Of a stretch of DNA of 64,000 nt, positions 1 through 64,000 are shown one piece after another (position 1 is the stretch's first letter; every line of letters starts with the position of its first letter). The stretch lies in NCBI GenBank assembly GCA_017883235.1, contig JADGNY010000003.1, positions 62,001 through 126,000 on the forward strand. The letters run 5' to 3'. The DNA comes from Thermoanaerobaculia bacterium (GTDB lineage Bacteria > Acidobacteriota > Thermoanaerobaculia > Gp7-AA8). The notes below the pieces were generated by a model. It searched no databases. It saw only the letters and a program-made list of their open reading frames with translations, and was not told the origin of the DNA. Both the position numbers and the translations under genes were made by a program.

Positions 1-2
1 CC

Positions 3-2564
3 GGATCGGAGTGGGCCGCCGAGGCTCTGCAGCGCGCTCACGACGTCCCCCCGAACACGCTCGAAGCCTGGACCCACGCCCTCCCCCACATCGGGGAACT
101 CGACCCAAAGCAGCTCGACGCGCTCGTGCGCGCCTATCCGCAGCAGGCCCGCGCCTACGGCGAGACGATCTGCATGTCTGAATGGGCGGATGCGGTCCTT
201 GCTCGAGACGTTACCCACGCCGATCGGCAGCTTACCCTCGCGCGCCGGATTGGCGGCACGTTGTACTCGTTTTCCGGTGAGACACTGTTACACGACGCCG
301 TAATCGCCGCCGATAACTCAACACGCAACGGAACCGCGATGACGCTGGCAACGGCGTACACGATCTACCGAAGCGGACGGATCGCACACAGCAAACAGGA
401 TGGCGTGAAGGCGGAAGGCGAGTTGCGTCAGGCCGAGCAGATCTTCGTCCAGGAGCGTAGCTCGATGGCGCTCGTTGCTCGCTATTACACCGCGAGCGTG
501 TTGTACGCCCAAACACGGACGGAGGAGAGTGAGGCGGTTCTCAACGAACTTGTGGCCCAACCGCTCGAAGGCCGTGGCTATATGGCTTTGGCTGCACAAA
601 TCGGATGGGAACGCGGTCTTTGCGCGCTGGCTCGAGGATCAGTGTCCGACGCTGTCGATGTCTTCACCCGTTCGCGAGCGCTATTCGAGCGGATCGGTGA
701 AATGCAATTCGCGGCGTCAATGAGCTCGCTGATCGCCGCCGCCTACGATTTCACCTCAGCATATTCGAATGCTTGGCGGGCCCGAAGAGACGCATTCCGA
801 GCTCTTTCAACGATCGGTGACACATCGCGCTTTGCGGTCGCACTAACCTCCTCAGCGACCATCGCGGCACGCGACGGAAATATCGCGCGTGCCCTGCCAC
901 TCTATGAGATGGCGGCAGAGGCGGCAGAGCGGAGCGGCAATGAGCAACTCATATCGATCGCGTACGCTAGAAGGTCGGCCCTGTTCAGCGATATAGGCGA
1001 TCGCGCAGCAGCGATGCGTGACCTTCAGAGTGCACGGAAATGGCTAGATGCGGTGCGTGGTCCAGCGCCCCAGACGCAAGCCGACATTGCGTTCGCCGAG
1101 GGAAAAGCTTCGATGCGTGGAAACCCCGCTGGGGCGGTGGCTCAATTTGCACGAGCTTCGGCATTTTACGAACAGGCGTCCTATCGCGTCGAGATCCCGC
1201 GCATACAACTTGAGTCCGCACGCGCCGAAGTCGCTCTCGGTCATGTCGCCGCAGCACGAAAGCACCTGGCAATCGGCATCGATATCCTCGAGGTTGAGCG
1301 TCGCCGGGCGAACGTTGATCAACGTGCAACTCTGTTCGCCGGCGCTAACGAACTCTTCCAGATGGCAATTGATCTGGCGTTGGTGGATGGCGATGAAGCA
1401 GGCGCTTTTAACCTCGCGGAGCAGCAGCGCGCTCGGTCGATTCTCGACGAATTCTCAAAGGGACCTATATCGGAAGACAAATTCGCCTCACCGTTAACAA
1501 CGTATGAGATTCGGGGTTCGCTTGCAAAGGACAGCGCGATCATCGAATACGCCGTCCTTCCTAATCGACTGGTCGCATTCATCGTGCGCGCTGACCGTCT
1601 GCGTGTGGTGACGTTCGCAGTGACTGCCGATTCGATTGTGCAAGCAGGCAAACGCCTGGCTGATGCGGTAGAGCACGACGAAGACTTGGTCTCTCCTGGA
1701 ACAGCGGCGTACGTGGCACTACTGCAGCCGCTGTGGCCGGAAATCAGTGATGCGCGACGCTTGGTCTTCGTAGCGACAGGGGATCTCGCCGCGCTTCCGT
1801 TCGCGGCGCTGTATGACCCGATCAGCGAACGCTTCCTGATCGAGCGAACCTCGATTTTGGAAGCACCTAGTGCGACACTGGCAATTAGCGCAGCGCAGCG
1901 AGCCAAACCGCTGTCCCAGGAACGTGTTCTGGCGATCGGTGCCAGCCGCTTCGATTCTGAGTCGTTTCCGAATGCGCAACTCCTGCCGAACGTGGAAGAA
2001 GAGGCAAAGCGAGTGGCTGGCGAATACAAAAACGCGACGGTCATAACGGGGGATCAAGCGACGCGCGCACGAATCCTTGGAGAAATCAGGGATTACACAG
2101 TTATCGATATCGGCGGGCACGCCGTCGTTCCCTCAACGGGCGATCGTGACGCGGGGCTGCTCTTCGCTCCGGCATTACAGCACAGCAGCGTCCTTCGCGC
2201 ATCAGACATCGCGCGGTTGCGGTTGCCGCTTGTCAGGCTCGTCGTTCTCGCTGCGTGTCGGTCCGCCGCCGCCGGCGGTCACAGCGAGCGAAATGAAAAC
2301 CTGGCCATTTCATTCATCGCTGCGGGGGCAACGACAGTAGTAGCAACGACATCGAATCTAGACGATGCGGCGGCGTTGCGAATAATCCCATCATTCCATC
2401 GCCTCATCGCCTCCGGTCGCGCTCCCGAGGAGGCGTTGCGCGAAGTGCTTGCTTCGCAGATTCGCGACGCTAGCGGCCGTGTCCGAATGTCGTCAGCTTG
2501 GGCCTGCGTACATGTGATCGGAGGAACTGCCGATCTGATTAGCACGAACCAACTAAGGAGGTAG
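3..2564 (+). CDS. TPR-CHAT domain protein (caspase-like protease), 5' end outside window
   Basis: The reading frame is open to the first base of the window, so the true start lies upstream and a GTG at 126 is only internal. About 853 residues are visible. The first two thirds are helical, TPR-like repeats rich in Ala, Leu and Tyr. The last third is a CHAT domain, a clan CD caspase/separase relative. The expected dyad is present: His in DIGGHAV (about visible residue 706) and Cys in LAACRSAAAG (about 752). CHAT proteins usually act as proteases controlled by their TPR region or by partner proteins. The next gene follows after 6 bases with its ribosome binding site inside this gene's end, so the two are probably co-translated. 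The block is visibly richer in A/T than the DNA after 4.8 kb, which may indicate transfer. The substrate is unknown. Confidence 0.9.
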   Translation, partial: GSEWAAEALQRAHDVPPNTLEAWTHALPHIGELDPKQLDALVRAYPQQARAYGETICMSEWADAVLARDVTHADRQLTLARRIGGTLYSFSGETLLHDAVIAADNSTRNGTAMTLATAYTIYRSGRIAHSKQDGVKAEGELRQAEQIFVQERSSMALVARYYTASVLYAQTRTEESEAVLNELVAQPLEGRGYMALAAQIGWERGLCALARGSVSDAVDVFTRSRALFERIGEMQFAASMSSLIAAAYDFTSAYSNAWRARRDAFRALSTIGDTSRFAVALTSSATIAARDGNIARALPLYEMAAEAAERSGNEQLISIAYARRSALFSDIGDRAAAMRDLQSARKWLDAVRGPAPQTQADIAFAEGKASMRGNPAGAVAQFARASAFYEQASYRVEIPRIQLESARAEVALGHVAAARKHLAIGIDILEVERRRANVDQRATLFAGANELFQMAIDLALVDGDEAGAFNLAEQQRARSILDEFSKGPISEDKFASPLTTYEIRGSLAKDSAIIEYAVLPNRLVAFIVRADRLRVVTFAVTADSIVQAGKRLADAVEHDEDLVSPGTAAYVALLQPLWPEISDARRLVFVATGDLAALPFAALYDPISERFLIERTSILEAPSATLAISAAQRAKPLSQERVLAIGASRFDSESFPNAQLLPNVEEEAKRVAGEYKNATVITGDQATRARILGEIRDYTVIDIGGHAVVPSTGDRDAGLLFAPALQHSSVLRASDIARLRLPLVRLVVLAACRSAAAGGHSERNENLAISFIAAGATTVVATTSNLDDAAALRIIPSFHRLIASGRAPEEALREVLASQIRDASGRVRMSSAWACVHVIGGTADLISTNQLRR

Positions 2565-2570
2565 CTAACA

Positions 2571-3647
2571 ATGCATTTTCGATTCATGAGTCTTACAGTG
2601 CTCGCCACGATTCTCTCTCTTTCATTCGGTTTCGCTAAAGACGCAGGAGCACAGCCAAGTCCGCCTCCGCCATCCGCGACCTTCACCGTCACGTTTGACG
2701 GGTTAGTCGTGCACGACCTCTATGACAAACATCCAAAACGAGCGCTCGTTGTACAGGGCAACGCCAAATCTATGCGGCACGTACCCTTGCTCATCACCGA
2801 TACAGACATCGACGAAAACGCACTGAGCGATAGTACCGGTCAACCGGTTTTCTGTGGTGTCATGCAAGGCGACACCAAGGAAACTTGCCGCGTTCTTATT
2901 GACGGCTTCGATATGCAAATCGTAGGAGCGGATGGTTCTGTGCTCACGCCAGTTCTTACTATCGACTCGACGTTCGACGACCTTACGCCTCATCTACAAA
3001 AAGTTACGAAGGGAACGATACGCGACAGCGTCGCCTCTGATCTGCCGGGGCCGCCAATCGCGGGATTTTTCGAGCTCACGGGTGGCACTTTGACAGCCTG
3101 TGCGTTCGCGAGGCCGGCATTTTTCGATAAAGATCATGATTTTGATCACGAAGGCAATCGTTATTTCGCTGAGATAGTGACGCTAACGGGAAGTATCAAG
3201 TCGCAATCAAAAGCAGTATTGCAGATCCGCTCAAATGCGACACTCGGAGAGTGGGTCCCCGTGCCTCATAGCAAGGATGCGCCTCTCGCGATCAGGATCG
3301 ATAATCACGCTCCTCGACATAACGGTAAGTTGATGGCGACGCCGCGGCATTGGGCGCTGATACGGAAAGTTTTGATTTTGCCGGCCGATGGATTTCCGGC
3401 GGTCTGCCCGGCGCCTTACGATGTCAACGATGACGATGAGCCGGCGTGCAGCAAAGGACCTAGTGTCTTCATGCAGCAAAACGTGAATTTATGTATCGGC
3501 GATGCTCCGGTAGTGTCGCTGGATGCTCTTCTGAAGAGCAGGATGACGGCCATGAGATCGAAAACGCTGGAAACCTTGAGCGGTCAACGTACAGGCGAAC
3601 CCTCATTGGAGCTACTGCCCGGTTGCGCCAACTCGACTTACCCTTAG
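2571..3647 (+). CDS. Secreted protein of unknown function
   Basis: 358 residues. The start is fixed by an AAGGAGGT ribosome binding site at 2555-2562 overlapping the stop of the CHAT gene. The N terminus is a good Sec signal peptide: a short basic start, a hydrophobic stretch over about residues 6-22, and likely cleavage after AGA near residue 28. The mature part has several Cys residues (CGVMQGDTKETC, a late PAVCPAPYD...C pair, and a C-terminal PGCAN) that could form disulfides in the periplasm. I recognise no family. Coupling to the CHAT protease suggests a substrate, inhibitor or partner of that protein, but this is inference from position only. Confidence 0.75.
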   Translation: MHFRFMSLTVLATILSLSFGFAKDAGAQPSPPPPSATFTVTFDGLVVHDLYDKHPKRALVVQGNAKSMRHVPLLITDTDIDENALSDSTGQPVFCGVMQGDTKETCRVLIDGFDMQIVGADGSVLTPVLTIDSTFDDLTPHLQKVTKGTIRDSVASDLPGPPIAGFFELTGGTLTACAFARPAFFDKDHDFDHEGNRYFAEIVTLTGSIKSQSKAVLQIRSNATLGEWVPVPHSKDAPLAIRIDNHAPRHNGKLMATPRHWALIRKVLILPADGFPAVCPAPYDVNDDDEPACSKGPSVFMQQNVNLCIGDAPVVSLDALLKSRMTAMRSKTLETLSGQRTGEPSLELLPGCANSTYP

Positions 3648-3750
3648 CGTGATTCGCTGATAGTTTTGCGATGTTGGGTGGTCGAAAGACAGAACATCGC
3701 TTTAGAGAGAGCACGAGGGCTCGGAGTTGCCGGCCGACGAGCCCCGTGAT

Positions 3751-4683
3751 CTATCGCAGTTGAGCCGACAAGGTGTTGGTAAACTGCGTGCCGACGTGGA
3801 AGAACGCGTGGCTATTGTCAGAGTCCTGAACGACTCCGTTCGCATAAATGTCGTACGATTTTGCCGTGTTACCGTGGCTTAACGTGATGTGGCCCGTTAC
3901 AATGCCGAGCGGTCGGCCTGGATCAAAAGACGTACTGAAGTCGATCTGGTCCAGAAGTTGTCGTGCAAGCGCCGAATCCAGCGGTGTAAAGTGCTTTGGA
4001 TTTAAGGAATCGAGCACGCTGAAATTATCGACGGAGACGCCATTCCATGGAACCCGTGACGACGCGACGCCAGGAGTCAGTTCAAGAAAGGGAGACGGAA
4101 TCACGGAGTGATCAGGCTTCGTGTTCTGTTTGCGCGCTTGATGTGGCGCGGCTTCGAACCAGTCGTCCTTATTTTCGAGATAAACATGGCCGTTTTTACA
4201 ATAAACCATCGAGCGCGGCGCTAGTACCACCAACCCTGTGGCATCGGCAATGGCCTGTGAGACCTTTTCGCCAGGAGGTCCGAAAGCGAGGTTGCAGGCG
4301 AGTATGCGTAGTGTTTTGACATTCGAATTCCCGACAAAAACGTTGGCTGCGGCTGCGGAAGTTGGTTTATCGAATGTCACAGCACTCGTGCAGGTCCGGC
4401 CGTCTCCTGTACAAAGCACGCCCGGCGCTCCGTGTCCAACCAAAACGATCGTGTTATTCGTCGCGGTTTTTAGATTATCGAAGGCTGTCTGTGTGTTATT
4501 GTGCCGATTGTCGGCCGGTAGTGCTTGGGCCGCCAAATCGAGAGCGTTGTCCGTGTCCTGACCTTCTTCGACCGTGTTTGGATGCTCCCAATCGCCCAGC
4601 TTTGGTGTCCCGCGTTCACCGAGTTTTTCGCCGGTACATGCTATCGAGAGGGTGAGCGAAAGCAAGAGGACTCTCAACTTCAT
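3751..4683 (-). CDS. Lipoprotein with His/Cys clan-CD-like (DUF4347-type) domain
   Basis: 310 residues. The N terminus is a lipoprotein signal with lipobox LSIAC (Cys16). The central part has VLVGHGAPG (His84), and after about 45 residues RILACNLAFGPPGEKV (Cys130) followed by an alanine-rich helix and TGLVVLAP. This HG...G / xxC-N-x-A-x-G pattern is the one seen in DUF4347 and related CHAT/caspase-fold domains, so a His-Cys dyad is plausible. The C-terminal 120 residues look beta-rich and are unrecognised. The gene converges on the secreted protein at 2571 with a gap of about 100 bases. It shares the A/T-richer composition of that block, so the three genes may have arrived together. Activity is inferred, not shown. 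Confidence 0.7.
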   Translation of the reverse strand: MKLRVLLLSLTLSIACTGEKLGERGTPKLGDWEHPNTVEEGQDTDNALDLAAQALPADNRHNNTQTAFDNLKTATNNTIVLVGHGAPGVLCTGDGRTCTSAVTFDKPTSAAAANVFVGNSNVKTLRILACNLAFGPPGEKVSQAIADATGLVVLAPRSMVYCKNGHVYLENKDDWFEAAPHQARKQNTKPDHSVIPSPFLELTPGVASSRVPWNGVSVDNFSVLDSLNPKHFTPLDSALARQLLDQIDFSTSFDPGRPLGIVTGHITLSHGNTAKSYDIYANGVVQDSDNSHAFFHVGTQFTNTLSAQLR

Positions 4684-4795
4684 GGTGGTGCCTCCCTGCT
4701 ACTTTATATCTTGGACGGACCCAGAGAGAGGATTCTCCACTTGATTCTGAGCCCGACAAGCGTACAGTTTCAAACGATGCCGAGGAGAAATATCG

Positions 4796-6280
4796 ATGAC
4801 CACCGTCACCCCATCCCCTTCCACCCGCTACCCTGACATCCGAAACTACGTCGGTGGTAGGTTCGTCGAGGGTGAAACGGAACGATACCTCGACGTCTAC
4901 AACCCCGCCGAGGGGAGCGTGATCTCTCGCGTGCCGCTGTCGGCGGGCGCGGATGTCGATCGCGCGGTGCAGGCGGCGAAGCAGGCCTTTCGTGGCTGGT
5001 CGGCGACACCGATCAAGGAGAGGGTTCAGGTCTTCTATCGGTTCAAGGCACTGCTGGAGCGGGACATCGACTCGCTGGCGAGGCTGGTCACCGAGGAGAA
5101 CGGCAAGATCGATAGCGAGGCGCGGGCGGAGGTGTTGAAGTCGGCCGAGCTTTGCGAGTTTGCCTGTTCGCTGCCGCAGATCACGGCGGGGGAGGTGCTG
5201 GAAGTCTCGCGGGGCGTGGAATGCCGCGTCGAGCACTTTCCGGTCGGGATCGTGGCCTCGATCGCGCCGTTCAACTTCCCGAACATGGTTCCCAACTGGA
5301 CGATCCCGAACGCCATCGCCCTCGGCAACTGCATGATCCTCAAGCCGAGCGAGTTGGTGCCGCTGTCGGCCGGGCGCATCGCCGAGCTGCTGCGCGAGGC
5401 GGGGCTGCCGGATGGCGTGCTCAACATCGTTCACGGCGGACAGGAGACGGTCGAGGCGATCTGCGACCATCCCGGCATCGAGGGCATCAGTTTCGTCGGC
5501 TCGACGAAGGTGGCCAAGATCGTCTACCGGCGTGGCACGTCGAATTTCAAACGCGTGCTGGCCCTCGGCGGAGCCAAGAATCACCTCATCGTCATGCCGG
5601 ACGCGGAGCCGGAGATGACCTCGACGAATGTCGTCGCTTCGATGTCAGGCTGTGCCGGGCAGCGCTGCATGGCAGCCTCGGTGATGATGGCGGTCGGCAG
5701 TAGCGATCACATCATCGAGCGGATGGTGACCATCGTGAAGTCGATGGTGCCGGGGACGCACATCGGCCCGGTGATCTCCGCCGAGGCGAAGGCGCGCATC
5801 GAGAGCTACATCACCGAGGCCGAGAAGATGGGAGCGACGATCCTCGTCGATGGCCGCGGCTACAAGGTGAAGGGAAAAGAGAACGGCTATTACGTCGGCC
5901 CGACGCTCATCGACCACGTCACGCCGGACATGCGCATCGCTCAGGAGGAAGTGTTCGGGCCGGTGATGGTGATCATCCGGGCGAAGGATGTAGCCGAGGC
6001 CGTCGGCGTGCAGCAGAAATCACGGTACGGCAACGCCGCCAGCGTCTTCACCGAGAGCGGCGGCGTGGCGCGTTACGTGATGGAGAACGCCAGCGCGGGG
6101 ATGGTGGGCGTGAACGTCGGGGTGCCTGTGCCGCGCGAGCCGTTCAGCTTCGGGGGGTGGAACGAGTCGAAGTTCGGCGTCGGCGACATCACCGGCCGCG
6201 GCTCGATCGAGTTCTGGACGAAGTCGAAGAAGATGACCACGAAGTGGAACAAGGAAGCGGGCGTGAACTGGATGTCGTGA
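4796..6280 (+). CDS. mmsA: CoA-acylating methylmalonate-semialdehyde dehydrogenase
   Basis: 494 residues, the normal length for the family. It oxidises (methyl)malonate semialdehyde to propionyl- or acetyl-CoA with NAD+ and CoA, in valine, thymine and inositol breakdown. Family signatures are the N-terminal YVGGRFVEG, the APFNFPNMVP cofactor-loop segment, FVGSTKVAK, and the active-site stretch SGCAGQRCMA with catalytic Cys about residue 291. The C-terminal PVPREPFSFGGWNESKFG is also typical of MMSDH rather than other aldehyde dehydrogenases. The ATG is preceded by GAGGAGA. It appears to be monocistronic, with no valine-pathway partner nearby. Confidence 0.93.
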   Translation: MTTVTPSPSTRYPDIRNYVGGRFVEGETERYLDVYNPAEGSVISRVPLSAGADVDRAVQAAKQAFRGWSATPIKERVQVFYRFKALLERDIDSLARLVTEENGKIDSEARAEVLKSAELCEFACSLPQITAGEVLEVSRGVECRVEHFPVGIVASIAPFNFPNMVPNWTIPNAIALGNCMILKPSELVPLSAGRIAELLREAGLPDGVLNIVHGGQETVEAICDHPGIEGISFVGSTKVAKIVYRRGTSNFKRVLALGGAKNHLIVMPDAEPEMTSTNVVASMSGCAGQRCMAASVMMAVGSSDHIIERMVTIVKSMVPGTHIGPVISAEAKARIESYITEAEKMGATILVDGRGYKVKGKENGYYVGPTLIDHVTPDMRIAQEEVFGPVMVIIRAKDVAEAVGVQQKSRYGNAASVFTESGGVARYVMENASAGMVGVNVGVPVPREPFSFGGWNESKFGVGDITGRGSIEFWTKSKKMTTKWNKEAGVNWMS

Positions 6281-6281
6281 G

Positions 6282-6322
6282 CCGGCACGGCCGGCGGCGT
6301 AGGTTGCCCAAGGCTCGGCCAA
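6282..6322. repeat. Post-stop repeat, copy 1 (second copy at 39474)
   Basis: About 40 bases directly after the mmsA stop, containing GGCACGGCCGGCGGCG and then GGTTGCCCAAGGCTCGGCC. The same segment recurs with a few substitutions at 39474-39517, again immediately after a stop codon. The GC-rich half is self-complementary and could form a small hairpin. No function is assigned. Confidence 0.7.
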
Positions 6323-6398
6323 CAGTTGAGCAAAATCCATCTGTTTCCAGGTTCTGAAAGCACGCCAAAATCGCGCGTGTCATAATCATGCTCCTTCG

Positions 6399-7034
6399 AT
6401 GAGCGACAAGAAGAAGTGGGGATCGACCGTGATGGGCTGGTTCGTGGTCCAGGACCAGGCCGCGAGCTCTGACGAATCAGAGGCCCCGGCTACCGACGCT
6501 GCCCCGTCCCCGGCGCAGCAGCAGGACCTGCCTGTCTTCAACGCTCCGCCGCCCCCCGCGCCGGGCGGCAAGGTCGACTTCGAGCAGGTTTTCGAGGCGG
6601 CAGGCATCGACGCCGACGAGAGGGAGCGCGTCTCGCGCACGCTGGAGTTGCTGACCTCACTCCCGCCGGGCACGGAAGACGCGGTCAAGAAGCAGATCGT
6701 GATGGCGTCGCTGCGCGCCTTCGGCGTACCGATCGAGAAGATCATCGAGGCGGGAGCGCAGGAGCTGCAAGCCCTCGAGGCCTATATCCGCGCCGGCGCC
6801 GCCGATACGGAGAAGGTCACCGCGGAAGCGGATCAACGCATCAAACAATATGAAGAGGAAATCGTAAAACTGAAGACGGTGATGCAGGAGCGAGTCTCAG
6901 AACAGCAGAGCGTCATCGGTTCCTGCAACGAGAAGAAGCTCGAGGTGCAGAAAGTGCTCGAGTTCTTCGGTCAGGAAGCGGTGGCGCGCGTCGTTCGTGA
7001 CTCGCCGAAGCTGCACGAGCCGGCAAAGAACTGA
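6399..7034 (+). CDS. Helical cytoplasmic protein, first gene of PspA/ABC/AAA operon
   Basis: 211 residues, no recognised family. Residues 1-20 include a short hydrophobic WGSTVMGWFVVQ stretch, too short to be a clear membrane segment. About residues 25-55 are a Pro/Ala/Gln-rich linker with a run of prolines. From about residue 60 the protein is charged and helical. The last 70 residues form a probable coiled coil (ADQRIKQYEEEIVKLKTV). The gene starts a run of seven co-directional genes with gaps of 31 bases or less or overlaps, and ends 7 bases before the PspA homologue. It may be an adaptor for the PspA-like polymer, which is inference. No strong ribosome binding site precedes the ATG. Confidence 0.75.
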   Translation: MSDKKKWGSTVMGWFVVQDQAASSDESEAPATDAAPSPAQQQDLPVFNAPPPPAPGGKVDFEQVFEAAGIDADERERVSRTLELLTSLPPGTEDAVKKQIVMASLRAFGVPIEKIIEAGAQELQALEAYIRAGAADTEKVTAEADQRIKQYEEEIVKLKTVMQERVSEQQSVIGSCNEKKLEVQKVLEFFGQEAVARVVRDSPKLHEPAKN

Positions 7035-7041
7035 GGGAGAT

Positions 7042-7743
7042 ATGGGACTGTTTTCTAGGTTGGGGAATCTTTGGAAGGGTTTTCTCTCGATTTGGATCTC
7101 CGATATCGAGGTGGAGCATCCGGAGATCGCGTATGAGAACGCCATCAACTCGATGATCGGGAAGTACGCGAAGCTCAAGAGTGCCACCGCGGCGATCATC
7201 CGGCGCCGCGAGGAGCTGGACGACCGCTTCAAGAAGGCCAACGCCGATCTGGCCCAGACGGAGGCGGAGCTGAATACCGCCGTCGAAACGAATCAGGACG
7301 ACCTGGCGGTGGTGCTGATCCAGAAGAAGAATCAGATCACTGCCGACCTCGCGGATTTGCAAACCGACATGCAGACGGCGCACTCCGACGCCGATTCGGC
7401 GAAGACGTCGCTCCTCAGCGTGCAGACCGAGATCAAGAAGCTGCAGGCCGAGCGCGAGACGATGCTGGCCAAGATGCAGTCGGCGCAGGCGCGCATCAAC
7501 ATTCAGGAACAGCTCGACGGGCTGTCGGTGGACGATGAGGTGCGTGCGCTCGACAACGTCCGCACGCACATCAAGAACACCATCGCCGAGGCCAACCTCG
7601 GCAAAGAGCTGTCCGATTCGTCGCTCGACTCACGGCTGGCCGGCCTTCGCGGCCAAGTCGGCGATGTTCAGGCCAAGCAGGAACTGGCGGCCATGAAGGC
7701 ACGCAAGGCGGCCGCTCAGCAGCAGGGCCAGAAGACGATGTAG
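7042..7743 (+). CDS. PspA/IM30 (ESCRT-III superfamily) protein
   Basis: 233 residues. The ATG at 7042 is chosen because GAGGGAG lies just upstream; a longer reading frame runs back into the previous gene. The start [18 protein letters not shown] matches the amphipathic helix of PspA/Vipp1. It is followed by about 180 residues of continuous coiled coil ([18 protein letters not shown] and similar) with the PspA-like length and spacing. Members assemble into rods or rings that bind and remodel or protect the inner membrane. Here it sits in an operon with an AAA+ ATPase, which is reminiscent of ESCRT-III with Vps4. Family membership is well supported; the functional pairing is inference. Confidence 0.87.
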
Positions 7744-7773
7744 CTGCGCGCTTTCGCGCGCCTGGAGGATCTG

Positions 7774-9408
7774 ATGAAACTCACTCCCTTCGCGAAGTTC
7801 TTCATCACCGTGGTGATTCTGGCCGTGGTCGGATACGCCGCCTATCACTACAAAGGCAACGACATCCGCAAATGGGCCACCGGCAGCGACAAGAGTCAGA
7901 CGCAGACCGGCACGAGTCAGGTCGGCAGCAACGACTTCGATGCGCTCAAGAACGCCCCGGCCGATCCATCACGCAACGCTCCGGTCACCGGCGTCTCCGC
8001 GGTCAGCGTCAGCAGCGGCAAGCTGAATCGTCCGCTGGTGGTGGCGATCAACACCTGGGCAGGCCACTCGCCCGGCATCGTCTTCAACAACGGCCTGGAG
8101 CCGAGCGATTCATCGAGCTACCGCCGCAAATACGGCCTCGACGTGAAGTTCGTTCTGATCGAAGATCCGGCCGCCAAACTTGCCGCGTTCCGCACGGGCG
8201 CTGTCGACATCATGTGGAACACCGTCGACAACTGGGCGCGCGAGGCATCGATCCTCGCCGAGAACAATCAAAAGGCCAAGTCGGTGATGATGCAGGACTG
8301 GTCGCGCGGCGGCGACGGCATCGTCTCGCTGGCCTCGATCAACTCGATCGAGCAACTAAAGGGGCATCGCATCGCCTGCACGCAGTTCACGCCGTCGCAC
8401 TTCCTGTTGCTTTACCTGCTGTCGCAGTCGGGTCTCTCGGCCGAGGATCGCGCGGCCGTCGAGAAGGGCATCATCTTCACGCAGGACGCGCCGGCAGCGG
8501 CAGCGATGTTCAAGGCCAAGCAGGTCGATGCCGCCGTTACCTGGGAGCCCGATCTCTCCGGCGCCGTCACCGCGCGCGGCGATGAGGCGCACGTCCTCGT
8601 CTCCACGACCGCGGCCACCAACATCATCGCCGACACTCTTTGCGCACGTCAGGATTTGATCGATCGCGCGCCGGAGACGGTGCGCGACTTCATCCACGGC
8701 TGGTTCGACGGCATCGAGATGATGAAGAGCGATCCCGCCAATTCGTACGCCGTCGTCGGCAAGGCTCTCAAGCTCGACACGGATACGGTCTCGGGCATGC
8801 TCTCCGGCCTCAAGCTCACACCATACGCGGACAACGCGCAGTTCTATGGCCTCTCCGGCGGCAAGGCTCACTACGAAACGCTGTTCGACACGGCGTTCGT
8901 GATCTGGCGCAAGAAGGGGCTGGTCACGCGTGCGGTGGAAGCCAAGGACTGGGCCGATACGCGCTTCCTCGGCGCGCTTGCGGCAAACTATGAGACGCAG
9001 AAGGTCGAAGAGCCGAAGATCGCCGCGAAAGCACCCTCGAAGAACGATCGCGCCATCATCAACAAGCAGATCGAGATTCACTTCACACCCGGCTCCGACG
9101 AGATCATGCCCGGCTCGTTCTTCGTCCTCGATTCCCTCGGCGACACGATGACCTCGTTCGGCAACACGTACCTGCGCGTCGAAGGAAACACCGACGCCAC
9201 CGGATCGCCAACCAAGAATATGACGCTCTCCGAGCGCCGGGCGCTGGCGGTCAAGAGCTACATCGTGAAGACGTTCCCGAACATCGATGCCAACCGCTTC
9301 CAGACAATCGGCCGCGGCTCGACGAATCCGGTGGCCGACAATCAGACCGAAGCCGGCAGGCAGTTGAACCGGCGCACAGAGATCAAGGTCGTACTCGCGA
9401 CGCAGTAA
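7774..9408 (+). CDS. Membrane-anchored ABC substrate-binding protein fused to an OmpA domain
   Basis: 544 residues in three parts. Residues about 8-26 form an uncleaved-looking transmembrane helix (FFITVVILAVVGYAAY). Residues about 85-390 are a NitT/TauT/SsuA-like binding domain, with VAINTWAGHSPG, a GAVDIMWNTVDNW segment and DAAVTWEPDLS. Residues about 425-544 form an OmpA C-terminal peptidoglycan-binding domain (IEIHFTPGSDEI, NTDATGSPTKNMTLSERRA, RGSTNPVADN). The protein would therefore be tied to the inner membrane at one end and to the cell wall at the other, unlike a free periplasmic binding protein. The stop overlaps the permease start by one base. The ligand is unknown; the fold is shared by sulfonate, nitrate and thiamine-precursor binders. 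Confidence 0.87.
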   Translation: MKLTPFAKFFITVVILAVVGYAAYHYKGNDIRKWATGSDKSQTQTGTSQVGSNDFDALKNAPADPSRNAPVTGVSAVSVSSGKLNRPLVVAINTWAGHSPGIVFNNGLEPSDSSSYRRKYGLDVKFVLIEDPAAKLAAFRTGAVDIMWNTVDNWAREASILAENNQKAKSVMMQDWSRGGDGIVSLASINSIEQLKGHRIACTQFTPSHFLLLYLLSQSGLSAEDRAAVEKGIIFTQDAPAAAAMFKAKQVDAAVTWEPDLSGAVTARGDEAHVLVSTTAATNIIADTLCARQDLIDRAPETVRDFIHGWFDGIEMMKSDPANSYAVVGKALKLDTDTVSGMLSGLKLTPYADNAQFYGLSGGKAHYETLFDTAFVIWRKKGLVTRAVEAKDWADTRFLGALAANYETQKVEEPKIAAKAPSKNDRAIINKQIEIHFTPGSDEIMPGSFFVLDSLGDTMTSFGNTYLRVEGNTDATGSPTKNMTLSERRALAVKSYIVKTFPNIDANRFQTIGRGSTNPVADNQTEAGRQLNRRTEIKVVLATQ

Positions 9409-10211
9409 TGGCCGCTCATCGCATGAAATCGATCTGGACGATCCGCCAGCCGGTGCCGCGAGGCACCGCGCTGGTGCTTGCGTTCGTGATGCCGATCGTC
9501 GTCATCGCCGCATGGTGCGTCATCACCTACGGTCACTTTGCACCCGCCGATTTCCTCCCGTCCCCGACCGAGGTGATACGGGGAACGCTGCAGCTCTTCA
9601 TCCAATACGAGCTGGTCGATGCCATCTTCATTTCCACGAAGCGAATCCTTATCGCATTCCTGCTCGCCTCGGCGGTGGCATTGCCCCTGGGCGTTCTGAT
9701 GGGGGCGTTTGAGCCGATCAATCACCTCTTCGATCCGATCGTGGCGCCGCTTCGCTACATGCCGATCTCCGCGTTCATCCCGCTGCTGATCCTCTGGTTC
9801 GGGATCTACGACCCGGAGAAGATCGCCTTCCTCTTTCTCGGCGTATTCGTTTTTCTGCTTCCGGTGGTGGTCTCGGCGATCCGCCAGGTTCCCGAGGAGC
9901 TCGTTCAGACGGCGATGACGCTGGGCGCATCGAAGTGGCAGGTCATTCGGACCGTGCTGCTGCCGGCGGCCCTCCCGGAGATCTTCGACTCGTTCCGCGT
10001 GATGAACGCGATTCTGTGGACCTACGTCATCCTCGCCGAGGCGGTCAATTCCGGGGGTGGTCTCGGCTACATGGTCCAGCTGGCGAGTAGCCATCAAAAA
10101 GCGTCGTGGTCGTTCGCGGGACTGATCGTGATCGGCGGCATCGGTTTGATCACGGATCAGGTGATTCGGATGACCTCCGCGTTTCTCTTCCGATGGAAGG
10201 AAGCCGAGTAA
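9408..10211 (+). CDS. ABC transporter permease, NitT/TauT (SsuC-like) type
   Basis: 267 residues, usual for the family. The start overlaps the upstream stop (TAATG), indicating translational coupling. Six or so hydrophobic segments are visible: VLAFVMPIVVIAAW, IAFLLASAVALPLGV, PISAFIPLLILWFGI, IAFLFLGVFVFLLP, ILWTYVILAEA and FAGLIVIGGIGLITD. The EAA-type cytoplasmic loop is present as VQTAMTLGASKWQVIRTVLLPAALPEI. It should form the inner-membrane channel with the ATPase encoded next and the binding domain encoded before. Substrate specificity cannot be read from the sequence. Confidence 0.9.
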   Translation: MAAHRMKSIWTIRQPVPRGTALVLAFVMPIVVIAAWCVITYGHFAPADFLPSPTEVIRGTLQLFIQYELVDAIFISTKRILIAFLLASAVALPLGVLMGAFEPINHLFDPIVAPLRYMPISAFIPLLILWFGIYDPEKIAFLFLGVFVFLLPVVVSAIRQVPEELVQTAMTLGASKWQVIRTVLLPAALPEIFDSFRVMNAILWTYVILAEAVNSGGGLGYMVQLASSHQKASWSFAGLIVIGGIGLITDQVIRMTSAFLFRWKEAE

Positions 10212-11089
10212 TGGCCGACGAGCAGCCACAGGCCGGCGAGCCGGGAACCGTCGCGGTCACCATCGATACGAAGGCGCCGAAGGCGACCTACGTCAGCGAG
10301 CGCGCGAAGCAGCAACCGCGGCTTCGCGTCAGCGATCTCGGCGTGACGTACATCGGACGCGACGGGCGCGCGACGGAGGCGGTGCGCGAGGTAACCCTCG
10401 ACATCGTCGACAAACCGAATATTGGCGAGATCGTCGTGTTTCTCGGGCCCTCGGGCTGCGGGAAGTCGACCATCCTCAAGACGGTGGCCGGCCTGCTCAT
10501 TCCAACCCGAGGAGAGATACTGGTCGACGGCACGCCGGTGACAGATGTCGGCCGCGACCGGGGCATGGTCTTCCAGGCCTACACGTCGTTCGGCTGGCTG
10601 ACGATCCGCCAGAATGTCGAGTATGGGCTTCGCCTGCAGGGTCTCGGCTCGGAAGAGCGCAGCAAGCGATCGAAGAAGTATCTCGACGCCGTCGGTCTCG
10701 CGGAGTTCGCCGACCGGTATCCGAAAGATCTTTCCGGCGGCATGAAACAGCGCGTCGCTATCGCCCGGACGCTGATCAACAACCCGAAGCTGGTGCTGAT
10801 GGATGAGCCATTCGGCGCCCTCGATCCGCAGACCCGTTGGGGCATGCAGAGTCTCCTTCTCGATGTGTCACGTAGCGAGGACAACACCACCCTGTTCGTG
10901 ACGCACGATGTGTCGGAGGCGGTCTATCTGGCCGATACGATTTACGTTCTCGCTCCGCGTCCGACGGTCATCCTCCATCGCGTCGACGTTCCTTTTTTTG
11001 AGAATCGCGACATGGCCTTGAAGTCGTCGAAGGAGTTTCGTGATGTGGAAAAGAAACTCCTCGACTTCCTCTACGCGCCAGCCTCGTAG
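10211..11089 (+). CDS. ABC transporter ATP-binding protein, NitT/TauT (SsuB-like) type
   Basis: 292 residues from the ATG at 10211, which overlaps the permease stop by one base; a longer open frame upstream is inside the permease and is rejected. Walker A is GPSGCGKST, the Q-loop lies in VFQAYTSFGWLT, the signature is LSGGMKQRVAIA, Walker B is LVLMDEPFGALD, and the switch His is in FVTHDVSEA. An N-terminal extension of about 35 residues before the nucleotide-binding fold is not usual. It energises the importer with the permease at 9408. Confidence 0.92.
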   Translation: MADEQPQAGEPGTVAVTIDTKAPKATYVSERAKQQPRLRVSDLGVTYIGRDGRATEAVREVTLDIVDKPNIGEIVVFLGPSGCGKSTILKTVAGLLIPTRGEILVDGTPVTDVGRDRGMVFQAYTSFGWLTIRQNVEYGLRLQGLGSEERSKRSKKYLDAVGLAEFADRYPKDLSGGMKQRVAIARTLINNPKLVLMDEPFGALDPQTRWGMQSLLLDVSRSEDNTTLFVTHDVSEAVYLADTIYVLAPRPTVILHRVDVPFFENRDMALKSSKEFRDVEKKLLDFLYAPAS

Positions 11090-11098
11090 AATGATCCC

Positions 11099-12019
11099 GT
11101 GCCTGATCCTCCGAAAAAGGATGTTTCGAGACCGCAGACGGTGACGCCGAAGAGTGCGCCGTCGCCCGCCGTGAAGGCGCAGCAGGATCTCAACCGCGCC
11201 ATTCGCGACACCGCGAAGGATGCGCTGAAGGATGCCGCCTTTCATAACCGGCCGTATCTGAAGCTGGCGTTCGCTAATCCGTACAACCTCTCGCTGCTCC
11301 TCGGCGGGGTGACCGCCTCGGTGCTGACCGGCAATCCGCTGCCGGGACTGGTCGCACTCGGCGGCGAGGCACTCTGGCTTCTTCACGGCTCCGACTCGAA
11401 GTACCTGCGCAGGATTCTGTGGGACCCGCGGCTGGAAAAGATCCGCCTGGCGATGGAAGCACAGGACCGCAATGAGAAGATGAAGGACCTTCCGGACAGC
11501 GAACAGGAGCGCGTGCGCGGGCTGGTCGATCGCGAGCAGCAGATCAACAAACTGGCCGCCTCGAACCCGACGTTCACCGGCGATCTTCTGCGCACGGAGC
11601 TGGTGAAGACTCACAAGCTCGTCGAGTCGTTCCTGGAGATGGCCCTGACGGTGAACCGCTACGAGACCTATCTCGGTACGGTCGACGCGACGGCGCTCGA
11701 GCGCGACATGAACCGATGGCATGACCGCGCGACGTCGCAGCAGGCCAGCGACCCGGAGCGGGACATCGCGCAGAAGAACTTTGCCGTCATCCAGAAGCGC
11801 GTCGAGCGCGTTCACGAGATCACCCGATACCTCGGCGTGGCACGCGCGCAGCTCGACCTGATCGAGAACTCCTTTCAGCTCATCGCCGACCAGATCGTGA
11901 CCATGCAGTCGCCCAACGAGCTGTCCGGACAACTCGACGATCTGCTCGACGGCGTCGATTCCATCCGCCAGACTGCCGTCGATACCGAGAAGCTTTTGAC
12001 CAATATGGAGACCGCGTGA
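11099..12019 (+). CDS. Membrane-associated helical protein of unknown function
   Basis: 306 residues, no recognised family. GTG start 9 bases after the ATPase stop. The N-terminal 45 residues are Pro/Lys/Ala-rich and probably disordered. A hydrophobic patch at about residues 60-95 (NLSLLLGGVTASVLTG and GLVALGGEALWLL) could form a membrane hairpin. The rest is long charged helices likely to be coiled coil (EQQINKLAASN, QKRVERVHEITRYLG). Its end overlaps the AAA+ gene by four bases (GTGA), so the two products are probably made together. It may link the ATPase to the membrane; this is a guess from layout. Confidence 0.75.
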   Translation: MPDPPKKDVSRPQTVTPKSAPSPAVKAQQDLNRAIRDTAKDALKDAAFHNRPYLKLAFANPYNLSLLLGGVTASVLTGNPLPGLVALGGEALWLLHGSDSKYLRRILWDPRLEKIRLAMEAQDRNEKMKDLPDSEQERVRGLVDREQQINKLAASNPTFTGDLLRTELVKTHKLVESFLEMALTVNRYETYLGTVDATALERDMNRWHDRATSQQASDPERDIAQKNFAVIQKRVERVHEITRYLGVARAQLDLIENSFQLIADQIVTMQSPNELSGQLDDLLDGVDSIRQTAVDTEKLLTNMETA

Positions 12020-13845
12020 CAACCCGCATCCTTCCAACCTGGGCCGACGAGCTGCGCCGCCGCTATCTTCGCGGCGAGGCTTCGATCTTCGTCCTGCACG
12101 GCAACGTCTACGACGCCGTGATCAGCGAAGGACGCGTCGTTACCCTGACGGAGTTCCTGGGTAGCGTTCTCCTCGATCAGTCGAAGGAGACCATTGCCGT
12201 CTACAACGTCGCTACCGGCGTTCGCTTTCTCAAGCGCGATGCGTCGGTCAGCATCGATGAAGCACTTCTTTCGGGCGACAAACCGCGGGTGCTCATGGCC
12301 CTCGAGAGGATGCTCACCGGCGGCACGAAGACGGCGGTGATCCTCGAGTATGCCGAAGCCATCTCTCCCGCGGGCGACCCCAATTTTCAGAGCGAGTCGG
12401 ACCGCGCCGCCGTGGTCACGCTGCACCGCTGGTCGTTCCTCGAAGAGATCGAGCGAAGCGACAACATCGTCATCCTGATCGCCGAGAACCTCACCGACCT
12501 GGCGCCGAAGCTCGTCTCCAATCCGCGGGTTGCCGTCGTCGAGGTACCCATGCCCGACCGCGACGAGCGAAAGGCGGCCGCGCGCGTTGCGGACAAGCGT
12601 CTGGACGACAAGGACGCCGCACGCTATGCGGAGATCACGGCCGGGCTCAAGGCAATCCAGATCATCTCCATCCTCACCCCTCCGCCGGCCAGCGAGGAAG
12701 AGTTGCGGCGGCGGCAGGAGTTCATCAGCAGCATCCTCACCGGTCCCGACACCGCCGAGCGCGCGGCCAAGATCGCCGCGCTCACGGTGGGGCTGGATCA
12801 GGAGGAGATCGCGAAACTGATCGCGCCCGGTGCGCAGCCGGCCAGCATTCCGCAGGATTGCGACGCCCAGGCCCGGAAGGACGTCGATCTCCTCATCGCG
12901 CGCCGGAAGCGGGAGATTCTGGAACGGGAGTGTTTCGGCCTGGTCGAGTTCGTCGAGCCGGCATTCGGATTCGAGGTCGTCGGAGGGATGGACGAGGTCA
13001 AGAAAGATCTCCTCATCATCGCCAACAGCATCCGGAACGGCGAACGGTCGCGCGTGCCGATGGGAGTGCTCTTCACCGGCCCGATGGGAACCGGAAAGAC
13101 CTTCGTGGCCGAGGCCTTCGCGCGCGAATGCGGATTGACCACCATCAAGCTGAAGAACTTTCGATCGAAGTGGGTCGGCGCGACCGAAGGAAATCTCGAG
13201 AAGATCCTGAATGTCATCCGCGCACTCGGACAGGTGGTGGTGATCGTCGATGAAGGGGACCGCGCCTTCGGAAACACGGACGGCGAGGGAGACGGCGGGA
13301 CGTCGTCGCGTGTCATCGCCCGGATCAAGGAGTTCATGTCCGATACGTCCAACCGCGGACGGATCCTTTTCCTGGTCATGACGAACCGCCCCGACAAGCT
13401 GGACGTCGACCTCAAACGCGCCGGCCGCCTCGACCGCAAGATCCCGTTCCTCTATTCGCAGACGGCCGAAGAGGTGGAGGCCGTCGCCAAAGCCCTGGTG
13501 AAGAAGAATCAGGTGATCACAGGCGTCGACTTTCCCACCATTCGCGAGACCTTCTCACAGAAGCTCATCGGCTACAGCAACGCGGACGTCGAAGCGGTGA
13601 TCCTGATGGCGAACGACGATGCCGCACGCGCCGGCGCAACCACCGTGTCGGCGGAGAACTTCAACGGCGCCGCAACCGACTACTTCCCGAGTCGCGACAG
13701 CGAGTTGCTCGAGTACATGGAGCTGCTCGCGGTCTTCGAAGCATCGAGCCGGCGGCTGCTTCCGCCGAAGTACGCCAGCATGACGCCCGATGAGCTCGAC
13801 CTGCGACTACGCACGTTGCGGGCGGTGGTGGGTTCGCGGAGGTGA
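12016..13845 (+). CDS. AAA+ ATPase with degenerate N-terminal P-loop-like domain
   Basis: 609 residues, GTG start in a four-base overlap with the previous gene. The C-terminal half is a classic AAA module: Walker A GPMGTGKT (about residue 355), a substrate-loop-like [12 protein letters not shown], Walker [10 protein letters not shown], and a second region of homology with [21 protein letters not shown] carrying arginine fingers. The N-terminal about 230 residues ([48 protein letters not shown]) follow the order of an AAA fold but lack Walker A. This resembles Ycf46-type ATPases with an inactive first domain. Operon mates include a PspA homologue, so a Vps4-like role in membrane-polymer remodelling is an attractive inference, unproven. 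Confidence 0.88.
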
Positions 13846-13848
13846 CTT

Positions 13849-14301
13849 CTAATGGCGAGTCTCGAGCTCTGCGACCCGGCCGTTCATCACCGCAATCTGC
13901 TTCTTGAGCTCTACGATCTCGGATCGAGAGGCGAGCTGCTCGATCTTTTCGTCGACGCCAGCGAGCCGGATGTCAAACTCTGACACACGCGCTTCCAACG
14001 CTGATACGCGGGCTTCGAGGGCCGATACGCGCGTTTCGAGTCGCGCCAATCCGGACTTGACCAACTGCAACTCCGCCTCGACGTTGGTCAGCCGCGCCTC
14101 GACGTTGGCCAGTTGAGTCTCGACTCGCGCCAATCCGGCTTTGACCGCAGCTAACTCCGATCCGTGACGGTTGAGCTCTGCGAAAACGCCGTCGAACAGA
14201 CCGTTGATGTGATCGAGCTTTGCGTCTATCTTCTCGATGAAGGGCGTCATCTCCTCTCGGACGATGAGCCTCAGTGTTTTCAGCAACTCGCCTGTTTCCA
14301 T
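13849..14301 (-). CDS. Small coiled-coil protein with heptad repeats
   Basis: 150 residues, converging on the AAA+ gene with a gap of three bases. After an N-terminal helix the protein is a near-perfect run of seven-residue repeats of the type LARVETQ-LANVEAR-LTNVEAE, then RVSALEA three times. This is a long parallel coiled coil of the kind seen in tail-fibre-like or DUF1640-like proteins. At DNA level the repeat is 21 bases per heptad. The heptad LARVET is the same one that appears when one frame of the noncoding tandem array at 52625-52881 is translated. Function unknown. The start ATG lies just upstream of a charged helix and looks correct. Confidence 0.75.
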   Translation of the reverse strand: METGELLKTLRLIVREEMTPFIEKIDAKLDHINGLFDGVFAELNRHGSELAAVKAGLARVETQLANVEARLTNVEAELQLVKSGLARLETRVSALEARVSALEARVSEFDIRLAGVDEKIEQLASRSEIVELKKQIAVMNGRVAELETRH

Positions 14302-14366
14302 GCCGCAATCCTACCTCGGAACCCCTCGTGCTATCGTTCTCAGCTCCAACAAACAGGAGGTTGTCC

Positions 14367-14555
14367 ATGGGTGAGCGCGTGGCGCGTGAAACGACTCCCC
14401 TCCCTGTAGAGAGCGCTGAGAATCTCAACTCCTACGCGATTGGCCAGGCACAGTTCGATACCGCGGCGCAATACGTCCAAATCCCCGATGGGCTGCGGGA
14501 GTATCTGCGGCATACCAGCCGCCTGACGACGGTCGAGTTTCGGATATGGCCGTAA
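14367..14555 (+). pseudogene. Glutamate dehydrogenase N-terminal remnant
   Basis: 62 codons from an ATG with a good AGGAGG site. The stretch SYAIGQAQFDTAAQY, then a P-D-G-L-R-E-Y-L run and TTVEF closely follows the N terminus of hexameric Glu/Leu/Phe/Val dehydrogenases, which start with NxxxxAxxQFDxAAxxL and DxxLRExL. The frame stops at 14555, whereas intact enzymes run to about 420 residues. No continuation of the fold is visible downstream in any frame. It is therefore a truncated remnant, although its translation signals look intact, so a short peptide could still be made. Confidence 0.65.
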
Positions 14556-14821
14556 AGAAGGGAGCAGCGGGTCGGGAGCCGGGGGTCGGAGAAAAAGGGA
14601 TGGAGCGGGTGGCCGTCTGGCTCACTCCGACGCAGGTGGCGTGGCTGAAATCGAAGAAGAATGTCTCGGAGACGATGCGGGCGCTGGTCACCGAGGCGAT
14701 GAATCTCGATCTGCTGAAACAGAGCGTGAAGCAAGGCGTTCGTCCCGCACCGCTAGAAGCTGCGCGGCCACGCTCACCGCAATCTCGTAAGGGTGGTTCG
14801 TCCCGACCGAAAGGCCGATAG
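14546..14821 (+). CDS. Small hypothetical protein with ribbon-helix-helix-like segment
   Basis: 91 codons from 14546, or 73 if the ATG at 14600 is used; neither has a convincing ribosome binding site. The core MERVAVWLTPTQVAWLKS followed by NVSETMRALVTEAMNLD has the strand-helix-turn-helix rhythm of ribbon-helix-helix DNA-binding proteins, but the match is only by eye. The tail is basic. The last 134 bases overlap the 3' end of xdhC on the other strand, which lowers confidence that it is a real gene. It starts inside the glutamate dehydrogenase remnant. Confidence 0.4.
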   Translation: MAVKKGAAGREPGVGEKGMERVAVWLTPTQVAWLKSKKNVSETMRALVTEAMNLDLLKQSVKQGVRPAPLEAARPRSPQSRKGGSSRPKGR

Positions 14822-15506
14822 GGCAGAAGAAGGCGCCCTTCGCATCCTCCGGCAGGCCAGCCTCGTCGATGTCGCGGCGAAGGATGTTCGCCTTGGCGTC
14901 GCTGCCGATCACGCCGAGGTACGGAAACGAGCGGGTGCGGAGAATCTCGAGAAGGATCGGTTTGTCGGTGGTGTGGCCCATCGTCATCAACAGAACGAAC
15001 GCATCATCGGGAATCGTCTTCACCATCGACGGCATGTCCGGCGTCAGCACCCTGGTCAGCTTCGGCGAGTCGGGGAGTTTCGCCAGCCACTCCTCGCGCG
15101 GATCGATGCAGGTGACGACGCTGTCGAGATGGATCAGAACGTTGACGACAGCGTTGGCAACATGACCCGCGCCGAAGACGACGATGCGCCAGCGGCCGAC
15201 GTTGTGCGATTCGAAGTAGAGCTTCACGATGCCGCCGCAGGTCATGCGGACGTCTTTGGCCAGATTCCACTGCGCGAACTTCGTCGTTTCGGTGGTTTCG
15301 GTTCGCAGCATTTCCTGCGCCTCGCCGATCGCCTTCGTCTCGACCCTGCCGCCGCCGACGGTGCCGAATCGCAATCCCTCGGCGGTGACGATCATCTTCG
15401 CGCCGCGATCCTGCGGAACGCTTCCCATCGTATCGACGACGGTGACGACCACAAGGGGCAACTCGGCGGCCATCAGGTCATTCAGGGCGTCGAAAAACGT
15501 TGGCAT
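14688..15506 (-). CDS. xdhC: XdhC/CoxI family protein, molybdenum cofactor insertion
   Basis: 272 residues. XdhC proteins bind and sulfurate molybdenum cofactor and insert it into xanthine dehydrogenase. Signatures are the N-terminal LVVVTVVDTMGSVPQDRGAK with GTVGGGRVE, and a C-terminal Rossmann domain with VVFGAGHVANAVV and VLLMTMGHTTDKPIL. It lies 8 kb from the xanthine dehydrogenase large subunit at 22834, in the same strand direction, with the urate degradation genes between. The 3' end overlaps a doubtful small frame on the other strand. Confidence 0.88.
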   Translation of the reverse strand: MPTFFDALNDLMAAELPLVVVTVVDTMGSVPQDRGAKMIVTAEGLRFGTVGGGRVETKAIGEAQEMLRTETTETTKFAQWNLAKDVRMTCGGIVKLYFESHNVGRWRIVVFGAGHVANAVVNVLIHLDSVVTCIDPREEWLAKLPDSPKLTRVLTPDMPSMVKTIPDDAFVLLMTMGHTTDKPILLEILRTRSFPYLGVIGSDAKANILRRDIDEAGLPEDAKGAFFCPIGLSVGTNHPYEIAVSVAAQLLAVRDERLASRSVSADRDSSPR

Positions 15507-15545
15507 GGCCCGATTGTAGCTTCCACCGGAGGGACGAAGTGAGCG

Positions 15546-15772
15546 TCAGAGCGGACGCGCCATTTCGCGCTGGCGGATGAACTGCTCGGCGCCGCTGGCT
15601 TGAAGAAAGGCGCCGATCCCTTAGAGACTCACGAAGACGACAGCGCGGCGCGCCTTGATCTCGCGAAGCTGTGGCGCCGTCATCGAAAAACGCACCGCGT
15701 AATCGCTGAAGGACCTCGTTGAAGCAGGCCACGACGGCATCGAAATCGCCGGCCGCCAGCGTGCGAAACACG
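15546..15772 (-). pseudogene. Decayed protein-coding remnant
   Basis: Reading the minus strand, one frame gives FSMTAPQLREIKARRAVVFV-SL, a stop codon, then without a frame change GIGAFLQASGAEQFIRQRE and a second stop at 15546. A neighbouring frame just upstream gives NVFRTLAAGDFDAVVACFNE, which looks like the start of a small helical domain. The pattern suggests one gene broken by a frameshift and a nonsense change. I do not recognise the family with confidence. Confidence 0.4.
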
Positions 15773-16312
15773 TTACCACCCGCTGCGCTCGCGCAGCGAT
15801 GTGATGTGACCGACGTGATGACGTCCATGCCACGCGTACATGGCCACCAGCCAGTCCAGCGTCATCACGCCGTGCTCGGGATGACGCAGCGTCCGCGCAA
15901 AATCGGCATCGGTCATAGCGCCGAGGATCGTGTCCCAGCGCGCATGCAGTGTTTCGAGCAATTGCAGCGACGTCTCGATCGGCGTGTCGCGTACGTCGTT
16001 GAGCTTCGCCCACGCCGCCTCGTCGTACGGTTTGATCGTCGGCTCATCCTCGGTAAGGGCCAGCTTCACGCGCGTGTAGGCGTTCATGTGCGAGTCGGGG
16101 ACGTGATGGACAACCTGGCGCACCGTCCAGCCGCCGTCGCGATACGGCGTATCGAGTTGCGCGTCGCTCAGTCCGCTCACCGCCGCGCGCATCCGGGCGG
16201 GTGTGGCCGCGATCTGTTCGATGAGAACGCGGCGCTGGCCGGCCGTGTGTGGACCAGCAGGACGATCGAATTTGCCGATGGGATAGCGAAGGTCGAGGTT
16301 CATGTCGCTCAT
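15773..16312 (-). CDS. DinB-like / YfiT putative metal-dependent hydrolase
   Basis: 179 residues, normal for the YfiT/BstA branch of the DinB superfamily. These are four-helix-bundle proteins binding a metal through three His residues. The expected signatures are present: RYPIGKFDRP at the N terminus, GWTVRQVVHHVPDSHMN (first His) and YAWHGRHHVGHI (second and third) near the end. Some relatives act as thiol-S-transferases for bacillithiol or mycothiol, but the substrate here is unknown. The gene lies next to a second DinB-like gene at 16488 on the same strand, separated by a palindromic repeat. Confidence 0.87.
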   Translation of the reverse strand: MSDMNLDLRYPIGKFDRPAGPHTAGQRRVLIEQIAATPARMRAAVSGLSDAQLDTPYRDGGWTVRQVVHHVPDSHMNAYTRVKLALTEDEPTIKPYDEAAWAKLNDVRDTPIETSLQLLETLHARWDTILGAMTDADFARTLRHPEHGVMTLDWLVAMYAWHGRHHVGHITSLRERSGW

Positions 16313-16321
16313 AGCAAGTGA

Positions 16322-16498
16322 AGTTTATCCTGACGGTGACGCGCAGCGGCACCAGTCAGGATCTCCGGTGAAGACACGCTTGAATTTTCTTGTTGGCGAC
16401 GATCTCTGGTAGTTCCGCTCGATCCCTGCTCCTGGCAATGACTTCGCGGTGCCACCGGAGATCCTGACAGGCTCGCTTCGCTCACCGTCAGGATGACA
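16322..16498. repeat. Palindromic element of the 'ATCCTGA...TCAGGATCTCCGG' family, copy 1
   Basis: A long imperfect inverted repeat between two DinB-like genes. The left arm reads ATCCTGACGGTGA and then GTCAGGATCTCCGGTG. The right arm is its reverse complement, CACCGGAGATCCTGAC then TCACCGTCAGGAT. Related elements occur at 28084-28210 and 34050-34203. Such elements can act as terminators or mRNA-stabilising structures. It overlaps the last codons of the downstream DinB gene. Confidence 0.75.
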
Positions 16499-16946
16499 AT
16501 AGAGCCTTCTTCAGAATCGCGATCTGCCCCGCGTGATACAGGTTGTGCTGGATCACGCCGTGAACCATTACGTACGTCGTGTAATCGCGGCCGGCGACGA
16601 TCCGGTCGAGGTCATCGACCGACAGCCGCGCAACCGCATCGGAGAGACGGCTCTCGGCGTTCTCCATCTCCTCAACCGCAGCCGCCCACGGCAGTTGCGT
16701 CACATCCTGCCAATCCTCTTCCGAGGTCAGTTCCTTCGCGATGCCCGTGAGACGGATCGAAACGGCATCCATCCAAACGCTCATATGAGCGACCAGCTCG
16801 ATGATCGAATGAACGTTCGGCAGGGGATGGGCGCGTGCCTGTGCATCGGTGACATCGTCCAGCAGCGGGCGGATGGCGACGCCGGTCCAGGATGGTCCGC
16901 CCCAGGCGCGATTCAGTTGGTCGAGAAGGCGTTCGATCGCTCGCAT
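16488..16946 (-). CDS. DinB family protein
   Basis: 152 residues from the ATG at 16946, chosen because GAGG precedes it; a TTG 36 bases upstream is less likely. DinB four-helix bundle: MRAIERLLDQLNRAW at the start, a His in IIELVAHMSVWMDAV, and VHGVIQHNLYHAGQIAILKK at the end supplying the remaining metal-binding His residues. The three-His set is complete. No substrate can be inferred. The C-terminal codons run into the palindromic repeat. Confidence 0.85.
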   Translation of the reverse strand: MRAIERLLDQLNRAWGGPSWTGVAIRPLLDDVTDAQARAHPLPNVHSIIELVAHMSVWMDAVSIRLTGIAKELTSEEDWQDVTQLPWAAAVEEMENAESRLSDAVARLSVDDLDRIVAGRDYTTYVMVHGVIQHNLYHAGQIAILKKALLSS

Positions 16947-16996
16947 GAGCCTCGATTCTGCTACATTCGCGCCCCAACGCAAATCAGAGGCATTGA

Positions 16997-17782
16997 ATGT
17001 ACTTCGACGTACAGGAATGGCTGAATCTCGCTTTCCGCTGGACCCATGTCTTCGCGGCGATCATGTGGGTAGGGCAGACCTATTTCTTTACCTGGCTCGA
17101 TCATACCTTCCAGAACGAGAAGCAGGTGTGGATGGTCCACAGCGGCGGTTTCTACATCGTCGACAAGCAGAAGCGGCCGGAGATTCGGAATCAGACCCTG
17201 CACTGGTTCAAGTGGGAGGCCTTCTTCACGCTGGTCTCAGGGTTTCTGCTGCTGATCCTCGTCTACTACCACGGTGCCATCATGGTGGACGCGGACGTCT
17301 TGAAGATGACTGCATGGCAGGCGGCCGGTCTTAGTCTGGCGCTCATCGCTGCCGGCTGGTTTGTCTACGATTTTCTCTGGATCTCGCCCCTCCGGAAGCA
17401 CGAGGTGGCCGGGACGATCCTCTCGTACCTGCTCCTTGTTGGTGCGATCGTCGGTGTCGCGCATCTCTTCGCATCTCGAGCGGCGTACATGCAGATCGGG
17501 GCGACGCTCGGCACCTTCATGGCTCTGAACGTGTGGGTGCGCATCCTCCCCGCGCAGCGTCAACTCATCGCCGCGGTCAAGTCGGGCATTGAACCGGACA
17601 TGCGCCTGGCCGACCTCGCCAAACAGCGCTCGAAGCAGAACACGTACATCGTCCTCCCGGTCGTCTTCATCATGATCAGCAGTCACTTCCCGGGCACCTT
17701 CGGCCATCAGTACCCATGGCTCGTACTTTCCGTGCTGGTTCTCATTGGATGGGGAGTGGCGAGAATCATCCGCACGCGATAG
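16997..17782 (+). CDS. puuD: Urate hydroxylase PuuD (membrane-bound urate oxidase)
   Basis: 261 residues. It matches the N-terminal membrane domain (DUF989) of PuuD, which oxidises urate to 5-hydroxyisourate without the classic cofactor-free uricase fold. It begins MYFDVQEWLNLAFRWTHV and has about seven hydrophobic helices. Conserved His and aromatic residues include WVGQTYFFTWLDHTF and LHWFKWEAFFTLVSGF. Full-length PuuD carries a C-terminal cytochrome c, which is absent here, so electrons must pass to a separate carrier. The gene is followed after 10 bases by the aldolase-like gene and faces the uraH-alc-allB operon, which supplies the next steps. Confidence 0.85.
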   Translation: MYFDVQEWLNLAFRWTHVFAAIMWVGQTYFFTWLDHTFQNEKQVWMVHSGGFYIVDKQKRPEIRNQTLHWFKWEAFFTLVSGFLLLILVYYHGAIMVDADVLKMTAWQAAGLSLALIAAGWFVYDFLWISPLRKHEVAGTILSYLLLVGAIVGVAHLFASRAAYMQIGATLGTFMALNVWVRILPAQRQLIAAVKSGIEPDMRLADLAKQRSKQNTYIVLPVVFIMISSHFPGTFGHQYPWLVLSVLVLIGWGVARIIRTR

Positions 17783-17792
17783 AGACAACGAC

Positions 17793-19121
17793 ATGAAACG
17801 TACCTTTTCCGACGACGATCTCCGCGCCGCTGAAGCGAAGATCGATCCAGCACTGACCAGGTTCATGGCCCGCTTTCCCGGCGAATTGGGCGCGCGGCAG
17901 CCGGTACATACCGTCTATGGCGGGGCACATTTGTTCAAGAGCGATACGACGCAGAAGCTCGGCGTACTGGCGCTGCGGGCGCTCGAGGAGTACGGGCCGG
18001 ACGCGGCTACGCTCGGCGGCGCCGTCGGCATCGACCCGCGGTTCCGCGACGTCGTCTATGCGCGCGTAGTCGAGAAGTTGCGCCGCGAACCGGTCGAAGA
18101 CTTCCGCATCGACTTCGAAGACGGCTACGGCAACCGCGCCGATGACGAAGAGGACGGCCACGCCGCGGCAGCCGCACGCGAAGTTGCCACGGGATTGAGA
18201 AACGGCACATTGCCGCCATTCATCGGCATCCGTATCAAGCAGTTCTCGCAGGAGCTGATGCCGCGCGCCATGCGCACGCTCGACATCTTCATCTCGACGC
18301 TGCTCGATACCGCCGGTGCGCTTCCGCCAAACTTCGTCGTGACGCTGCCGAAGATCCAGCTTCCGCAGCAGGTGACAGCCCTGGCCGATCTGTTCGATGT
18401 CATGGAACCGAGACTCGGTCTGGGAGCGCACGCGCTTCGCTTCGAGTTCATGATCGAGACGACGCAGGCCATCCTGAGCGAGAACGGGGTCTCCAATCTG
18501 CCGCTCTTTCTCGATGCCGCGCGCGGCCGCGCCGTCGCCGCACACTTCGGCACGTACGATTACACGGCGAGCTGCAACATCACCGCGGAACATCAGCGGA
18601 TGGACCATCCCGCCTGCGATTTCGCCCGGCACATGATGCAGGTCGCCTACGCCGGCACGGGACTCTGGCTGTCAGACGGCGCCACGAACATCATGCCGAT
18701 CGCGCCGCATCGCGGCGCTCTTTCCGAGAAACAGATCGAGGAGAACCGTACGGTCGTTCACCGCGCCTGGCGCCTGCACGTCGATCACATCCGCCACTCG
18801 CTGATCAACGCCTACTACCAGGGATGGGATCTCAATCCCGCCCAGCTTCCGACGCGCTACGCGGCCGTTTATTCGTTTTTCCTGGAGGGGCTAAAGGCAG
18901 CAACCGGCCGCCTTCACAATTTCATTGAAAAAGCCGGTCAGGCCACGCTCGTCGGCGACGTCTTCGACGATGCTGCGACCGGTCAGGGACTACTCAACTA
19001 CTTCCTGCGCGCGCTCAACTGCGGCGCGATCACGGAAGAGGAGGCCCTGGCGACCGGGCTCACGCTGGATGAGCTGCGCAGTAGGTCGTTTGTGAAGATC
19101 ATGAGAGGAAGGCGGGGTTAA
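17793..19121 (+). CDS. Aldolase/citrate-lyase-like enzyme (DUF6986 type) linked to urate degradation
   Basis: 442 residues from the ATG at 17793. TIM-barrel features of the HpcH/HpaI-CitE-malate synthase superfamily are visible: DFRIDFEDGYGNRADDEEDG (acidic metal/substrate loop), IGIRIKQF, VVTLPKIQLPQQV, LRFEFMIETTQAI (metal-binding Glu) and HFGTYDYTASCNI. Members of this length appear near purine catabolism genes. The gene is spaced 10 bases after puuD, so the two are probably one operon. Since allantoin breakdown yields glyoxylate, condensation of glyoxylate with an acyl-CoA, as malate synthase does, is a reasonable inference, but the reaction is not established from sequence. Confidence 0.75.
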   Translation: MKRTFSDDDLRAAEAKIDPALTRFMARFPGELGARQPVHTVYGGAHLFKSDTTQKLGVLALRALEEYGPDAATLGGAVGIDPRFRDVVYARVVEKLRREPVEDFRIDFEDGYGNRADDEEDGHAAAAAREVATGLRNGTLPPFIGIRIKQFSQELMPRAMRTLDIFISTLLDTAGALPPNFVVTLPKIQLPQQVTALADLFDVMEPRLGLGAHALRFEFMIETTQAILSENGVSNLPLFLDAARGRAVAAHFGTYDYTASCNITAEHQRMDHPACDFARHMMQVAYAGTGLWLSDGATNIMPIAPHRGALSEKQIEENRTVVHRAWRLHVDHIRHSLINAYYQGWDLNPAQLPTRYAAVYSFFLEGLKAATGRLHNFIEKAGQATLVGDVFDDAATGQGLLNYFLRALNCGAITEEEALATGLTLDELRSRSFVKIMRGRRG

Positions 19122-19131
19122 CCGGGTTGCA

Positions 19132-19178
19132 AGGTTGCTGAGTTGCAAAGTTACTGAATTACAGCAACTCAGCAACCT
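19132..19178. terminator. Long hairpin between convergent genes, probable bidirectional terminator
   Basis: A perfect 15-base stem: AGGTTGCTGAGTTGC at 19132-19146 pairs with its reverse complement at 19164-19178 around a 17-base loop. It lies exactly between the convergent aldolase-like and uraH genes. There is no strong T-run, so intrinsic termination is likely but not certain. Confidence 0.6.
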
Positions 19179-19187
19179 ATGTCCGCG

Positions 19188-19538
19188 CTAACTGCCTCGA
19201 TACGTTGAATATCCGTACGGGCTCAACAACAGTGGCACGTGATAGTGCTGTGCGCTCTGCTCGACCATGAACTCGATCACCACGCGCGGGAAAAAGCCCT
19301 TGGGATTGTAGGAACCGGTGTCGAACGAGATGCGATACAACCCGGGCTCGGGCATCTCGGATACGAGCTTCAACCGGCCGTCGGAATCGGTTGAGCCCGT
19401 CGCGATGATTACCCATCCTTCGCGATCCATCTGCGGTTCCCGTGGAGGCGCCATGAAGGGGCCGTGACTGAGCGTGACGCGTACGCCGGCAGCAGGCCGG
19501 CCCTTCGCAGTGTCGAGAATGTGTGTCGAGATTCCCAT
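19188..19538 (-). CDS. uraH: 5-hydroxyisourate hydrolase (transthyretin-like)
   Basis: 116 residues, the family length. It hydrolyses 5-hydroxyisourate, the product of urate oxidation, to OHCU. Signatures are the N-terminal ISTHILDTAKGRPAAGV, RISFDTGSY, FFPRVVIEF and the diagnostic C terminus YSTYRGS. The start overlaps the stop of the allantoicase-OHCU decarboxylase gene by one base, so it is the last gene of a coupled three-gene operon. Confidence 0.95.
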   Translation of the reverse strand: MGISTHILDTAKGRPAAGVRVTLSHGPFMAPPREPQMDREGWVIIATGSTDSDGRLKLVSEMPEPGLYRISFDTGSYNPKGFFPRVVIEFMVEQSAQHYHVPLLLSPYGYSTYRGS

Positions 19539-21016
19539 CAGCCTACCAGTTTCATCAGCCGCAGCTTTGTAATCTTCATCTGCTCTTCCGCCGCCACGCG
19601 CAGTTCATCCTCGGGAGAGTTTTCCAGCCGCTGCCAGGCCATGGCCAGCATCTCGTCGGCGCTGCGGCCGGTGGCGCAGACGATGTAGATATGGCCGAAG
19701 CGCGCCTCGTATTCGCGGTTCGCCGCGGCCAGCGCGTCCATGCTCTCGCTCGACGCCGAGGCCATGCCCGACTGTTCCTGCTGCGCCCACTTCGAACCGG
19801 AACGGTCGCCGATGCGCGGATGCGCGGCGAACGCTTCGCGCCAGTCCTCCGCAGCGAGACCTTTCCAGATCCCTTCCGCTTCACGAATGAGATCGCTCCA
19901 CGAAGGGAAGGGGCGCGCGGCGATCATGCGCCGCACCCATTCGCTCGAACCGCAGCAGTTGCGCAACTGCGCGGCGGCGGGATCGCCGTAGAGCGTGTTG
20001 ATGTATCGGGCAACCGCATCTCCGCGGCCTTCATCCGTAGCCACGCCATATACGCGCAGCCGGCTGACGCCGCCGTCGGGAAAAACATTGAGGCGCAGGT
20101 GGGTTACCGGGCCGCTCTGCGCCAGCTCGTCGATGAAGATGTGCCGCGTGTGCGCCTGCAGCTTTGTACGTGGCAATATCTCGAACCATTCAGCGTCGAC
20201 GATCGCTCCCGCGAGCGCAAACGCGCGCGTCCCGTCGATCGAGCAGGCGTCGGGGTAGTTCCCTTTGAAGTGATTCGTGTCGATCTCGACGCGCCGCACC
20301 GAACCCTCGGCGGCGAGCTGCACGATGACCCAATCGTTTCCGGGACCGCGTCTCCGCTTCGTCTCCCAACCGTCGCTCATATTGACGGCGCGGCCGGGCA
20401 TGATCAGGTTGTGCTTCGGCCCGAAGAACATGTCGCTGCACGCCAGCACATCAGCTCCATGCTCCGCGGCCGCCAGGTCGGTCTCGATCGACAACCCGCC
20501 TTCGCGCCGCCACTCCGGAACGACCTCACCGTGAACGCGCAGCCGCGCCACGCCGCCGTCGGGGTAGATGTGCAGACGCAGATGAGTGAACGCGTACGGT
20601 GCGTCGATCGCGAACAGATTCTCGCTGTCGCCGCGCAATTCGGACTTCGGAAGGATCTCGATCCAGTTCGCGGCGAGCAACGAGTCGGTGTCGCTCTCCG
20701 GCCTTGCCTCACATGCCTCGATCGAACAATGCGACGGATAGTTGCCGCGAAAGAACGCCGTATCGACGACGACGCCGCGAACCACACCGCGAACGCCGAG
20801 ACGGATGATGGCGAAGTCATGGCCGGGAGTCCGCTTGCGGCGGCTCTCCCATCCATCCATCCATTTGCCGCGGTTGGTGTACTCGTGTTCCTTCCAGACC
20901 GGTTTGGTGGGACGGAGGAGGTTTTCCTTCTCGGCAAAGTAGTCATCCGTCGCGTACAGAACCGAGCCGCCGAGGCGTTCGGAAGCGAGGTTGAGAGCCT
21001 CGCGAAAATCACTCAT
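19538..21016 (-). CDS. Allantoicase fused to OHCU decarboxylase
   Basis: 492 residues from the ATG at 21014-21016, which overlaps the allantoinase stop (ATGA); a longer open frame upstream is antisense-like and rejected. Residues 1 to about 325 are two allantoicase repeats: GKWMDGWESRRKRTPGHDF...FFRGNYP and SDGWETKRRRGPGNDW...HFKGNYPD, each with LRLHIYPDGGVARLRV-type ends. Residues about 330-492 are an OHCU decarboxylase with the catalytic-type HPRIGDRSG motif and ANREYEARFGHIYIVCATG. The protein would perform the third and fifth steps of urate breakdown, with allantoinase between them encoded immediately upstream. A fusion of non-consecutive steps is unusual. Confidence 0.93.
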   Translation of the reverse strand: MSDFREALNLASERLGGSVLYATDDYFAEKENLLRPTKPVWKEHEYTNRGKWMDGWESRRKRTPGHDFAIIRLGVRGVVRGVVVDTAFFRGNYPSHCSIEACEARPESDTDSLLAANWIEILPKSELRGDSENLFAIDAPYAFTHLRLHIYPDGGVARLRVHGEVVPEWRREGGLSIETDLAAAEHGADVLACSDMFFGPKHNLIMPGRAVNMSDGWETKRRRGPGNDWVIVQLAAEGSVRRVEIDTNHFKGNYPDACSIDGTRAFALAGAIVDAEWFEILPRTKLQAHTRHIFIDELAQSGPVTHLRLNVFPDGGVSRLRVYGVATDEGRGDAVARYINTLYGDPAAAQLRNCCGSSEWVRRMIAARPFPSWSDLIREAEGIWKGLAAEDWREAFAAHPRIGDRSGSKWAQQEQSGMASASSESMDALAAANREYEARFGHIYIVCATGRSADEMLAMAWQRLENSPEDELRVAAEEQMKITKLRLMKLVG

Positions 21017-22377
21017 CGCCGGATCCACTCCCCAATCGCATTTCCAAGATGCCGCCCATCCTCCCACACCTTGTGGCCGCGAACGTACGTCGCGTGGACG
21101 ACGCCGGTGAGCGTTTCGCCAGCGTATGGCGTCACCTTGTGGCGGTGCTGCACGTGCTCGGTCCGGACGACGAAACGCGCCTCGGGATCGAAGACGATGA
21201 TGTCCGCGTCGTAGCCGGCGGCAAGCGTTCCCTTGCGGCCGCCGAGGCCTGCGAGTTTCGCCGGGCCGGTAGTCATCAGATCGACGATTTTCGCGAAGGC
21301 AATGCCGCGCCGTTTGGCCTCGGTCCAGACGATCGGCAGTCCGAACTGCAGCGAGGCGATGCCGCCCCACGCCCGGGCGATGTCGCCTTCCTCCATCCGC
21401 TTCAACTCCGGCGTACACGGCGAGTGGTCGCTGACGATGGCGGTGAGAAGTCCTTCACCAATGCCGCGCCACAGTTCCTCGCGGTTGGCGTGGCCGCGGA
21501 TCGGAGGCGCGCACTTGAACTCCGTCGCTCCGTCGGGAACGGATTCGGCGTCGAAGTAGAGGTAGTGTGGCGTGGTCTCGGCGGTCAGCGACACGTGCGC
21601 GTCGCGGGCGCGACGTAGCGCTTCGAGCCCGTTCGCCGAGGAGAGATGGACGATGTGCGCGTGCGTTCCCGTCTTCCGGGCCAGTTCATAGACGAGCGCG
21701 ATCGCTTCATCCTCCGCGACGCCCGGACGGGTGGCGAGGTAGCTCGCGTAGGAACGATCGTCGCCGCCCGGCGCGTGGATGTGTTCCGGCAACTCCGCGT
21801 GGACGAGCAGCGGGGCGCCGGTTCCGTGCAGGGCATTCAGCGCTTCTTCCATTCCGCGGGCATCGAGATGGCCAAACTCCGGCACTCCCGATTCGACCAT
21901 GAAGCATTTGAAGCCGCAGGCCCCGGCATCGAGCATCGCCTGAAGCTCGCCGGCGTTTCCCGGCACCGCGCCGCCCCAGAGCGCGACATCGACGCGGCAC
22001 TTGCCATGGAGGGCATGAACTTTCGCTTGAAGCGATGCCACCGAGGTCGTCGGCGGGATCGAGTTCAGCGGCATGTCGACGATCGTCGTCACCCCGCCCG
22101 CGGCCGCCGCGCGCGTGGCCGTCTCGAACCCCTCCCACTCCGTCCGCCCCGGCTCGTTGACGTGCACATGCGAGTCGACGATGCCCGGCATGAGGGTCAG
22201 GTCACCGTAGTCTTCGACGGGTTCGGCGACATCGTCGAAATCACCGAGGCGTTCGATCAGGTGCCCGTTGACGTGAATCGTCGCCGGCCGGATGCCCGTC
22301 GGCGTGACGACATTACGGCTGCGGAGGATCACGCGGCGGATGATAACGGCAAGTTTGCCTGGCAGGCTGCGAGACAT
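21013..22377 (-). CDS. allB: Allantoinase
   Basis: 454 residues from the ATG at 22377; an in-frame extension of 15 codons reaches into a tandem repeat and is unlikely. It is a cyclic amidohydrolase converting allantoin to allantoate. The metal site is complete: DSHVHVNEPGRTEWEGF (HxH), GFKCFM (bridging Lys), LVHAEL, THAHIVHLSS and IVSDHSPC (Asp). The end overlaps the following allantoicase start by four bases. A 456-base noncoding gap with repeats separates it from the xanthine dehydrogenase gene upstream, so it may have its own promoter. Confidence 0.95.
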   Translation of the reverse strand: MSRSLPGKLAVIIRRVILRSRNVVTPTGIRPATIHVNGHLIERLGDFDDVAEPVEDYGDLTLMPGIVDSHVHVNEPGRTEWEGFETATRAAAAGGVTTIVDMPLNSIPPTTSVASLQAKVHALHGKCRVDVALWGGAVPGNAGELQAMLDAGACGFKCFMVESGVPEFGHLDARGMEEALNALHGTGAPLLVHAELPEHIHAPGGDDRSYASYLATRPGVAEDEAIALVYELARKTGTHAHIVHLSSANGLEALRRARDAHVSLTAETTPHYLYFDAESVPDGATEFKCAPPIRGHANREELWRGIGEGLLTAIVSDHSPCTPELKRMEEGDIARAWGGIASLQFGLPIVWTEAKRRGIAFAKIVDLMTTGPAKLAGLGGRKGTLAAGYDADIIVFDPEARFVVRTEHVQHRHKVTPYAGETLTGVVHATYVRGHKVWEDGRHLGNAIGEWIRR

Positions 22378-22406
22378 ACCGGCCGGCTGACCACCAATTT
22401 GGGAAC

Positions 22407-22682
22407 GCTCGCGAGCGGTCAAACGACCGCTCGGTTGCGGTCAACGAAGGCTCGCGTGCGGTTGACGAACGCTCGTGAGCGGTCAAACGACCGCTCGGTT
22501 GCGGTTAACGAAGGCTCGTTAGCGGTCAACGAACGTTCGTGAGCGGTCGAACGACCGCTCGGTCGCGGTCAACGAAGGCTCGTGAGCGGTGAACGACCGC
22601 TCGTGAGCGGTCAACGAAGGCTCGTTAGCGGTCAACGAACACTCGCGTGCGGTCAACGACCGCTCGGGTGAGGTTGATGAAC
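22407..22682. repeat. Tandem repeat array A: 13 copies of a 21/22-base unit
   Basis: Thirteen head-to-tail copies spanning 276 bases, ten of 21 and three of 22 bases. The core is GCTCGTGAGCGGTCAACG followed by A and two variable bases. Copies differ at a few positions (GCTCGG, GCTCGT and GCTCGC starts; AACGAAG, AACGAAC or AACGACC ends). The unit contains a partial palindrome, GAGCGGTC...GACCGCTC in adjacent copies. The changes in unit length shift the reading frame, so it is not coding despite open frames. It lies between allB and xdhB. A related array is at 52625-52881. Confidence 0.9.
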
Positions 22683-22833
22683 CTGACCGAGGGGTGGGCA
22701 ATGGCAAGGAAGTGGATATGCGTTAAACGTTGAACATAAAAGACTTCCGCCATTTCTTTCAACATTCAACACTGAACATTCAACCTTCAACATTCCGATT
22801 TTACCCGGTCTGCCGCTTCCGGCCGTGTTCTGG
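22683..22833. other. Noncoding gap with short ATTCAAC/GAACATT repeats
   Basis: Between array A and the xdhB stop. It contains an AT-rich stretch at about 22727-22800 with several overlapping copies of CAACATTCAAC and GAACATTCAAC, and a facing GTTGAAC. No gene, promoter or terminator could be recognised. Confidence 0.6.
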
Positions 22834-25170
22834 TCACGGCTGCGGCGCCGCCACTTCGCGAGCATCGGTATCCCGCGCGGTCCGCCGGTACGCCGTCATT
22901 CGCATCAGGATCTCCTCCCCGGTCGCCGGTGCGTGGAGCATCGGGATCTCGCCGCCGCTGAGATACGACATCGCGTTCTTCACCGCGATCCAGACGGAGA
23001 TGGCCAGGACCAGCGGAGGCTCGCCGGTCGCTTTGCTGGAGCGGATGTTCAGAGCGTTCTCGGCGTCGATCCAGTCGACGTTGAAGACCGGGGGCACGTC
23101 TTGAATATTCGGGATCTTGTATGTCGTCGGCGAGTGCGAGAGGAGGTTGCCCCTGGCGTCGTAGCGCAGCTCCTCGTTCGTCAGCCAGCCCATCCCCTGG
23201 ATGAATGCGCCGGTGATCTGGCCGCGGTCGATGCCGGGGTTGATCGGCTTGCCGATGTCCATCAGCAGATCGCTACGCAGTACTTGCATCATGCCGGTGA
23301 AGCGATCGATCTCGATCTCCGAGATCGCCGTCCCCTGCGTGAAGTAGAGGAACGGCGCGCCGCAGCCTTTGTCCGCATCCCACTCGAGGCCCTGCGTCGA
23401 ATAGAACCCGCGCTCGCCGACGGAGACCCGCTCGAGGTGGCACATCTTCACTAGCGCGGCGAAGGGAACGCGCGGCTCGGGCACGCGGCGATCGAAGACT
23501 TCGCCGTTCTCGAAAACGACCTCGTCGACGGATGGCTCGACGGAGGCAACGCGGCCGAAGTACTCCGCGGCGACGCCGGCCATGCGCGCGCGAATCTTCC
23601 TGCATGCATCGGCGGCCGCGCTGCCGTTGAGGTCCGCGCCACTGGAGGCGGCGGTGGCGGAGGTGTTGTTGTTCTTCTCGGTCGACGTCGGCATCAGCAG
23701 GACGTGCTCGGCATCGACCCCGAGCTCGTCGGCCACGATCTGGCGGATCTTCGTGTTGACGCCCTGACCCATCTCGGTCGCGCCGGTCGACACCTGCACC
23801 GAACCATCGAGATAGACGTTGACGAGGGCGTTGGCCTGATTGAGGAACTTGGTGTTGAACGAGATGCCGAACTTCACCGCCGTGCAGGCGATGCCGCGGA
23901 GGTGTGTGTGGGACGTTGCATTGAAGCGGGCGACATCCGCGACGCGCGCCCGATAGTCGCCGCGCTCGGCGATCTCGTCGAAGAGGTGGGGCAGATGATT
24001 GCTACGGACGACCTGCCCGTACGGCGTGATGTTGCGATCGTCGATCCCGTAGCAGTTACGGCGTCGGACTTCCAAAGGATCGATCTTCAGCAGGACGGCG
24101 ATTTCTTCGAGGATGTTCTCGATGGTGGCGATTCCCTGCGGCCCGCCGAAGCCGCGGAAGGCGGTGTTGGGCGGATAGTTCGTCCGGCAGACCGTGCCGC
24201 GGATCAGAGCGTTCGGCAGGTAGTAGGCGTTGTCGGCGTGCGTCAGCGCACGTCCGAGAACCGATGTCGAGAGATCGGCGAAGGCGCCGCCATCGGAGTA
24301 GAAATCGATCCGAGCGCCGGTGATGACGCCGTCGTCATCGAAGGCGACCTTGTAATCGTTCTGGAACGGATGGCGTCCGCCGGTGACGCACATGTCGTCG
24401 TCTTTGCTGTAAGCGATGCGCGCCGGACGTTTGAGCTTGTGCGCCACGAGCGCAGCGATGGCGGCAGGATGCGTGGCCTGACACTCTTTTCCACCGAACC
24501 CGCCGCCCATGCGTTTCGTTATGACAGTGACTTTATTGATCGGCAATCCGAGGAGGTGGGCGATGACGTCCTGCACCTCGGATGGATTCTGCGTCGACGA
24601 GTGAACCGTGAGCTGGTCAAACTCGCCCGGCACCGCCAGAGCCGCCTGCGATTCGAGATAGAAATGGTCCTGCCCGCCGTTGATGAAGGTCCCCTCGAGG
24701 ATGTTTGCCGCGGACGCGAACGCCGCCTCGACGTCGCCGCGCTTGATGGTCATCGTCTTGCCGATGAACAGCCCCCGCCGCTTGGCCTCATCGATCGTGA
24801 AGACCGGCTCGAGCTCTTCGATGTCGACCTTGATCGCAGCCTTCGCCGCGCGGATGGCCGCGCGTGATTCCGCCGCCACGACGACGATCGGGTGCCCGAT
24901 GAACGACACGACATCCTCAGCCAGCAGAAACTCGTCCTGGATGATGGCGCCGAAGAGGTTGTGGTGCAGATCCCGATACGTGAAGAGATGCGCGAACGAT
25001 CCGGCGTCACCGAAATCGATCCCGCGGATCCGCCCATGCGCGACCGGCGACCAGACGAAATCGACGATCAGCTCCCCGCGCAGCGGCGCGACATCGTCGA
25101 CGTAGACCGACTCGCCGCTGACGTGGCCGACCGCGGAATCGTGGGGGATGTTCTTTCCGACCGACGGCAT
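22834..25170 (-). CDS. xdhB: Xanthine dehydrogenase, molybdopterin-binding subunit
   Basis: 778 residues from the ATG at 25170 (MPSVGKNIPHDSAVGHV), the usual family start; an upstream ATG at 25230 is possible. Molybdenum-cofactor signatures are present: RMGGGFGGKECQ, RTNYPPNTAFRGFGGPQG, EMGQGVNTKIRQI and the catalytic Glu in KATGEPPLVLA. The enzyme oxidises hypoxanthine and xanthine to urate, feeding PuuD and the allantoin genes in this cluster. The FAD and 2Fe-2S domains that must accompany this subunit are not encoded next to it or elsewhere in the window. XdhC for cofactor maturation is at 14688. Confidence 0.92.
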   Translation of the reverse strand: MPSVGKNIPHDSAVGHVSGESVYVDDVAPLRGELIVDFVWSPVAHGRIRGIDFGDAGSFAHLFTYRDLHHNLFGAIIQDEFLLAEDVVSFIGHPIVVVAAESRAAIRAAKAAIKVDIEELEPVFTIDEAKRRGLFIGKTMTIKRGDVEAAFASAANILEGTFINGGQDHFYLESQAALAVPGEFDQLTVHSSTQNPSEVQDVIAHLLGLPINKVTVITKRMGGGFGGKECQATHPAAIAALVAHKLKRPARIAYSKDDDMCVTGGRHPFQNDYKVAFDDDGVITGARIDFYSDGGAFADLSTSVLGRALTHADNAYYLPNALIRGTVCRTNYPPNTAFRGFGGPQGIATIENILEEIAVLLKIDPLEVRRRNCYGIDDRNITPYGQVVRSNHLPHLFDEIAERGDYRARVADVARFNATSHTHLRGIACTAVKFGISFNTKFLNQANALVNVYLDGSVQVSTGATEMGQGVNTKIRQIVADELGVDAEHVLLMPTSTEKNNNTSATAASSGADLNGSAAADACRKIRARMAGVAAEYFGRVASVEPSVDEVVFENGEVFDRRVPEPRVPFAALVKMCHLERVSVGERGFYSTQGLEWDADKGCGAPFLYFTQGTAISEIEIDRFTGMMQVLRSDLLMDIGKPINPGIDRGQITGAFIQGMGWLTNEELRYDARGNLLSHSPTTYKIPNIQDVPPVFNVDWIDAENALNIRSSKATGEPPLVLAISVWIAVKNAMSYLSGGEIPMLHAPATGEEILMRMTAYRRTARDTDAREVAAPQP

Positions 25171-25244
25171 GGAAGGGAAAGTATAGCGGCGCCGCGTTGA
25201 CGCGCGACCGGTCGCGACACGATCGGTCATCATGAGCCAAGAAA

Positions 25245-25273
25245 CCTCCGGGCACCCCTGCCGGGGTGCCGGA
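25245..25273 (-). terminator. Strong hairpin downstream of the histone-like gene
   Basis: GGCACCCC and GGGGTGCC form an 8-base perfect stem around TGCC, extended by CTCC/GGAG with one bulge. On the minus strand it lies about 90 bases after the stop of the histone-like gene and is followed by GGTTTCTT, a weak T-run. It probably ends the histone transcript before xdhB. Its arm also contains the only GGAGG near the alternative upstream xdhB start. Confidence 0.55.
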
Positions 25274-25365
25274 GATCCTCGAATCACATCCCGGTAGTAT
25301 CGCGCGTCGCGCTCAACCACCGGCTACCGTCCGAAACGCCTACCGGCGTTCGAAGGCTCGAGAAG

Positions 25366-25800
25366 TTACTGGTTGCCTTCGCCGGCGGTGTTCGATCCGC
25401 CGTTGCTCTTCGCTTCGACCTTCCCGCTATCGCCGACATTCGGCATGACGTTGGAGATCGCGTGACTCACCTTGCTGATCACGCTGCGCGCGCCGGCGAG
25501 ACGGCTGGCCTTCTTCTTCGGGGCAGCTTTCTTGGCAGGAGCTTTCTTCGCGGGCGCCTTCTTGACTGGAGCCTTCTTCGCAGCTTTCTTGGCAGGAGCC
25601 TTCTTCGCTGGGGCCTTCTTCGCGGCTTTCTTTGAAGACACCTTCTTCGATGCGGCGCTGCGCTTGGCGGGCGCTTTCTTCGCGGCCTTCTTGGCCGGCT
25701 TCTTGGCGGCAGCCTTCTTCGCTGGAGCCTTCTTGGACGACTTTGCGGCCTTCTTCGCGGCGGGCTTCTTCGCGGACTTCTTGGATTTCTTGGCAGCCAT
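25366..25800 (-). CDS. Histone H1-like Lys/Ala/Pro-rich DNA-binding protein
   Basis: 144 residues from the ATG at 25800, supported by AAGGAGAG upstream; the longer open frame is rejected. Residues 1 to about 105 are repeats of KKAPAKKA, KKAAKK and similar, resembling the C-terminal tail of eukaryotic H1 and bacterial H1-like or AlgP-type proteins that compact DNA. The last 40 residues are not repetitive (SRLAGARSVISKVSHAISNV) and may form a short amphipathic helix. It is transcribed divergently from the PBP gene, with about 100 bases between them. Confidence 0.85.
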   Translation of the reverse strand: MAAKKSKKSAKKPAAKKAAKSSKKAPAKKAAAKKPAKKAAKKAPAKRSAASKKVSSKKAAKKAPAKKAPAKKAAKKAPVKKAPAKKAPAKKAAPKKKASRLAGARSVISKVSHAISNVMPNVGDSGKVEAKSNGGSNTAGEGNQ

Positions 25801-25903
25801 GGATTCTCTCCTTTTCAAAACTGTAGACGTGGGGAGCCGTACGTTTGAAAGAAAATTTCTGCTGCGTGGCAACTGCGTTGCACAAAATTCAATGTAGACG
25901 AAG

Positions 25904-28078
25904 ATGTCGCGATTGTCACGCACGCATCACGTACCACGATGGCTTATTCGAACGATTGGCGCGATCGCGATCATTGCCTTCGTCGCCGCCGAGGCGTTCT
26001 CGATCTACATCTTCATCCTCAACCGGAGGCTCACGCGCGAGCTCGTGAACCACGCATGGCGCGAGCCGACCATCATCGTCTCCGCCGCGCACCAGCGGCC
26101 GGTGCGCGTGGCGGCGTTGTACGGCGTCGACTGGCGCATCACCCCTCCGGTGGCGCTTCGCTCGCTCCCCGATCACGTATCGCGCGCCTTCCTGGCCGCG
26201 GAAGACGTGCGCTTCCATCATCACATCGGCATCGATCCGATCGGCATGGTGCGCGCACTGTTCACGAACATCCGCGCGGGAGGCATTGCCGCCGGCGGCT
26301 CGACCATCGATCAGCAGATCATCAAGACGCGCTTCCTCTCCCAGGAGCGGACCTGGCGCCGCAAGATCACGGAGATCATCCTGGCAATTCTGCTGGACGC
26401 CCGCATGCCGAAGAACGAGATCTTCGAGGTCTACCTCAACGACGTTTACCTCGGCCACAGCGGCGGGAAGCCGATTCTCGGGGTCGACGAAGCATCCCGG
26501 CTCTACTTCGACAAGCCGCCGTCGGAGCTTCGGGTCGACGAAGCCGCCGTCCTGGCAGGGATGATCCGGGCGCCGAACCGCGACACGCCCGACAAGCACC
26601 CCGACGTCGCCCGCGCGCGGCGCGACGCCATCCTCGCCGTCATGCGCGATCACGGCTGGATCGACGATGCCCAATTCTCAGCGGCAAAGGCACATGACGT
26701 CGAATTCAGCGGCGGCGAGATCCCGCGGACTCCGTATCCGTTCTACCTCCGCGCCCTTCGCGCCGGCATCGTGAAGGAAATCGGGGTCCGTCCCGTGATC
26801 GAAGGCGGACTGACGATCGTCTGCGAAATGGACCCGGACGCGCAACGCAACGCCGAGCGCGTCGCCGCCCGCGCCCCCGCCCAGCTCGAAGCAACCCATT
26901 CGTGGCTCCGCGCGCAGGCCCGAAGCGAGCCGCTGCAGATCGCGCTGCTTTCCGTCGATCCACGCAGCGGCGGGGTCCGTGCGCTCGTTGGCGGCAGCGA
27001 CTACAACGTCTCGCCGTTCGACCGCACTTCGGCGATGCATCGCCAGCCCGGCTCGGCGTTCAAGACCTTCGCCTACCTTGCTGCCATCGCCTCGAAGAAA
27101 GCGACGACCGCGTCGCTGCTGCTCGATGCGCCGATCAGCATCGCCGTCAACGGAAACGAAACATGGGAGCCGCACAACTACGACGACCGCTATCGAGGAC
27201 GGGTGTCTCTGCGCGAGGCCTTCGAGCACTCGCTGAACGTCCCCACCGTACGGCTCTCCGAGGACATCGGCGTGGCCCGCGTCGCCAGCACGGCGGAGAA
27301 ATTCGGGTTCGAAGAGAAATTCGCACGCATCCCGGCGCTGCCGCTCGGTGTGACCGAGGTCTCGATGCGCGAGCTGACGGCGGCGTACACGCCGTTCCCC
27401 AACCTCGGCATCCGCGTCGAGCCGTTCCTCCTGCGCGAGGTGCGTGACCGCGCGGGAAAGAGGTTGTACGCGCATGAGCTCGAGCAGAAACGCGTCGCTG
27501 ATGCCGCCCCCACGTACGTCATCCACACGCTGCTACGCGGCGTCGTGCAGCGCGGCACGGCATCGCGCCTCAAGCGCTACGGCCTCGGCTACGTCGCCGG
27601 CAAGACCGGCACGACGAGCGATTACCGTGATGCATGGTTCGTCGGCTACACCGCCGACATGGTGACAAGCGTCTGGGTCGGCTTCGACCATGGTGCACCA
27701 CTGCGTCTCTCGTCGGGAGAGGCGGCCATCCCGATCTGGGGCGCGTACATGAGCTCCATCCCGCATCTGCGCGGCGAGCCGCGGCCGCCCGCCGGCGTGA
27801 CCTTCCGCGACATCGATCCGGAGAGCGGCATGCTCTGGCAGGACGGCTGCCCCGGTCCCCTCCACGAAGTCTTCCTCGCCGGTACCGCGCCGGCGAACCG
27901 GTGTCCGGCTGGCTTCTTCGGCGGCATCATCCGCAGCGTCTTCTTCAGCCGCGGCAACTTCGACGAGCCGCCCGCCATCACGCTCGAACAGTTCCGCAAG
28001 TGGGCCAACGACGTCGACCGCAGCCGCCGCGAGGTGGAGGGGGCGTGGGGTAGGTTGAAGAAAATCTTCGGGAACTGA
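25904..28078 (+). CDS. Class A penicillin-binding protein (PBP1)
   Basis: 724 residues. An N-terminal membrane anchor (IGAIAIIAFVAAEAFSIYIF, about residues 18-37) is followed by a GT51 glycosyltransferase domain with FLAAEDVRFHHHIGID (catalytic Glu), GGSTIDQQIIKT, RKITEIILAILLD and KNEIFEVYLNDVYLG. The transpeptidase domain then carries the three penicillin-binding motifs: SxxK in QPGSAFKTFAY, SxN in EHSLNVPT, and KTG in GKTGTTSDYRDAWFVGY. It polymerises and cross-links peptidoglycan at the inner membrane. A short Cys-containing tail follows the transpeptidase core. Confidence 0.94.
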   Translation: MSRLSRTHHVPRWLIRTIGAIAIIAFVAAEAFSIYIFILNRRLTRELVNHAWREPTIIVSAAHQRPVRVAALYGVDWRITPPVALRSLPDHVSRAFLAAEDVRFHHHIGIDPIGMVRALFTNIRAGGIAAGGSTIDQQIIKTRFLSQERTWRRKITEIILAILLDARMPKNEIFEVYLNDVYLGHSGGKPILGVDEASRLYFDKPPSELRVDEAAVLAGMIRAPNRDTPDKHPDVARARRDAILAVMRDHGWIDDAQFSAAKAHDVEFSGGEIPRTPYPFYLRALRAGIVKEIGVRPVIEGGLTIVCEMDPDAQRNAERVAARAPAQLEATHSWLRAQARSEPLQIALLSVDPRSGGVRALVGGSDYNVSPFDRTSAMHRQPGSAFKTFAYLAAIASKKATTASLLLDAPISIAVNGNETWEPHNYDDRYRGRVSLREAFEHSLNVPTVRLSEDIGVARVASTAEKFGFEEKFARIPALPLGVTEVSMRELTAAYTPFPNLGIRVEPFLLREVRDRAGKRLYAHELEQKRVADAAPTYVIHTLLRGVVQRGTASRLKRYGLGYVAGKTGTTSDYRDAWFVGYTADMVTSVWVGFDHGAPLRLSSGEAAIPIWGAYMSSIPHLRGEPRPPAGVTFRDIDPESGMLWQDGCPGPLHEVFLAGTAPANRCPAGFFGGIIRSVFFSRGNFDEPPAITLEQFRKWANDVDRSRREVEGAWGRLKKIFGN

Positions 28079-28083
28079 GGTTG

Positions 28084-28210
28084 CGGGTCTCGGGGTTCAT
28101 CCTGCGCGAAAGACGCAGGATCTCCGGTGGCACCGCCCTGATCTTGGCCATCGACCGCGCGGTATGACCGGAGATCCTGCGTCTTCGCGCAGGATGAACC
28201 CCGAGACCCG
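28084..28210. repeat. Near-perfect 44-base inverted repeat, palindromic family copy 2
   Basis: Left arm 28084-28128 and right arm 28167-28210 are reverse complements except for one extra A. The arms begin CGGGTCTCGGGGTTCATCC and contain GCAGGATCTCCGGT, the core shared with the elements at 16322 and 34050. The hairpin lies 5 bases after the PBP stop and could act as its terminator. Confidence 0.9.
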
Positions 28211-28244
28211 TTTGACAAACACCCGCTCCCGGCCTACATTCGCT

Positions 28245-28300
28245 CCCGCTGGATTGATTTGGGGTCGCTTGCAACCAGGGTAAAAAAAGCTAAATAGCCG
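28245..28300 (+). promoter_or_regulatory. SAM-II-like riboswitch upstream of methionine synthesis gene
   Basis: The segment TTGATTT, then GCTTGCAACC, then GTAAAAAAAGCTAAATAG follows the order and spacing of the SAM-II (metA/SAM-alpha) aptamer core. P1 can form between CTGG (28249-28252) and CCAG (28275-28278), and the pseudoknot helix could involve GG at 28261 and CC at 28298. An intrinsic terminator follows 30 bases later, and the next gene is a homocysteine methyltransferase. SAM-II represses methionine synthesis when SAM is plentiful. The match is by eye and a covariance search has not been run. Confidence 0.72.
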
Positions 28301-28328
28301 GCAAGTTCGAATTCGTTCTTCGATTTGG

Positions 28329-28359
28329 CCCCACGTCGATTCCGGCGTGGGGTTTTTTT
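28329..28359 (+). terminator. Intrinsic terminator, probable expression platform of the riboswitch
   Basis: CCCCACG (28329-28335) pairs with CGTGGGG (28346-28352) and is followed by seven T residues. It lies between the SAM-II-like element and the coding region it would control. It is therefore better explained as an attenuator than as the end of the PBP transcript. Confidence 0.85.
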
Positions 28360-28377
28360 GTTTGCGGTTACGGGGTT

Positions 28378-28442
28378 GCGGTCTCGCGGTTGCGAAGTCC
28401 GCCCACCCGCGTAACCGCGCGACTTCGGGACCGCGAGACCGC
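28378..28442. repeat. Palindrome ending one base before the start codon (GCGGTCTCGCGG family)
   Basis: Arms of 22 bases at 28378-28399 and 28421-28442 match at 20 positions (GCGGTCTCGCGGT...GAAGTC). The right arm stops one base before the ATG at 28444, so the ribosome-binding region would be buried in a hairpin. The family recurs at 37987-38168 and 48188-48272. Confidence 0.8.
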
Positions 28443-28443
28443 C

Positions 28444-30315
28444 ATGCAAGACTTCATACAGGCAATCGCAGACGAGCACGTCTATCTCTTCGATGGCGCG
28501 ATGGGGACGATGCTCTATGCCAAGGGTGTCTTCATCAACAAGTGCTACGACGAGCTGAACCTCCGCAATCCGGAGATCGTGCTCGAGGTGCACAAGCAAT
28601 ACGTCCACGCCGGCGCCGAGATCGTCGAGACCAATACCTACGGCGCGAACCGCGTGAAGCTGCGCAGCTTCGGCATCGAAGACGATCTGCGCCATATCAA
28701 CGAGCGCGGGGCGGCATTGGCGCGCGAGGCGGCCGGCAACGGCGTCTACGTCGCCGGCGCCATCGGTCCGCTCGGCATCCGCATCGAACCGTACGGCCCC
28801 ACCGCGCTCGACGAAGCGCGCGAATTCTTCCGCGAGCAGGCCGCCGCGCTTCGCGATGCCGGCGTCGATCTCTTCGTGCTCGAGACGATGTCCAACATCG
28901 CCGAGATCGAACAGGGCATCCTGGCCATCCGCGACATCTGCTCGCTGCCGATCATCGCCCAGATGACCATCGGCAACGACAAGCGGACGATCTACGGCGA
29001 CACGCCGCGGACGATCGCCCAGCGGCTCGACCTCGCCGGCGCCGACGTCATCGGCCTCAATTGCTCGGTCGGTCCCGACGTCATGCTCGACGCCATCGAG
29101 GAGATCACCGCCGTCACCGCGAAGAAGATCTCCGCCCAGCCGAATGCCGGTCTGCCGCGGGAAGTGAACGGGCGGCAGATGTATATGGCCTCACCCGAGT
29201 ACATGGCCAAGTACGCCAAGCGGCTCATCCACAAAGGGGTGAAGTTTCTCGGCGGCTGCTGCGGCACGACGCCCGACCACATCAAGATCATGGCCGACGC
29301 CGTGCGGCCGCTCTCGCCGCGGCGTTCCTTTGTCGTCGTCGAGCGCGATGCAAGCGTCAAGGGAAGCGACGCCAAAGAAGCCGTGCCGATGGCGGCGCGC
29401 TCGAACTGGGGAAAGAAGATCGTCGCCGGCGAGTTCGTGACCACGATCGAGATCACGCCGCCGAAAGGTCCGAATCCCGACAAGATGGTCGAGTCCGTGC
29501 GCTCGATCAAAGCGGCCGGCGTCGATGCCGTCAACGTCCCCGACGGTCCTCGCGCGCAGAACCGGATGGGAGCGATCGCCGTCGCGGTCCTGCTGCAACA
29601 GCGCGTCGGCATCGAGACCGTTCTTCACTATTGCTGCCGCGACCGCAATCTCCTCGGCATGCACTCCGATCTCCTCGGCTGCGCCGCGCTCGGTCTGCGC
29701 AACCTGCTGCTCATCACCGGCGATCCTCCGAAGATGGGGCCGTACCCCGACGCCACCGCGGTGTTCGACATCGACTCGATCGGTCTGACGAACATGGCCA
29801 ACCTGATGAATCACGGCCTCGACCTCGGCGGCAACCCTTTCGGCGAACCGACGAAGTTCACGATCGGCGTCGGCGTCAATCCAGGCCACCTCGACCTCGA
29901 CTACGAGCTCCGCCGCCTCGAATGGAAAGTGAAGGCGGGCGCCGAGTACGCCATCACCCAGCCCGTTTTCGACGTGGCCGTGCTGGAACGGTTCCTCAGC
30001 CAGATCGAACATATGCGCCTGCCCGTCGTGGCCGGCATCTGGCCGTTGCTCTCGTACCGCAACGCCCAGTTCATGAACAACGAGGTGCCCGGCGTCTCCG
30101 TCACCGACGACGTCATGGAACGGATGCGCATCGCCAGCGACAAGAGCAAGGAAGACGGCCTCCGCGAAGGCATCGCCATCGCCCGCGAGACGCTCGAGCG
30201 CGTCCGCGGCCGCGTGGCCGGCGTGCAGGTGTCAGCACCGCTGGGTCGGGTCGATCTGGCGTTGCAGGTGTTCGAGGGGCTGGTCGAGAATCGGGCCATT
30301 CCGCTTTTAACCTAA
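28444..30315 (+). CDS. Bifunctional homocysteine S-methyltransferase / methylenetetrahydrofolate reductase
   Basis: 623 residues. Residues 1 to about 300 are a homocysteine methyltransferase domain: FDGAMGTMLYAKG, GLNCSVGPD and the zinc-binding CCGTTPDHI motif. Residues about 325-615 are an MTHFR TIM barrel (FVTTIEITPPKGPNPDKM, LLLITGDPPK, EYAITQPVFD). The fusion is like the B. subtilis YitJ type and makes methionine from homocysteine and a folate one-carbon unit, without the cobalamin domains of MetH. It lies downstream of a SAM-II-like element and terminator, so SAM feedback is likely. No clear ribosome binding site precedes the ATG because a palindrome abuts it. Confidence 0.93.
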   Translation: MQDFIQAIADEHVYLFDGAMGTMLYAKGVFINKCYDELNLRNPEIVLEVHKQYVHAGAEIVETNTYGANRVKLRSFGIEDDLRHINERGAALAREAAGNGVYVAGAIGPLGIRIEPYGPTALDEAREFFREQAAALRDAGVDLFVLETMSNIAEIEQGILAIRDICSLPIIAQMTIGNDKRTIYGDTPRTIAQRLDLAGADVIGLNCSVGPDVMLDAIEEITAVTAKKISAQPNAGLPREVNGRQMYMASPEYMAKYAKRLIHKGVKFLGGCCGTTPDHIKIMADAVRPLSPRRSFVVVERDASVKGSDAKEAVPMAARSNWGKKIVAGEFVTTIEITPPKGPNPDKMVESVRSIKAAGVDAVNVPDGPRAQNRMGAIAVAVLLQQRVGIETVLHYCCRDRNLLGMHSDLLGCAALGLRNLLLITGDPPKMGPYPDATAVFDIDSIGLTNMANLMNHGLDLGGNPFGEPTKFTIGVGVNPGHLDLDYELRRLEWKVKAGAEYAITQPVFDVAVLERFLSQIEHMRLPVVAGIWPLLSYRNAQFMNNEVPGVSVTDDVMERMRIASDKSKEDGLREGIAIARETLERVRGRVAGVQVSAPLGRVDLALQVFEGLVENRAIPLLT

Positions 30316-30773
30316 TCAGTCCCCTCCGGCCTCACCTGCTGCTGCACCACCTTCTGCAGGGCCCCTTCCGGCGAATCGAAAAGACAGGTGGCCCGAACCT
30401 GGATAGGCGACCGGCCGCTGTAGCTGCTCGGGTCGGCGATCAAGGCTGTCGTCATGTAGTCGACTGACCCCACCGAGTGCGGCGCGATGGTGGTGTTGAA
30501 CTGGCGGTTTTTCGACTCGATGACGATTCCGCCGCCGCCGAGGCTGGACATGTCGATGCGGCGGATCGTGATCGGAACCTCGGCCTGATTGACGATACGG
30601 AACTCGAAGTGCGCCTCCACGCCGGAGGCCACCGTCGGGACGTTCGTCAGATCGGTGCGGTTGAAGATCGTGATCTCCGGTTTCGGGATATGCGCGGCCG
30701 TCTGCGACAACTGGTTGCCGGTTGCGCAGGCGGCAGCGACGAGAAGAGCGGAAAGAGCGATGGCGTTGCGCAT
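30312..30773 (-). CDS. Small lipoprotein of unknown function, paralogue 1
   Basis: 153 residues with a lipoprotein signal (LLVAAAC, Cys16). The mature part is beta-rich, with FEFRIVNQAEVPITIRRIDMSSLGGGG and TIAPHSVGSVDY resembling an Ig-like or LEA-type fold. It has the same length, lipobox and motif order as the next gene upstream (LQLRRVTVQSIGGGSYTL there), so the two arose by duplication. Its 3' end overlaps that of the methyltransferase gene by 4 bases in convergent orientation. Function unknown; outer membrane or periplasmic location inferred. Confidence 0.75.
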   Translation of the reverse strand: MRNAIALSALLVAAACATGNQLSQTAAHIPKPEITIFNRTDLTNVPTVASGVEAHFEFRIVNQAEVPITIRRIDMSSLGGGGIVIESKNRQFNTTIAPHSVGSVDYMTTALIADPSSYSGRSPIQVRATCLFDSPEGALQKVVQQQVRPEGTD

Positions 30774-30779
30774 GGCGTT

Positions 30780-31229
30780 CTAGTTGCCTCCGGCCGGTCC
30801 AATGTTCTGGACGACCACTGTCTGAAACTTCCTCGACCCTGCCTCGAACTCCAGCATTCCCCGCACCGTCACCGGACCGTTCGCGCCCGCCACCGTCTGC
30901 ATGGAGACATACGCCGGCGCCCAGAACGCGACCTGCTTCGTCTCGCCCGGCCCGATGGTCTCGTTGAATCCCTGCGAGTGCGCCGGCAGTGTGTACGAGC
31001 CGCCGCCGATCGACTGCACGGTTACCCGCCGGAGCTGCAGCGGCTCGGTCAGCGTGTTCTTCACTTCGACCGCGTAGTGCGCCGAGACCGGGCCGGTGTC
31101 GTACTGGGTTCCCTCCGCCATGCGCGAAAGCTGGATGAGCGTTACGTCCGGCTCCGGGCCGGACGGGGCGCCGCTGGAGGCGCAGCCGAGAGCGAGAAGA
31201 AGCACGGCCAACATCGAAACAGTACGCAT
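30780..31229 (-). CDS. Small lipoprotein of unknown function, paralogue 2
   Basis: 149 residues from the ATG at 31229, placed after a GGAGGA site; a start 7 codons upstream is rejected. Lipobox LLALGC. The mature protein is beta-rich with VEVKNTLTEPLQLRRVTVQSIGGG and a GPGETKQVAFWAP turn, parallel to the neighbouring lipoprotein 6 bases downstream. The pair is probably one operon. No recognised family. Confidence 0.75.
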   Translation of the reverse strand: MRTVSMLAVLLLALGCASSGAPSGPEPDVTLIQLSRMAEGTQYDTGPVSAHYAVEVKNTLTEPLQLRRVTVQSIGGGSYTLPAHSQGFNETIGPGETKQVAFWAPAYVSMQTVAGANGPVTVRGMLEFEAGSRKFQTVVVQNIGPAGGN

Positions 31230-31306
31230 GATGATGTCCTCCCAAAACACTACGGGGAGCGTTTCCGCCCCCCGTCAGCTTGCCACAGTCAATCGGTGAA
31301 GTTGTT

Positions 31307-32236
31307 TCACTTCACGTAATTCAGCATCTCTTTCGCCGTGGCGGCGTCCTTGCCGTTCGGCTCGAGCTCCAGGTATTTCTGGAGGTTCGTCTTCGCGTCG
31401 GCGTTCTTCTGCGTCCTTACATAGAGCATGCCCAGCTCGTAGTAGGCCGGCGCGAATTTGTCGTTCGTCGCGATCGCGCTCTTCAGCAGCGGCTCGGCCT
31501 CGGCGTCTTTGCCGCTGTTGATGAGGTGGGCGGCCTCGTTGAACATCGAGGCAGCGTCGGCCGGCAGCTTCTTCCGGTACTCCGCAGCCTTCGCCTTGTC
31601 GCCCTTGGCGGTGTAGGCCTCGGTGAGAACACCGAACATGTCCTGGTTGTCGGAGTCGATCTCGAGCGCCTTGTTCGCGCGGTCGATGGCCTTGTCGTAG
31701 TTCTTGTTGCGGAGATACAGCTTGGCGAGCGCCTCATAGCCGGCGGTGAGATCGGGCTTGGCGGTGACCGCCTCCTCGAGCTTGGCGATTGCTTCCGGAA
31801 CCTTTCCGGCGTTGGCGAGCTCCGCGCCCTCGTTGTAAGCAGCCACGGCCGGATTTGCTTTCGCAGCCTCCGGAGTAGCGGCGGCGGCCTGTGTCGCACC
31901 CGAGCCCGGGGCCATCGTCACGTCTTTCGTGTTGATGTCGCCGAGCGTGAGTTTCATCGTCTGCTCGACGTTCGCGTAGCCCGCAGCCTTGTAGGTGAAC
32001 TTGTACGACAGAGTGCCGTCGAGAATGAGGAAACGATAGACGCCGTCCTTGTCGGCTTTGTACTCGTTGTGGACGTTGTGCCCCGTCACGGCATCGACGA
32101 TGATCTGGGCGAACGGAATCGGTTTGTGGGTTGCCGCGTCGGTGATTTTTCCCTGGATACGGGCCTCACCAAGAGCGAACGCGTTACCGGCCACGACCAT
32201 GAGAGCCAGCACGGAAAGCGCGAGAGTCTTACGCAT
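31307..32236 (-). CDS. Secreted TPR protein with carboxypeptidase-regulatory-like domain
   Basis: 309 residues from the ATG at 32236, which has AGGAG six bases upstream; the ATG two codons earlier sits on top of that site. A signal peptide (LALSVLALMVVAGNAFA) is followed by an Ig-like carboxypeptidase regulatory domain (IQGKITDAATHKPIPFAQI, YRFLILDGTLSYKFTYKAAGY), an Ala-rich linker and about four TPR repeats (YEALAKLYLRNKNYDKAIDR, YYELGMLYVRTQKNADAK). Probably a periplasmic or outer-membrane scaffold. Partner unknown. Confidence 0.82.
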   Translation of the reverse strand: MRKTLALSVLALMVVAGNAFALGEARIQGKITDAATHKPIPFAQIIVDAVTGHNVHNEYKADKDGVYRFLILDGTLSYKFTYKAAGYANVEQTMKLTLGDINTKDVTMAPGSGATQAAAATPEAAKANPAVAAYNEGAELANAGKVPEAIAKLEEAVTAKPDLTAGYEALAKLYLRNKNYDKAIDRANKALEIDSDNQDMFGVLTEAYTAKGDKAKAAEYRKKLPADAASMFNEAAHLINSGKDAEAEPLLKSAIATNDKFAPAYYELGMLYVRTQKNADAKTNLQKYLELEPNGKDAATAKEMLNYVK

Positions 32237-32325
32237 CTGCATCTCCTATTGATTGAATGTTCGTCGGAAGTTAACGCCCCCTCAGAAGTACCCATTCCGA
32301 AAGGAGGCCCCTGCGGTATTCCGGA

Positions 32326-33999
32326 TCATCGGGCGTTCCGGTACACCACGTCACCACCGACCACCGTATAGCGCACCTTGGTGGCAAAAAGCTGTGATTG
32401 CGGTGCCTTGTACAGGTCGCCTTCGACGATGGTGAGGTCGGCCAGCTTGCCCGGCTCGATCGCCCCTCGGGACGATTCCTCGAACGCGGCGTAGGCGGCG
32501 TCCGAGGTAAAGCCGCGGATCGCTTCCGCCAGCGTGAGCTTCTGATCGGGGTACCAGCCGCCGGGAGGATTGCCCTGCTGGTCCTGCCGGGTCACGGCGC
32601 TGTAGAGCCCGAAGAACGGGTTGACATCCTCGACCGGAAAATCGGAGCCGAGGGCCAGGCGGGCACCGGAGTTGAGCACCGTCCGCCAGGCGTACGCGCC
32701 CTTGATCCTCTCCGGACCGACTCGGGCCTCGGCCCACGGCATATCCGACGTCGCATGCGTCGGCTGCATCGAGGCGATGATGCCGTGCTTTGCCAGGCGG
32801 GGAAAATCGGACGGTGCGACGATCTGAAAGTGCTCGACGCGGAATCGGTCCGCCGGCGTCGCGCCTGCCTGCTCGTAGGCGTCGATCACGTTGCGCACGC
32901 CGCGGTCGCCGATCGCATGAGTATTCGCCTGATATCCCGCCGCGCGCGCACGTTTCGCCACGGCCAGCATGTGCTCCTCCTTGCTGACGAGGAGGCCGGT
33001 GTTCGACGGATCATCGCTGTAGGGGGCGAGCATCGCCGCGCCGCGGCTGCCGAGGGCACCGTCGGCATACATCTTCACGGAGCGAATCGTCAGATGGCCG
33101 CCATAGCCGATGAGCGGCTTGCGCGTCAGCCACGAATCGAGCAGCGCCGGGTCGTCAGTCAGCATCACGTAAACGCGGATCGGGAACTTGTGCTCGTCGA
33201 TGAGCTGCTGAATGGCCGTGATGGTGGCCTGCTCCGCGCCGGCGTCGTGCATCTCGGTCAGGCCGTTTTCGGCGATCTTCTGCGCCGCGGCCAGCACACG
33301 CGTCTTGCGCAACTCCGCGGACGGCGCCGGCACTTTCGAATCGATCAGATGCTGCGCGCCGTCGATGAAAACGCCGGTCGGGTTGCCTTTGCTGTCGCGC
33401 AGGATCCGGCCACCTTCGGGATCAGGCGTTGCCGCCGTGACCCCCGCCGCGCGCATGGCTGCACTGTTGGCGACTCCGGCATGCCCGTCGACGCGGCGCA
33501 CCCATACAGGATGATCGGCGACGGCAGCGTCGAGCGGCGCCGCCGTCGGAAACTGCTTGTCCGGCCAGCGGTTCTGATCCCAGCCGCGGCCGATGATCCA
33601 CTCCCCCGGCGCGGCGCGCTGAGCGCGCTCGCGGACCTTGTCCACGACTTCCTGGAACGACGCTGCGCCGACGACATTCACAGTATCGAGCGAGAGCCCG
33701 AGCCCGTATAGATGTCCGTGCGCGTCGGTCAGGCCCGGCATCACCGTCGTGCCATGGACGTCGATTACGCGCGCATCAGGATGCGCGGCCTGCATCGCAT
33801 CCGCCGGCCCGACGGCGACGATCAGCCCGTTCGCCGTGACGACGGACCAGTTTGCCTGCGGCGTCTGACTCGGCCCGGCGAGCACCGTGCCGCCGGCGTA
33901 AATGACCTCGGGGACAGAGGTTTCTCGTTTCGTGTTCGGCATCGTGCAGGCGGTGAAAGCGAGGAAGAGTAGTACAGCCGCGCGTCGCTCGATCGTCAT
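32326..33999 (-). CDS. Amidohydrolase lipoprotein (YtcJ / amidohydrolase_3 family)
   Basis: 557 residues. It starts with a lipoprotein signal (LLFLAFTAC) and is then a full amidohydrolase_3 protein, similar to YtcJ and N-substituted formamide deformylase. Metal-site motifs are visible: TDAHGHLYGLG (HxH), LTEMHDAGAE, NTHAIGDRGV, RVEHFQIV and LALGSDFPVED (Asp). Length and motif order are normal. The substrate is unknown; relatives act on amide or imide bonds. Export to the envelope is suggested by the lipobox. A 30-base run of gene-free DNA and then the TPR gene lie downstream. Confidence 0.88.
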   Translation of the reverse strand: MTIERRAAVLLFLAFTACTMPNTKRETSVPEVIYAGGTVLAGPSQTPQANWSVVTANGLIVAVGPADAMQAAHPDARVIDVHGTTVMPGLTDAHGHLYGLGLSLDTVNVVGAASFQEVVDKVRERAQRAAPGEWIIGRGWDQNRWPDKQFPTAAPLDAAVADHPVWVRRVDGHAGVANSAAMRAAGVTAATPDPEGGRILRDSKGNPTGVFIDGAQHLIDSKVPAPSAELRKTRVLAAAQKIAENGLTEMHDAGAEQATITAIQQLIDEHKFPIRVYVMLTDDPALLDSWLTRKPLIGYGGHLTIRSVKMYADGALGSRGAAMLAPYSDDPSNTGLLVSKEEHMLAVAKRARAAGYQANTHAIGDRGVRNVIDAYEQAGATPADRFRVEHFQIVAPSDFPRLAKHGIIASMQPTHATSDMPWAEARVGPERIKGAYAWRTVLNSGARLALGSDFPVEDVNPFFGLYSAVTRQDQQGNPPGGWYPDQKLTLAEAIRGFTSDAAYAAFEESSRGAIEPGKLADLTIVEGDLYKAPQSQLFATKVRYTVVGGDVVYRNAR

Positions 34000-34049
34000 G
34001 AGGTGAATCGTATCGGAATCGCGGGTGCGCGAGCGATGCGGCGCATAAC

Positions 34050-34203
34050 GTTTGTCATCCTGAGGCTGCCGGAGCCGCTGAGCGAGCGTAGCGAGCGAAA
34101 TGCGGCGGACGACGGCGAAGGATCTCCAGTGGCAGCGCCTGTGGCAAGTGCAGCGTAACTTGAGATCCTTCGGCCGCGCTACGCCGGCCTCAGGATGACA
34201 AAC
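34050..34203. repeat. Palindromic element, family copy 3
   Basis: Outer arms GTTTGTCATCCTGAGGC at about 34050 and GCCTCAGGATGACAAAC ending at 34203 are exact complements. An inner pair, GAAGGATCTC and GAGATCCTTC, repeats the pattern. The core GTCATCCTGA...GGATCTCC is shared with the elements at 16322 and 28084. It fills the gap between the amidohydrolase and nadK; its edge touches the nadK stop codon. Confidence 0.85.
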
Positions 34204-35058
34204 TCACCCTTCCCCCCACTTCAGCTTCGCCCGAAGCACATCGAAATAGCTCTTCCCCGGCGTCCGAATCAGCGTCACTGGGTTCGGCGATTTGTTGATG
34301 CAGACGACGTCGTTCTGGGCGATGGGGAGGCCGTCCTGGCCGTCGAGGGTGAGGAAAATCTCCTGGTTCGGGGTGGCGATACCGACCTCGATGTCCAGCG
34401 TATCGGGCAGCACCACGGGGCGATTGCTCAGCATGTGCGGGCAGATCGGGGTCAGCACGACCGCGCCCATCGTCGGATAGATGATCGGGCCGCCGGCGGA
34501 GAGGTTATAGGCGGTCGAGCCGGTGGGGGTGGCGATGATCAGACCATCGGCCCGGAACGAGGAGACGAACTCGCCGCCGACGGTGACGCGCATCTCGATG
34601 ATGCGGGCCAGCGCGCTCTTGTTGATCGTGGCGTCGTTCAGCACGCGATAGATGCGGTGGTCGCGCCCCGGTCCGCGCACGACGACGTCGAGGGCGACGC
34701 GCTCTTCGCTCTCGTAGTCGCCGGCCAGGACGCGCTCCATCACCTCGGGGAACTCTTCGACGGTTACTTCGGTGAGGAAGCCGAGCGTCCCCATGTTCAC
34801 GCCGAGGATCGGCACGCTCTTCGGTGCATGACGGGCCACCGAGAGCAGCGTTCCGTCGCCTCCGAAGGTGATGAGCAGATCGGAATGCTTTCCGAGATCG
34901 CCCTTGGCCACACACTTGCCGCGGTCATTCAGTTTGTCGGCGGTGGCGAAGTCGAGGCAGACGCCGAAATCGCGCGCGCGAAGGTCGGCGGCAACCTTCG
35001 CAGCGAACTGCAGTGCCTCGTCCGAGGTGATCTTTGCGGAGATCCCGATCGTCTTCAC
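34204..35058 (-). CDS. nadK: NAD kinase
   Basis: 284 residues. It phosphorylates NAD to NADP. Diagnostic motifs are ITFGGDGTLL (GGDGT), NMGTLGFLTE, VLNDATINK and FRADGLIIATPTGSTAYNLSAGGPI. Length is normal. It follows the ClpX-like gene after 11 bases on the same strand and is probably in one transcript with it. Confidence 0.95.
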   Translation of the reverse strand: MKTIGISAKITSDEALQFAAKVAADLRARDFGVCLDFATADKLNDRGKCVAKGDLGKHSDLLITFGGDGTLLSVARHAPKSVPILGVNMGTLGFLTEVTVEEFPEVMERVLAGDYESEERVALDVVVRGPGRDHRIYRVLNDATINKSALARIIEMRVTVGGEFVSSFRADGLIIATPTGSTAYNLSAGGPIIYPTMGAVVLTPICPHMLSNRPVVLPDTLDIEVGIATPNQEIFLTLDGQDGLPIAQNDVVCINKSPNPVTLIRTPGKSYFDVLRAKLKWGEG

Positions 35059-35069
35059 GGCAGGGGAGT

Positions 35070-36104
35070 TTACGCGATCGCTCTCCGCACATCCTCCGGT
35101 TCGATGACCACGCGCTCGCCGGCGCGTTCCGGGCCGACGAACAGCACAGGATGGAGGACCTTCTCCAGGATGGCGCGCAGGGCCCGCGCGCCCAGCTTCT
35201 GCCGCAGCGCGGCCTCGGCGATAGCGACCAGCGCGTCGGGCGAAAACTCGAGCTGGATCTGGTCGAGCGCGCAGAGCCGCTGGTACTCGGGGATCATCGC
35301 CTCGCGCGGCTCAGTCAGGATCGTGACGAGATCGGGGACCGTCAGCCGGTCGAGCGCGACGTGGACCGGAAGCCGGCCGAGCAGCTCGGGAAGGAAGCCG
35401 TACCGCACCAGCTCCTCGGTCGTCACTTCCTTCGCCCGCACTTCGCCGTCACCGAAGAACCCGATCGGTTTCGTCTCGCTGTTCTCGTCGATGTCGCTGA
35501 ACGAGCCGGCGCAAATGAAGAGGATGTTGGCGATGTCGATCTCGACGTAGTCGTACTTGTTCCAATGCGAGGTCACGTTGAGCGGCACGAAGAGCTTCTC
35601 GCCCTCCAGGATCTTGAGCAGTGATTGCTGCACCCCTTCGCCACCGATGTCGCGCGAGCCGGCGCCGGTGCGGCTGCCTCCGGAGCGCCGCGCGATCTTG
35701 TCGATCTCGTCGATGAAGACGATGCCGTTCTCCGCCGCGTCGACATTCTGGTTGGTGGCATAGAGCAGCCGGCCGATGGCCACCTCGACGTCTTCCCCGT
35801 AGTAGCCGGCCTCGGTGAACGCGGTGGCGTCGTTGTACGCGAACGGCACGTCGAGAACCTTCGCCAGCGTGCGAGCCAGATAGGTCTTCCCGCAGCCCGA
35901 CGGCCCGATCATCAGAATGTTCGACTTGCGGATCGATACGTCGCCGCCGAACTTCAGGTACTCGATCCGCTTGAGATGGTTGTACGCGGCGATGGCCAGC
36001 ACCTCTTTGGCGTGCTTCTGGCCGACGACGTACTGATCGAGCTGTTCGTAGATGCGCCGCGGAGTGACGTGGAGGAAGCGGTAAGTGTCACGCTTTTCCT
36101 TCAT
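35070..36104 (-). CDS. ClpX-like AAA+ unfoldase lacking the zinc-binding domain
   Basis: 344 residues against about 420 for ClpX. It begins directly at the large AAA domain ([22 protein letters not shown]), so the N-terminal Cys4 zinc domain that recruits adaptors is missing. ATPase motifs are complete: Walker [12 protein letters not shown], Walker [12 protein letters not shown], pore loop AGYYGEDVE (GYVG in ClpX), sensor and arginine-finger region [10 protein letters not shown], and sensor 2 LGARALRAI. The IGF loop that docks ClpX on ClpP is kept (KPIGFFGDG), so it can probably still feed ClpP. It is paired with nadK and divergent from the asparagine synthase gene. No clpP lies in the window. 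Confidence 0.88.
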
Positions 36105-36162
36105 CGGAGAAGAAAGTATAGCCTCCGTTCATCAATGCTGTGGAAGACTGCGCGCAGTTTTC

Positions 36163-37983
36163 ATGTGTGGAATCAACGGGATCGTCTCGTTTCATCCCAG
36201 CGCGCCTCCGATCGACGTCGATGAGTTGACGCGAACGCGTGAGGCGATGCGGTCGCGCGGTCCCGATGCCGCGGGTACGTGGCTTTCTCCCGACTTTCGC
36301 GTTGGATTCGGTCACCGCCGGCTCTCCATCATCGACGTCAGCGAGCGCGCCAACCAGCCGATGGTCAGCCGCGAAGGTGACGCCGTACTGACCTTCAACG
36401 GTGAGATTTACAACTACGCGGCTCTGCGCGAAGAGCTCGAGCGCGAGGGCGAACGCTTCGATACCACTTCGGATACCGAGGTCGTGCTGCGGATGTACCG
36501 GAAACGGGGCGAGGCCATGTTGCCGCAATTGCGCGGCATGTTCGCATTCGCCATCTGGGATGCGCGCACGAACGCGCTCTTTCTGGCGCGCGATCCCTAC
36601 GGCATCAAGCCGCTGTACTACGCGAACGACGGGAAGACCTTCCGCTTCGCCTCGCAGGTGAAGGCGATTCTGGCTGGTGGCGCCGTCTCCACGTCGCGCG
36701 ACCCCGCCGGCATCGTCGGCTTTCTTCTCCGCGGCCACGTGCCGGAGCCCTTCACGATTTATGAAGCCATCCGCGAGCTACCGGCGGGAAGCTCGATGGT
36801 GGTGACGCGCGACGGCCCTTCCGCGCCGCGCTCCTATTTCTCTCTCGCCACCGTGCTCCGCGACGCGGTGAACGAGCATCGCCGCTACAGCGACGGCGAG
36901 CGGGCGGAGATCATTGCCCGCGCCGTGCGGGAGTCGGTTCGCTATCACCTCGTCTCGGATGTCCCGGTCGGCGCGTTTCTTTCCGCCGGACGCGACTCCG
37001 GCACCATCGTCGCCCTGGCCACCGAGACCGGGATTCCCCTGCAGACGGTGACTCTGCGTTTCGAGGAGTACGCCGGCACACACAAAGACGAGGCGCCCCT
37101 GGCCGCGGTGACCGCGCGGGAGTACGGAACCATTCATCAGACGCAAACCCTCTCGGCCGAAATGTTTCGCCGCTCGCTTCCGCACGCGCTCGAGGCCATG
37201 GATCAGCCCTCGCTCGACGGCCTCAACTCGTACTTCGTCTGCAAGGCGGCGGCGGAGCTGGGATGGAAAGTGGCGCTGTCGGGGACCGGCGGCGATGAGC
37301 TGTTCGGCGGCTATTCGACGTTTCGCATCATTCCGCGGTTCATCCGAACCTTCGGAGTCTTCCGGCACATGCCGGCGCTGGCGAACGCGTTCACGCGAAT
37401 GCAGCCACGCATGGCCAGGAACGGGGCCCGCTTCAGTCCGAAGACACCCTATACGCTGAAGTACTGCACCTCGTATGAAGGCGCCTACCTGATGAAGCGA
37501 GGCCACTTTCTCCCGGATGACGTCAGCTCTGTCGTCGGCGAGGAAATGGCGCGCGAAGGGCTGAAGCGTCTGGGGATCATGGAGCTCATCCGCGAGGCCA
37601 TCACCCCCGACCCGGGAACACCCTTCACCCGCGTCGCGGCGTTGGAGTCCTCGCTTTTTCTGAGAAGCCAGCTCCTGCGCGACATCGACTGGGCGTCGAT
37701 GGCTCATTCGCTGGAGGTGCGGGTGCCGCTCGTCGATGCCTTCCTTCTTCGCGAGGTCGCGCCGGCGGTCATTTCGATGTCGGGAAGAAACGGCAAAGAG
37801 TTGCTAGCCGCCTCTCCCAAACAACCGCTCCCCGCGGCCATCCTCGGGCGGAAGAAGAGCGGCTTCACGGTTCCCCTCCGCGACTGGCTGGCCCACGAGC
37901 GCGACGTTACGAAGCATTTCGGCGCGCGCCCATGGGCGCTGCACGTCCTCCACGCCGGCGGGCACCTCGCGGTTGCGCCTTAG
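36163..37983 (+). CDS. asnB: Glutamine-hydrolysing asparagine synthase
   Basis: 606 residues from the ATG at 36163, which places Cys2 (MCGINGIV) as the nucleophile of the glutaminase domain; upstream starts would bury it. The amidotransferase domain shows GHRRLSIIDVSERANQPM and TFNGEIYNYAALREEL. The synthetase domain has VPVGAFLSAGRDSG, where the usual pyrophosphate loop is SGGxDS, so Gly is replaced by Ala and Arg is added; later GTGGDELFGGY and VRVPLVDAFL are normal. Such variants are often found in surface-polymer or secondary-metabolite clusters. The last codons (LHAGGHLAVAP) run into a palindromic repeat, so the C terminus may have been rewritten by it. Confidence 0.88.
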   Translation: MCGINGIVSFHPSAPPIDVDELTRTREAMRSRGPDAAGTWLSPDFRVGFGHRRLSIIDVSERANQPMVSREGDAVLTFNGEIYNYAALREELEREGERFDTTSDTEVVLRMYRKRGEAMLPQLRGMFAFAIWDARTNALFLARDPYGIKPLYYANDGKTFRFASQVKAILAGGAVSTSRDPAGIVGFLLRGHVPEPFTIYEAIRELPAGSSMVVTRDGPSAPRSYFSLATVLRDAVNEHRRYSDGERAEIIARAVRESVRYHLVSDVPVGAFLSAGRDSGTIVALATETGIPLQTVTLRFEEYAGTHKDEAPLAAVTAREYGTIHQTQTLSAEMFRRSLPHALEAMDQPSLDGLNSYFVCKAAAELGWKVALSGTGGDELFGGYSTFRIIPRFIRTFGVFRHMPALANAFTRMQPRMARNGARFSPKTPYTLKYCTSYEGAYLMKRGHFLPDDVSSVVGEEMAREGLKRLGIMELIREAITPDPGTPFTRVAALESSLFLRSQLLRDIDWASMAHSLEVRVPLVDAFLLREVAPAVISMSGRNGKELLAASPKQPLPAAILGRKKSGFTVPLRDWLAHERDVTKHFGARPWALHVLHAGGHLAVAP

Positions 37984-37986
37984 CGC

Positions 37987-38168
37987 GGTTACGCGGTCTC
38001 GCGGTGTTGCCCGGAGCGCTGGCGTCTCGCCGGCTGGCCCGGGGGCGTCTCGCCCCCGTACGGGCGAGACGCCATTCGCGGGTAACCGTGACCTCAGCGG
38101 CGAGACGCCGCTGAGCCAGCCGGCGAGACGCCAGCGCTCCGGGCAGCAACCGCGAGACCCCGCAACCC
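37987..38168. repeat. Nested palindrome of about 180 bases
   Basis: A perfect 28-base inverted repeat (38010-38037 with 38116-38143, starting CCCGGAGCGCTGGCGTCTCG) is enclosed by weaker arms of the GCGGTCTCGCGG family. It also contains two inner hairpins: GGGGGCGTCTCGCCCCC with GGGCGAGACGCC, and CTCAGCGGCGAGACGCCGCTGAG. The same large arms occur at 46042-46199. The asnB stop lies four bases before it. Confidence 0.9.
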
Positions 38169-38171
38169 CGC

Positions 38172-38442
38172 TGTCAAAAAACCTTTCCATCCACAGCCTC
38201 ACTTGACGCGGCGCCGCCAGGCGTCTCCGAGTAAGCCGCTCCATTTCAACCAGTTAGCCATTCCGGCACGCTGGCCGTTCGATCGCACTACGCCTCTCGC
38301 GAAAGGAGGTGGTGCTAACGGACAGAGCGATTTCCATATGAACCAAGAGGATCAAAGGTCCTCGTGTGGGGAACAGCCAAAAACAACGAAACGCGTCAAC
38401 GGTCAACGAAAAAATAACCTCAAACAATAAGGAGACGAGACC
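38172..38442. other. Leader region of the ComEA-like gene, no gene seen
   Basis: About 270 bases without an open frame of interest. An AAAGGAGGTGGTG stretch at about 38300 is not followed by a useful start. A GAGGATC...GGTCCTC inverted pair lies near 38347. Close to the ComEA start there is GCGTCAACGGTCAACGAAAA, which resembles the tandem-array unit. A structured leader is possible but I can assign no class. Confidence 0.4.
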
Positions 38443-38841
38443 ATGCGGAAGTCCCACCTCATCGTCCTCGCAGTCATTCTGATCGCCACCATTTCCAGCG
38501 CTTCCATGGCCGCCGGAGCCCAGCCGGCTCCGGCATCGACGCCGGCCGGCGTCGTCAACATCAACACCGCGGATGCGGCGCAACTGGCCATGCTTCCGCG
38601 CGTCGGAGCCAAGGCCGCGCAGCGGATCGCTGACTATCGCAAGGAGCACGGCAACTTCAAGAAGGCCTCCGACCTGATGCAGGTCAAAGGCTTCGGCGAG
38701 AAGTCGTTCGAGCGTCTGGCTGCCTGGCTCACCGTCGACGGCAAGACCACGCTCACCACGAAGGTCCACACCAGCCGCCCGCGCAGCAAGTCGTCCAAGT
38801 CGTCGAAGAAACCCTCATCGCCCACCCCAGCGGCGCGATAA
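38443..38841 (+). CDS. ComEA-like helix-hairpin-helix protein
   Basis: 132 residues; AAGGAGA precedes the ATG. A signal peptide (LIVLAVILIATISSASMAAG) is followed by a helix-hairpin-helix domain: VVNINTADAAQLAMLPRVGAKAAQRIADYR, the ComEA signature, and the second hairpin MQVKGFGEKSFERL. A Lys/Ser-rich tail follows. ComEA-type proteins bind double-stranded DNA in the periplasm during natural transformation, so DNA binding outside the cytoplasm is the likely role. A type IV pilin-like gene lies 180 bases downstream, which fits an uptake context, though no other competence genes are present. Confidence 0.85.
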   Translation: MRKSHLIVLAVILIATISSASMAAGAQPAPASTPAGVVNINTADAAQLAMLPRVGAKAAQRIADYRKEHGNFKKASDLMQVKGFGEKSFERLAAWLTVDGKTTLTTKVHTSRPRSKSSKSSKKPSSPTPAAR

Positions 38842-38859
38842 CGCGCCGTCCCTCCAAAA

Positions 38860-38885
38860 GGCCGCCTCGCGCAAGCGGGGCGGCC
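38860..38885. terminator. GC-rich hairpin after the ComEA-like gene
   Basis: GGCCGCC (38860-38866) pairs with GGCGGCC (38879-38885). There is no T-run on the plus strand, so intrinsic termination is doubtful; the opposite strand has only four T residues. Confidence 0.4.
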
Positions 38886-38900
38886 GTCTTGGGCGGCGGT

Positions 38901-38985
38901 CGATTAGTTGATTAGTGGATTAGTCGATCAGTCGTCGGTCCCCTGCCTAATCCACGAATCAACTAATCCACTAATCCACTCGACT
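38901..38985. repeat. GATTAGT/ACTAATC inverted low-complexity repeat
   Basis: Left side carries GATTAGTTGATTAGTGGATT, and the right side AATCAACTAATCCACTAATC, which is its complement. Short direct repeats of GATTAGT lie within each arm. It separates the ComEA-like and pilin-like genes. Confidence 0.8.
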
Positions 38986-39021
38986 CGATTCGACACCCCC
39001 TGCTCACCGAAAGGAGAACGT

Positions 39022-39471
39022 GTGTTCAAACGACAGAACGGCATCACCCTCATCGAGCTGATCGTAGTCATCGCCATCATCGGGCTCCTCGCCCTCTGCG
39101 CGGTGCCCGCATTCGCCAGCTACGACGACGGCAACGGAAACGGCATCGCCAACGCCGACATCACGAAAAACATCGACCGCCGCTACTTCGGTCCGGCAGT
39201 GGTCATGCCGTCGTTTCACACGGCATCGATCTCCCTGCTGCCGAAAACGATTCGCGATCCTGACGGCGACAAGCTCCTGCCGACGGACAACGCGCTGCAG
39301 TTCGGCGTCTCGACGATCTGTTCCTTTTCACAGCTCGGCGGCGGCACACCGGGAACGGTCTACATCAGCGACGGCATCGACCACCTCTACGCGGTTCGCG
39401 TGTACGGCGCCACCGGAAAGGTGCGCATGCTGCGCTACGACGACGGCAAGCAGAAGTGGGAGGAGCGCTGA
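39022..39471 (+). CDS. Type II/IV pseudopilin-like protein
   Basis: 149 residues from a GTG at 39022 with AAGGAGAA upstream; the longer open frame runs back into a repeat and is rejected. It has a short leader (MFKRQNG), then the type IV prepilin cleavage site and hydrophobic helix ITLIELIVVIAIIGLLALC with Glu at position 5. The soluble part is short and beta-rich with a DDGNGNGIAN Asp/Gly/Asn turn that may bind calcium. It could be a minor pseudopilin of secretion, pilus or DNA-uptake machinery. No partner genes are in the window. Confidence 0.83.
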   Translation: MFKRQNGITLIELIVVIAIIGLLALCAVPAFASYDDGNGNGIANADITKNIDRRYFGPAVVMPSFHTASISLLPKTIRDPDGDKLLPTDNALQFGVSTICSFSQLGGGTPGTVYISDGIDHLYAVRVYGATGKVRMLRYDDGKQKWEER

Positions 39472-39473
39472 TG

Positions 39474-39517
39474 GGCGGCACGGCCGCCGGCGTTGGTTGC
39501 CCAAGGCTCGGCCAGCA
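39474..39517. repeat. Post-stop repeat, copy 2
   Basis: GGCACGGCCGCCGGCG followed by GGTTGCCCAAGGCTCGGCC, matching the segment at 6282-6322 at nearly all positions. As there, it begins immediately after a stop codon. Confidence 0.7.
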
Positions 39518-39548
39518 TGTGCGCGTCAATGTTCCGCCGCGCAGACTC

Positions 39549-41267
39549 CTAGCCCCCGCTCCGGCGCACGACCAGCCGCTGTGCCTCGTAGGTCTGCACC
39601 AGCGACAACGGGTTCGACCGCAGCAGATCCTCGGAGAAGGCTTCCGACAGCACGCTGCCGTCCATGTCGCGTCCGACCGGCAGGCCGGCCAGGTAGAGCA
39701 CCGTCGGGACGATGTCGACCGCCAATGCGGAGCGGGGCTTCTCGTTGTGGACGACGCCGTTGCCATGGATGAGCACGAACCCATCGTCGGCGCTCGGATC
39801 GGCGGGATCGACGAAGTCGTGCAGCAGCGCATACGGCGTGGCCGGAAGCTGCGGCGGGACCGGGCCGGACGGCGAGACGACGACGATCATGTGATTCGGG
39901 TAGTCGCGCGCCAGCGATGCCAGCATCCGGTCGATCTGCTCGGCATAGGCGCGCAGCACCAGCCCCTTCACCGTCGAGCGCGCCGGCGGGTCGTTACTGA
40001 AGATGTGGATGGCGCGCTGGGCCTGCTCGAAGCCGCCAAGCGTGCAGACCGTGAGCGGAAAGACCGGAGCCGAGCTGCGGACGATCGCCATCGAGGTCAG
40101 ATCGGCAGTCAGGCCGTTCACGATCCGCTGCCGGGCGTTGCCGGTACCGTTGAATCGCTGTGTCTCGGACTCCGGCGGCGCGGTCTCGAGCTTTGCAATT
40201 TCCGCGGCGAATTGCGGCGGAGCGACGTCGGCCGGATTGTGTGCCGGATTCTCGAAGTAGCGGTCCGTCACGACGCGCGCCGCACCGCTCGGTTCCGACC
40301 ACGGCCAGCCGATCACGGCCGCGTGCAGGCCGAGGCGCTCGAAGAGAGTCCAGAGCGGAAGAGCCAGACCGGAGGGGAGCGGCGTCGAAACGCGCGACAC
40401 CGGCGGAATCAGCCCCCAGGCCTTGAAGCCGACGCCGGCCGGAATGATCAGGAACCGCTCGCCGGCGCGGTTGAGCGGCGTCTGGTAACCAAGCCGGCCG
40501 GTCACCCCGTGCCGGAACGGCAGCTTCCCGGTCGCGACGGACGCCCACAGCGACTTGGGGCTGATGGTCGGGAACGGCTCGAGCCGCGTGAGGTAGCCGT
40601 GCGTCCTGGCCTGCTCGAAGAAGGGCAGCGAGCCTTCGCCGGCCAGAGTCAGGATCCAGTCGTACGGAAGATTGCGGATGGCCACCACGATGACCGGCCG
40701 CTGCCCCGCCACCGTTCCGATGTCCGCCACCACCACGGCGTGCTCCTCGGTGCGGTAGCTGTCGCGGCGCTGATAGAGGAAGAACGACGAGATCGCGATC
40801 ACCACCACGCCGATGACGACGAGGATGCGCGAGGTCTTTCGGTCGGCGTTGCGCTCGGCGAGCCAGATCAGCAGCAACACGAACGACGTGGCGGTGATCA
40901 GGTTCGTCGCTTTCGACAACACCCGGATCGCGCCAATCGGCAAGTAGTTGTTGCGGAACACCTCCAGGTGCATCCAGTAGATCGCGGCGGCGAAGAACGC
41001 GGCCAGGACCACGAAGCCGAAGCCGTGTGGCCGGAAGGCGCCGTCCGTTTCCGGTTTGCCGAGGAGGCGGACGCGCAGCGCGCGAAGACCCCAGAGTGCC
41101 GATCCGAACAGCAGGCCGCAGATCAGACCGTAGATGACGGTGACCGTTGCGAGGCGACCGGGCGTGATGTCGATCTGCGGATTCAGAAAATAGAGAAGAT
41201 TGGCGATGTAAAGGCCGAAGATCGCGCCCGCGAGCACGCGCTTGATGTACGCCCAGCGTATCGGCAT
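39549..41267 (-). CDS. Membrane-anchored phosphodiesterase-fold protein, probably inactive
   Basis: 572 residues. About five N-terminal membrane helices (residues 10-165) precede an alkaline-phosphatase-superfamily domain like type I phosphodiesterases. The family pattern is recognisable at FPTISPKSLWASVATGKLPFRHGV and at the C-terminal DIVPTVLYLAGLPVGRDMDG. The metal ligands have been lost: the first metal-binding Asp is Arg in VVAIRNLPYDW, and the usual SDHG is SPSG in MIVVVSPSGP. It probably lacks hydrolase activity and may act as a binding or regulatory protein. It is divergent from the methylase gene, with 35 bases between. Confidence 0.78.
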   Translation of the reverse strand: MPIRWAYIKRVLAGAIFGLYIANLLYFLNPQIDITPGRLATVTVIYGLICGLLFGSALWGLRALRVRLLGKPETDGAFRPHGFGFVVLAAFFAAAIYWMHLEVFRNNYLPIGAIRVLSKATNLITATSFVLLLIWLAERNADRKTSRILVVIGVVVIAISSFFLYQRRDSYRTEEHAVVVADIGTVAGQRPVIVVAIRNLPYDWILTLAGEGSLPFFEQARTHGYLTRLEPFPTISPKSLWASVATGKLPFRHGVTGRLGYQTPLNRAGERFLIIPAGVGFKAWGLIPPVSRVSTPLPSGLALPLWTLFERLGLHAAVIGWPWSEPSGAARVVTDRYFENPAHNPADVAPPQFAAEIAKLETAPPESETQRFNGTGNARQRIVNGLTADLTSMAIVRSSAPVFPLTVCTLGGFEQAQRAIHIFSNDPPARSTVKGLVLRAYAEQIDRMLASLARDYPNHMIVVVSPSGPVPPQLPATPYALLHDFVDPADPSADDGFVLIHGNGVVHNEKPRSALAVDIVPTVLYLAGLPVGRDMDGSVLSEAFSEDLLRSNPLSLVQTYEAQRLVVRRSGG

Positions 41268-41302
41268 GTCGGCGCGCGCAGTGTATCGCGCGGAGGGGCG
41301 GC

Positions 41303-44300
41303 ATGATTACCGCCGAGCGCCTTCGGGGCGTTTGTTCGGTCGAGGAGACGTTCGCCCTCCTCCGCGACCTCGGCTACGAAATCTCGCCGATCGCCATCGC
41401 CGCCGCCGGCTGGCGCCGCGCCGGGATCGACATCCCGTGGAGCGAAAACGTCGCACTCCACCTCGCCGCGCGCACGCCGCAGCTCGATGTCTACGTCATC
41501 GCCGGTGACGAACTGCCGGACTCCGGCGCCATCACCGCGTTCCTCCGCTCGCTGGCCACGTACAACGCCCTGGTCAAGCCGGTCGCTCTCGGAGTAAGCG
41601 CGGGACGGCTGACGGTCCACGATCTCTCCGCTCGCCGCGAGCCGAGACGTCTCGACGTCGATCTCAATCATCCGACCGCACACGCGCTCGACCGCCTCAA
41701 TCTTCTCGGCAGCGGCAGCGACCCGCAACGGATCTTCGATCGTGCGCTCGACCGCGAATCGCTCACGCGCCAGTTCTTCGAGCGCTTCCGGCGCGCCGTG
41801 CGCGAGGTCTCGCAGACGATCCGCGCCGCGGTGCCCGCGGAGCCGCAGGATGCAGCGGGCGGCCAGGCGTTGCTTCTCCTCTCCCGGCTTCTCTTTCTCT
41901 ACTTCATCCAGCAGAAAGGGTGGCTGAACGGGGAGCGCCGCTTCCTCGTCGACCGCATCGAGGCCGCCGTACGCGATCGACGAGGCGTCTACACCACTCT
42001 CTACGAGCCCCTCTTCTTTGGATGTCTCAACACCGCCGCGCGCGACCGCGATCGCGTCGCGCGCCGGCTCGGCAGGATTCCGTATCTTAACGGCGGCCTC
42101 TTCGAGCCGTCAGCATTCGAAGAGCGCAATCCCGGGCTCACGCTACCTGACGATCTTCTCCAGCGCGTCGTCGAAGAGGTATTCGAGAGGTTCGCCTTCT
42201 CGATCGACGAATCCGACGCGGCCGGCGCGCATATCGATCCGGAGATGCTCGGCAAAGTCTTCGAGTCACTGATGAACACCGACGAGCGGCTATCGACGGG
42301 AAGCTTCTACACGCCGCGGGCGATCGTCGATGTCCTGGCCGCGCGCGCGATCGTCGCCTGGTTGAGCGATGGCGACGTCGAGACGGGCGAGGCGCTGGAG
42401 CGAATCCTCCGAGGAGAGGCCGGGCGGAGTCTTCGCAACGGCGAGGCGCTCGCGAGCCGGCTCGAATCGATCGCCATTCTCGATCCGGCCTGCGGCTCGG
42501 GCGCCTTTCTTCTTTCCGCATTGCGAATCATCGAGCGCCTGATGACCGCGCTGCATCCGAGCCCGCGGCCTGACCTTCGCCGCCGTATCGTGGAGCGTTC
42601 GCTCTATGGCGTCGATCTGAAGCCGGAAGCGGTACGCCTTTGCGAGCTGCGGCTCTGGCTGGCCATCGTGTCGCAGACGGACGAATCGATCGACGACATC
42701 GAACCGCTGCCGAACCTCGACCGCAACATCCTGCAGGGTAACTCGCTCCTCAGCCCGACCGACTTTCTCGGCGACAACCGCGCCGACATCTATCGCCAGT
42801 GGGTCTACGCGCTGCGCGCGCAGTCCGACCTGATCGAGCGTTATCGCAACGCTCCGCATCGCGAGCGCGCACAGGTGGCCCGGCTCATCCGCGCGAACGA
42901 CGGCCGGCTGGCCAGCGAGCTCCTGGCCAAGGCCATCGATCTCGACGAGCTCGAGCAGGAACAGCTTTGTGCCCCGCAGCGCGACCTGTTCGGGCGCCTG
43001 CGCGAGATGAACATCGAGCGGGGCCGCGAGCTGCATGAGCGCATCGGCGCGAACCGCAGGATGCTCGAACGGATCGAAGACGGCCAGATCGGTTTCTTTT
43101 CCTTCGACGTTCACTTCGCGCATGTCATGGCCCGTGGCGGATTCGACGTCGTGATCGGCAATCCGCCGTGGGTGCGCAACAGCCGCATCGATCCGCGCGC
43201 GAAAAAGATGTACGCCGAGCGCTTCGCCCTCTTCCGAGGCGACGGTGCCCGCAATGCCGCATTTCATCAGCCGGACCTCTCCATCGCCTTCGTCGAAAGG
43301 GCTCTTTCGCTCGTCGCATCCGGCGGAGTGGTGTCGCTGCTCGTTCCTGCCAAGATCCTCAACTCCGGTTATGCGGCGCCGCTGCGAAGATACGTCGCTT
43401 CGGCGGCGAATATCATCGCGCTCGACGACTGGTCGTCCGATGCGAAACGGCACTTCGACGCCGACACGTTCCCTCTCGGCATCACGCTCGCGCAACGAAA
43501 CGGCCGTCCGCGGCGAGCGCGCATCTCCATCACCTCGGATGGCGAATCGTTTTCTCTCCCGCCGGCTGCTTTGAGCCTCGGAGGCTCCGAGTGGTCGCTC
43601 CTCCCTCCCGACGTCCACGCGATCGTGGCGCGTATTCACGCCACGCACACGCCGCTGGCTGAAACTCTCGGCCGCACACCGGTGATGGGGGTGAAGACCG
43701 GCGACAACGGCGCCTTCTTTCTCGATGTGAAGCGCATTCGCGCGAAGGCGATCGAGACCACCGACGGCCTGCACATTCCGCTCACCGCCGTCTGCCGCTG
43801 CGTACGCGGCCGCGACGTACGCCGCTGGCAGGTTGCCGAGCCGGCCTGGATGCTCTGGCCGCCCCCCGGCGGATGGCGCAAACCACCCCGCTGGGTGGAG
43901 CAATTGGCCGAGGCACGCGGCGTGGAGGCAGGTGCATTGCGGCTGTCGTATGTCCGCCCGGAGCACGTCGGCATCAAGGTGGTGTGGAAGGATCTCTCCC
44001 GCGGTCTCAACGCCGCCGTGCTCGAAGGGACGTTACGCCTCGGCGATCGCGGCATTCCGCTCGTGCCGAATCAGACGCTTTACGCGCTCGATGCCGCGTC
44101 GTTCGAAGAGGCCTGCGTCCTGGCGGCGCTTCTGAACTCGACCATCGTCAACGTCCTGGCGATCGCCATCGCCGAGCGCGCCAAGGACTTCTACTTCCGC
44201 TACTTCGGCCGGACGATCGCACGCCTCCCGTTGCCGGCGGTCGCGCCCTCGAGCGAATCGTGGAGACTCCTGCTCCGGGCGGCACGCCGCGCGCGCCGGA

Positions 44301-44425
44301 CCCCGGATGCGGCAGGCGATGCCATCGACGCGACCGTCGCCGCGCTCTACGGCGTCTCCTCGGACGAGCACGCGCGCCTCGCCTCCTTCCTTCGCAATCG
44401 GCTCGGCATGGGCGGCGATGCCTGA
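41303..44425 (+). CDS. Eco57I-type N6-adenine DNA methyltransferase, nuclease domain not evident
   Basis: 1040 residues; GAGGGGCGG precedes the ATG. A helical N-terminal region includes LLLLSRLLFLYFIQQKGWLN, typical of type IIG/BREX/DISARM methylases. The methylase core has FYTPRAIVDVLAARA, motif I in ILDPACGSGAFLLSA and motif IV NPPW in VVIGNPPWVRNSRI. A target-recognition-like region and helical tail follow (NQTLYALDAASFEEACVLAALLNS). Type IIG enzymes usually carry a PD-(D/E)xK nuclease at the N terminus; I see none. The stop overlaps the SNF2 helicase start by 8 bases, so the two are coupled. The pair is probably antiviral or epigenetic. Confidence 0.87.
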   Translation: MITAERLRGVCSVEETFALLRDLGYEISPIAIAAAGWRRAGIDIPWSENVALHLAARTPQLDVYVIAGDELPDSGAITAFLRSLATYNALVKPVALGVSAGRLTVHDLSARREPRRLDVDLNHPTAHALDRLNLLGSGSDPQRIFDRALDRESLTRQFFERFRRAVREVSQTIRAAVPAEPQDAAGGQALLLLSRLLFLYFIQQKGWLNGERRFLVDRIEAAVRDRRGVYTTLYEPLFFGCLNTAARDRDRVARRLGRIPYLNGGLFEPSAFEERNPGLTLPDDLLQRVVEEVFERFAFSIDESDAAGAHIDPEMLGKVFESLMNTDERLSTGSFYTPRAIVDVLAARAIVAWLSDGDVETGEALERILRGEAGRSLRNGEALASRLESIAILDPACGSGAFLLSALRIIERLMTALHPSPRPDLRRRIVERSLYGVDLKPEAVRLCELRLWLAIVSQTDESIDDIEPLPNLDRNILQGNSLLSPTDFLGDNRADIYRQWVYALRAQSDLIERYRNAPHRERAQVARLIRANDGRLASELLAKAIDLDELEQEQLCAPQRDLFGRLREMNIERGRELHERIGANRRMLERIEDGQIGFFSFDVHFAHVMARGGFDVVIGNPPWVRNSRIDPRAKKMYAERFALFRGDGARNAAFHQPDLSIAFVERALSLVASGGVVSLLVPAKILNSGYAAPLRRYVASAANIIALDDWSSDAKRHFDADTFPLGITLAQRNGRPRRARISITSDGESFSLPPAALSLGGSEWSLLPPDVHAIVARIHATHTPLAETLGRTPVMGVKTGDNGAFFLDVKRIRAKAIETTDGLHIPLTAVCRCVRGRDVRRWQVAEPAWMLWPPPGGWRKPPRWVEQLAEARGVEAGALRLSYVRPEHVGIKVVWKDLSRGLNAAVLEGTLRLGDRGIPLVPNQTLYALDAASFEEACVLAALLNSTIVNVLAIAIAERAKDFYFRYFGRTIARLPLPAVAPSSESWRLLLRAARRARRTPDAAGDAIDATVAALYGVSSDEHARLASFLRNRLGMGGDA

Positions 44426-46040
44426 CCTTGCGCGGCACCAGCGGGACGCCGTCGAGCGTGCGCTGGCCCTGATCGCCCGCCATGGAGGGGCGATCCTCGC
44501 TGACGACGTCGGCCTCGGTAAGTCGTACGTCGCGGCCAGCGTCGCCGCCGAATGGCAGCGCCGCGGGAGCGACGTCGAGATCGTCGTTCCCGCGTCGCTC
44601 ACGGGTCAGTGGCGCGAGACGTTGCGTGAGTTCTGCGTCGATGCCCGCATCATCACGCACGATGCCCTGGCCACCGATCCGTCGCTTGGCGAGGGGAAGC
44701 GGTTCATCGTCATCGACGAGGCGCACGCCTTTCGCAATCGCCGGACGCAACGCTGGTCAGCCCTGGCCCGCCGTTCGATCGCATCGCGGCTGCTCCTGGT
44801 CACGGCGACGCCAATCTGCAACTCCGCCGACGACCTTCTCGCGCTCATCGCGCTCATCGCCGCCGACGATGCGCTGCGCTGTTCCGGCGTGGCCTCGATC
44901 GACGATGCCTTCGCCGTCCGCGACGGCCCTTCGCTCGACACCATCGTCCGCGAGCTCGTCATCCGGCGCGAGCGCGACGTTCTCCCGCCAGACTTGTCCT
45001 TCGGCACGCTCGATCGGCGGGTCATCCGGCATCCGATCGCCGAGGCACCGATCGACGCATTGCAGTTTCCGCTCAGCACCAGCGCCCCGCTGCTGCGCCA
45101 GTTTCTCTGGCGCCGGCTGGAGTCGAGTCCGGCCGCACTGCTCGAATCGGCGCGGCGGCAGCTTCGCTTCTACGAGCGCGTCGTCGAAAGCGGCCGCGCC
45201 CTTTCGCGCCGCGACTATCGAAACGCCTTCGCCGCCGAAGTGGATGCGGACGCGTTTCAGCAAATCCTCTTCTGGGATCTGGTCACGCCCGCGGATGGCC
45301 TCGATACGAACGCGATTCGTGACGAGATGGAGCGGCTGGCGGCCGTTCGCGTCGTCGTCGAGCGCGCCGAGGACACGAAGGCAGCGCTTCTCGATGCCGC
45401 GCTGACGGCCGAGCCAACGCTGATCTTCACCGGCGCGGCGGCGACGGCGCGCGCGTTGTCGAAACGGCTGCGTTGCAGCCTCGCCACAGCGCGCGACGGA
45501 TGCGGCGCGATCGATGCCTTCCGCCACGGCCTGATCGATCGCCTGGTTGCCACCGACCTGGCCTCGGAAGGACTCAACCTGCAGCGGGCCGGCGTCGTCG
45601 TGCACTACGACATCCCCTGGAATCCGGTGAAGCTCGACCAGCGCAATGGCCGCGCCTACCGCATCGGTCAGAGGCGCGACGCCGTCCGCGCCATCTACTT
45701 CCTGCCCGAGCGGCGCAGCCGTGTCGTCGAAACGATCGCGTCGAAGAACCGCACGCGCCGCCGCATCCTCGGCACGCATCGGCGTCCGATCGAGATCGCC
45801 GCTCCGAATATGCTCGATCTTCCGCAACGGCTTCCCAGCGATTCTCCCGCTCTCGGCCTGATCCGCGCGTTGCGCGCCCACGGACTCACCCCTCCGCCCG
45901 CGCTCTTTCGCCGTCACCGCGCCGGCGTCGAGCAGTTGTTCGAGGAGATGGCGCACGAGTATCTCGACGGCAGCCGGCTGTCGGAATTGGAGAAGGTGCT
46001 GGAGAGGGAGAGGGTGGTGACGTCGGAACGGCGCGCGTAG
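44418..46040 (+). CDS. SNF2-family helicase-like ATPase paired with the methylase
   Basis: 540 residues from the ATG at 44418 inside the end of the methylase gene. SNF2/SF2 motifs: I, ILADDVGLGKSYVA; II, FIVIDEAHAFRNRRT (DEAH); III, LLVTATPICNS; V and VI, TDLASEGLNLQRA followed by NPVKLDQRNGRAYRIGQ. Size is near minimal for the two RecA domains plus a short tail. SNF2 helicases with adenine methylases occur in DISARM class 1, but the remaining DISARM genes are not here. A role in DNA translocation for restriction or immunity is the likely inference. Confidence 0.9.
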   Translation: MPDLARHQRDAVERALALIARHGGAILADDVGLGKSYVAASVAAEWQRRGSDVEIVVPASLTGQWRETLREFCVDARIITHDALATDPSLGEGKRFIVIDEAHAFRNRRTQRWSALARRSIASRLLLVTATPICNSADDLLALIALIAADDALRCSGVASIDDAFAVRDGPSLDTIVRELVIRRERDVLPPDLSFGTLDRRVIRHPIAEAPIDALQFPLSTSAPLLRQFLWRRLESSPAALLESARRQLRFYERVVESGRALSRRDYRNAFAAEVDADAFQQILFWDLVTPADGLDTNAIRDEMERLAAVRVVVERAEDTKAALLDAALTAEPTLIFTGAAATARALSKRLRCSLATARDGCGAIDAFRHGLIDRLVATDLASEGLNLQRAGVVVHYDIPWNPVKLDQRNGRAYRIGQRRDAVRAIYFLPERRSRVVETIASKNRTRRRILGTHRRPIEIAAPNMLDLPQRLPSDSPALGLIRALRAHGLTPPPALFRRHRAGVEQLFEEMAHEYLDGSRLSELEKVLERERVVTSERRA

Positions 46041-46041
46041 C

Positions 46042-46199
46042 CCCGGAGCGCTGGCGTCTCGCCGGCTGGCCCGGCGGGAGCCTGCCCTGAGCGGAGTCGA
46101 AGGGTCCCGCCGCCGGCCCGGCAAGACTCCAGACTTGGACCTGTAACCCACATCAGCGGCGAGACGCCGCTGAGCCAGCCGGCGAGACGCCAGCGCTCC
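46042..46199. repeat. Large palindrome, same family as 37987
   Basis: Left arm 46042-46069 (CCCGGAGCGCTGGCGTCTCG start) and right arm 46175-46199 are reverse complements, and both match the arms at 38010 and 38116. The interior differs: it has CTGAGCGGAGTCGAAGGG and loses the second inner hairpin, but CAGCGGCGAGACGCCGCTG is kept. It begins directly after the helicase stop. Confidence 0.9.
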
Positions 46200-46358
46200 T
46201 GGCGCTTGGCGCTACGCGCTTCCGGGGCGTTCCGCCTCCCGCGCCGCGTCATTCCGTCCTCCCCTCCGGGTCATTCTGACCCGCAAAACGGCGCGTTCCC
46301 CCTGAAAACCGATGGCACCACGCTTGTTCTAGTCCCTCCCCGAAAAGGAGACATACCC

Positions 46359-46895
46359 ATGAAGAAAACAGGTATCGCGATACTGGCACTTTTGATGGCG
46401 GCGACGTTTGCCGTCGCGGATAACCATCCGGGCGGCCCGGGACCGGGAGCACCAGGAGGATACGAAGGCGGCGGCGGATATCTCGACGTCGCGTCGGACG
46501 GCACTGTCATCATCACGCGTGCAGCCGCCAGCAGCACGCACGCCAACCCGGTGGCCGAGCTCGTGGCCATCCGCAACGGAGCCATCGCCTGGACGGCGAC
46601 GCTCCCCTCGCCGCGCACCGAGACCGAGATCTCCGGCGCGCAGGTGATCGAGGTAAGCGAACCGAAACCGGCTGCAGGCGCCATGCCGTCGACCACGCTG
46701 ACGGCGCTTTCGATCTCGAACGGCACCCAGGCCTGGACGCTCAACATCACCGGACGCGTCAATAACCTGACGCCATTCAGCGGAGGCACCTATGCCGTCG
46801 TACTCATTCCGGCTGCGACCTCGGGTGGGACGCCCACCCGGAACCTCGTTGCGATCAGCAGCAGCGGTGTCGTTCTTTCCACCGTGGCTTTCTGA
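46359..46895 (+). CDS. Secreted Gly/Ala/Thr-rich protein of unknown function
   Basis: 178 residues; AAAAGGAG precedes the ATG at 46359, so the longer upstream frame is rejected. A signal peptide (TGIAILALLMAATFAVA) is followed by a Pro/Gly-rich linker (HPGGPGPGAPGGYEGGGG). The remainder is a beta-rich domain with repeating strands (TVIITRAAASS, ELVAIRNGAIAWTATL, LTALSISNGTQAWTLNI, NLVAISSSGVVLST) that resemble PQQ- or beta-propeller-like blades. Function unknown. Confidence 0.78.
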   Translation: MKKTGIAILALLMAATFAVADNHPGGPGPGAPGGYEGGGGYLDVASDGTVIITRAAASSTHANPVAELVAIRNGAIAWTATLPSPRTETEISGAQVIEVSEPKPAAGAMPSTTLTALSISNGTQAWTLNITGRVNNLTPFSGGTYAVVLIPAATSGGTPTRNLVAISSSGVVLSTVAF

Positions 46896-46964
46896 TCCAT
46901 TTCCTTCTCTGTCGGGGCGGCGGCGCGTGGCCGCCGCCCATTTCGATTCGCGTCGGGAGCCTAC

Positions 46965-47345
46965 ATGCACATCCTCCACATGCCTTCGTGGTACAGCACC
47001 TCCGACAAACCGTGGCGCGGCATGTTCGTGCGCGACCAGGCGCTGGCGCTGCACGCGGCCGGAGTGCAGAACGGCATCGCCTTCGTGGAGCGCCGCGGCC
47101 TTTCGCGCTTCAACGGACTCAACCTCGCGGTCAGCCACTGGCAGACCGAGGCCCGTGAGGAAGACGACATCCCGACGATCCGGATGAAAACAGGCATGAA
47201 CATCAGGAGGTGGCGTAATGCCCCGACCCCCAAGTTATCCACTGCCGCTGGTTGCAGGATTGCGCCGGCCGTCGTCGCTTCGTTGCGATTCATGCTTCCA
47301 CATCGGCGCTGCCGTCCGCGTCAGCAGCCAGTTGCTCTGCGGTGA
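46965..47345 (+). pseudogene. Glycosyltransferase N-terminal fragment
   Basis: The first 70 or so codons (MHILHMPSWYSTSDKPWRGM, VRDQALALHAAGVQNGIAFV, ARE-type tail, IPTIRMK) match the N-terminal donor fold of GT4-type glycosyltransferases. Such enzymes are about 380 residues, but here similarity ends near 47190. The frame then continues through the ribosome binding site and coding region of the next gene. It is a truncated gene that probably lost its acceptor and nucleotide-sugar domains by deletion. Confidence 0.7.
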
Positions 47346-47442
47346 GTGCTTCTTCGAAATCTCCGCGAGCGAGGAAGCGAAGAGGCTGGGTACAATGGAT
47401 CAGAGAATGGAAACGGAGGAGGCGTACGATCACGTTGCGTGA
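47218..47442 (+). CDS. Zinc-ribbon microprotein coupled to the YfhO-like gene
   Basis: 74 residues; AGGAGG precedes the ATG at 47218. A Cys4 knuckle is visible, RCDSCFHIG, then after about 14 residues LLCGECFFE, which would bind one zinc. The tail is acidic. The stop (TGA) overlaps the GTG start of the membrane protein by four bases (GTGA), so it is probably translated with it. No function is assigned. Confidence 0.6.
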   Translation: MPRPPSYPLPLVAGLRRPSSLRCDSCFHIGAAVRVSSQLLCGECFFEISASEEAKRLGTMDQRMETEEAYDHVA

Positions 47443-49713
47443 TCGCGATTCTTCTCCTCGGCATCATCGTCCCCGCCGCGCTTCTGGTCGCCGCCGTGCG
47501 CCGCTGGATCGTTCCTGTGCCGTGGCGCACGGCGCTGCTGTTCCTGATCTTGACGCTGGGATTCCTGCACGGTGCGGTCTTCACCACGAAGCTGCCGGTA
47601 CCGGTCGATGAAGCGGCGCGCGGCTATCCGTGGCACGGCGTCGTCGGTGACGTCGATGCGCGCAATCCACTGACGAACGATACCGTCAAGCTGTTTCTCC
47701 CGTGGATGCAGGTAGCGCGCGAAGAGCTGGTGCACGGGCGCGCGCCGCTCTGGAACCGTTACTCGTTCGCCGGCTATCCGTTGCTGGCAAACGGCGAATC
47801 GGCTCCCTTCTCGCCGCTTTTTCTGGCCACGCTCTTCGTCCCGCTGCCGAAACAGATCGTGGCGATGGCAGCGCTCAAGATTTTCGCGGCGCTTCTATTC
47901 ACATGGCTATTTCTGAAACGCGAGCAAGCCAGCGATGCCGCGGCTACGTTCGGTGCCGTCGTCTTCGCCTTCTCGACCGTGATGACGGTCTTTCTCTACT
48001 ACTCGACCGCGTCCGTCGTGGCCTTCCTTCCCGCCGCCGCCTTCGTGCTGCTTCACGCGATGGACAAACAGACGAAGGCCAGCATTGTGCTGGTGGCGAT
48101 CATCATCGCCACGCTGCTTGCGAACGGCCATCCGGAGAGTGTGTTGCACATTGGCATCGGATGCGGCGGGATCCTCGTGGTGGAGTGGTTGCGGGGTCTC
48201 GGGGTTGCGCGGTCTCGCGGTAACAACGAGGTCAAGGCGCCGCGAGACCCCGCAACCGCGAGACCGCACAACCGCCTTATCGCACCGCTGATCGGGGTCG
48301 CGCTCGGCCTCGCCCTCGGTGCGCCAACCTGGGTCCCGGTGCTCGAGCAAGTCCGGATCAGCGAACGGTTCGCGACGTTGCGGGCGATGCCGCATCCCGG
48401 ACCGTTGCCGCTCACCGCGGCATGGGGCTTCATCAGTCCGAACGGCTTCGGCAATCCGCTCCGCCACAACTGGTCGTGGATGGGCCAACTACACGAGCGT
48501 CGCCATCTCGTACGCCGGTCTGCTGCCGCTGGCGCTCTTCCTCGCCGCCGTGATCTCCCGCCGGACCGCCGCACACGAGCGATTGCTCATCGTCATGGGG
48601 GCGGTCTTTTTTCTGGTAGCGATGGACTGGAGCGTCGCCGGACACGCGCTCAACGCCATCCCGCCGTTCGACATCGTGGCGAATGACAAGCTGCGTTTTG
48701 TCTCCATTTTCCTGCTGGCGGTGGTCACGGCGAAATGGTTGGACGCGCCGGCGGACGACGCGGCAAACGTCTGGATTGCATCATTCGCCGTCATCTTTCT
48801 CGCCCTCTACGTCTACACCGTCCGTTTCCATCTCATGCGCCCGATCGATCTCCTCGGCATCGCCGCGATCGGCATCTTCCTGTTCCTCCCGAAACGATTC
48901 CGGGCATGGGGCGCGGCCGCGCTGGCATGCGTGGAACTCTTCGCCTTCAACGCCGGATTCAACGCCCTCGTCGATGCGAAATACTTTCGTCCGCCGCTGC
49001 CGATCGTCGAGGCATTGCACGCACACGAGCCGCACGAGCCGTTCCGCGTGGCGGGTCTGAACTGGACTTTCCTGCCGAACGCCTCCGCGCAGTACGGACT
49101 CGAAGACGTCCGCGGCAGCGACCCTATGGCGTTCGCCGACTACGACCGATTCCTGCAACGCTTCACGATCGCCGAAAGCGGCTCGTGGGTGCGCCGCATC
49201 ATCGATGCGAACCGGCCCGAGCTCGACTTTCTCAACGTCCGCTTCCTCATCGCCGAACCGGATGGAATGCCCGGCGGACGCTGGCGCCTCATCTACAGCG
49301 GCTCCGACGGAACACTCTGGGAGAACCCCACTTCCCTCCCGCGTTTCTTCGCACGCGCGGCGAGCGTACGCAATATCCGGAACCCCGCGCCGGCAGAATT
49401 CACGATGACCGTCGTTTCATCCGCACCAACACTCGTCGAATCGAGCGAGCCACTCGGGCCCGGACGGCGTGTTTACGTCAACGGTCACCGCGTTTCGCTA
49501 CACCACATCGACGACGCATTCATCGGCTTCGAGGTGCCGGCGGGAGTGTCTGATGTACGCGTCGTCTATCGCCCTGTCAGCTTCTACGTTTCGTGCGTAA
49601 TCGCGCTGCTGGCGATCATCGGGATGGCGGTCATTCCCAAAGGCACAGACAAGAGTGTCTATGCCACATTCGACTCGTCAGGATTCCAAACCTCTGCAAA
49701 TACCAGCGGCTAA
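47439..49713 (+). pseudogene. YfhO-like multi-pass membrane protein, frameshifted
   Basis: The first part in one frame reads through hydrophobic helices (VIAILLLGIIVPAALLVA) and the YfhO-like stretch VKLFLPWMQVAREE...LWNRYSFAGYPLLANGE, up to NPLRHNWSWMG near 48487. From there the fold continues only in another frame as ANYTSVAISYAGLLPLALFL through to VIPKGTDKSV at 49713. A single base deletion (or two-base insertion) at about 48485 would account for this. A palindromic repeat is inserted in frame at 48188. YfhO-like proteins are membrane proteins involved in lipoteichoic or glycan modification. As read, the gene is broken; a sequencing error is the main alternative. Confidence 0.7.
48188..48272. 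repeat. Palindromic repeat inside the YfhO-like coding sequence
   Basis: 33-base arms at 48188-48220 and 48240-48272 are imperfect complements (left GTTGCGGGGTCTCGGGGTTG, right CCGCGAGACCCCGCAACCG). It belongs to the GCGGTCTCGCGG family at 28378 and 37987. It is read in frame as a charged loop (RGLGVARSRGNNEVKAPRD) between two membrane helices. Confidence 0.85.
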
Positions 49714-49740
49714 TGTGGCACAGACACTCTTGTCTGTGCC
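49642..49740. repeat. GGCACAGACAAGAGTGTC inverted repeat, copy 1
   Basis: A 29-base arm at 49642-49670 is complementary to 49712-49740 with one mismatch. The same pair recurs at 61209-61314. The element supplies the last codons (KGTDKSVYATF) and the stop of the YfhO-like gene, so the gene's C terminus comes from the repeat. Confidence 0.92.
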
Positions 49741-49749
49741 GTGTGACGT

Positions 49750-50736
<987 letters not shown>

Positions 50737-50754
50737 CTACTATGCGTGTGACAT

Positions 50755-51693
50755 CTAATACTCCAGCGCAATCGCCGGCGTCCCCACTTCTTTCCCATCC
50801 GCCTCGGCGTGCGGGTAGATGAAGTAGTTGAGCGGCTCGGCGGTGTGCGGCGTCAGCACGAGATCGCGTCCCATCGTGAACTGTACGCGGTCGGGATCGA
50901 GGTTGCCGAAGAGGTAGGCTCGGCGCGCGGGATCGGCCGACTTCGAAGCCTCGGAGGGATCGACCGGAATCCAGCCCTTGCCCTTCACGTAGAACTCCGC
51001 CCAGCAGTGATAACCGGTCACGGTGCCGTGATCCGCCGCCATCGGAAAACCGATGACGAAACGCGCCGGGATTCCTTTCGCCCGCGCCATCGACATGAAC
51101 AGCGAATGGAAATCGGTGCAGTTGCCGGCTTTGATGTCGCAGGCGCGCTCGGTATCGCCATGGCCCCAGCCCGGAATGGTCTTGTCGTACTTCATCGTGG
51201 CAAGTAGGTAGTCGTAGATGGCGTGTGCCTGCTCGGCCGGCGTGGTCTTCCCGGCCGTCACCTCGTTCGCCAGCTTCTTCACGCGCGGTGAGAGAGTCAC
51301 GAGTTTGTCGGCCTTCAGCGCGCGCGTCAGCTCCGCCCGCGATGCCTGCGTTTCCGCTAGCTTCGCCGTCGTTACTTCGCTGCGGGTTCCGCGGAAATGC
51401 ACCTTCACGACAAAATCACCCGCATGCGGATTGGCGATCGTCGCGTAAGCGTAGCGGTCGCCGAACTCGCCCTCGGACGTTTCCGTCCATCGCTGCGGCG
51501 ATTCGATCCGGACATCGCTGATGGTCTGCCCGCCGCGGCTGACGGGCAACGGAATCCAGACAGTCATCTCTTTCAAACCGGCGGGGACGTCTTTGACCGT
51601 GGCGACGTAGGTGGCTTCGAACGACCTGCTGTCCGAGGCGAAGAGAGGAAAAGCGGCGGCGGCGAGGAGGAGGAAAAGGAGGCGGCGTGTCAT
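50755..51693 (-). CDS. Secreted transglutaminase-like cysteine protease domain protein
   Basis: 312 residues. A signal peptide (RRLLFLLLAAAAFPLFAS) is followed by a beta-rich N-terminal domain and a transglutaminase-like core. The catalytic triad is clear: Cys in KAGNCTDFHSLFMSMARA, His in TGYHCWAEFYV and Asp in WIPVDPSEAS. Periplasmic proteins of this type act as proteases or amidases; no substrate can be given. The gene diverges from the SufR-like regulator, with an operator-like region between them. Confidence 0.9.
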   Translation of the reverse strand: MTRRLLFLLLAAAAFPLFASDSRSFEATYVATVKDVPAGLKEMTVWIPLPVSRGGQTISDVRIESPQRWTETSEGEFGDRYAYATIANPHAGDFVVKVHFRGTRSEVTTAKLAETQASRAELTRALKADKLVTLSPRVKKLANEVTAGKTTPAEQAHAIYDYLLATMKYDKTIPGWGHGDTERACDIKAGNCTDFHSLFMSMARAKGIPARFVIGFPMAADHGTVTGYHCWAEFYVKGKGWIPVDPSEASKSADPARRAYLFGNLDPDRVQFTMGRDLVLTPHTAEPLNYFIYPHAEADGKEVGTPAIALEY

Positions 51694-51733
51694 GGCGCGA
51701 ATTGTATCGAATCAATGATTTGCAAGCAGCCCC

Positions 51734-51760
51734 TTGACAATCGGACGATTGGACTCCAAT
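51734..51760 (+). promoter_or_regulatory. Promoter with overlapping palindromic operator upstream of the SufR-like gene
   Basis: A consensus -35 box TTGACA at 51734-51739 is followed 17 bases later by a weak -10 (CAATGT). Two perfect palindromes overlap the spacer: CAATCGGACGATTG (51738-51751) and ATTGGACTCCAAT (51748-51760). Their position, straddling the promoter of a predicted metalloregulator, suggests autoregulation, and control of the divergent transglutaminase gene is possible. Confidence 0.6.
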
Positions 51761-51794
51761 GTTCCTACTCCATCTCTAAGTCAGGAGCCCAGCC

Positions 51795-52502
51795 ATTCTA
51801 AGCGTTGACCAACTTCCCGACAGCCGCCGGGCGATCCTGCTGGCTCTCAAGCGCCAGGGTCCGTCCACCATCGCGCAGCTCGCCTATCAGTTGCAGCTCA
51901 CCGGCGAAGCGGTGCGTCAGCAGCTTTTGCAGCTCCAGCGCGAAGGGTGGATCGAGTCGCGCGTCGCGCGCGGCGACGAGCGCGGACGCACCGGCCGCCC
52001 GGCCACGCGCTACAACCTCACCGAGGCCGGTGACCACCTCTTTCCGAAAAGCTATGACCTCCTCAACGTCGCCGTCATCGACGCTGTTGCCGAGGAGCTC
52101 GGGCCCGATGCCGCGGTGCGCGTGCTGAAGCGCGTCTGCGACGACCGCGTGTCGATGGAAGGAAAGACCCTCCAGGGAATGCCGCTGGAAAACAAAGTGG
52201 AGGCGCTCAAAGGTCTCTACGCATCGGCCGACCCGTACATGACCAGCGAGAAAGTCGACGACGGTTTCCTCCTCGTCGAGCGCAACTGCCCCTTCTTCAC
52301 CACCGCCATGCGCCGCCCGGCGCTCTGCAGCGTCTCCGTCAACGCTCTCACGCGCCTCCTCGGCGTACGCGTCGAGCGCGATGAGACCTTCCAGTCCGGC
52401 GCCGGCCGCTGCGTCTTCCACGTCTACGCCAACGAGCCGATCGACGCCACGAAGTGGGAGTTCACGATGGAGAACGAGCTGCCGCACCACGAGGGAACGT
52501 AG
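51795..52502 (+). CDS. SufR-like winged-helix Fe-S transcriptional regulator, apparent ATT start
   Basis: 235 residues. The winged-helix domain begins VDQLPDSRRAILLALKRQG and includes TGEAVRQQLLQLQREGWIES and a wing (GRTGRPATRYNLT). The C-terminal half carries three Cys residues in the SufR-type spacing: RNCPFF, RPALCSV and GRCVFHV, a probable Fe-S site. Such proteins repress suf genes when the cluster is present. The frame has a stop at 51777, and the only codon with a well-placed AGGAG (51783-51787) before the HTH is ATT at 51795. A TTG at 51891 would remove half the HTH, so ATT is the probable start, or the ATG has been lost. Confidence 0.8.
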   Translation: MLSVDQLPDSRRAILLALKRQGPSTIAQLAYQLQLTGEAVRQQLLQLQREGWIESRVARGDERGRTGRPATRYNLTEAGDHLFPKSYDLLNVAVIDAVAEELGPDAAVRVLKRVCDDRVSMEGKTLQGMPLENKVEALKGLYASADPYMTSEKVDDGFLLVERNCPFFTTAMRRPALCSVSVNALTRLLGVRVERDETFQSGAGRCVFHVYANEPIDATKWEFTMENELPHHEGT

Positions 52503-52624
52503 ATCCCATCCCCGAACAGAGCGACAAAATGTGGGATCGCTCTCGCGCGCTACGGCGGTAGCTCCCAAGCATCGGTTTCGAGGTAGCGAGGGTCAAGTAC
52601 AGACCACGTAAGCATCAAACCGAA

Positions 52625-52881
52625 GCTCGCGAGGGTCGAAACGAAAGCTCACGTGCATCAAAACGAAGCCTCGCGGGGGTCGAAACGATGCTCGCGTACA
52701 TCAAAACGAGGCCTCTCGATGGTCGAAACGATGCTCGCGAGGATCGAAATGAAGCTCTCGAGGGTCGAAAACGATGCTCGAGAGGGTCGAAATGAAGCTT
52801 GCGATGGTCGAAGACGTTGCTCCCGAGGATCGAAATGATGCTCGCGTACATCGAAACGAAGCTCGCGAGGGCGGGCGAGCT
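52625..52881. repeat. Tandem repeat array B: about 12 copies of a 21/22-base unit
   Basis: Head-to-tail copies of GCTCGCGAGGGTCGAAACG plus two or three bases, with variants (GCTCGCGTACATC, GCTCTCGAGGGTCG, GCTTGCGATGGTCG). Unit lengths of 21 and 22 mostly alternate, so the frame shifts and it is not coding. It aligns with the unit of array A at 22407, which shares GCTCG(T/C)GAG, GGTC and AACGA. Read in one frame the units give LARVETK-like heptads. It lies between the SufR-like gene and a broken aldehyde dehydrogenase. Confidence 0.88.
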
Positions 52882-52903
52882 GCAGCATCGATCTCTCTAC
52901 GCG

Positions 52904-53023
52904 ACCCACACCGTCTTCACATTCACGAACTCGCGAATCCCGTATGCCCCCAACTCCCGCCCGAAGCCGGAGCGTTTCGTACCGCCGAATCCAACGGATC
53001 GCCGACCCTCAGCGACTCCATCG
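52904..53023 (-). pseudogene. Aldehyde dehydrogenase remnant, copy of parts of the gene at 53662
   Basis: 52904 to about 52990 repeats the C-terminal end of the intact aldehyde dehydrogenase (from about 53669) with few differences, including the reading TVWVG end region and the [12 protein letters not shown] coding segment. It then jumps to a block ending GCCGACC-CTCAGCGACTCC that matches about 54131-54163 of the same gene, skipping several hundred bases. The fragment has no start and is clearly non-functional. A toxin-antitoxin pair separates it from the intact gene. Confidence 0.75.
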
Positions 53024-53033
53024 TCCAGTGCAG

Positions 53034-53339
53034 CTACTCCGAACGAGCCTGGAGCCGATCCGCCCAATATGTCGGCCGCCTGCTTTGATGCGCCACGGCA
53101 AGGATGAAAAGCTCGTTCTCATCCACGACGTACATGAGACTGTAGGGAAAGCGGACAAGGAGTTTCGCCCGCACACCAAGATCGACGATAGGCGCGATCT
53201 CGGGATACTCCTCGATGTTGCGCGTTGCCGATTTCACTTCCGCGAGGAAGCGGTCGCCCAATCCGAGGGCTTTACCGTCATAGTAGGCAACCGCTTCCGT
53301 GAGCTCCGCATCGGCGGCGTCGTGGAAGCGAGATTTCAT
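53034..53339 (-). CDS. RelE/ParE-type toxin
   Basis: 101 residues. ParE/RelE fold features: [19 protein letters not shown] at the start, [22 protein letters not shown] in the middle and [27 protein letters not shown] at the end, the canonical C-terminal strand-loop with basic residues. RelE toxins cut mRNA at the ribosome and ParE toxins target gyrase; which applies cannot be told by eye. The start overlaps the antitoxin stop by four bases, the usual arrangement with the antitoxin first. Confidence 0.88.
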
Positions 53340-53569
53340 CTACGCAGCCGCCCGTCCAATCTCGCGAAAAGCTCCTCGGAGGTGATGGATCTCGAAGTTC
53401 CTGCCTTCAACTGTTGGTAGCGACGCGCAGCCTCGTCTACCCACAAACGCTCGTATTCCTCCGGAGCTAAATCGTCGAGACTGTCGAGTAGGCGCTTCGC
53501 CAGCGCGGCACGCGATTCGAGGCTCAGGCCCAACGCTTCCGATGCCAGATCTTCCAACGTGCGTTCCAT
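53336..53569 (-). CDS. Antitoxin, addiction-module component
   Basis: 77 residues from the ATG at 53569; the longer open frame upstream is rejected. The sequence LEDLASEALGLSLESRAALAKRLLDSL followed by ERLWVDEAARRYQQLKAGTS matches the putative addiction module component family paired with RelE/ParE toxins. The C terminus (ITSEELFARLDGRL) is the probable toxin-wrapping segment. It is the upstream partner of the toxin gene and presumably represses the pair's promoter. Confidence 0.85.
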   Translation of the reverse strand: MERTLEDLASEALGLSLESRAALAKRLLDSLDDLAPEEYERLWVDEAARRYQQLKAGTSRSITSEELFARLDGRLRR

Positions 53570-53661
53570 GCGTAAGGATCTTACAGCGATCAGCGCCTTG
53601 CCAGGAAGGTCAGGCCCGCGCAAGCGCGCCACCGCGAGCTTTGTCGTAACGCATGTTGGCG

Positions 53662-55017
53662 TTATCCCACCCACACCGTTTTCACATTCACGAACTCGCG
53701 AATCCCGTATGCCCCCAACTCCCGCCCAAACCCTGAGTGCTTCGTGCCCCCGAACGGGACGCGCGGGTCGGAGGCGACCATGGCATTGATGAAGACCTGG
53801 CCGGTTTCGATGCCGTCGATGAAGCGGTCGGCTTCGGCTCGGTCGTTCGTCCAGACCGAGGCGCCGAGGCCGAAGGGGGTGTCGTTCGCGACGGCGATGG
53901 CTTCGTCGACATCCTTCACGCGGAAGAGCGACGCAACCGGGCCGAATGTCTCCTCATGCGCGGCCGGTGCGTGCGGCGGAATGCGCGCGAGTACCGTCGG
54001 CGCGTAGTAGTTGCCGTCGCGTCTGCCGCCGGTCAGCAATTGCGCGCCGGCGGCCACTGAGTCGCGCACCTGTTTCTCGATGTCGCTGGCGATCCGCGGG
54101 GTCGCCAGCGGGCCGACATCGGTCGACTCATCCATCGGATCGCCGACCTTCAGCGCCTCCATCGCCGCCACGAAGCGTTTCTCGAAGACGTCACCGATCG
54201 ATTCGTGGACGATGAAGCGTTTCGCCGCGATGCATGACTGGCCGTTGTTGACGATTCGGGCCTTGACCGCCGTTGTCACGGCGTCGTCGAGCGATGCCGA
54301 CGGCATGACGATGAACGGATCGCTGCCGCCCAGCTCGAGGACGGCCTTCTTGATGTGCTTCGCGGCGATCGATGCCACGCTTGCGCCGGCCGGCTCGCTG
54401 CCGGTCAGCGTCACCGCCTTCACCCGCGGGTCGGCGATGACGCGCTCGACCTGCTCGGAGCCGATCAGCAGCGTCTGGAACTCATGATCGGCGAAACCGG
54501 CATCGCGAAAGACTTCCTCGATCGCCAGGGCGCATTGCGGCACATTCGAGGCGTGCTTGAGCAGCGCCACATTGCCGGCCATCAACGCCGGCGCGGCGAA
54601 GCGGAAGACCTGCCAGAAGGGAAAGTTCCATGGCATCACGGCCAGAATCGTCCCCATCGGCTCGTAGCGGATGAATGTCTCCTGTGCCTCGGTTTTCACA
54701 TGCTCATCGGCCAGGTAACCCTCGGCATGCTCGGCGTAGTAGCGGCAGGTGCTGGCGCACTTCGCGACCTCGGCGACGGCGGCTTTGACCGGCTTGCCCA
54801 TCTCCATCGTGATGAGCCGTCCAAGCTCGCCCTGCCGTTTTTCCAGGATCTCCGCGGTCTTCTGCATCCGAATCCCGCGCTCACGAAAACCACGCGCACG
54901 GTTTACACGCAGAGCACGCTCGGAGCGGGCAATTGCCGCATCGATCGCGGCATCATGCAGCGCTTCGAAAGTCCTGAGCACCTCGCCAGTCGCCGGATTC
55001 ACTGATGCAATCGCCAT
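53662..55017 (-). CDS. NAD-dependent aldehyde dehydrogenase, succinate-semialdehyde type
   Basis: 451 residues, a short form of the gabD/sad group. Signatures are MPWNFPFWQVFRFAAPALMAGN, LLKHASNVPQ, TLTGSEPAGASVA, the catalytic Glu in VLELGGSDPF, and the active Cys in IVNNGQSCIAAKRF. The C-terminal [14 protein letters not shown] is typical. It oxidises an aldehyde, probably succinate semialdehyde, with NAD(P). A partial duplicate lies at 52904 beyond the toxin-antitoxin pair. It diverges from the TonB receptor gene. Confidence 0.9.
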   Translation of the reverse strand: MAIASVNPATGEVLRTFEALHDAAIDAAIARSERALRVNRARGFRERGIRMQKTAEILEKRQGELGRLITMEMGKPVKAAVAEVAKCASTCRYYAEHAEGYLADEHVKTEAQETFIRYEPMGTILAVMPWNFPFWQVFRFAAPALMAGNVALLKHASNVPQCALAIEEVFRDAGFADHEFQTLLIGSEQVERVIADPRVKAVTLTGSEPAGASVASIAAKHIKKAVLELGGSDPFIVMPSASLDDAVTTAVKARIVNNGQSCIAAKRFIVHESIGDVFEKRFVAAMEALKVGDPMDESTDVGPLATPRIASDIEKQVRDSVAAGAQLLTGGRRDGNYYAPTVLARIPPHAPAAHEETFGPVASLFRVKDVDEAIAVANDTPFGLGASVWTNDRAEADRFIDGIETGQVFINAMVASDPRVPFGGTKHSGFGRELGAYGIREFVNVKTVWVG

Positions 55018-55093
55018 CGTCGAAAACCTCTGTTATCCTCCGCTCATTCGTCCTGGATTGCAGTTCCAATCAACCCTCATGCAAGGAGTCTCC

Positions 55094-58087
55094 ATGAGAC
55101 ACGCGAAGCATATGCGCTTCCTGTTTGCGATAGCTCTGCTCATCGCCATCGTGCCGTTTTCCGCGTTCGCGCAAAGCAGTAATGGTTTCATCTCGGGCAC
55201 CGTGACCGATGCCTCCGGCGGCGCCTTGCCGGGCGTCACCATCACCGCTCTCAACACGGCCACCGGCCTTTCGCGCACCGCGGTGTCGACTTCGGCCGGA
55301 CACTACGACATCCCGCTGCTGCCGCCGGGCGTCTACTCGGTGTCGAGCGAGCTGTCGGGCTTCCAGCCGGTCAAGTACGGCCGGATCGTCGTCAACGTCG
55401 GCAGCGATTCGGCGGTCAACTTCTCGCTGAAGCAGGGCGTGAGCGAAACGGTCACGGTCACGGCCGCGGCACCGCTCGTCGACACCACCCGTTCCGAGGT
55501 CAGCTCGGTGGTCAATGAGAAAGCGATCGACAACCTGCCGACGAACGGCCGCAACTTCATCGACTTCGTTCTGACCACCCCCGGCGTCGTGCGCGACGTC
55601 CGGCTCGGGGATATCAGCTTCGCCGGCCAGCGCGGCACGCTCAATTCGCTCGTCATCGACGGCGCGAACAACGACAACACCTTCTTCGGCCAGGCACTCG
55701 GACGCACCGGCTCGGGCCGTGCACCGTATCAGTTCTCGCAGGACGCGGTGAAGGAGTTCCAGGTCAACACCAACTCCTACTCGGCCGAGTACGGCCGCGC
55801 CGGCGGCGCCGTCATCAACGTGGTCACCAAGTCGGGCACGAACGAGTTCCACGGCACGGCCTTCGACTTCCTTCGCGACCGCCGCTACAACGCCAACGAC
55901 TTCATCAACACCATTCAGACGCCGCCGCGCGCGAAGGGGCCGTACCACTTCGATCAATACGGCTTCAGCGTCGGCGGTCCGATCGTGCAGGAGAAGCATT
56001 TCTTCTTCGCCAACTACGACGGCCAACGCAACTCCATCGACAACCCGATCCTCCTCGGCGTCGCCGCGGCGCAGGTACCGGCCGACCCGGCATCGCAAGC
56101 CGGTTTTCAGAAAGTCCTGGCACAGGCCGGCACCTATCAGAAGACACAGAACCAGGACGTCTTTCTGCTCAAGACCGACCACGAGCTCTTCAAGAACGAT
56201 CACCTCTCGTTGCGTTACAACCGGCAGCGGTTCACCGGCGGCAATTTCGAGAATGGCAACTCCTCGAACGCTCTTGGGCACACGGGTGATTCGCTCGTTC
56301 AAACCGACACGCTTTCCTTCTCGAATTCGACGATCCTGACCAGCTCACTCTTCAACGAAGTGCGCGGGCAGTACGCGAAAGACAGCGAGCCGGGCAAGGC
56401 CAACAGCGCCGATCCGGAAGCGCAGATCAACCAGAACTCGATCCGCGTGCTCAACATCGGACGCAACACGTTCAGCCCACGCGAGACGACCATCAAGCGC
56501 CACCAGATCGCCGACACGCTGACCGACGTCATGGGCAGCCACGCCGTGAAGGCCGGGTTCGACGTCAACCAGGACAAGATCCTCAACTTCTTCCCGGGCA
56601 ACTTCTTCGGGTCGTATGTGTTCAACAGCCTGGCCGACTTCCAGAACGGGATCGCCGCCAGCTACCTTCAGGCTTTTGCCGGCCCGGGCACGTCGGGAGC
56701 GACCACCCATCCCGACATGACCGAGTACGCCGCCTTCGTTCACGACGAATGGCAGGCGCGTCCGACGCTGACGATCAACGCCGGTCTTCGCTACGATTTC
56801 CAGAAGATCGCGCAGCCGTCGGTGGAGAATCCTGACGCGCAGCTCCTGGCCGCGGGACTCAATACGAACAAGGTCCCTGAGGATCACAACAACATCGCGC
56901 CGCGCCTCGGATTTGCCTGGACGCCGAACACGGCCGACCGTACCGTCGTCCGCGGCGGCTACGGCATCTTCTACGGCCGCACGCCGGCCATCATGATCGG
57001 CACCGCGCACTCGAACAACGGCATCAACGTGCAGACGCTCAACTTCACCGGCGCGCTGATTCCGACCTATCCGAACATCTACAATTCGATCCCGACCGGT
57101 GTCACGCTGCCGAAGCCGACGATCTTCGTCTTCGCTCCGAACTTCCAGAATCCGAAAGTGCAGCAGGCCAGTCTCGGTGTCGAGCGCGCCCTGAGCGATG
57201 ACTTCGCCTTCTCGGTCACGTACCAGTACGTGAAGGGCTCCGACCTTCCGCGCACGATCGACATCAACGTCTCCAATCCCACCACTGTCACGGTCCCCGT
57301 CTTCAGCGCGTTGACCGGGACACAGCTTGGAACGACGAGCTTCACCCGCTACACAGGCCATCCATTCACGAACTTCGCGCGCATCCTCGAGTTCCAATCG
57401 AGCGCCAACTCGCTGTACCACGGCGTGACCTTCGACCTGCAGAAGCGCTTCTCCAACAACTGGCAGATGCGCGTGGCCTACACGTACTCGAAGGTCAAAG
57501 ACGACCGGCCGGACGCCACCGCCGTCGTACCGGGCACCGACGATCCGAAGTACGCGCAGGACCCGCTCAACCTCCACGGCGATTGGGCGCCGGGCGACAA
57601 CGATGTCCCCCATCGTGTCGTTCTCAGCGGCGTCTGGAGCCTCGATTCGTACTCCTCGAAGATGGAGGGTATGAGCCGCGCCCTCCTCGGTGGCTGGACG
57701 ATCAGCGGTATCGCTTCCTACCAGTCGGGCCAGCCCTACAGCGCCGTGACGAACGCCGATCTGAACAACGACGGCAATACGCGCAACGACCGCGGGCCCG
57801 GCTTTCCGCGCAACTCGTTCCGCCTGCCGAGCCAGTTCTCGATCGATCCGCGCGTGACGAAAGACATCGGTCTTTACGCCGGCGCCCGTATGCAGCTCAT
57901 CGCCGAGGCCTTCAACCTTCTCAACCGCAGCAACGTCAACGGCGTCCGCACCACGCTCTACGCCGTGACCAGCACCGCCGGCGTCCCCACGAAGGTCACG
58001 CTCCAGAACAACGTGAATCCCTTCGGCCAGCCGACCTCATCGTTCGGCCCGCGCATCCTCCAGTTCGCGGCCAAGGTCACGTTCTAA
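55094..58087 (+). CDS. TonB-dependent receptor with carboxypeptidase-like domain (Oar type)
   Basis: 997 residues from the ATG at 55094, preceded by AAGGAG. A signal peptide (FLFAIALLIAIVPFSAFAQ) is followed by an N-terminal carboxypeptidase regulatory-like Ig domain (ISGTVTDASGGALPGVTITA, PLLPPGVYSV). Then come a TonB plug (NLPTNGRNFIDFVLTTPGV, QFSQDAVKEFQVNTNSYSAEYGRAGGAVINVVTKSGTNEFHG) and an outer-membrane beta-barrel ending QFAAKVTF with a terminal Phe. This architecture is expanded in Acidobacteriota and Myxococcota; substrates are usually glycans or peptides. It stands alone with a terminator just downstream. Confidence 0.93.
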   Translation: MRHAKHMRFLFAIALLIAIVPFSAFAQSSNGFISGTVTDASGGALPGVTITALNTATGLSRTAVSTSAGHYDIPLLPPGVYSVSSELSGFQPVKYGRIVVNVGSDSAVNFSLKQGVSETVTVTAAAPLVDTTRSEVSSVVNEKAIDNLPTNGRNFIDFVLTTPGVVRDVRLGDISFAGQRGTLNSLVIDGANNDNTFFGQALGRTGSGRAPYQFSQDAVKEFQVNTNSYSAEYGRAGGAVINVVTKSGTNEFHGTAFDFLRDRRYNANDFINTIQTPPRAKGPYHFDQYGFSVGGPIVQEKHFFFANYDGQRNSIDNPILLGVAAAQVPADPASQAGFQKVLAQAGTYQKTQNQDVFLLKTDHELFKNDHLSLRYNRQRFTGGNFENGNSSNALGHTGDSLVQTDTLSFSNSTILTSSLFNEVRGQYAKDSEPGKANSADPEAQINQNSIRVLNIGRNTFSPRETTIKRHQIADTLTDVMGSHAVKAGFDVNQDKILNFFPGNFFGSYVFNSLADFQNGIAASYLQAFAGPGTSGATTHPDMTEYAAFVHDEWQARPTLTINAGLRYDFQKIAQPSVENPDAQLLAAGLNTNKVPEDHNNIAPRLGFAWTPNTADRTVVRGGYGIFYGRTPAIMIGTAHSNNGINVQTLNFTGALIPTYPNIYNSIPTGVTLPKPTIFVFAPNFQNPKVQQASLGVERALSDDFAFSVTYQYVKGSDLPRTIDINVSNPTTVTVPVFSALTGTQLGTTSFTRYTGHPFTNFARILEFQSSANSLYHGVTFDLQKRFSNNWQMRVAYTYSKVKDDRPDATAVVPGTDDPKYAQDPLNLHGDWAPGDNDVPHRVVLSGVWSLDSYSSKMEGMSRALLGGWTISGIASYQSGQPYSAVTNADLNNDGNTRNDRGPGFPRNSFRLPSQFSIDPRVTKDIGLYAGARMQLIAEAFNLLNRSNVNGVRTTLYAVTSTAGVPTKVTLQNNVNPFGQPTSSFGPRILQFAAKVTF

Positions 58088-58111
58088 GACGACCTCTCAC
58101 CATTGATTCAA

Positions 58112-58140
58112 GGCCGCCGGTTTTCGGCGGCCTTTTTTTT
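58112..58140 (+). terminator. Intrinsic terminator after the TonB receptor
   Basis: GGCCGCC (58112-58118) pairs with GGCGGCC (58126-58132), with an eight-T run at 58133-58140. It lies 25 bases after the receptor stop and before the exporter operon. Confidence 0.95.
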
Positions 58141-58171
58141 CGTGTCATCCTTCGCGCGTACGGAGGTACTC

Positions 58172-59137
58172 GTGCCCGCAGAAAAGAAAGGTCTGCTTCG
58201 GATCGTGCTGATCGTGATCGTCGTCGCGATCGCCGGAGCAGCCGCGCTGCTCTACTTCTACGAATCGCGCAAGCCGCAGGAGATCGTCCTCAGCGGAACC
58301 CTCGAGGCGCGGACGGTCAATGTCGGATCGCTCGTCGGCGGCCGGGTATCGAAGGCGCTCATCGATGAAGGGGTGCACGTCGACACCGGGCAGTTGCTGG
58401 TAAGTCTCGAGACCGAAACGATCGACAGGCAGATCAACGAACAGCGTGCCGCCATCGCCGCCTCCAAGGCAGCGCAGGCGAAGGCGATCGCCGGACCACG
58501 GCCGGAGGAGATCGCCAAAGCAGCGGCGATTGCCAGCAACGACGAGGTCGATCGACGCCGCTGGGAGCGTCTCTACCGCGAAGGCATCGTGGCGAAAGAG
58601 ATGGCCGAGGATGCCGCGACCAAGTCGAAGACGTCGGCTGACGATCTCCGCATCCTGCAAAAGGGAACGCGCAAGGAAGATATCGATGCCGCCCGCGCCG
58701 AGGTCGAAGCACAGCAGCGGCGGCTCGACACCCTGATGAAACAGCGCGCCGAGACCGACGTCGTCTCGACCGTCGGCGGCGTCGTGCAGTCGTTCGGCCT
58801 GCGTCCGGGAGACATCGTCGCTCCGAATCAGACCGTCGCCGAGATCCTTGAATCGAGCCAGCTCTGGGTTCGCGTCTACGTCCCGGAAACGGAGCTCGGC
58901 CTCGTCGCCGTGGGTCAGCCGGTGCGCGTGCACATCGATACGTTTCCGAACGATTCGTTCGCCGGACACATCGCCTCGGTCAGCAACCAGGGGGAGTACA
59001 CCCCGCGCAATGTGCAAACGCGCGCGCAACGCGCCGAGGAGGTTTACGGCGTGAAAGTGCTCGTCGATCCGAATCCGAAACTGAAGGCAGGCATGGCCGC
59101 GTCGGTCGACCTCGGCGTGAAAGGGCGGCCGGATTGA
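58172..59137 (+). CDS. HlyD-family membrane-fusion protein of an ABC exporter
   Basis: 321 residues from a GTG at 58172 with CGGAGG upstream; the upstream open frame through the terminator is rejected. A single N-terminal helix (IVLIVIVVAIAGAAALLYF) anchors it in the inner membrane. Biotinyl/lipoyl-like halves are seen at GTLEARTVNVGSLVGGRVSKAL and VVSTVGGVVQSFGLRPGDIV, with a long coiled-coil hairpin between. It should bridge the ABC exporter to an outer-membrane channel. It starts a three-gene operon with four-base overlaps, similar to the ybhG-ybhFSR layout. Confidence 0.92.
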   Translation: MPAEKKGLLRIVLIVIVVAIAGAAALLYFYESRKPQEIVLSGTLEARTVNVGSLVGGRVSKALIDEGVHVDTGQLLVSLETETIDRQINEQRAAIAASKAAQAKAIAGPRPEEIAKAAAIASNDEVDRRRWERLYREGIVAKEMAEDAATKSKTSADDLRILQKGTRKEDIDAARAEVEAQQRRLDTLMKQRAETDVVSTVGGVVQSFGLRPGDIVAPNQTVAEILESSQLWVRVYVPETELGLVAVGQPVRVHIDTFPNDSFAGHIASVSNQGEYTPRNVQTRAQRAEEVYGVKVLVDPNPKLKAGMAASVDLGVKGRPD

Positions 59138-60099
59138 GCGACGACGCCGGCATCGACGTGCGGGGCGTCTCGAAAGACTTCGGAACGTTCCGGGCACTCG
59201 ACAACATCACGCTGCAGGTTCCACGCGGCGAGATCTTCGGACTCCTCGGCCCGAACGGCTCCGGCAAATCGACGCTGATCCGCATCCTGTGCGGCCTGTT
59301 GGTGCCGACCGAAGGGCACGCCACCGTCGATGGCTACGACGTCGAGAAAGAAGGAGAGCTCGTCCGACAGCACATCGGTTACGTCTCCCAGGCCTTCTCC
59401 CTCTACCGCGATCTCACCGTTCAGGAGAACCTCGACTTTTTCAGTGCCATTTACCGATTGAAAGGTGCCGAGAGGAAGGAACGGATCAACTGGGCGGTCA
59501 ACCTTACCCACATCGGCCCGTACCGCGACCGCCTCGCCGGCGCGCTCTCCGGCGGCTGGAAGCAGCGCCTCGCGCTCGCCGCCGCGCTCATGCATCAGCC
59601 GCGCGTCATCTTTCTCGACGAGCCGACCGCCGGCATCGATCCCGTGGCCCGCCGCGAACTGTGGGATCTTCTCTTCGAGCTTGCCGGCAGCGGCGTGACG
59701 ATGTTCGTGACCACGCATTACATGGACGAAGCGGAGCGTTGCGCCTCCGTGGCCTACCTCTACATGGCCCACCTCATCGTCGTCGGCCGCCCCGACGTGC
59801 TCAAAGAGTTGCCGGAGGTCACGCCCGAGGGAACCCGGCGCGTCGAGGCAGTCTCGAGCGAAGGGGTGGCGCGGCTGATGACCAGCGCGCGCACGCTGCC
59901 GTACGTCCGGGCCGCCACCATCTTCGGAACGTCGCTGCATCTTCTGATCGACGATGGCGTCTCCAACGACAAGCTCAAAGGCGATCTGGAAGCCTTCCGC
60001 CTCGGCAACGTGGCGGTCAGTCCGATCGAGCCGTCGCTGGAAGACGTCTTCGTCCGCCTCACCGAAACGCGCGGCAAGGAAGTCGAGGCCTCGCTGTGA
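59134..60099 (+). CDS. ABC exporter ATP-binding protein (YbhF/CcmA-like)
   Basis: 321 residues from TTG at 59134, overlapping the previous stop by four bases. Walker A is GPNGSGKST, the Q-loop lies in GYVSQAFSLYRDL, the signature is LSGGWKQRLALA, Walker B is VIFLDEPTAGIDP, and the switch is FVTTHYMDEAERC. An additional C-terminal domain of about 85 residues (GTRRVEAVSSEGVARLM...LEDVFVRLTE) is typical of ABC-2 type exporters. It energises export with the permease encoded next, probably of drugs or a lipid-linked compound. The gene overlaps its successor by four bases. Confidence 0.92.
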   Translation: MSDDAGIDVRGVSKDFGTFRALDNITLQVPRGEIFGLLGPNGSGKSTLIRILCGLLVPTEGHATVDGYDVEKEGELVRQHIGYVSQAFSLYRDLTVQENLDFFSAIYRLKGAERKERINWAVNLTHIGPYRDRLAGALSGGWKQRLALAAALMHQPRVIFLDEPTAGIDPVARRELWDLLFELAGSGVTMFVTTHYMDEAERCASVAYLYMAHLIVVGRPDVLKELPEVTPEGTRRVEAVSSEGVARLMTSARTLPYVRAATIFGTSLHLLIDDGVSNDKLKGDLEAFRLGNVAVSPIEPSLEDVFVRLTETRGKEVEASL

Positions 60100-61196
60100 A
60101 CGGCTTCGCCGCGATGTTCCGCAAAGAGCTGACGCAGATGCTGCGCGACCGCGGCACGCTATTCTTCGCCATCGCCGTCCCTGTGTTCGAGCTGATCCTC
60201 TTCGGCGTCATCGACATGAACGCGAAGAACATCCCCACCGTCGTCTTCGATCAGAGCCGCTCGCAGGAGAGCCGGCGGCTGATCGAACAGTTTGGCAACA
60301 CCTCCTATCTGCGGGTGGTCACGCTCGTCAGCTCGCGGGCCGAATTGCAGCATCAGATCGTGGCCGGGCACGCGCAGGTGGCCATCGAGATTCCACCCGA
60401 CTACGCGCGCAACATCGCCGCGAGACGGCAGGCCGACGTCCTGATCATGATCGACGGCTCGGATTCCAGCATCGCCACGCAGGCGCTCTCCGCGGCCAAC
60501 GGCGTCATCCTCTCCAACTCGATCAACGCGCTGATGGAGAAGAGCGCGCAGCCGCTGATCGAAGCGCATCCGGTGATGATGTTCAACCCCGACATGCGCA
60601 GCGCCAACCTGCTCATCCCGGGCCTCATCTCCATCCTGCTGACGTTTTCCGGAACGATCCTCTCCTCGTTCGCCATCGTGAAGGAGCGCGAGCGCGGCAC
60701 GCTCGAGCAGCTCATGGTCACGCCGGTCTCGCCGCTCGCCGTCGTCATCGGCAAGCTGCTCCCCTACCTCGGCCTGGCGTACGTCCAACTGCTGATGATC
60801 CTTTTTCTCATGCGCGTCCTCTTCCTCGTTCCCATCCACGGCAGCCTGACGCTGCTGCTGGTCCTCTCGCCGGTCTACCTTCTCTCGCTGCTCTCCGCCG
60901 GCCTGCTCGTCTCCTCGCGCGCCAAAACGCAGATGGAAGCGATGCAGCGGTCGATGGGGATCATGCTGCCGTCCGTTCTCCTCTCCGGCTACATCTTCCC
61001 GATCGCGTCATTGCCGCTTCCGTTGCGCGTGGTGTCGTATCTGCTTCCCGCGACGCACTTCATCAGGATCGCAAGAGGGATCGTGATCCGAGGCGCCACG
61101 TTCTTCGATCTCTGGGAACCAGTGGCGGCGCTGCTGGTCATCTCCGCCGTGCTAATCGCCGCCAGCGCACGGGCATTTCAGAAAACCGTGACCTAG
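60096..61196 (+). CDS. ABC-2 type exporter permease (YbhS/YbhR-like)
   Basis: 366 residues, GTG start with a four-base overlap. One N-terminal helix (GTLFFAIAVPVFELILFGVI) is followed by a large periplasmic domain. Five further helices (LLIPGLISILLTFSGTILSSF, YLGLAYVQLLMILFLMRVLF, LTLLLVLSPVYLLSLLSAGL and others) follow, as in ABC2_membrane_3 permeases. The periplasmic insertion with QHQIVAGHAQVAIEIPPDY is normal for the group. E. coli has two such permeases, ybhS and ybhR, whereas only one is seen here, so it may act as a homodimer. Confidence 0.9.
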   Translation: MNGFAAMFRKELTQMLRDRGTLFFAIAVPVFELILFGVIDMNAKNIPTVVFDQSRSQESRRLIEQFGNTSYLRVVTLVSSRAELQHQIVAGHAQVAIEIPPDYARNIAARRQADVLIMIDGSDSSIATQALSAANGVILSNSINALMEKSAQPLIEAHPVMMFNPDMRSANLLIPGLISILLTFSGTILSSFAIVKERERGTLEQLMVTPVSPLAVVIGKLLPYLGLAYVQLLMILFLMRVLFLVPIHGSLTLLLVLSPVYLLSLLSAGLLVSSRAKTQMEAMQRSMGIMLPSVLLSGYIFPIASLPLPLRVVSYLLPATHFIRIARGIVIRGATFFDLWEPVAALLVISAVLIAASARAFQKTVT

Positions 61197-61208
61197 CCGG
61201 CAGGGACC

Positions 61209-61314
61209 AATGTGGCACAGACACTCTTGTCTGTGCCCCGGCCGCCGCAGTCTGAGGGCTTGCGATTTAAGTCGTGGCGAGAGCCGGCACAGACAAGAGT
61301 GTCGGTGCCACATT
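61209..61314. repeat. GGCACAGACAAGAGTGTC inverted repeat, copy 2
   Basis: Arms at 61209-61237 and 61286-61314 are complementary and match those at 49642 and 49712 almost exactly. It starts 12 bases after the permease stop and ends just before the DoxX gene. It can fold into a large hairpin with a 48-base loop. Confidence 0.92.
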
Positions 61315-61336
61315 GATGGCGATAAACTTGCGGATC

Positions 61337-61750
61337 ATGTTTGCGCTCAACCAATACACGATTCTCGCCTTGCGCATCCTCGCCGGCCTGATCTTCGTCT
61401 GGAGCGGCTTCGGCCACGCCCGCGATCCGGAGGGGAGCTCGAAAGACCTCGGACTGCCGAAGCCGATCGTTCTGCTCGTCGGCATCGTCGAGTTGCTGGC
61501 CGGACTCGGCATCGCCGGCGGCCTGCTGACCCGGCTCTCCGCGGTCGGACTGATGATCGTCATGCTCGGAGCCATGCATCGCAAAGCCCTCGTCTGGCAT
61601 TCGGGATTCTGGGGAAAGGGCTCGCAGGGCTGGCACTACGACCTGCTGCTCTTTCTCATCGCCCTTCTCGTTTTCGCCACGAATGGCGGCGAATGGACGA
61701 TCGACCGGCTGCTGTTCGGTGCACAGGCTGCAAGCTCGTACATTTTCTGA
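61337..61750 (+). CDS. DoxX family membrane protein
   Basis: 137 residues from the ATG at 61337; an ATG at 61316 is possible but overlaps a repeat, and neither has a clear ribosome binding site. Four membrane helices are visible (TILALRILAGLIFVWSG, IVLLVGIVELLAGLGIAGGL, AVGLMIVMLGAMHR, YDLLLFLIALLVFAT). The DoxX motif SGFGHARDP and a late WHYDLL are typical. DoxX proteins are poorly characterised membrane proteins linked to redox or thiol stress. Followed after 8 bases by the VOC gene. Confidence 0.85.
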   Translation: MFALNQYTILALRILAGLIFVWSGFGHARDPEGSSKDLGLPKPIVLLVGIVELLAGLGIAGGLLTRLSAVGLMIVMLGAMHRKALVWHSGFWGKGSQGWHYDLLLFLIALLVFATNGGEWTIDRLLFGAQAASSYIF

Positions 61751-61758
61751 GGGATCCG

Positions 61759-62163
61759 ATGAACGTCAAAGAAGTCGTCCCGTTCCTCCACGTCTCCTCA
61801 ATGGAACGCTCCATCAAGTTTTACGTCGACGGCCTCGGCTTCGCGTTCCGGCACAAGTGGACACCTGACGGCCAACTCCGCTGGTGCTGGCTCATCCTTG
61901 GCGGCGCGTCACTGATGCTGCAGGAGTTCGCGAAAGCGCCACCCGCGAACGCTGGCCAGGGCATCACGCTCAACTTCCAGTGCGTCGACGCCATCGCTCT
62001 CTACCACGAGTTCCGTTCCCGCGGCCTGAACCCTTCGGAACCCGAAGTTGGCAACGGCCTCTGGGTCACCCAAGTCAACGACCCCGACGGCTTCAAACTC
62101 TTCTTCGCGAGTCCGACGGATGTGCCGGAGGATACGAAGCTATCGGAGATCCCGCGCGCATGA
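61759..62163 (+). CDS. VOC superfamily (glyoxalase/bleomycin-resistance-like) protein
   Basis: 134 residues; GAGGGAT precedes the ATG. Two beta-alpha-beta-beta-beta repeats are visible: VVPFLHVSSMERSIKFYVDGLGF and ITLNFQCVDAIALYHEFRSRGL, with VTQVNDPDGFKLFFASP at the end. Metal-ligand candidates include His in FLHV and Glu in MLQEF. The substrate is unknown. Probably transcribed with the DoxX gene. Confidence 0.88.
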   Translation: MNVKEVVPFLHVSSMERSIKFYVDGLGFAFRHKWTPDGQLRWCWLILGGASLMLQEFAKAPPANAGQGITLNFQCVDAIALYHEFRSRGLNPSEPEVGNGLWVTQVNDPDGFKLFFASPTDVPEDTKLSEIPRA

Positions 62164-62207
62164 TCCGCGGTACCACCGCCGCAAGCACGGCCTGCTAGGA
62201 TAGCTGC

Positions 62208-63617
62208 GTGTTTTCTGTCGAAGAGATTTCCACGGATCAACGCGACCTGGTTCTGGCGTTGCCGGAGGGCCACTTCCACGATCTCAAGTCGAAGGATATT
62301 GCTCCTTCGAAGCTTACGAAGACGATCTCGGCGTTCGCGAACGCGGCGGGAGGAGAGCTCTATGTCGGCGTTGACGAAAGGACAGGTCCAGCCGGCGCAA
62401 AGATCCGATCATGGAGAGGCTTTTCCGATGTAGAAGAAGCCAATGGCCATATTCAGGCTTTTGAGCAGGTTTCGCCGCTGGGCACTTACGTAAAGGCGAC
62501 CTTTCTTTGGTGCTCCAGCGAGGCCGGGCTGGTTCTTCAGCTCGTAATCCTGAAGACGCGTGAAATCATCGCAGCGACGGACGACATCGTTTACATACGC
62601 CGCGGCGCCCAGAATCTGCCACTTCAGACCGAGGAGCAGCTTGCCCGTTTGCGGTTCGACAAAGGCATCGCATCATTCGAGGCAGAGTCTGTCAACATAG
62701 ATCCGCGGGTGATCACAAACTCTACGATCACCCTCGATTTCATCCTTTCGGTTGTTCCCAGTGCAGAACCGGAGGCCTGGTTCCGCAAGCAACTCCTGGT
62801 CGTCGAAAACAAACCTACCGTTGCGGCTGTCGTGCTTTTCGCCGAATTGCCCCAGGCCGTGTTGCCCAAGAGATGTGGAATCAAGATTCTGCGATACAAG
62901 ACAACGGAATCGACAGGATCTCGTGAAACACTCGATTCCGATCCATTGACAGTCGAAGGCTGTCTCTACGATCAGATTTTCCAGGCCGTGACAGAGACGG
63001 TGCGGGTTGTGGAGGATGTGAAAGTCCTCGGGTCAACAGGTCTGGAAAACATCAAGTATCCAAACGAGACACTCCACGAGATCATCACAAATGCCGTCCT
63101 TCATCGGGATTACAGCATTGCCGCCGATATTCAGATTCGCGTTTTTGACAACAGGATCGAAGTCGAGAGTCCTGGCAAATTGCCCGGCCATGTGACGACG
63201 GACAACATTCTCACCGAGCAATTCGCCCGCAATGGAACGATCGTCAGACTGATCAATAAGTTTCCGAACCCGCCAAACAAGGACGTTGGCGAGGGCTTGA
63301 ATACGGCATTCCAGGCAATGCGTGCCCTACGGCTAAAAGATCCGGTGATTGAAGAACGGGAGACGAGCGTCGTCGTTCAGATTCGACACGAGCGGCTCGC
63401 CTCTCCCGAGGAAGCGATCCTTTCGTACCTCCGCCAGCATGACGAGATCACGAACGCAATCGCTCGTCAGGTGACCGGAATCGCCTCGGAGAACAAGGTC
63501 AAGGATGTTTTCTACCGCCTCCGCGACGCCGGCAAACTGGAGCGAATTCCGGGCAGGAAAGGTTCCGCATCGGCTTGGCGGCGCCCCCTGAGGAACGGCG
63601 CCCGGAACGGCAAGTAG
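62208..63617 (+). CDS. AlbA_2 (Schlafen-like) and GHKL-ATPase protein
   Basis: 469 residues, GTG start. An N-terminal AlbA_2 (Schlafen/divergent AAA_4) domain reads HFHDLKSKDIAPSKLTKTISAFANAAGGELYVGVDE. A C-terminal GHKL ATPase-like domain has LHEIITNAVLHRDYSI, DNRIEVESPGKLPG and KDVGEGLNTAF, and a winged helix is at the end (AILSYLRQHDEITNAIARQ). Such proteins are annotated as RNA-binding or transcriptional regulators and occur in mobile or defence loci. The DNA is visibly less GC-rich than its neighbours, consistent with recent acquisition. Confidence 0.8.
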   Translation: MFSVEEISTDQRDLVLALPEGHFHDLKSKDIAPSKLTKTISAFANAAGGELYVGVDERTGPAGAKIRSWRGFSDVEEANGHIQAFEQVSPLGTYVKATFLWCSSEAGLVLQLVILKTREIIAATDDIVYIRRGAQNLPLQTEEQLARLRFDKGIASFEAESVNIDPRVITNSTITLDFILSVVPSAEPEAWFRKQLLVVENKPTVAAVVLFAELPQAVLPKRCGIKILRYKTTESTGSRETLDSDPLTVEGCLYDQIFQAVTETVRVVEDVKVLGSTGLENIKYPNETLHEIITNAVLHRDYSIAADIQIRVFDNRIEVESPGKLPGHVTTDNILTEQFARNGTIVRLINKFPNPPNKDVGEGLNTAFQAMRALRLKDPVIEERETSVVVQIRHERLASPEEAILSYLRQHDEITNAIARQVTGIASENKVKDVFYRLRDAGKLERIPGRKGSASAWRRPLRNGARNGK

Positions 63618-63630
63618 AGTCTCGGCAACC

Positions 63631-64000
63631 TCACCGCAACGTCAGCACCTGCACGCTGCGCCCTTCCCCCTTCTGTCCGAATCCCGACCCCGCGTAGGAC
63701 GAGTCATCGCGGAGGACGACCAGCCGGTCGCCGTAGTGGGTGAAGGTCCAGGAGGAGCGGTTCATCATCGAGCCTTTTATGAACATGAAGCCGGCGGTGC
63801 CGCGCTGGATCCGCTCGGCAGCCAGCGGGACGTTGTCGTCACCGAGCCAGACGGTCATCCGGTCTTCGGTGAACTTCACGCTGAAGATGCTGGTAGCTTC
63901 CGGCGGCAGTTTCGGCGTCAGCTTCAGGACCACGATCCGTACCGGCCGGCCGTCGCGCGTGCCGCGCGCCTCGCTCACTTTCGTGGCCGTTTCGAGGAGA
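63631..64000 (-). CDS. Hypothetical protein, partial at window edge
   Basis: The frame is open to the last base (LETATKVSEARGT), so the N terminus is outside the window. About 123 residues are seen. The visible part is beta-rich, with VRIVVLKLTPKLPPEATSIF, MTVWLGDDNVPLAA, FMFIKGSMMNRSS and RLVVLRDDSSYAGSGF. I recognise no family. It converges on the AlbA_2 gene with 13 bases between. Confidence 0.6.
   Translation of the reverse strand, partial: LLETATKVSEARGTRDGRPVRIVVLKLTPKLPPEATSIFSVKFTEDRMTVWLGDDNVPLAAERIQRGTAGFMFIKGSMMNRSSWTFTHYGDRLVVLRDDSSYAGSGFGQKGEGRSVQVLTLR

Follow-up and report, generated by a model that had tools for sequence, protein, structure and literature searches.

The window analysed in this study, a stretch of 64,000 nucleotides from a soil bacterium of the Thermoanaerobaculia, carries a tandem array (array A, no strand assigned) at 22403 to approximately 22690, between two genes of the minus strand. 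The gene at 21013–22377 belongs by Pfam to the amidohydrolase family (PF01979), and its name allB (allantoinase) was adopted from the preliminary description of this DNA; the gene at 22834–25170, xdhB, encodes a molybdopterin-binding xanthine dehydrogenase subunit with the domains MoCoBD_1, MoCoBD_2, and Ald_Xan_dh_C. Array A lies 5′ of allB on the allB strand and 3′ of xdhB, and the 456-base gap previously reported between the two genes is exact, given the chosen allB start (ATG at 22377) and the xdhB end at 22834.

The presence of 13 copies of a 21/22-base unit in this gap, as first described, was confirmed. Tandem Repeats Finder (TRF) scored array A at 284 for period 21 and 374 for period 64; when the window was shuffled 20 times with its dinucleotides kept, the top score at periods 11–69 was 72. 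Most units start with CGAACG, CGACCG, or CGAAGG, and as these three types alternate in turn, they build up a higher-order repeat of 64 bp (21 + 21 + 22 bp). The earlier statement that the copies diverged by only a few bases holds for this 64-bp repeat (TRF match rate of 87%) and less so for the 21-bp unit (76%). Similarly, the partial dyad symmetry implied by the suggestion that units can pair into hairpins does exist within the unit, but it is only modest (z = 1.7 against shuffled units). The Rfam scan of the window gave no match at gathering level.

Several other features were observed around this locus. A short 7-bp array (unit TTCAACA) adjoins array A at 22758–22795; 7-bp arrays like it occur as inverted pairs in L040 (1700–1738 and 1765–1803) and L092 (18993–19031 and 19065–19103), and seven 7-bp arrays lie in 199 kb of the genome G012, which is without the ORF family described below. 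A Lys/Ala/Pro-rich histone H1-like gene was found at 25366–25923 (minus strand; HC2 match of 32.5 bits, under the Pfam cut-off of 40), and its internal repeat accounts for the TRF rows at 25513–25782. The gene at 19541–21028 (minus strand) fuses Allantoicase repeats with an OHCU decarboxylase domain, and the adjoining 116-aa ORF at 19188–19538 is presumably HIU hydrolase-like.

A second array with a related unit had been placed 30 kb away. Such an array exists (array B, 52612–52871, no strand assigned, approximately 12 units of 21 bp), but a relationship between the two units was not supported, since arrays A and B gave no blastn match at E 1e-3 and belong to separate sequence families at E 1e-6. 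As far as these comparisons indicate, arrays A and B have only period and style in common. Array B matched 35 stretches on 19 contigs of the source genome, one of which, on contig C43, precedes an ORF of the family described below.

Placement and Diversity of the Arrays

Using blastn with array A, five strong places (array A included) and one weaker place were found in the source genome. The members of this array family elsewhere, on C244, C114, C1 (two places), and C212, have common flanks on both sides, and those at C244 and C1:114056 stand 5′ of family ORFs.

TRF on genome stretches revealed many more 21/22-bp arrays of other sequences, with higher orders of 42/43, 63/64, and 86 bp. Under a common rule, 40 arrays were counted in 1.22 Mb of the source genome. 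G002, from the same genus, had 23 in 484 kb, and G009, from the same family, had 4 in 179 kb, whereas none was present in 56 kb of G001 or 20 kb of G016, both with few ORF copies, or in 419 kb from six genomes without the ORF family (G010, G012, G018, G022, G040, and G049). The 21-type arrays occur in G000, G002, and G009, and in G001 at ORF loci. Outside the regions chosen for similarity, namely leaving out the window and seven stretches picked for matching array A, 31 arrays in 1,043,633 bases extrapolate to approximately 206 per genome, and three of these 31 lie in called genes and two partly so. In three genomes, 62 of the 69 arrays classed were intergenic. Among 63 arrays compared, 20 resembled none of the others and the remainder fell into small families; their length quartiles were 260–395 bp, with approximately 300 bp typical and few short ones, in a detection that excluded arrays below 100 bp. 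By these comparisons, the arrays are many families of unrelated sequence with the same 21/22-bp type.

Compared at the resolution of gene pairs rather than of exact junctions, two G002 arrays are missing at the corresponding places of G000, and one of the G002 inserts contains a further gene. Another dispersed repeat of 18–20 bp (CTGCGCTTCGCGCGTTGT type), often in inverted pairs, was seen in L122 (12285–12470), L141, L148, and others, and a repeat of this type fills the G000 gap where G002 carries a 21-bp array. Long 165-bp tandem repeats were seen in L055 (3202–7354). The open-licence literature gave no description of such arrays or of the element proposed below, in Thermoanaerobaculia or more broadly, and none was found in the available part of PMC3174227, which has tandem-repeat programs in its methods.

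Array A stands 5′ of allB, between two genes of one pathway, and the preliminary description took this location to matter; the array could accordingly be a cis-acting regulator or phase-variable spacer of the purine genes allB and xdhB. However, no array lies between these genes in any of the six relatives examined: xdhB and allB are adjacent in G003 and G015, separated by approximately 1.7 kb of other sequence in G002 and G012, further apart in G009, and on different contigs in G001. Array family A also occurs at unrelated places, and the overall placement of arrays tracks intergenic length (p = 0.93 for 52 arrays, a count that wrongly takes in one repeat inside the lysine-rich gene, at 25513–25656), with 31 arrays in tandem, 11 in convergent, and 10 in divergent gaps against 31.1, 10.1, and 10.8 expected. 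Absence from relatives with adjacent allB and xdhB, together with random placement elsewhere, had been named beforehand as the outcome that would speak against the importance of this location, and this is the outcome found. An operon-specific role of array A is rejected on the basis of the relatives and the genome-wide placement, array A is not specific to allB/xdhB, and we consider the regulator or spacer reading as a whole most improbable. Since solo arrays sit in the gap types as length predicts, no general role for neighbouring genes is visible, and we therefore take array A to be a copy that lacks the ORF and does nothing for allB or xdhB. On this reading, annotating it as a regulator of purine breakdown would be wrong.

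The ORF Family Linked to the Arrays

The gene family was reached through the arrays, as members of an array family have common flanks, the flanks hold an ORF, and the ORFs across array families are homologous. The source genome has 56 family matches at E 0.01, some of them fragments, and at least 13 of the 56 lie within approximately 600 bp of a contig end, as with assembly-breaking repeats. Among 60 relatives, only G000, G001, G002, G009, and G016 match the family at E 0.001, and the same five genomes, of two genera, have it among 148 genomes of the class at 1e-5. A pattern-limited scan of named genomes gave five loci, in the Thermoanaerobaculia MAG Chersky.9_17 (= G002) and the Acidobacteria gp7 MAG AA8 (= G009).

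The family protein has approximately 200 aa with a basic or Pro/Thr-rich tail, and its AlphaFold model from five sequences is mostly helical but poor (mean pLDDT 55, pTM 0.35). No convincing match to the family ORFs was found in Pfam, NCBIfam, PHROGs, PADLOC, or PDB sequences, and no DNA-binding domain was recognised in the protein. The weak matches obtained, of one member each to Pfam DUF6473 (E 0.0033), DUF2526 (0.0042), and Chap-C (0.0061) and to PADLOC DruF (0.0077), and of the profile to Bicaudal D in the PDB (E 0.07), were taken as chance. The dN/dS values of 11 ORF pairs were 0.12–0.67; we therefore regard the ORFs as genuine genes that purifying selection maintains, less strictly in several recent pairs. 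A viral origin was considered and rejected, with no relative of two sub-family alignments in viral_contigs and no relative of one family protein in phage and plasmid records.

In one sub-family, the interval between array and main ORF holds a second homologous ORF of approximately 240 aa (L040 8061–8786, L042 9061–9741, and L097 484–1215 on the minus strand; L121 7458–8186 on the plus strand), of which the one copy scanned had no Pfam match, and a comparable frame lies ahead of the main ORF in L245 and L246. The start of a second gene after the ORF in L214, L223, L229, L233, and L234 is, by eye, presumably protealysin-type metalloprotease propeptide-like.

In a 2.3-Mb sample consisting of stretches of eleven genomes, a profile search gave 15 homologues at 0–1345 bp from a 21-type array, and the array was 5′ in all 15. 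A total of 52 loci with the better-scoring matches were then examined, comprising 30 of the 56 source-genome matches and 22 from four relatives; L242, the second fragment of the L226 locus, was dropped from 53, and L195 and L218 share one array. A 21-type array lay upstream on the sense strand at 43 of the 52 loci, and a 44th (L210) was added by a second run. No array was found at L201, L202, and L215, which are cut by contig ends, and five of the 49 uncut loci were without a clear array (L206, L219, L227, L229, and L237). As background, 63 of 1299 other genes (approximately 5%) had an array within 1200 bp upstream. The comparison of 88% (43/49) for family ORFs with 5% for other genes has a nominal p of 3e-50, which overstates the difference, as arrays near the family ORFs were sought with a laxer threshold and over a somewhat greater distance than in the background count, and as the copies share ancestry; the array–ORF association is clear despite this. 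No downstream array was found at any of the 52 loci, an absence that alone is not significant (0.06).

An inverted repeat rich in GC recurs after the ORF, as shown by CGGGCGCG and CGCGCCCG, each present in 23 of 52 loci against 0.8 expected, and the predicted hairpin appears terminator-like in many copies. Recent duplicates extend from the array to 60–100 bp beyond the stop, just past the hairpin, in different surroundings; the pair L190/L191 matches at 93% over 1237 bp. Between array and ORF, GTAACCTT, which we take to be part of an ECF-promoter-like motif, occurred at 7 of 43 loci against 0.02 expected. A sigma-54 promoter upstream of the array was rejected as a common feature, being present at only 2 of 43 loci.

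A conserved leader with GAGTTGAG...GCTCCTCC, approximately 290 nt before the ORF, was found in L195, L196, L207, L209, L210, L213, L221, L226, L235, L236, and L239. The consensus structure of these 11 loci has 30 pairs, of which 14 show two-sided changes in at least one sequence, as counted with no slid or shuffled control, and the leader is predicted to be possibly a new cis-regulatory RNA. Rfam at 18 ORF loci, with E up to 0.5, returned one tRNA (L213) and otherwise only matches below the gathering score of their family.

Homologous copies occur in unrelated surroundings. Searching the ORF and inspecting the ends by eye brought to light neither a transposase nor terminal inverted repeats nor a target-site duplication, so the case for mobility rests on the dispersed copies and the missing sites, which suggest that the element is probably mobile.

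Turnover and Symmetry of the Arrays

The relative turnover of arrays, leaders, and proteins was compared in 820 pairs of 41 loci, with 60 bits taken as alike. At protein identities of at least 80%, arrays were alike in 9 of 12 pairs and leaders in all 12; at 60–80%, the counts were 2 and 18 of 29 pairs, and at 50–60%, 0 and 33 of 51 pairs. These counts indicate that the sequence of the arrays changes more quickly than that of the leader or the protein while the period is kept.

L198 and L200 have proteins 92% and leaders 89% identical, with arrays that give no blastn match. Global alignment of these two arrays gave an identity of 58–60%, against a mean of 62% for unrelated arrays, yet a score above all 15 unrelated ones. 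Two of five close pairs without a good array match by blastn (L198/L200 and L236/L239) outscore the 15 unrelated arrays, with identity no or hardly higher, and one long L198/L200 blastn alignment continues through the array region; a trace of common descent in the arrays of both pairs is possible. The arrays of proteins 73–92% identical can differ as much as unrelated arrays do, or almost as much. Because proteins that are almost the same occur with different arrays, the ORF protein is probably blind to the array sequence.

The self-complementarity of 59 units was above that of shuffled ones (mean z 1.19, 78% above 0), and dyad symmetry was weak or absent in about a fifth, with z at or below 0 in 22%. 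We infer that what is kept in the arrays is their spacing and symmetry, not their sequence. Among 39 ORF-linked arrays, the sense strand folded more stably in 20 and the antisense strand in 19 (p = 0.77). The structured RNA role raised in the preliminary description is therefore not favoured, and the lack of strand bias in RNA stability favours action as DNA; an array that works at this level, as the protein-binding array also raised there would, is our best guess. A length of 21–22 bp is approximately two turns of the DNA helix.

The same data bear on a type III toxin-antitoxin-like module, with the repeats as RNA antitoxin and the ORF as toxin. Tandem repeats 5′ of a gene of approximately 200 aa on the same strand would suit this module; however, the ORF showed no similarity to a toxin family in the libraries searched, the fold energy has no sense-strand bias, and proteins as close as 73–92% can carry the unlike arrays just described. 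In addition, the ECF-promoter-like GTAACCTT between array and ORF (7 of 43 loci) would put the array outside the mRNA there. Such a module is, in our judgement, highly improbable.

The strongest rival is an inert selfish minisatellite that changes in length by slippage or unequal exchange and hitchhikes on a duplicating gene family, with no function as DNA or RNA. It accounts for the usual higher-order repeats of 42/43, 63/64, and 86 bp, for the fast turnover of array sequence, and for arrays that are almost all intergenic in proportion to gap length, with solo arrays having no preferred place. Nevertheless, slippage alone does not predict a single period across unrelated sequences, a typical size of approximately 300 bp with few short arrays (those below 100 bp being filtered out), or a fixed position 5′ of the ORF. 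We regard the inert satellite as possible but rather unlikely.

Discussion

We propose that array A is a solo copy of an undescribed dispersed element, whose array acts as DNA via its architecture and has no job for allB/xdhB, and we give this reading an even chance of being correct. The dispersed element itself is well supported, and its mechanism is what we infer. The arrangement recurs from locus to locus, is restricted to particular genomes, and combines fast array turnover with a kept period.

Among Acidobacteriota of the Thermoanaerobaculia type, the element was found in two genera, which are related. In order, a complete copy consists of approximately 13 tandem 21/22-bp units with partial dyad symmetry, a leader, an ORF of approximately 200 aa, and often a GC-rich terminator-like hairpin, and some copies have the second ORF (approximately 240 aa) ahead of the gene for the helical, Pro/Thr-tailed protein of approximately 200 aa. 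The element would spread by copying, and the array may be a DNA platform, with two-helical-turn phasing of dyads, which a protein would recognise less by its sequence than by its spacing and symmetry. This platform could serve the element's own spread or expression, and solo arrays such as array A would be remnants or non-autonomous copies.

Alternatively, the array might be a hypervariable head, in which a 21/22-bp stretch is amplified at or after insertion to approximately 13 dyad copies, with a period that reflects the footprint of some enzyme or binding protein and solo arrays as the tracks left. We consider this improbable; if it were true, the element would be defined by a ruler and not by sequence, and each locus would get its own array sequence.

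If array A is indeed a solo copy of the proposed element, a whole class of arrays between genes of soil Acidobacteriota is part of an element in which period and place, and not sequence, are what is kept of the non-coding part, and such a part would escape ordinary similarity searches. Moreover, a gene family in many copies, with 56 matches in a single genome and no known relative, is brought to light. Judging from its sequence features, we call the arrangement categorically new, dispersed repeats as such being of a known kind.

Comparison with Known Systems

In having repeats beside a gene, the element resembles type III toxin-antitoxin systems, partition cassettes, and REPtrons, but each of these has a defining feature that the element, when tested, did not show. 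Type III toxin-antitoxin loci (ToxIN, CptIN) have tandem repeats directly upstream of a small same-strand gene, according to the available parts of PMC8860590 and PMC4627078, and repeats likewise stand 5′ on the same strand at 43 of our 52 loci (44 with L210), three of the rest being cut. The element differs in the lack of toxin homology, with no match to a ToxN/CptN/TenpN-type endoribonuclease in Pfam (49 proteins), NCBIfam, or PADLOC (11 proteins), in the lack of RNA strand bias, and in an array that is not matched to its protein. A repeat conserved with its toxin is not what was found, as arrays were alike in only 2 of 29 pairs of 60–80% identical proteins whereas leaders were alike in 18. 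Presumably, the arrays here also have more repeats than type III loci.

In partition cassettes (parC, parS, tubC, sopC), a small gene is preceded by helix-phased repeats of direct or inverted symmetry, whose sequence varies between systems, as described in the available part of PMC5016525. The element loci have a repeated site upstream of a gene in the same way, helix-phased, symmetric, and of differing sequence. The array could thus be a centromere-like (par) site with the ORF product as its binding protein, and according to the same source, systems of types Ib, II, and III have partition sites made of repeats that precede the operon and vary greatly from plasmid to plasmid. Against this, the ORFs contain no partner NTPase or known DNA-binding domain, in that no motor NTPase, ribbon-helix-helix, or winged-helix match was obtained for ORF1 (49 proteins) or one second ORF; further, dozens of copies lie on an apparent chromosome, and the arrays change while the protein stays. 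A par site is therefore a very unlikely explanation.

REP elements and REPtrons, in the available part of PMC3733652, are dispersed palindromic repeats linked to a RAYT gene, with gene-less copies elsewhere, and both the gene linkage and the gene-less copies have counterparts here. The ORF here, in contrast, is not a Y1 transposase, and no Y1_Tnp match was found in the family; Y1_Tnp genes number 9 in G000, 8 in G001, 15 in G002, 1 in G009, 7 in G012, and 8 in G018, the last two genomes being without the ORF family.

Abundant intergenic tandem repeats within one lineage are also known as the heptamer direct-repeat sets (TAACTGA) of Beggiatoaceae and cyanobacteria, which the available part of PMC4679880 describes as one 7-bp sequence standing mostly a few bases before start codons. 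The arrays described here, by contrast, have a 21/22-bp period and many sequences, and their solo copies are placed without preference.
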